21,099 nt of DNA, taken from the NCBI GenBank assembly GCA_004151065.3, contig NWUY0300015847.1:161618-182716 (forward strand), written 5' to 3'. Below the pieces are notes generated by a model, which was given only the letters and a program-made list of their open reading frames with translations, was not told where the DNA came from and searched no databases. This stretch comes from Larix sibirica. Taxonomy: Eukaryota; Streptophyta; Pinopsida; Pinales; Pinaceae. The position numbers were made by a program, and so were the translations under genes. Position 1 is the stretch's first letter; each line of letters opens with the position of its first letter. Shown piece after piece: positions 1-21,099 of this stretch.

Positions 1-545
1 GGGAATACAACCATGTTTTCCTAGAAAAATCATCTATAAATGTGGCATGGTACAAAGATCCTTCTAGATATGGGACTATGTCTAGGTCCAAACACATCAC
101 TTCGTATCAGCTCCAAGATCCATTTTTCCCTTGTAGCACCAGATGGGAATTTCACCCAATTTTGTTGACCATATACATAATGTTCACAAAAAATAGAATC
201 TAAAGAACAACTAGGGATATTTTCAACCATACCTTTACTAAGCAAAGAATGAAATCCCTTCTCTCCAATATGTACCATTCTTTGGTGTCGAGGCATTGTA
301 TTATTCTCTACAGGAAGAGTAGTAATTCTATCATTTTCATTCTCAAGAACAATGGTACCTATTACGCCCATCATTTACAGTCTTCCTAATAACCAATATA
401 ATGTTTCAATCTGAAATCCCCTTAATAACACCATTTCTCTTTGAATTGTCTTGCATTTATCCTTTAATTCAAATGTAGTATGCACACCCACATCACCCAT
501 TTTACTCACAGATATCAAGTTTCTATCCAAACATGGAATATTTCA
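1..545 (-). pseudogene. copia pol remnant: pre-integrase zinc-binding region and start of integrase
   Basis: In a copia polyprotein this segment binds zinc and leads into the integrase core that inserts the cDNA. Between about 545 and 378 the minus strand reads the stretch after the protease, including NLISVSKMGDVGVHTTFELK, then a stop (TAA, 375-377). An open stretch of 114 codons (374-30) follows. It contains HQRMVHIGEKG, CSLDSIFCEHYVYG and FPSGATREKWILELIRSDVFGP. In the HHCC zinc-binding pattern the last Cys position reads CEHY, so the metal site is broken (TAT at 177-179). Near position 48 the frame changes, and the first catalytic integrase motif is visible in another frame as FIDDFSRKTW at about 12-41. 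The rest of the integrase is beyond the window. Confidence 0.88.
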
Positions 546-735
546 AACATATACATCTTAAAGAAACTATTAAATCATTTGACATCATGTGATCTTGGTT
601 GTTGACTCATATCCCAAGGATACATTGCCTCCATCATATTTTTCATATTCACAAAATCACTCTCTATGAGGAGTCATATGAAAAGGCAGACTTGAGTCAA
701 TCAACCATACATCATGATCTGAATGTGTACATTGT
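546..735 (-). pseudogene. copia aspartic protease remnant
   Basis: The retroviral-type aspartic protease cleaves the gag-pol polyprotein and needs an Asp-Ser/Thr-Gly active site. The minus strand reads HDVWLIDSSLPFHMTPHRE, then TGA (657-659), then FCEYEKYDGGN. The catalytic Asp codon is at 696-698. The Gly of the triad is replaced by Ser (AGT, 690-692), which would inactivate the enzyme. The TGA sits where a Trp is usual, consistent with a single G-to-A change. The context fits copia exactly: zinc knuckle on its N-terminal side and pre-integrase region on its C-terminal side. Identification rests on the motif order and spacing. Confidence 0.85.
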
Positions 736-829
736 AGATACCAAGTACACATCCCCTGCTTCTTTTGGGGAGGCCTTTCCTTTTCCTTTTGCAAAATCAT
801 TAGATCCCTTGTTTTTATAAACATTTTTT

Positions 830-1559
830 ATTATCTACATTCTTTCTTATATTGCCCACTTTACTGCATTTCCAACATTTCCATATAATTGTTTCATAGA
901 TTTAGATGTACCCCCCCACCCCCCAAAGACTTATTTTTATCCTTTATGTCTACATGGTGACCTCTCACCACTAAGGTATCCTTGGTTTGACAATACATGG
1001 TGTTTTGCCTCATCTCTTATGATAACAAGGATGCAACCACATCAACAAACTTTAATGTGGCTATATTAATCCTAATAGATACAACTAGGATATCCCATGA
1101 ATCTAGCAAAGAACATAACAAACTAATGCACTTTTCTTCATAAAAAAATTTAATGTCAATAGAAAACAACTAACTTACCATAGTGTTAAAAGCATTGAGA
1201 TGCTTGATCACAAAGTCATCGTCATTCATTCTTAGGAGGTACAATGTATTTCCAAGAAAAAGTTTGTTTACCAAGAGCTTTAACTAATACAAACTCACTA
1301 ACTTATCCCACAAATTCGTTGTGTTATTTTCTCCTAAGACATTCAAAAACACTGAATGTAAGAGGTAGATCCATATTGTACTTCTTTCCTTTCTCTACAT
1401 CTCCTCTTAGTCTTCTTTCAACAAACTAGTAGGTTCTATACATTGATCCACAATAATCCAATGTTCTCTATATACTAGAAGATGTTCCATCTTGAGCTTC
1501 CATAGCTCAAAGCTCTAATCATTAAATTTATCATTCTCAATTATGGGGTCGGTCACCAT
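830..1559 (-). pseudogene. copia gag remnant with degenerate zinc knuckle
   Basis: Gag packages element RNA in virus-like particles. A plausible start is the ATG at 1559-1557, reading MVTDPIIENDKFND and then TAG (1517-1515), followed by SFELWKLKMEHLLV, a typical copia gag N-terminus. Further down, CISLLCSLLDSWDILVV and IATLKFVDVVASLLS (about 1130-1020) are the core gag motifs. The nucleocapsid knuckle at about 835-880 reads CWKCSKVGNIRKNV. The C-x2-C half is kept, but the His is Asn and the last Cys is Val, so it could not bind zinc. Several stops and at least one frame change lie between these blocks. Upstream are the primer-binding site and candidate LTR. Confidence 0.85.
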
Positions 1560-1689
1560 TCCCTTCTACACAAGAATCACTGCACAACTCTCCCATTGAA
1601 ACCAACTTTATCCCAGACCAAAGATAAAATTGCTTAATCAAGAATGAGAAATGTGCTAGCACAAAAGGAATCCTCCTAAATCTAAAAAC

Positions 1690-1706
1690 CTGACTATGAT
1701 ACTAAT
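1690..1706 (-). promoter_or_regulatory. Degenerate primer-binding site (initiator tRNA-Met type)
   Basis: The minus strand reads ttagtatcatagtcagg directly after the candidate LTR end. Plant copia elements usually carry ttggtatcagagc-type sites complementary to initiator tRNA-Met; three or so positions differ here. It lies about 130 bases before the gag ATG, as expected. Confidence 0.65.
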
Positions 1707-1910
1707 GAAAGTTTTAAACCTATGCAAGTGAAGCAATCCATACACTATTCTTAAGAAAAAATAGATATCAACAATAGAACACACATAGTACACAAAGATT
1801 TACCTTGGAAACTCGTAACCAAGAAAACTAACCTAACTTACAATCACATCTATCTTCTTAATTGTATTAACTTTACCACTCACAATATAATCTTTAGTTA
1901 CTCTGTAACA
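1707..1910 (-). repeat. Candidate 5' LTR of the copia remnant (204 bp)
   Basis: On the minus strand this stretch begins tgttacagag and ends aactttca, giving the TG...CA ends of an LTR, with the primer-binding site one base away. The inner end is well supported by the PBS. The outer end at 1910 is a guess from the TG dinucleotide, because the partner LTR lies outside the window and cannot be compared. Confidence 0.5.
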
Positions 1911-2759
1911 TCCAAAACCCTAATTTGTTGACCTAAATTGGATTACAACTATAATCCCTTAATCGAGATTATATTACAATGGAATGAAAAACCATTGGCC
2001 AGAAAAGAACAAAAATTAAAAAAAATGAAGCCAAAAGAAAATCGGGTAGTTATCCTAAACCTCGTTGGCTTGGGTTTACCGCCCCTCACCATAACCATTG
2101 GGCGCGTAGTGGGGTGGATTAATACCCCCCACCACTAGCTACTATTCACACCAAGTGTAGTCCTCATGCAAAGAATACACCACATCTCCATCACATGCAC
2201 TCATGGGAACATTGCAAGGTTAAAAATAGTTGTATGTGCTCATTATTTAGTGCAAATTTTTCATTTGGAGAACACTCTAATGACAAGGAGTTCTTATGAA
2301 AAGGAAAAGATCCATATTTGTTTGTGTGCATGAAATGCATAGTTTGTCTCTTGGTGATGAGTTGTTAATAAACTATAACTTTTGTAGCCCCCCTGTCACT
2401 TGTCAAAGATGCCTTACATTAAGACTACCTTTATAAATTCCATTGGGGCATAGTAAAAAAATCATTGACTAATTGTATTTTTTAAATTTTCATTGGGGTT
2501 AATGTAAATGTATTGCTTAATTCAACATTTTCTTTTTAAAGTGGTTGGTTGCATGTGTAGCATTGGAAACAAATTCCACGCCTTTAATAATTGTTTGGTA
2601 TAATATTTGAACAAACTAAATGCATTATGTTTACTAATATCATCAATGTACAATTCAATATTTTTGCAATCAAAATTTTGATGATGAACAACTTATCCAC
2701 TATCTATCATTGCAGTCTACTACAATGTCATATTGAAAGAAGGCTACTAAATGAGCACA
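1911..2759. other. Intergenic spacer, no recognisable gene
   Basis: Only short chance open frames are present. The block at about 2050-2130 is slightly richer in G+C. I see no protein similarity, RNA gene or clear repeat. Confidence 0.6.
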
Positions 2760-3499
2760 ACTTGGAGAGGAAGCATACCAAGCATGGTTGAATCAACCAC
2801 CTATTCAATTCCCACTATGTCTTGAGTCACCTATTCAGAATGTCTATAATAACACCAATTCTTCACATGTTGGGGATGAAGACAATGAAATAGGGGTTGG
2901 TATGGATGAATTTCTTGTAGGGTGTTAGTGTCATAGAGGAAATGTTTTTACATGCATTAAAACAAGATGAGATATGGGATGATGCTCATATCACTAATAC
3001 CTTATTCGAAAGTCTAAAATTTTCTTTCACCACCCCTCTCTTTGGACATGGGTAAAACTCTACCCCACTAAGGACAACTACGCTACTATACAACTTGAAA
3101 ATAATGTATGGTATTTCAGGTGCGTGTTTCTCGGAACTTTTGAGGTAATTAACCATTAAGGCCCCTGTATTTTGAGGACTCTTGTCACCCAACCAAAATT
3201 GAAAAGGCTTAATTTTATGCATGCTTGATGACAATGTATATTTCTATTGCACACTAATTATAGGTTACTAAAAGATAAGGTGCTTACAAGTGATAATGTC
3301 TTTCCTGATAGTTGTGAAGATGCAAAGAAAATGTTAACTAGGTTGGGTGTTGAGTACATAGCATACCATGTGTGTCCATATTATTGTATTATATATAGAG
3401 ATGAATATGCAGACAAAGAGATATGTCCAAAATGTGGGCATGACAGGTACCATAAATCAAGAAACAAGGCTAAAGCACATGGTCCTCCTCATAAGATAT
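2760..3499 (+). pseudogene. CACTA (En/Spm) TNP2-like transposase fragment
   Basis: TNP2-type transposases move CACTA DNA transposons. Three open blocks line up in family order. Frame 1 (about 2760-2928) is an acidic linker containing SSHVGDEDNEIGVGMDEF. Frame 2 (about 2921-3144) has TTTLLYNLKIMYGISGACFS with one stop (TAA) just before it. Frame 1 (3264-3499) reads LLKDKVLTSDNVFPDSCEDA, then ICPKCGHDRYH, the Cys pair typical of TNP2 ahead of the transposase core. The last two blocks are separated by a probable intron. The piece stops abruptly at the N at 3500; the catalytic core and terminal repeats are missing. It is a dead fragment with at least one stop and one frameshift. Confidence 0.82.
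3145..3263 (+). other. Probable 119-bp intron inside the CACTA transposase fragment
   Basis: The stretch begins gtaattaacc after ...cttttgag and ends cactaattatag before gttactaaaag. Removing it joins SELLR to LLKDK in frame across a split Arg codon (ag|g), and this is exactly where TNP2-type proteins run continuously. Its length is not a multiple of three, which explains the change from frame 2 to frame 1. It has in-frame stops. An insertion or simple decay is possible but would not be expected to have GT...AG ends at the homology break. Confidence 0.65.
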
Positions 3500-3500
3500 N

Positions 3501-3990
3501 AGGTGGGGTACTTGTGGACTGTATCTAAAAGTGTATCACTGTGATATGCCATCGAATGGCCATGCTAAGTGAGGACTACACCAACAACATACTCCCAAGA
3601 ATTTGTCTCGATCTCAAAGGGTTTTTGTAGATCTGGTAAGGTGAGGACATGCATCAAACATAAGCACTGCTTTGGCTCCTCAAATGCTTGTTTTTGTGGC
3701 TTATAACAAACAAACTTGGCCTTATATCCCTCTTTGGTCACCATGCTAAGGTACCAAGCAATATTTGAAAATCCCAACACAAATCTACGATAGAAGTTGG
3801 CAAGGCCTAGGAAGTTGCGAATCTTCGTGAGAGTTGTCAAGTTCGGCTAATCACGAATGGATTGGATCTTGGCTAGATCCACATCCACACCATGTTTGTC
3901 CACAATGTATCCCAAATAATGAACCCTCTCCATGCCAAATGAGCACTTATCTATATTGGTGTATAACTTGTGTTGTTACAGGGTGTGTTA
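3501..3990 (-). pseudogene. Ty3/gypsy pol fragment: end of reverse transcriptase and start of RNase H
   Basis: Minus-strand reading from about 3975: QHKLYTNIDKCSFGMERVHY, LGYIVDKHGVDVDLAKIQSI, a stop (about 3846-3848), then KIRNFLGLANFYRRFVLGFS, the conserved RT thumb region, and a link into the RNase H start PFEIETNSWEYVVGVVLT. The first catalytic Asp of RNase H is Asn here (AAT, complement of 3601-3603). After a TAG the frame goes on with YHSDTLLDTVHKYPT and ends exactly at the N at 3500. Upstream of 3990 the RT similarity is lost; a possible Asp-Asp pair lies at 4003-4008 beside the second N but is not in normal spacing. Order RT then RNase H with no integrase between them fits gypsy. Confidence 0.85.
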
Positions 3991-4010
3991 CACCAAAATC
4001 TCATCATCAN

Positions 4011-4200
4011 AAGTCCCAGTCTTTTTATGGGCAGACCATACCCGAGAGGTCTATATTTTGTATTATGCCAGTCATTTCAACATTTTTGAGCGATTGGACA
4101 CCACTTAAGGCCTCCCCAATCTAGTACAAACATTTCGGCTCTTAACGTATCTTTCGGCTCTGTTAATTAAATTCCTATCTACAATTTACAAAAAATAATA
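4011..4200. other. Unassigned sequence after the second N
   Basis: Contains two copies of tttcggctct (4133-4142, 4150-4159). I could not link it to the gypsy or CACTA fragments, and the 96-codon open frame across this region has an N in it and no recognisable motif. Confidence 0.4.
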
Positions 4201-4473
4201 CATCTATATATGAAACAAGTTAATTTTGTTACAAGAAAATTAAAAAAAAAACAAAAATTCCTATCACAAATCTCATAAAAAAATTGGTAAAAATTTAAGA
4301 CAATTATAATTTTACAATGCTAAGATTTTGTCAAAAATTGAAAGCACAAGATAATTTTACAATGATTCTAGTTGAGTGTAGGGTGAAACCATATCTTCAT
4401 TTTTTTTCAAAATTGTAAATAAACCTATATGGTTAAAAATTCGATAAAAGTTTCACATTAATAAAAACTATGA
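4201..4473 (+). repeat. Dispersed repeat, copy A (pairs with 7238-7463)
   Basis: Starts tctatatatgaaacaag and shares with copy B the blocks attgtaa-like start, ttgaaagcacaa, tttacaatgattctagttg, g-rich ggg-tg-aacca, aaattgtaaat and agtttca-at-aa--aacta. It has roughly 50-70 bp extra in its first half. No coding potential is seen. It could be the 5' end of a non-autonomous element: a start of TCTATATAT preceded by A is reminiscent of plant Helitron 5' ends, but no matching 3' end was found for this copy. Confidence 0.6.
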
Positions 4474-5854
4474 CATATTTTGTACTCAACACCTAATCTC
4501 ATTCTCAATTTTTCATAATAATTATTTATTATTCTTTGATATCAATGTTTCTGAACTTCCTTACTTTTCTTTTTTTGCCATGAAAATATATCATAATTTT
4601 ATATTTATAAAATCACATTTACGGAAACTGATTGAACTTTGTCTCACATAACATTTCAGGACTCCCTTTTCAGTCTATATTGCACTGTTAGAACTAAAAA
4701 GACATATAGATAAACTTTCCAAATCTGTTCTAAAAGAGAGTTTCATCATTTATTGACAAAAGATAAAAATAAAAATATGTTATAAAAATATCTGAAAAAA
4801 ATCTCGTACATAATTGTTCATCCGGTTATGCTGTATACTGCTCAGGGTTTACTGTGGTAATGACGAATTTGCAACGAAATAGGATGGTGGGACCCAACAT
4901 CCCTTAGAGTTTGGTGATACATTGAAATAATAATAAAAAAAGCTTCAAAGGAAACATGACAGTGAGGTCCTATTATTTATCATTTTAATTAGAGTTCGAT
5001 TTTTTAATCACATGTTTTTTTACAAATATTTCCGATTTTAAGTAATTTTGCTAGAGATTTAGATATTTTTAATTATTATATTTTTTAAAGTGAAATGATA
5101 CTTTGTAGCATATGAAATATTTCTCATATTAAAATATTTTGTTTTTTGTTTGTAAAATTGTAAAATACAGTAAATTGTAAAATATATAATTGTTTAGATA
5201 AACATAAAAGTTAATTTTCGACTGGAAAAAAAATATAAAAGTTAATTTACAATTCATTATGAATGAGATGATGATGATGATAATAGTTAAGGTCCACTTA
5301 AATCAATTTTGGTATATCGAATCTTTAAAAATAAAAGTAAGGAACTACTTGGTTTGCTTTAGAGTTTTATTTCTATGCTCAAAAAGTTTGGAGATGAGCG
5401 TTCATAAATTACTATAAGTTTGATAAGATAGAAAGATGGGCAAGTTTGTATTGTAACAGAAATTTTGAAACTAAGATCTTATGTGGGTGTATGCACACAA
5501 ATTTAAGCGGAAGTATTTTTCATTCTCAACACTCATTGTCTCACAAAGATGACAGATCCTTTCAACCCATGGAGTTTCAAAAATGTCTAATGACCTGTTT
5601 CACTATGCAGCTCATGAGAATTAGTTCTTATTTTGTATAAGTGGAGAGAGATATGTCACATGTGTGTAATGTTTAATAATAGTAAAAAAATATTTTAATT
5701 TCTTTTATTTTTTTATTATTGTATTTTTAAAATTTGGTTTTATACTTTCTAAGATTAAAATAGATTTAAGTGAGTTTATTGCTCTCTCCAAAACAAGGCA
5801 TCTCTCCAATCTATTGTTCTCTCTCATTGGTGCTACATAATTAAATAAATTTTC
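4474..5854. other. AT-rich spacer, no recognisable gene
   Basis: Strongly AT-rich with homopolymer runs. A near-palindrome around 4881-4905 (ggtgggaccc region) was noted. A short stretch at 5437-5462 (gggcaagtttgtattgtaac) resembles the start of repeat copy B and may be a third, very degenerate copy. The 64-codon open frame at 5446-5640 has no recognised motif. Confidence 0.55.
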
Positions 5855-6195
5855 AAGAACTTTCATCGATGGACCATTTAACATATCTATAGAGAATTGA
5901 ATGAAGATGCAGATTCAAAGGATGCCTTGCTTTGGGAGGAAGGATCTCTATACTCGGAGGAATTTATAGACAACATACTGGAAAACAAAGGTCATTTTCT
6001 TTTTTTTTTTAAGTATACTATCGTTTTGATATAGCTGCTTGTTAGTATGACTTTCTAGTTCTCGACATTTTAAGTTTGTTTTGATATTTTTAGATACTCT
6101 TTGTATTATCCTATGGATTGGAGTCCTTTATTGAACGTATACGAAGCTTGTATACTTTTTGATTCATAATAAATATCAAAAATATGTTTTTTCTT
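5855..6195 (+). mobile_element. LINE 3' end: C-terminus of RNase H plus 3' UTR
   Basis: Plant LINEs of the L1 type can carry a C-terminal RNase H after the zf-RVT domain. In one frame this piece reads HIYRELNEDADSKDALLWEE and then GSLYSEEFIDNILENKGH. This is the end of such an RNase H, where the Asp of the AD pair is the fourth catalytic residue. It is followed by a T-rich run (5999-6011) and an AT-rich 3' UTR-like tail ending around cataataaatatcaaaaa (about 6162-6185). A stop lies just before the block, in FHRWTI-stop. The comparable block in the LINE at 10336-10750 reads EFNSQADMLLKEALSLEEG. No target-site duplication could be identified, and the 5' limit is uncertain. Confidence 0.6.
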
Positions 6196-7237
6196 CTTGA
6201 TTAAAAATGAATTTATATATTTGTTTATTTTCTCAAATTAAAATAGATCTAAATAAATTTGTAATTTTTTTTAATTTAACTTTAAAATACTTACTTTTAT
6301 ATTTATTTATTTATTTCAAAATTAACAACAATATTTCTGTATTTTGCTTTTTCAATTAAAAAAATATGTTATCTTTGTGATGAAAAATACAAATCATTCA
6401 CTGCTATGCTTAATAGTAGTTAGTCATACATTATAAGTGGACATGAACATCACCTTATAAATACCACATACTATAACTTTAGTATTAAATGTAAAGTTCA
6501 ACTTTACAACTCACCGTCTTTATTACATACAACAACCACGTGTTAGACCCCACATATTGGCGCACATATTGATGTTATCTACAATACACCAGTTAATTTT
6601 CAAAGAGCTTTGAGCACTATTTAATAGTCTTTATCCTCTTCCATTGTTCTATACTTTGTATGGGAATCATTACCTTTAACTAGTTGAGAGATTCCTTATC
6701 CTTCTTAATACTACTAAAAAAAATAAAAAATTATAAAATATTCATCTCAAAATAATATCCTCAAGACCATGTCATATCCATACATAAAGTGTCTTTTTTC
6801 CATATTAATGATTTAGATTAAAGAAAGCCCTCCATTTGATAACTTATGAAGTACATTTTCCTAAGTTGTGTTAATTGAAATTATTTAAGAATTTGAACTT
6901 TTTTTTGGTTAATTGAAATTATTTAAGAATTTATATTTAGTTTGGAAGTTTTAATTAAAAGCTTGATTGTAGTTTCATATATATGAAAATTCTTAACTTT
7001 TAATATTATATGATTTTGAGAATTGAAAGGAAGTTTATTAGAAGATTGCATATCTTACATGTCTATCAAATTTTTTAAAGTGTAAACGTTTTTTAAAGTG
7101 CAAAATATTGAGGAAATGTTTACATTGCAATAGATTTGGTCTTTTTTGATGCATGATAGATTCATGGTTAAAATGGATTTAGACTAGTTTTATGATATTC
7201 TATTTTGCTATTCTATTTTCATTCACGTAATTGTTGA
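6196..7237. other. AT-rich spacer, no recognisable gene
   Basis: Very AT-rich. At about 6453-6465 cttataaatacc resembles a TATA box, and ccacgtgtt near 6537 contains a CACGTG G-box core, but no transcription unit follows. It includes the tandem duplication at 6871-6932. Confidence 0.55.
6871..6932. repeat. 24-bp direct repeat, period 38
   Basis: An identical 24-base stretch beginning ttaattgaaatta occurs at 6871-6894 and 6909-6932, separated by a T-rich 14-bp spacer. Confidence 0.85.
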
Positions 7238-7463
7238 TATCTATATATGAAGCAAGCTAGTATTGTAACATAAATATTTTATTTATTTTATTTTTTATCG
7301 CAAATGTGATAAGAATTTGACATAAATTGAAGGCACAACTATAATTTACAATGATTCTAGTTGCGTGGAGGGTGGAACCATGCCCTCAAGGGTTTCTCCA
7401 AATTGTAAATGAATCTATATTATTGAAAATTCAATGAGAGTTTCAAATCAATGGGAACTATAA
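7238..7463 (+). repeat. Dispersed repeat, copy B (pairs with 4201-4473)
   Basis: Begins atctatatatgaagcaag and ends near gggaactataactt. Shared blocks with copy A include tttacaatgattctagttg and aaattgtaaat, in the same order and orientation about 3 kb apart. Both copies are non-coding. A hairpin begins right at its right end. Confidence 0.6.
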
Positions 7464-7500
7464 CTTCCTCTATCATCGGATTTCGATGATGAGGAAAGTT
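7462..7500. other. Strong hairpin at the right edge of repeat copy B
   Basis: atcatcg (7472-7478) pairs with cgatgat (7484-7490) around a gattt loop. The stem continues outward (ttcctc with gaggaa) past a single bulged T, then further with one unpaired A, for about 16 pairs in all. Confidence 0.75.
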
Positions 7501-7672
7501 TATTAAAAGCTTAGACAATCCAAATATTAGCTTAATATGTATATATTAAGTTGTTTTCGTATTTTTAAAAACTTTGGATCAACGTATACTATGTTAGCAT
7601 TATGTTACATTGCAAAAAACATTTTCTCATATTAAATTACAAAAACCACCTTTCGATACAATCATACATTAA

Positions 7673-7690
7673 GTTGTTTAGTCACAAAGA
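7673..7690. repeat. Left target-site duplication of the LINE (18 bp)
   Basis: gttgtttagtcacaaaga, identical to 11013-11030. Flanking bases differ on both sides, so the repeat is exactly 18 bp, a normal size for a LINE target-site duplication. Confidence 0.9.
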
Positions 7691-7704
7691 GCTTTGGTAC
7701 ATCT

Positions 7705-7994
7705 CTAGCAGCAAAGAACTCGTGGAGATATTTATTCGGTTATGGATTGTAGAGTGTGGTGACTAAGGATAAGTACTTAAGGGATATGTTGGTAGAAGAT
7801 TGGGTCCATATGGAACCTAGAAGGGTATCCAATGTCTCAAATTTTTGGAATGGATTAGTCAAGGCTCTGCTAATTATTGTTAATTGATTAGCTTGGAAAA
7901 TGGGGAATGGTAACAAGGTCTTGCTAGGAATGGATCCCAAGGTGGGTGGGGCAAATTGTTATAAGTTTTAGATAATCTCATAGAAAGCTTAAGG
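7705..7994 (+). pseudogene. LINE ORF2 remnant: region C-terminal to the RT domain
   Basis: Frame 1 from 7705 reads LAAKNSWRYLFGYGL, stop, SVVTKDKYLRDMLVEDWV, RRVSNVSNFWNGLVKAL, stop, LAWKMGNGNKVLLGMDPKVG and NCYKF, then a stop. This is the linker between RT and the zf-RVT domain of plant L1-type LINEs, whose hallmark is the W-x-x-G-x-G-x-x-(I/V) stretch seen here as WKMGNGNKV. A frame change at about 7970 gives DNLIESLR, which ends at the nested insertion. The matching continuation, NLTLFALAQVGTP, starts at 9570 in the same frame. It is therefore one ORF cut in two. Confidence 0.8.
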
Positions 7995-8386
7995 GGAGGC
8001 AAGTGCAAGGGGTTCATTATTGATCCCAACGAACATACAATGTTAACATATGAATGGGGTTTGGGGAAAGCAACCAACAACCAAACAGAATGATGCGCTC
8101 TATATCTAGGAATTGATCATATGGTGTCTCTTGGGATCCAAAAAGATGTCATTTGGGAGACTCTGTTCTGATAATCTCCCAAGTGTGAAAATAAGAGGAT
8201 CTAGAGGACAAGATATCCGGAAAACTGCGTAAGCATATCATGGACCTCCTCCAACACATACCAGACTTCAAATTGATGCATATTCGATGAGATAATAATA
8301 AAAAGGCTAACACTCTAGAAAATAACGCCTCGTTGTTGGAAAAAGGAAAGTTAGTGCAAAATGGGGGAAAACAAACATCACATTAG
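7995..8386 (+). pseudogene. RNase H domain fragment in the nested insertion
   Basis: RNase H removes RNA from RNA-DNA hybrids during reverse transcription. Frame 3 reads GFIIDPNEHTMLTYEWGLGK, then ATNNQTE and TGA (8091-8093), then CALYLGIDHMVSLGIQK. The frame then shifts to frame 2: GDSVLIISQV, KHIMDLLQHIPDFKLMHIR, NNKKANTLENNASLLEKGKL, ending in TAG (8384-8386). The catalytic Glu (8088-8090) and the Asp of GDS (8159-8161) are present. The Asp expected in the last motif (KKADTLAN-like) is Asn (8309-8311), and the first Asp is missing with the truncated start. It differs clearly in sequence from the host LINE's own RNase H at 10336-10750. Confidence 0.72.
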
Positions 8387-8850
8387 CTCCCTTATGAATT
8401 AAGTTAGCAACGCTATTAAGCTTAGCAGATCAATCTAACAACTAACAAGTGTATTCAATGAAATCCACTACCATAAATGGTGGCCACCACCAGTTCGCGC
8501 TCCAAGGAAAGGTTGTAAGGCATCACATGACTTCACGCATGGGAGGCCCTGATAGAAGCTTCTCCACAAGTCATAAATGGTGGAGAGAGGGTAATATGTC
8601 GCTTCTCCCTATTTTCATGGGTGCATTTGGGACAGAAGCATGTAGAGGTTTAGCGTTTGAATTTTGGAAATTTGTAGAGGGGAATAGCATGCTAGTGGTT
8701 ACCTTGTCATTAACATCAAACATTGTGTTTCCCTGCTCTTGTGGAAAGTAGCTTTCTGTCCAAACCATTCATGGATCACTGGAAATCAACAGGGTCGTAG
8801 TGCAAGTTTGCATTTGGTTGAATACAGGGGATATCTTGGTCATTGTTGTT
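8387..8850 (+). other. Unassigned part of the nested insertion
   Basis: A 100-codon open frame (8449-8751) and an overlapping frame with KWWPPPVRAPRKGCKASHDF (about 8463-8522) are present. Neither shows a family motif I recognise. G+C is a little higher than in the spacers. It may be a decayed C-terminal extension after RNase H or 3' UTR. Confidence 0.4.
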
Positions 8851-8861
8851 GAGTTGTAGGG

Positions 8862-9269
8862 AACTTAACAGTGGTTGGGAAGACTTGTTTTCGCTCCAAG
8901 CATGAAAGAGGAATAAATGCCAAGATTCTTGAGTTAATGATTGGCACAAGGGATGTAAGAGCATACATAAGAGAGATAAAAAACAATTTATCTTAGATGA
9001 ATTTACAGTTGGTTGGCATTATAAACGTTGCTCAACAAATTAATTCACACACTTCAGGATTAGACACTTGATTGAAGGAAGTTGAAGTGCACAACAGAGT
9101 TTATGGACACCAGGTAGAAACGATGACGAACACATTAGATCGACTTCAAGAACTATTGACAACAAGCCACTCCATGATTACACAGAAAGAAGGAAGCATA
9201 CACATTGAGGATGATTATGTTTTGCAACCCCTTCAAACCATTATGGATGTTGAAAGCTCCATAGAATAG
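8862..9269 (+). pseudogene. Unrecognised degenerate ORF, helical/coiled-coil-like
   Basis: One frame stays readable from about 8862 to the TAG at 9267-9269 with only two internal stops (about 8994-8996 and 9069-9071). It includes VGKTCFRSKHERGINAKILE, LMIGTRDVRAYIREIKNNLS and, after 9072, EVHNRVYGHQVETMTNTLDR followed by LQELLTTSHSMITQKEGS. The composition (Glu, Gln, Leu, Asn, spaced hydrophobics) suggests an amphipathic helix of about 40 residues. I do not recognise the family. It lies in the nested insertion between the RNase H and the 3' UTR-like tail, so it may belong to that element. The open part from 9072 is only 65 codons, so chance is not excluded. Confidence 0.4.
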
Positions 9270-9562
9270 GTAGGATGGAGTGTTGTTCGACTAGTTTTGA
9301 ATAGAGGCTTTAACAATGGTTAATAACAATTAGATATGAAGTGTTTTTTGCATTTTTGTTGGACCAATATGTAAAATTTTATAGCAGTCCAATAGATATT
9401 AGTTAAAAGAAACATACTTTTTTTTTATATATGTATTAGAGCAAAATATTGTTCAAGATTGTTTACTGCAAGTTTTTGAAATTTTGTAACATGTTCTACT
9501 GACTTTTTTCAGCTTTTTCTCAATACAAACTTAATCATTTTCGTTAAAAAATAAATAGGATG
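9270..9562 (+). other. 3' UTR-like AT-rich tail of the nested insertion
   Basis: No open frame. The sequence becomes T-rich and ends with an A-rich run (aaaaaataaa, about 9546-9555) directly before the LINE ORF resumes. Confidence 0.5.
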
Positions 9563-10335
9563 TTCAAGGAATTTGACTCTTTTTGCTCTGGCTCAAGTTG
9601 GAACTCCCTTTGGAAATGGTCATTCTTGGATGAAAGCTGCAGATTTAGTTTTGGACATGGGAACTTTAACAGAGGAATGGAACTCTTTCGCTCATGGATT
9701 GAATCATTGTGGGGTGTTTCTATCAATGAGGAGGATACATTGGCGTGGATTTGGAATGTTGTAGATGGTTACGTTACTGCAAAGCTTGCTTGTGAAGCAA
9801 TTATTTCTTCATCTTTTGTTATTGACAATAACTGGTGGTATTCTATTTTCTGGAAGTGGAAATGCCTACTCAAGATGAAACTTTTTATTTGGTTATCTTT
9901 AGCAAATACAATTTTAACTCGAGACAACTATTTAAAGAGAGGTGTCAAGGTCCAAATGTCCCCTTTTTATGTATGCAAAATAGTGAGACAGTTTATCATC
10001 TTTTAGTCCATTGTGTTTTCACTAAATAAGTGTGGAGGGAACTCAAAACAAACCTAAAGTTTCATGGGCAATGGATAACTATGTCATATGAGCACAATTG
10101 GAGAACTTGGTTAATTTCTTCCCTTGATAACACTTTTAAGGAGTTGCCTTGTTATATTTGCTGGAAAATTTGGTTGCACGAAAATAAGGTTCTATTTCAA
10201 GATTTCAAACCAAATGTTCATGTAGTAGTTATGGAAGTCTTAGGTTCTTTCAAGGAAATTTACGAAGGAGTGGAGTTTCGTAATCAGAGGATAGTTAATC
10301 CCCTTGATATGATCTTAAGTTATTCCTTAGGGTAC
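9563..10335 (+). pseudogene. LINE ORF2 remnant: zf-RVT domain
   Basis: This is the zinc-binding reverse-transcriptase domain (zf-RVT) of plant LINEs. It reads across three frames. From 9567: NLTLFALAQVGTPFGNGHSW, MKAADLVLDMGTLTEEWNSF. From about 9720: INEEDTLAWIWNVVDGYVTA, WWYSIFWKWKCLLKMKLFIW, LSLANTILTRDNYLKRG. From about 9945: QGPNVPFLCMQNSETVYHLL, VHCVFTK, a stop (10027-10029), then VWRELKTNLKFHGQW and WKIWLHENKVLFQDFKPNVH. The C-x2-(Q)-x6-H-x4-H-C-like arrangement (CMQNSETVYHLLVHC) is the expected zinc site, with the second Cys absent. Two frameshifts and one stop break it. It leads directly into RNase H in the last frame. Confidence 0.85.
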
Positions 10336-10750
10336 TTTGATGGAGCATGTCAAGGATCATAAGTTTCTTGTGGAGTTGGAATGTGTCTTTTGATGTCCGA
10401 AAGTCATATTTTTCGTCTTAAACTGGGAGTTGGTTTAGGAACAAATACTTGAGCTAAGATTATTTATTTGTGAGGTCTTCTACATTTTTCATCTTCAAAA
10501 GGTGTGCTTCACTTACTGGTTCCCATAGACTTTAAAATTATCATAGATTGGGTGAGTGGGAAGGCAAGTCTAAATATTCTCAATTTGGGGTGTTGGCAGA
10601 GGAATATTCATTCTTTACATGAAGCTTTTTTATGATATCCAGTTTTCTCATGTCTACTGGGAATTCAATTCTCAAGCTGATATGCTCTTAAAGGAAGCTC
10701 TTTCTCTAGAGGAAGGTTCCCTTGTTTTTGAAGAATCACGACATAATTAG
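10336..10750 (+). pseudogene. LINE RNase H domain remnant
   Basis: Begins FDGACQGS (catalytic Asp at 10339-10341) followed by TAA (10360-10362), then CGVGMCLLMSESHIFRLKLG, VGLGTNT, TGA, AKIIYL. The catalytic Glu of the usual RAEL motif is Lys (10456-10458). The third Asp is kept in PIDFKIIIDW (10528-10530). After a frame change near 10630, HVYWEFNSQADMLLKEAL keeps the fourth Asp (10679-10681). The ORF ends EGSLVFEESRHN with TAG at 10748-10750, the natural C-terminus of this LINE type. With the Glu lost and several stops the domain is inactive. Confidence 0.85.
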
Positions 10751-11012
10751 GTAGTTTCCAGAGATTCTCCTTCTGTTTTTTAATTGGTTCTGCTAGACTG
10801 TTAGGAATTAATGATGGTTTATGTAGGAAGATGAAGACAATGTAATGACTTAAGATAGTTTTTTATGTGTGATACATTAGACAATAGTTTTTTTTTTGTC
10901 TTGATTAGCTTATAAAAGGCTCAATTTTGAAAATGTATATTTATGAGAAGATATACTTTATATCTTGATTTATATCAAATAACATATATAAACATTTTTT
11001 TTCGAGAAAAAG
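10751..11012 (+). other. LINE 3' UTR and tail
   Basis: Non-coding AT-rich stretch after the RNase H stop, running to the right 18-bp duplication. It ends in an A/T-rich tail with tttttttt and gagaaaaag rather than a clean poly(A), consistent with decay of an old tail. Confidence 0.7.
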
Positions 11013-11030
11013 GTTGTTTAGTCACAAAGA
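11013..11030. repeat. Right target-site duplication of the LINE (18 bp)
   Basis: gttgtttagtcacaaaga, identical to 7673-7690, lying directly after the LINE tail. Confidence 0.9.
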
Positions 11031-11038
11031 TGAACCAT

Positions 11039-11050
11039 TAATCAAAACCA
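11039..11050. repeat. Target-site duplication of the retrocopy, left (12 bp)
   Basis: taatcaaaacca, identical to 12372-12383; it abuts the poly(A) (read as T on this strand) of the minus-strand insertion. Confidence 0.88.
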
Positions 11051-11058
11051 TTTTTTTT

Positions 11059-11353
11059 GGTAAAGTTCGTAAATTGTATAAATTCAAAAACCAGAGAGAG
11101 TTACAAAGACATGCCATTGGTGTCCCCATCATGATGAAAGTTCAAGACCAAATACTACTAAGAAAAACACCCCCTGCTGGCTAAAAGAAGTCCACCCTGT
11201 TATTAGCCCATGCCTTAAGCTTTTCAACCTAAAAGAATTTAAGTTTGGATCCCCCACAGGCCGGGGGTTATGACTACAAAATTTTGTTTTTAGAATGACA
11301 GTGTTTTCACACAATACCATGTTTTCTTAGACCTCTCTAAGCAAAGGAAACAA
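11059..11353 (-). other. 3' UTR of the retrocopy
   Basis: Non-coding stretch between the frame's stop (11354-11356) and the poly(A). On the minus strand it ends ...acgaactttacc before the A's. No AATAAA signal is seen near the end, which is common in plants. Confidence 0.7.
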
Positions 11354-12367
11354 TTAATCATCATCAGAAATTAAAACATGCGAAGGACCAGCCCTTGAAT
11401 TTTCTGGTTTGGCCGCTTGTTGAACAATCTCTGGGCAATTTCGAAACACAAGATGAGTGTCAGCCTGCTTACTGGACTGGGGCCGACCGAAAGTCTTCCC
11501 TGTCAGAGCTTGGGCAAGGGCATCTAGATTCGCAATAATTTGAGCCATCTCCATTCGCTGATCCCGCGCTAATGCTCTAAGTCCATCCCCCAAAATTGCA
11601 ATCCGATCAGACATAGAGGTCCTGCTCAAGCCATCATTAAAATGTCGTTGAACGCAATCTTCTATCACCATACTCATAAGAGATTTAACAGTCCAAAACA
11701 CAGTCAAAGTTTCGGTGTGGTGAGTTTCCCGAGTGCGGGTGGACTCTGATTCCTCCGCCAACCCCCCAAAGCTTTAAGCCAACTGACCCACTTCTAGATG
11801 TCTGGTGCCTCTTTGCAACCGCCTCTCCAGGCATTTCACCCTAGCCCTTATCGCGGGCGGGAGCTCCTGCTAAAAGAAACCCTGTACCTTCCCCAATTCC
11901 TTGAGAACCCGCGACATGTGTGTTCTCTTGGGGACATTAACAGTTCTCCTGCTAGTTGATTTTGTTCCAACCATGCTACATGCCCTAAGAAGGAGAGCTC
12001 CACATTGCATTTCAAGCGTCCCGAGAGTGGATTGATACGCTAATGAACCTCCAGTTTCCTTCCCTTAAATGACAGGTAATCTTTCTCGGATCGCCTCGAT
12101 AAGAAGTAGCATGCAACGGAGATATAACTATTGGGAGCCTTGCGTTGTTTTGGTTATCCTTCCAAAATAATCATAAGAGCCAGCTAGGGTGGCCATGAAG
12201 TCTCGCACGGGAGGAAGTACAGAGGGCAGACCTTAGGATCCTTCACTGTCCTTAAAAACATACTTCGCAGCATGTTTTGGGTTGATGATGAACCGTCCAA
12301 TTTTAATGGCACCTGTCACTCATTCCCATTTATTTGTCAATGATGTAATGATGTAAGCACCCACCAT
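11354..12367 (-). pseudogene. Unrecognised 338-codon ORF of the retrocopy (six internal stops, no frameshift)
   Basis: From ATG (12367-12365) to TAA (11356-11354) a single frame holds throughout. Stops interrupt it at codons 16, 45, 80, 101, 166 and 198 (first bases 12322, 12235, 12130, 12067, 11872, 11776). The two TAG and one TGA stops each differ from a Trp or Gln codon by one transition. Blocks include GAIKIGRFIINPKHAAKYVF, MATLAGSYDYFGRITKTTQG, a basic helical stretch RVLKELGKVQGFF then ELPPAIRARVKCLERRLQRG (about residues 153-187), a helical block MEMAQIIANLDALAQALTG, and an acidic end ISDDD. The last 135 codons are open. I see no zinc knuckle, RT, kinase or other known motif. Absence of frameshifts over 1 kb shows it was once under coding constraint. 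It may be a host protein or a retroelement structural protein. Confidence 0.75.
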
Positions 12368-12371
12368 GGGG

Positions 12372-12383
12372 TAATCAAAACCA
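12372..12383. repeat. Target-site duplication of the retrocopy, right (12 bp)
   Basis: taatcaaaacca, identical to 11039-11050, at the 5' end of the minus-strand insertion. The base composition switches sharply to AT-rich beyond it. Confidence 0.88.
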
Positions 12384-13096
12384 ATTTAATTTGACTAAAC
12401 TATAAATATAACATACTAGTTTATCAAAATCTTTTAAAATTGACATCTATTTCCATTTTTTCTTAATAAGTGATCATAAACATCACTATCTTTAAAATTG
12501 ATTAATTGCATTAACCTCTTTATTGTAATTATAAATAATTGATACATTAAACTCTCAAATATACTTTGGATAATTATTTTAAATCTCCTTATGTCCTTTT
12601 ACCAAAATATAATTCCTTTAACTACTATTAAATATGATATACTACAAAAGTATATGGTACAAAATCCCTAAATATCTATCATGTCAACAAGAAAAGAAAG
12701 CTTTTCTTTAAATATTATTAAATAAAACATAATCAAAAGTCCTATACACCTATAAGAAATTTAAAGTTAAACAAAGTTGCCATACTAGCCTACAATAAAG
12801 CAAATGTTCCCAAAATTTCACATCAAAAAACAAGAAAGATAAAGCAAGGACCGTTAAGGCACAAACACAAGCGTGCACAAACTTTTATACGATAACAACT
12901 AAGTGATTGGTGTGATTTAATTTGCATCCAAAGCTATAACATCATTACCTTTACGGGTGGGGCCAACCATCATTAGTAAACTCTCTCTCTCTATATGATA
13001 GTGGGTCATATTCTAATAGTGACATTTTTTTAACTTTTTGTTTTCAAGATAACAAGGGCGAGTGTATGAAATTTGTTACTTTAAAGCATTAAAGAA
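12384..13096. other. AT-rich spacer, no recognisable gene
   Basis: Only short chance frames. A short CT-repeat (ctctctctct) lies at about 12980-12993. Confidence 0.6.
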
Positions 13097-13150
13097 CCTT
13101 GTACAATTAAAGATGGTTATATTCCTTGTACAATTAAAGATGGTTACATT
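13097..13150. repeat. 27-bp tandem duplication
   Basis: Two adjacent copies beginning ccttgtacaattaaagatgg (13097-13123, 13124-13150) with one mismatch. As the period is a multiple of three, a chance open frame runs through both. Confidence 0.9.
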
Positions 13151-13182
13151 TTCATCTTTTATGAATAATTTTTCTTTTCCAC

Positions 13183-13603
13183 AAGGAGAAGTGCATTCCA
13201 TTTATATTAAAAATAGTAGAATGAAATATACAGAGCTCAAAGCTCAAGTGTTCCAACATGCCTGCTAACTCAAAGACCGGATCCTGTCCACAAAAACCAC
13301 AAAAAATAAATGCTGGCAAAAAACGAAGGCCCAACCAATACAAACCGAAAAGTCAAGTCCATAGAACTGAAGCAGTCCATAACATATAGTGATAACCACA
13401 TAAATCGAGGGAAAATGAAGCTCCCAACAGAGCAGCAAGGGTAGGCAGCGCTACCTAAAAAACAACGACGGACCAACCATACCAGCAAAGTATGGATACA
13501 GGCAAGCAAGCCAGAAAGACCACCATCCACAGGAAAAGTTAAAACCCTGCAAGAGAGAAAGAGTAAACCATAGCCAATGTCATGATGCCACCAATCAACC
13601 AAA
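13183..13603 (-). other. LINE 3' region with an overlapping hydrophobic open frame
   Basis: A second minus-strand frame is open for 140 codons (13692-13270), overlapping the end of the RNase H. It is rich in Phe, Leu, Trp and Ser and would look like several membrane segments, but it has no known motif. It is most likely a chance frame in the LINE 3' UTR. Confidence 0.55.
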
Positions 13604-14045
13604 TCAGAAAAAAGCCAAGGTAGACTGATCGAGTAAATGATTATCACACCACTCCTCCAAAAAAATAGTGCCTTCTGGAGCAGATAAAGCACACTTAGAG
13701 ATCATGTCAGCCAAAAAATTATGTTCTTTGAATACATGAACAAAGGAGATTTGTCTAAAACAGTTGATAAGGCGCCTCGTGTCCCTCAACCAATAATCCA
13801 ACTGAATAACCTTTAAAGAACACTCCTGGTGTGCCCATTTGATTATCACTTTGGAGTCCCCTCGCGCAAGTAGAAGAGAGATGTCACGCTTCAAGGAAAC
13901 ATAAAGAAGTAATCAAAGGGCAATTAGTTCACTTTTTGTGTTTGTACCCTCACCACAATTCATCCATATATATAGCTTACGGATATCCGGTAAGTACACA
14001 ACAACCCAACACCACTACACCATGAGCCTGACATCCATCACAAAG
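13604..14045 (-). pseudogene. LINE RNase H domain with all four catalytic acidic residues
   Basis: The first Asp lies in LCDGCQAHG (codon at 14039-14037). After a frame change, GEGTNTKSELIAL keeps the Glu (13930-13928), followed by a TGA. Then 97 open codons (13894-13604) read KRDISLLLARGDSKVIIKWA (Asp 13858-13856), FRQISFVHVFKEHNFLADMI (Asp 13708-13706), SKCALSAPEGTIFLEEWC, ending STLAFF and a stop. In LINE RNase H, DGA / E / GDSK / AD are the metal-binding positions; all are present here, unlike the other RNase H copies in the window. The copy is still broken by one frameshift and one stop, so it is not functional. The open 97-codon part suggests it is the youngest LINE fragment here. Confidence 0.82.
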
Positions 14046-14085
14046 AAAGTCAAAGTCATGCTAGTTTTAAAACATAACATAGTAT

Positions 14086-14798
14086 ACATAGTATATTACA
14101 AGTCAATAATAAAAATAGTTAGTCCTAGCTCATTGGACCAAGTCAAAAGAGATATATAAGTTCAATCTATTATTTCAACGTTATGTGGGGATCATCGTGA
14201 TATTTGAGAATGAATCCCTAATAACTGATATGCTTAACATCAATTGTTATTGTTATGCTTAAGTTCAAGTTTTATGGATTTTTAGCTTTTGATGTTTTGA
14301 GAGTGGGCAAGAGTGAGTGGAAAACTTTCCAACATCAATCATATTCACTTTCCATTATTGCAAATAACAATTTTATAAGAAACATAACTAACATCAATCA
14401 TATTTTACATCACGATATAATAATATTATTTAAATAAAATAAAAAATGAAATTATTACTTTAAAATAATATTATTTAAATGAAATAATTATTATGCTAAA
14501 GGTATCATTTAGGGAAGGGCACCCCAATAAGCATATTTCCAAAGCTAGATGTTTTGGAAAACCGTGTTTATCCTCTTGTCATTTATGATGTACCCTAATT
14601 AAATTGATTTCTTGGGCGTGTTAGTTGTAGTTGCGGATACTTGCTACACCAACTCATACAAAACAAATGTAATTGTCATCTCTATTGATAAGACTATATA
14701 TGTTTTTCTATATATGTTTTTCTCACTACAAACTAATTTATGGACAAATATTATATGGTTTCTTGTCTATATAGTAATTAGCAATATTTTGATATCAT
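14086..14798. other. AT-rich spacer with small duplications
   Basis: aacatcaatcatatt occurs at 14331-14345 and 14390-14404, and ataatattatttaaat at about 14418-14433 and 14465-14480. No recognisable gene. Confidence 0.5.
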
Positions 14799-14891
14799 CA
14801 TCTTTTGCATTCTAAAGTATATTGGATATAAAAATTATATGCACCATCTTTTACATTCTATAGAATATTGGACATAAAAAATTCTACGCAC
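14799..14891. repeat. 46/47-bp tandem duplication
   Basis: Copies catcttttgcattctaaag... (14799-14844) and catcttttacattctatag... (14845-14891) are adjacent and about 80-85% alike, both ending in gcac. Confidence 0.88.
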
Positions 14892-15246
14892 CTCATTTCA
14901 CCTAGTCTTCCATTCTACATTCACACTACAACTGTCACTAAATTTAGCAAAGCATTGTGAACTTTGGCTTTCCTAGAGCACCCAATTGGCATTCTGCAAA
15001 CTCTCATAAAAACTTCATCCCAACAATTGGAAGGGAGTTGCTTTTGTGTGTCACTAATAATATATGTGAAGGCCCCAACGAAATGAGGCTTAATGCATGT
15101 ATGTTGAATAGCATATCCTTGTATCACCCACAATTTCCCTCCTTCAAGCTAATTATTTCATCATTAATGGTGTCTTTTCAATGGATTTTCCATTAAAACC
15201 TCCCTTTAGATTTAACTACATGGGACCAGATATAGCCCAAAGTGTT
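14892..15246. other. Spacer, no recognised gene
   Basis: Overlapping open frames of 79 codons (+, 14957-15196) and 70 codons (-, 15133-14921) show no family motif. Slightly less AT-rich than its neighbours; it may be old coding sequence but cannot be assigned. Confidence 0.45.
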
Positions 15247-15634
15247 TGATTTCCTAACTCTAGAACAAAATTGAAAGGGTCTAATTTACGAGGTGGGTAA
15301 TTGCTACAAAGTCGACGTCAAACTCAATAAATATATTAAACATTGACCACTGATTTGTATGCTAGGTCTAATAGTCATGTTTTGTATGGGTGAGGAACCT
15401 TAAACATTGCAATGTAGCAAGCATGACTTCCTAACATCTTCGGTTTCCTAACTCCGAAACAAAAGTGAAAGTGATAACTTTATGAGGTGGGTACTCATTG
15501 CAAAGTAGATGTTATACTTGAAAAATATAATAAAAGTTGAGCTATGATTTATGTGTTGGGTCCAATAGTCATGCATTGTATGGGTGAGAAGCCTTAACAA
15601 TTGTAGTGCAGCGAACACGATTTCCTAGACAAAC
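15247..15634. repeat. 194-bp tandem duplication (satellite-like, two copies)
   Basis: Matched anchors are all 194 bases apart or close to it: ttcctaactc (15251, 15445), and the ttccta at 15428 and 15622. Between them acgaggtgggta / atgaggtgggta and aatagtcatg(t/c)-ttgtatgggtgag recur in order. The copies are roughly three-quarters identical by eye. No coding potential. Confidence 0.85.
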
Positions 15635-17367
15635 TTGGTGGGTGCCACAAACCTGCCAAGTGTCACTCTCCCTCTTTCTCATTTTTTTATTGCCACATCA
15701 AGATTTTCTCTACTCTAATGTCTATACATAGTTTTATGGATAATGGGCATGGCATGTGTCCTTGCATGATAAAATTCTTGGACAACATATTAATTATTTT
15801 TTCTCTCTATTGCCACTTGGATGCACATTCTAACCCCTAGTTCCTATGCCTTTCCCCTCACCATGTGCTTCACCACCCTTAGCCATAAGGCACCCTTTGA
15901 TGTGGATGCTCCACACATGAATGAATAGTATTTTTAGTAGTGTTTTGTGCATTGTAGTAATCACCTTACTCGTATTTCCATGATATAGATGAAATGTAGT
16001 GAACAATGACACACTAAGCTTTCTGATCGATAATTGTGACATGTCAGTATACTATTGGTTAATTAACATTTTCCATATCAAAAAAATGATACACAACCTC
16101 ACACCCTCTCCCCCACCTTTTTTGTCCAATGGCAAATTCACCTCTCTCACCTCTATCCAAATTGAAATGGAATCTTATGCCATCATTTCCATGTGTTATT
16201 TTGTTTGCCACTTGCCTCTTCAATTCTCTCCAAGAATTGATGCACCTTCATAGAGATCAAACTTTTTAATTGAGACTGCACTCATTTATGTTATGTTTTC
16301 AATACATAAATATAATTATGTCCACAAGTGTACTTATAGATCAGCCTTGGGCTTAGTAACTATCACAATGGATGTGAAGGGAACCTTGCAAATATAAAGG
16401 ACGAACGCTATGGGTTTCTTCGTTGATCGTTGAAGCTATTGATTGTCTAAATGGACATGAGTTATGAGCATCACCATGACTCTAATTAAATGGCATTAAT
16501 TAAGTAAATATTTGTGTACATAAATTTACAAATTTGCATATTGTATAAAAAATTTCAATCTTGATCTTCTTTTTTTATTCAAAAGAATCCTCCTTCGAGA
16601 AAAACAAGAATATACAATAACTTTAGAAATAAATATAATCACTCATCCCTTCATTATATATAAAGTTATAGCTGCACATTTATTGCTTTATTATGTTTAG
16701 ATTTATTGTAATACTTAGCACCTTCTACTAATGAGAAGCTTCTCAATAACTATGTTCTCAACTTCTATGTTCAAATTTACAAAGTTATCCCTTCACATTT
16801 GAAAAAAGTTCATGAGAGAAAAATATCACAATCTTATTCCACATTTTCGATATAATAGATAATATTTTTATCATATTAACTTATAATAAGGTTAGGTTTA
16901 TGTTTATCACATAGGATATTAAGGATTTTAGTCAAACTAAATAATTTGCATTTTCCTATGATAATATTATGTTTAATAATTCCAATGATTTTTTAAATAT
17001 TTTATCTCAATTACTATTACATAAAATTTAAAACTTACATTTCAATTTTATTTTAACATTATTTTTTATTTAAAATAATTTCCATTATTCTCATTTCATA
17101 TTATTTTTTTATACATATGTAAAAATATATGTCTTAAACTAGCATAATAAACCATAATAATATAGAAATTGTTTTCTATATATTTATAAAGAATGTATTC
17201 TATTACACGTTATCTAGGTTTTAGAGAATCAAAGATATGGTCATAATTATATAATCTACTCAATCATTATATAGTCAATATATAGAGGCTCAACAAGAGA
17301 ACGGTAACAATCATTCCTCTCAACCACCCAAGCTACATCCCATGGACGAAGTTACGTTTCAATTTAC
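15635..17367. other. Intergenic spacer, no recognisable gene
   Basis: Short open frames (15830-16042 minus, 15999-16253 plus) lack motifs. From about 16260 to 17280 the sequence is extremely AT-rich. A decayed element cannot be excluded. Confidence 0.55.
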
Positions 17368-17980
17368 CTTGTTTGAAAATGTAGCAAAAATCAAAACCTT
17401 TCCTAAGTTGAACTTTGATAAATCTCAAAATCAAAACCTTTCCTAAGTCAAACTCAAGAAATCTCAAATATCAAAACCTTTCCTAAGTCAAACTCAAGAA
17501 ATCTCAAATATCAAAACCTTTCCTAAGTCAAACTTTGAGAAATCTCAAAATGTCCAATGCATTGAATAAAAAGGACAATAAGATGTTAAAAAATGCAAAT
17601 CGATGTGAAACGATTACTTAAAAATCTCTTCTTTACCAAGCCAAGATAATAAGAACTTTTGTTTACTAGAGTAAGGAAAAAGTAATAGCTAAAGCTCAGC
17701 AATATCATATCAAGTTATCTTGTTTGAACATGTAGCAAAAATCAAAACCTTTCCTAAATTGAACTTTGAAAAATCCCAAAATTTCAATGCATTGAACCAA
17801 AAAAAATGGCCAATGATATGTTAAAAAATGAAAATCAACGTGAAACTATTACTCGGAATCCCTTCTTCACCAATCAAGGACTAAGAAGAACAAAAAACGA
17901 AATAATATGTTAAAAAATGCAAACCGATGTGAAATTATTACTCAAATCCCTCCTCCGTCCATCAAGGACTAACAAGTGCC
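17368..17980 (+). repeat. Higher-order tandem repeat: unit A (expanded), unit B, partial unit C
   Basis: Unit A starts cttgtttgaaaatgtagc at 17368 and unit B cttgtttgaacatgtagc at 17719. Each continues with tcaaaacctttcctaa, a-tgcattgaa, atgttaaaaaatg, and gtgaaac-attact. Unit A carries four copies of a 40-bp core where unit B has one; allowing for 120 bp, the true period is about 231-235 bp. A partial third copy begins near 17900 with aatatgttaaaaaatgcaaa. Units B and C share tcaaggacta as well. Confidence 0.85.
17391..17550 (+). repeat. 40-bp minisatellite, four copies
   Basis: tcaaaacctttcctaagt starts at 17391, 17431, 17471 and 17511, exactly 40 bases apart. The outer copies share an aactttga variant and the inner two aactcaag, so the array has internal structure. 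Confidence 0.95.
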
Positions 17981-18050
17981 ATGGGATGGTGATGTCCCTG
18001 TCGTTCATGAAAATTAAAATAATAATTTGTAAGAGTGAATGATCAGTTAA

Positions 18051-18158
18051 TTTGCAAATAGAGTCTATTATTAACAAAAGCGGTTGTAATTTGTCAAAAA
18101 GAAATTTGCAAATAGAGTCGGTTATTAGCAAAGGCAGTTGTAATTTGTCAAAAGTTGT
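18051..18158. repeat. 54-bp tandem duplication
   Basis: tttgcaaatagagtc starts at 18051 and 18105; the copies differ at about six or seven positions. The period is a multiple of three and both strands are open through it, giving an 18-residue peptide repeat (CNLSK...QIES on plus). Confidence 0.9.
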
Positions 18159-18612
18159 GTGTATATCGATACTTTTTGTTTCTGTTGTTTCTTGTACCTA
18201 TTATATGGGGTATTTGAATGTGTCATGTGGCCTCGTCTTATGGCCGTGACATAAAGATGGGAATTGGATTGATTTGCTACGATTGTGTAGGTAGGTTTGA
18301 TTTGTCGCTAGTTTGTAATATACATTCTAATTATTAGCTTAGGTAGGTGAATTGAGCGATCAAGTGTTTGAATATGGGACATTTTTCGGTCTTATTTGCT
18401 ACGTTGTGTTTATTTGATGTATTCAACTTTGTAATTTTTAGTATTTATTTAGTCTATATAAGTATGTGCCAATGATTTTGTAATATACTTTATTTTCCAT
18501 TGGCATTGTAGCCCAACCCATGAGGAACCTATATATTTTAAGCATTTGATCAGACTTCATCCCCACCATTCAAAGGGTAGAGTTGATCCGCCTCTCTCAA
18601 GCAAAAGAATGA
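18159..18612. other. Spacer with a TATA-like motif
   Basis: tctatataag at 18453-18462 looks like a plant TATA box. It lies in non-coding sequence that could be an LTR or a dead promoter; no partner LTR is in the window. The next open stretch begins at 18613. No firm assignment. Confidence 0.35.
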
Positions 18613-18816
18613 AAAAATATATGTTTAAGCCGCATCCACGCATGGAACAACTTTTACAGTGTATTCAAGCTCAAGCATTCTAAAAAATCCAAATTTAGTT
18701 ATGTTAATACGGTGGAGGTGGAGTTTGGCTCCATTTCGAAGCATATTGAAAGAATTTATACCACATCATCAAGATTTATGTGCATATTTGAGGTCGAGAA
18801 GGCATTTCCAATTGAT
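18613..18816 (+). other. Open stretch of 68 codons, unrecognised
   Basis: Open between TGA (18610-18612) and TAG (18817-18819), without a clear start. It reads KNICLSRIHAWNNFYSVFKL, then YVNTVEVEFGSISKHIERIY and TTSSRFMCIFEVEKAFPID. The amino acid mix looks protein-like. IFEVEKAF faintly recalls an RT palm motif but nothing around it supports that. It may be a piece of an exon or chance. Confidence 0.3.
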
Positions 18817-18819
18817 TAG

Positions 18820-19373
18820 TGAAGAGGTATGACAAGGTGACCAAAACTAATCACCGCTGGAACTCTGATACAGTCCAATTTATCATATATAATCTATTTT
18901 TGAGGTCGAACAGAATTGTTTGATAATTACAGGCTGAATAATAACAAGTTAGCAGTGTTTCCATTCTTCTTCTCTAGTTTTTTGTCCTCTGCTTCTTATC
19001 AAATACATATATCACCTGCTATGGACAGCTTTGAAGTCACGGGGATTAAAAATAGGCCAAGAGTCTTAGTTTCTCTACGCGACTCTACTTTTAGAAACGT
19101 AAAATTCAAGTAAAAGAAATGCCCAGGCCAACCGTGCTATGGTTAGGGTTTTTGATCACATGGAAGGAATTCCATTACTGACCTAACATTCAGGTCAAAG
19201 TGTCAAGCTCATCTGTCTCCTGCTTGAACAATTCTTAGGGTTACCATGCAAGTTGATAATGATAGGTAAACATGAAAAGAGATCAGATTTTAATCCATCC
19301 CTTTCAGAGAGAATGCGAATGCTAATTTGTAAAAAATTCTAGTTGAAAAATGAATTATATTCTCTAACAATGT
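18820..19373. other. Spacer with a short unrecognised ORF
   Basis: A 31-codon ORF from the ATG at 19020 reads MDSFEVTGIKNRPRVLVSLR and ends FRNVKFK (stop 19111-19113), within a longer 65-codon frame open from 18916. It has no recognised motif. The remainder shows nothing. Confidence 0.35.
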
Positions 19374-19491
19374 GGCTTCACCTCATGTGCTTAGTTGGGC
19401 AGCTTTGGCAGTATTATCAAGTTTAGAATCTTATGGCTTCACCTCATGTGCTTAGTTGGGCAGATTTGGCAGTATTATCAAGTTTATAATC
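19374..19491. repeat. 61-bp tandem duplication, near-identical
   Basis: ggcttcacctcatgtgctta starts at 19374 and 19435. Over the 57 bases compared I count only two differences (agctttgg/agatttgg and tttagaatc/tttataatc), so it is a recent duplication. Confidence 0.93.
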
Positions 19492-20415
19492 AAAATATTA
19501 TCATATGGGATACATACTTCTAACCCTCTTTTGAATACCAACGCTCCATCGACATACATTGATAAACTCAGACATCAATTGTTATTCCAGCATAGCAAGT
19601 CCAAGGAGGGTCGACGTCTGAGTAGAATCATATTTTATGCATTTGTTGAAGATATTAATATTTGTGAGCCAACATCAAACAGTGAAACCCATTGCAAACA
19701 TTTTTGCAGACTCGGATTCTAGAGGTATTTATTTCTTACAATTTTTTTTCCTGCTTAGTGAAAGAGTCAATTTTGGACAAGAAGAAACTTAAAATTTGTT
19801 AAAGTATTGGCCGCAGCTTTTAGGAGATGAAATGATTAGCTCTCCCATTTGTTATAGCACTCTGAAATTTGCTCAAAATCTGTTATCATTAAGTGGGAAT
19901 GGAAAAAGGATGGTATTACAAGGTGACAAGTAGGACATAGCTATTTTCACATAGAAGTTGTGAGATTAATACATATCTCGCCATATAACTACTTTTACAG
20001 AGAAATCTTGTTTTGTTTGAGCACACCCCCAATTTATTCCACAATCCTAGGGGGTGTTCTTCCATTGTAAAATATTACATCACATAAGGAATTGGAGTTG
20101 CTTGTGAAGTCAAGTTTAGACGAAGTTGTTTGCTAGTTTTGAAATTCAAATGCTACTAGGTTTATAGGAAACAATGTATTCAATGCAGGTAGGTGTACTG
20201 GTGGGAATGTATTTACATGCTTAATATGAATTGCATATTTTTTCAATATTTCCCAACATACGGGTCTTTGTGTTTAACCAGCCAATAAGAATGAACCCCC
20301 TCGCCTATAAGAATAATGGTAGTAGACAGACATGGCAAAGGTGAGCACACAATATTTTAGAAGGCAAGTAGGTTTTGTTTTTTCTATCTACTACATACAT
20401 TTTTTATATCAACCT
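19492..20415. other. Spacer, no recognised gene
   Basis: An 88-codon frame (19456-19722) overlaps the tandem duplication and has no motif. The rest holds only short frames. Confidence 0.5.
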
Positions 20416-20457
20416 TCTAATGCTAGAAAAATTGCATCTAATGCTAGAAAAATTGCA
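20416..20457. repeat. 21-bp perfect tandem duplication
   Basis: A 21-base unit beginning tctaatgctagaaaaattgc occurs at 20416-20436 and again at 20437-20457 without a mismatch. Confidence 0.95.
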
Positions 20458-20498
20458 ACGTAGTTCATATGCAATCAGTGTCTCACGCTATTGTTTCT

Positions 20499-20552
20499 AG
20501 GGAACGTGAAGCTGGACAAAGGAGGAAGTTTATAATAGAAGTGGAAAAATAA
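20499..20552 (+). pseudogene. Exon-like fragment 1 of a duplicated basic peptide
   Basis: After a good 3' splice-site-like sequence (ttgtttctag, ending 20500) the frame reads RERE AGQRRKFIIEVEK and then TAA (20550-20552). The block RRKFIIEVEK recurs as RRKLIIEVEK at 20734-20763, with the DNA ttataatagaagtggaaaa nearly unchanged. Family not recognised. Confidence 0.4.
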
Positions 20553-20646
20553 AAACTATACCTGAGTAGAGACCAAATTTGGTATTTGAATATTGTCTTG
20601 CAGATCCACAAGGTCAGTTGCTCCACGCCAAACTACTCTAGACTGA

Positions 20647-20826
20647 AGCTCCACAAATTTCCTCAGAACCGTTTCCTCACAACTGTTTCAAATTGATGAA
20701 GATGAATACTTGAAAGCTAGAAAGAAAAGGCATAGGAGAAAGCTTATAATAGAAGTGGAAAAGAAGAACAAAGGGAATGCCACCGCCACAACCTCCGCTT
20801 TGTTCAAAGTTGCATCCAACCTATGA
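20647..20826 (+). pseudogene. Exon-like fragment 2: acidic-basic peptide, unrecognised
   Basis: Open between TGA (20644-20646) and TGA (20824-20826). It reads SQLFQIDEDEYLKARKKRHR, RKLIIEVEKKNKGNATATTS and ALFKVASNL. A splice-acceptor-like ttgtcttgcag ends at 20603. From there another frame is open to 20696 (CSTPNYSRLKLHKFPQNRFL), so the pair could be one exon broken by a 1-base shift. The acidic DEDE next to a basic KARKKRHRRK run would suit a nuclear protein, but that is only composition. It may be a dead host-gene exon. Confidence 0.42.
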
Positions 20827-21099
20827 CATAAATAATAGGTAATTAATAGACTAGCACATCCACAAATAAAGTGGTCGGTTAACATATAGCCAACCACTTA
20901 GTTTTGTGGAGATGGCTAGTTGTTAAACAAAGGTTGACACAAAAGCAAATACTATTCAATAAACATACCTATTTTCGTAACCACCGCTTAATGAAGCTTA
21001 TTTAAATATTAATCAAGATGCATTTGAACATAACAAGATACGACAACCATGAAATGAATCCCCAGTCTACACTTGTTACACTCGGGTTAATCTTGTTGA
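20827..21099. other. Spacer to the window end
   Basis: No recognisable gene. A loosely inverted pair, gtggtcggttaacatatagccaaccactt region at about 20870-20900, could form a small hairpin (ggttaac/..agccaacc). Confidence 0.4.

What the first reader, a model, noticed from the sequence alone, without database searches (positions are those of the whole stretch)
11039..12383. Retrocopy of an unidentified 338-codon protein with perfect 12-bp target-site duplication and poly(A)
Identical taatcaaaacca repeats bracket an insert whose minus strand starts four bases before an ATG and ends in A8. Inside, one frame runs 338 codons with six stops and not a single frameshift, at far higher G+C than the surroundings. 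So an mRNA coding for an unknown protein was copied back into the genome. The protein (GRFIINPKHAAKYVF, LGTLEMQCGALLL, ELPPAIRARVKCLERRLQRG, acidic end) has no motif I know. It is either a lineage-specific host protein or the structural protein of an undescribed retroelement.
Basis: partly seen in the sequence, partly recalled or inferred. Interest (0 to 1): 0.75.

Follow-up and report, generated by a model that had tools for sequence, protein, structure and literature searches.

The report
Decayed retrocopy of an unidentified transcript
A polyadenylated RNA was very likely copied back into a plant chromosome by LINE-type machinery; which gene it came from could not be found with the collections at hand, so for now it is an ordinary retropseudogene with an unknown parent.

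Summary
The anatomy is real. Minus-strand insert 11051-12371 ends in A8 and is bracketed by identical 12-bp direct repeats (11039-11050, 12372-12383); the six bases before the 5' repeat are TTAAAT, one off the L1 target TTAAAA. It is the longest of nine repeat pairs found beside A-runs in the window; simulated window-length sequence gave 0.005 such structures per run in 200 runs. Best reading: L1-like, target-primed retroposition of a polyadenylated transcript.

The claim of one 338-codon frame with six stops and no frameshift is only partly supported. The last 139 codons (11357-11773) carry a clear period-3 signal (0 of 1000 shuffles reach it); the 197 codons tested upstream do not (P 0.196). 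All six internal stops lie upstream of 11773.

The parent is unidentified: no usable match in Pfam, NCBIfam, PDB, viral, GTDB or plasmid collections, or among 5.8 billion proteins. But a Pfam-recognised LINE segment of this window also finds nothing among those proteins, so that failure says little. The own-genome search did not complete (22 attempts); copy number, introns and intact relatives are untested. Host pseudogene, transposable-element fragment and RNA-virus relic cannot be told apart.

The parts
11039..11050 (-). 3' copy of the 12-bp target-site duplication (TGGTTTTGATTA on the minus strand)
   Evidence: the repeat finder; script
11051..11058 (-). poly(A) of eight, end of the copied RNA
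   Evidence: sequence
11059..11353 (-). presumed 3' untranslated region; TTGTAA starting 48 bases before the tail, no AATAAA; no period-3 (P 0.904)
   Evidence: role inferred
11354..11773 (-). 139 open codons plus TAA: the statistically supported coding remnant; modelled, at low confidence, as helices with a disordered end
   Evidence: 0 of 1000 shuffles reach its period-3 power; pLDDT 53.7
   Evidence: five stops in the 197 codons tested, 11777-12367; the sixth at 11774-11776
12368..12371 (-). CCCC, 5' edge of the insert, probably a truncation point
   Evidence: inference
12372..12383 (-). 5' copy of the 12-bp target-site duplication
12384..12389 (-). TTAAAT directly before the 5' repeat, one mismatch from the L1 nick site TT^AAAA
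   Evidence: hexamers within one mismatch are 30 of 995 in the local flank and 385 of 21093 in the window

Best explanation
A polyadenylated plant transcript was used as template by an L1-like LINE machinery. Its endonuclease nicked a TT^AAAT site, the A-tail paired with the T-rich end that was set free, reverse transcription stopped before the RNA's 5' end, and repair left a 12-bp duplication. The copied RNA carried the 3' part of a protein-coding region (at least 139 codons) and about 300 bases of 3' untranslated sequence. The copy has no sign of function. Shown: repeats, tail, target-like hexamer, coding periodicity in 139 codons. Inferred: the LINE as agent, the 5' truncation, and that the template was a host-gene or transposable-element transcript.
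For: Exact 12-bp repeats bracketing the insert; A8, and TTAAAT before the 5' copy; the longest of nine repeat pairs beside A-runs of six or more in the window; 0.005 such structures per simulated window-length sequence, 200 simulations; G+C change at the edges; period-3 in the C-terminal 139 codons (0 of 1000) and none in the 3' UTR (P 0.904). Two LINE-type remnants that Pfam recognises, zf-RVT and RVT_3, lie in the same window. TSD, poly(A) and TTAAAA-like sites are reported for some retrocopies in dicots (PMC4838847, passages); processed pseudogenes and mostly poly(A)-ending L1-clade LINEs are described for flowering plants (PMC3747384, abstract and passages).
Against: No parent, no empty site in a relative and no second copy could be shown. 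If the six stops arose after insertion, about 114-148 substitutions (0.11-0.15 per site) are needed, at which the 24 bases of the two repeats would stay unchanged with probability 0.02-0.06 (0.04-0.11 for the 16-bp version with at most one change); so either some stops predate the insertion or the upstream frame is not the real one. The hexamer alone is weak (about 3% by chance in the local flank). The source paper for plant L1-like retrocopies also reports that several of its cases deviate from the standard model.
Confidence: 0.8

Rival explanations
1. The insert is itself a 5'-truncated copy of a retroelement (the 3'-most reading frame plus 3' UTR of a LINE or of a non-autonomous relative), so the 'protein' belongs to the element and not to a host gene. 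(This is a rival about the template, not about the mechanism.)
For: 5'-truncated, A-tailed, TSD-flanked copies are the commonest product of LINEs (established knowledge); the window holds two Pfam-recognised LINE-type remnants; the tail sequence reminds me of plant LINE ends (recalled, from no call).
Against: None of six pieces of this frame and one downstream piece, nor ten pieces of other frames (22 open stretches were listed), matches a Pfam model above its cut-off; the last 200 bases have no relative elsewhere in the window (best local score 57 against 60 on average for shuffled tails); the 3' end folds no better than shuffles (z -0.27 and 0.36). Truncation could have removed the recognisable domains.
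Confidence: 0.3
2. It is a relic of a non-retroviral RNA virus (capsid or nucleocapsid mRNA) captured by LINE machinery.
For: Partitivirus coat-protein and rhabdovirus nucleocapsid sequences are endogenized in plants (PMC3136472, abstract and passages); the coding remnant is unlike any family held and its weak model is helical.
Against: No relative confirmed in viral contigs for two pieces; 331 Foldseek matches in the viral library, none at E <= 0.001, from a poor model; the three partitivirus coat-protein motifs quoted in that paper occur in none of the three minus frames. All weak, since sensitivity was low.
Confidence: 0.08
3. No retrocopy: a G+C-rich patch whose flanking repeat and A-run coincide by chance.
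For: The openness of the frame alone is unremarkable (P 0.046; 0.068 and 0.075).
Against: 0.005 expected structures per window, plus the TTAAAT, the G+C change at the repeats and the period-3 signal.
Confidence: 0.05

Closest known systems
Retrocopies with L1-like hallmarks in dicots (PMC4838847, passages seen)
   Same: TSD of similar length, short poly(A), TTAAAA-like target site
   Different: Those have named parent genes; here the parent is unknown and the host species is not given
5'-truncated plant L1-clade LINE copies
   Same: A-tail, TSD, arbitrary 5' end (established knowledge)
   Different: No Pfam model of a LINE protein reached its cut-off in the pieces scanned
Endogenous partitivirus coat-protein and rhabdovirus nucleocapsid sequences in plants (PMC3136472, abstract and passages seen)
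   Same: A decayed single-protein remnant in a plant chromosome
   Different: No sequence or fold relationship found with the tools at hand; quoted partitivirus motifs absent

Membership tests
L1-mediated processed retrocopy | target-site duplication at both ends | tested here: met
   12 of 12 bases identical
L1-mediated processed retrocopy | 3' poly(A) adjoining the repeat | tested here: met
   A8 at 11051-11058, minus strand
L1-mediated processed retrocopy | TTAAAA-like target site before the 5' repeat | tested here: met
   TTAAAT, 5 of 6; about 3% chance locally
L1-mediated processed retrocopy | coding content of the copied RNA | tested here: met
   period-3 in 11357-11773, 0 of 1000 shuffles; not significant in 11777-12367, P 0.196
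L1-mediated processed retrocopy | intron-bearing parent gene whose introns are missing in the copy | not tested
   no parent found; the genome search did not complete (22 calls)
5'-truncated LINE copy | LINE protein domains or a shared LINE 3' end | tested here: inconclusive
   no Pfam match above cut-off, no shared tail in the window; but truncation could have removed the domains and only this window was compared
Endogenous RNA-virus sequence | similarity to a viral protein | tested here: inconclusive
   none, but low sensitivity

The most novel reading that the evidence does not exclude
The remnant is a visible trace of an undescribed plant mobile element or RNA virus whose helix-rich, acid-tailed structural protein has no relative in Pfam, and which was carried by LINE machinery.
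Probability: 0.12. Interest if true: 0.5.

Novelty: new member of a known kind. Interest (0 to 1): 0.2.

Why it matters
As it stands it is one more LINE-type retrocopy in a plant, a class that is documented but, by the abstract and section headings of PMC7935947, of modest weight among plant pseudogenes. It would matter only if the parent turned out to be a lost lineage-specific gene, or a protein of an undescribed element or virus.

Tried and rejected
Searched without a usable match: Pfam with six of the seven pieces of the frame (the first, 15-16 residues, is too short) plus one downstream piece (best E 0.032 and under its cut-off) and with ten pieces of the other frames, out of 22 open stretches listed (best E 0.076, under its cut-off); NCBIfam with five pieces (none at E <= 1); PDB with two pieces (best E 1 and 0.41); protein collection with the X-marked frame (2822 candidates, none at E <= 10) and the 139-residue piece (40 candidates, none at E <= 10); viral contigs with two pieces (6 and 35 stretches matched a pattern, none confirmed); GTDB contigs with the 139-residue piece (312 stretches, none confirmed); plasmids with the same piece; Rfam with the window (none at gathering score). 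PHROGs, PADLOC, phages and E. coli genomes were not searched.

Control: the LINE zf-RVT segment 9548-10006, a Pfam hit (E 3e-6), also gives nothing in the protein collection (8 candidates, none at E <= 0.001), so searches are uninformative.

Tail as a LINE end: no shared end in the window, no folding beyond chance. Structure of the 139-residue piece: pLDDT 53.7, pTM 0.35, too poor for the fold matches to mean anything; the PDB structure library was not tried. Paper searches: (plant half-LINEs, all five terms asked for) listed no paper.

Full report
What is there. On the minus strand the insert runs from 12371 down to 11051 and ends in eight A. It lies between identical 12-bp repeats, 12372-12383 and 11039-11050. 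The six bases before the 5' repeat, in the sense of the insert, are TTAAAT. In the L1 scheme the nick falls in TT^AAAA and the four A are by convention counted with the tail (PMC4838847, passages); the 16-bp extension with one mismatch reported is these same four bases. Hexamers within one mismatch of TTAAAA make up 30 of 995 in the adjoining 1 kb and 385 of 21093 in the window, so this is modest support by itself. A 12-mer flush with an 8-base A/T run and with a second copy 300-3000 bases away arises 0.005 times per simulated sequence of window length (200 simulations). A scan of A-runs of six or more on both strands, for exact repeats of 10 bp or more 300-6000 bases away, found nine pairs; this one is the longest, and the other eight are 10-11 bp.

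The coding claim. Openness alone is weak evidence: P 0.046 for seven or fewer stops in the best of three frames (20000 Markov sequences), 0.068 in the best of six, and 0.075 for an open run of 139 codons (2000 shuffles each). Period-3 power is significant over the whole frame (P 0.001) and over the last 139 codons (0 of 1000 shuffles), but not over 11777-12367, 197 codons (P 0.196), nor in the 3' UTR (P 0.904). Against: the position score is within the shuffled range (P 0.155, 5000 shuffles), and of the eight overlapping windows between 12370 and 11696 three prefer another frame and one ties. Five of the six internal stops lie in the 197 tested codons and the sixth is the codon between them and the supported part.

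A tension worth keeping. If the six stops arose after insertion, 114-148 substitutions (0.11-0.15 per site) would be needed, and the 24 repeat bases would then stay unchanged with probability 0.02-0.06. Either some stops were already in the template (a transcribed pseudogene or element), or the insert decayed faster than its flanks, or the upstream frame is wrong. Faster cytosine decay in the insert is not favoured: its CpG observed/expected is 0.62 against 0.38 in the flanks. A wrong upstream frame is the simplest, because the 139 supported codons have no stop.

Identity. No usable match was found in Pfam, NCBIfam, PDB, Rfam, viral contigs, GTDB contigs or plasmids for the pieces sent (the pieces sent are listed under Tried and rejected). 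The protein collection gave nothing either, but neither did it for a LINE segment of this same window that Pfam recognises. The collection therefore seems to lack this lineage, and failure to find a parent there carries little weight. Pfam covers plants, so its silence suggests that the 139-residue piece is not a common, described domain. A single-sequence model of that piece is mostly helix with a disordered last third, at low confidence (pLDDT 53.7); matches in the viral fold library were not meaningful (none of 331 at E <= 0.001).

Mechanism. The best-supported account is L1-like target-primed reverse transcription of a polyadenylated RNA, ending before the RNA's 5' end. Two LINE-type remnants are present nearby (zf-RVT at 9548-10006 +, RVT_3 at 13604-13912 -). 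Retrocopies with such hallmarks, some of them imperfect, are described in dicots (PMC4838847, passages); processed pseudogenes in flowering plants are mentioned, and relaxed template choice by some plant L1 lineages is proposed, in PMC3747384 (abstract and passages). [quoted passage not shown] The template may be a host gene, an element's own transcript, or, less likely, a viral mRNA; RNA-virus relics in plants are known (PMC3136472, abstract and passages), but the partitivirus motifs quoted there are absent here.

What could not be done. The ATG four bases inside the edge is not evidence of a full-length protein, since 5' truncation at any point is usual (established knowledge).

Verdict. A real retrocopy-like insertion, partly as described, of an unidentified transcript; ordinary in kind, with its parent open.

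Noticed in passing
window 9548-10006 +: LINE zinc-binding (zf-RVT) segment, Pfam E 3e-6, without a relative at E <= 0.001 in the 5.8-billion protein collection.
   Followed up: partly
window 7985-9551 +: By eye an RNase-H-like reading followed by about 850 bases with helical-looking frames, an acidic end and an A6 run at 9546-9551: perhaps a second A-tailed insertion. No flanking repeat of 10 bp or more was found for it.
   Followed up: partly
window 13604-13912 -: RNase H of LINE type (RVT_3, E 6.4e-08).
   Followed up: no
window 30-374 - and 3565-3846 -: Remnants of LTR retrotransposons: gag_pre-integrs (27.2 bits, just below its cut-off of 28.4) and RT_RNaseH_2.
   Followed up: no
window 17359-17976 +: Tandem and dispersed short repeats of 40-73 bases.
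   Followed up: no
window 15250-15433 and 15444-15627: A 184-base direct duplication at 75% identity, ten bases apart.
   Followed up: no
window 11354-12367: CpG is less depleted inside the insert frame (observed/expected 0.62) than in its flanks (0.38), which would fit an insertion younger than its surroundings.
   Followed up: no
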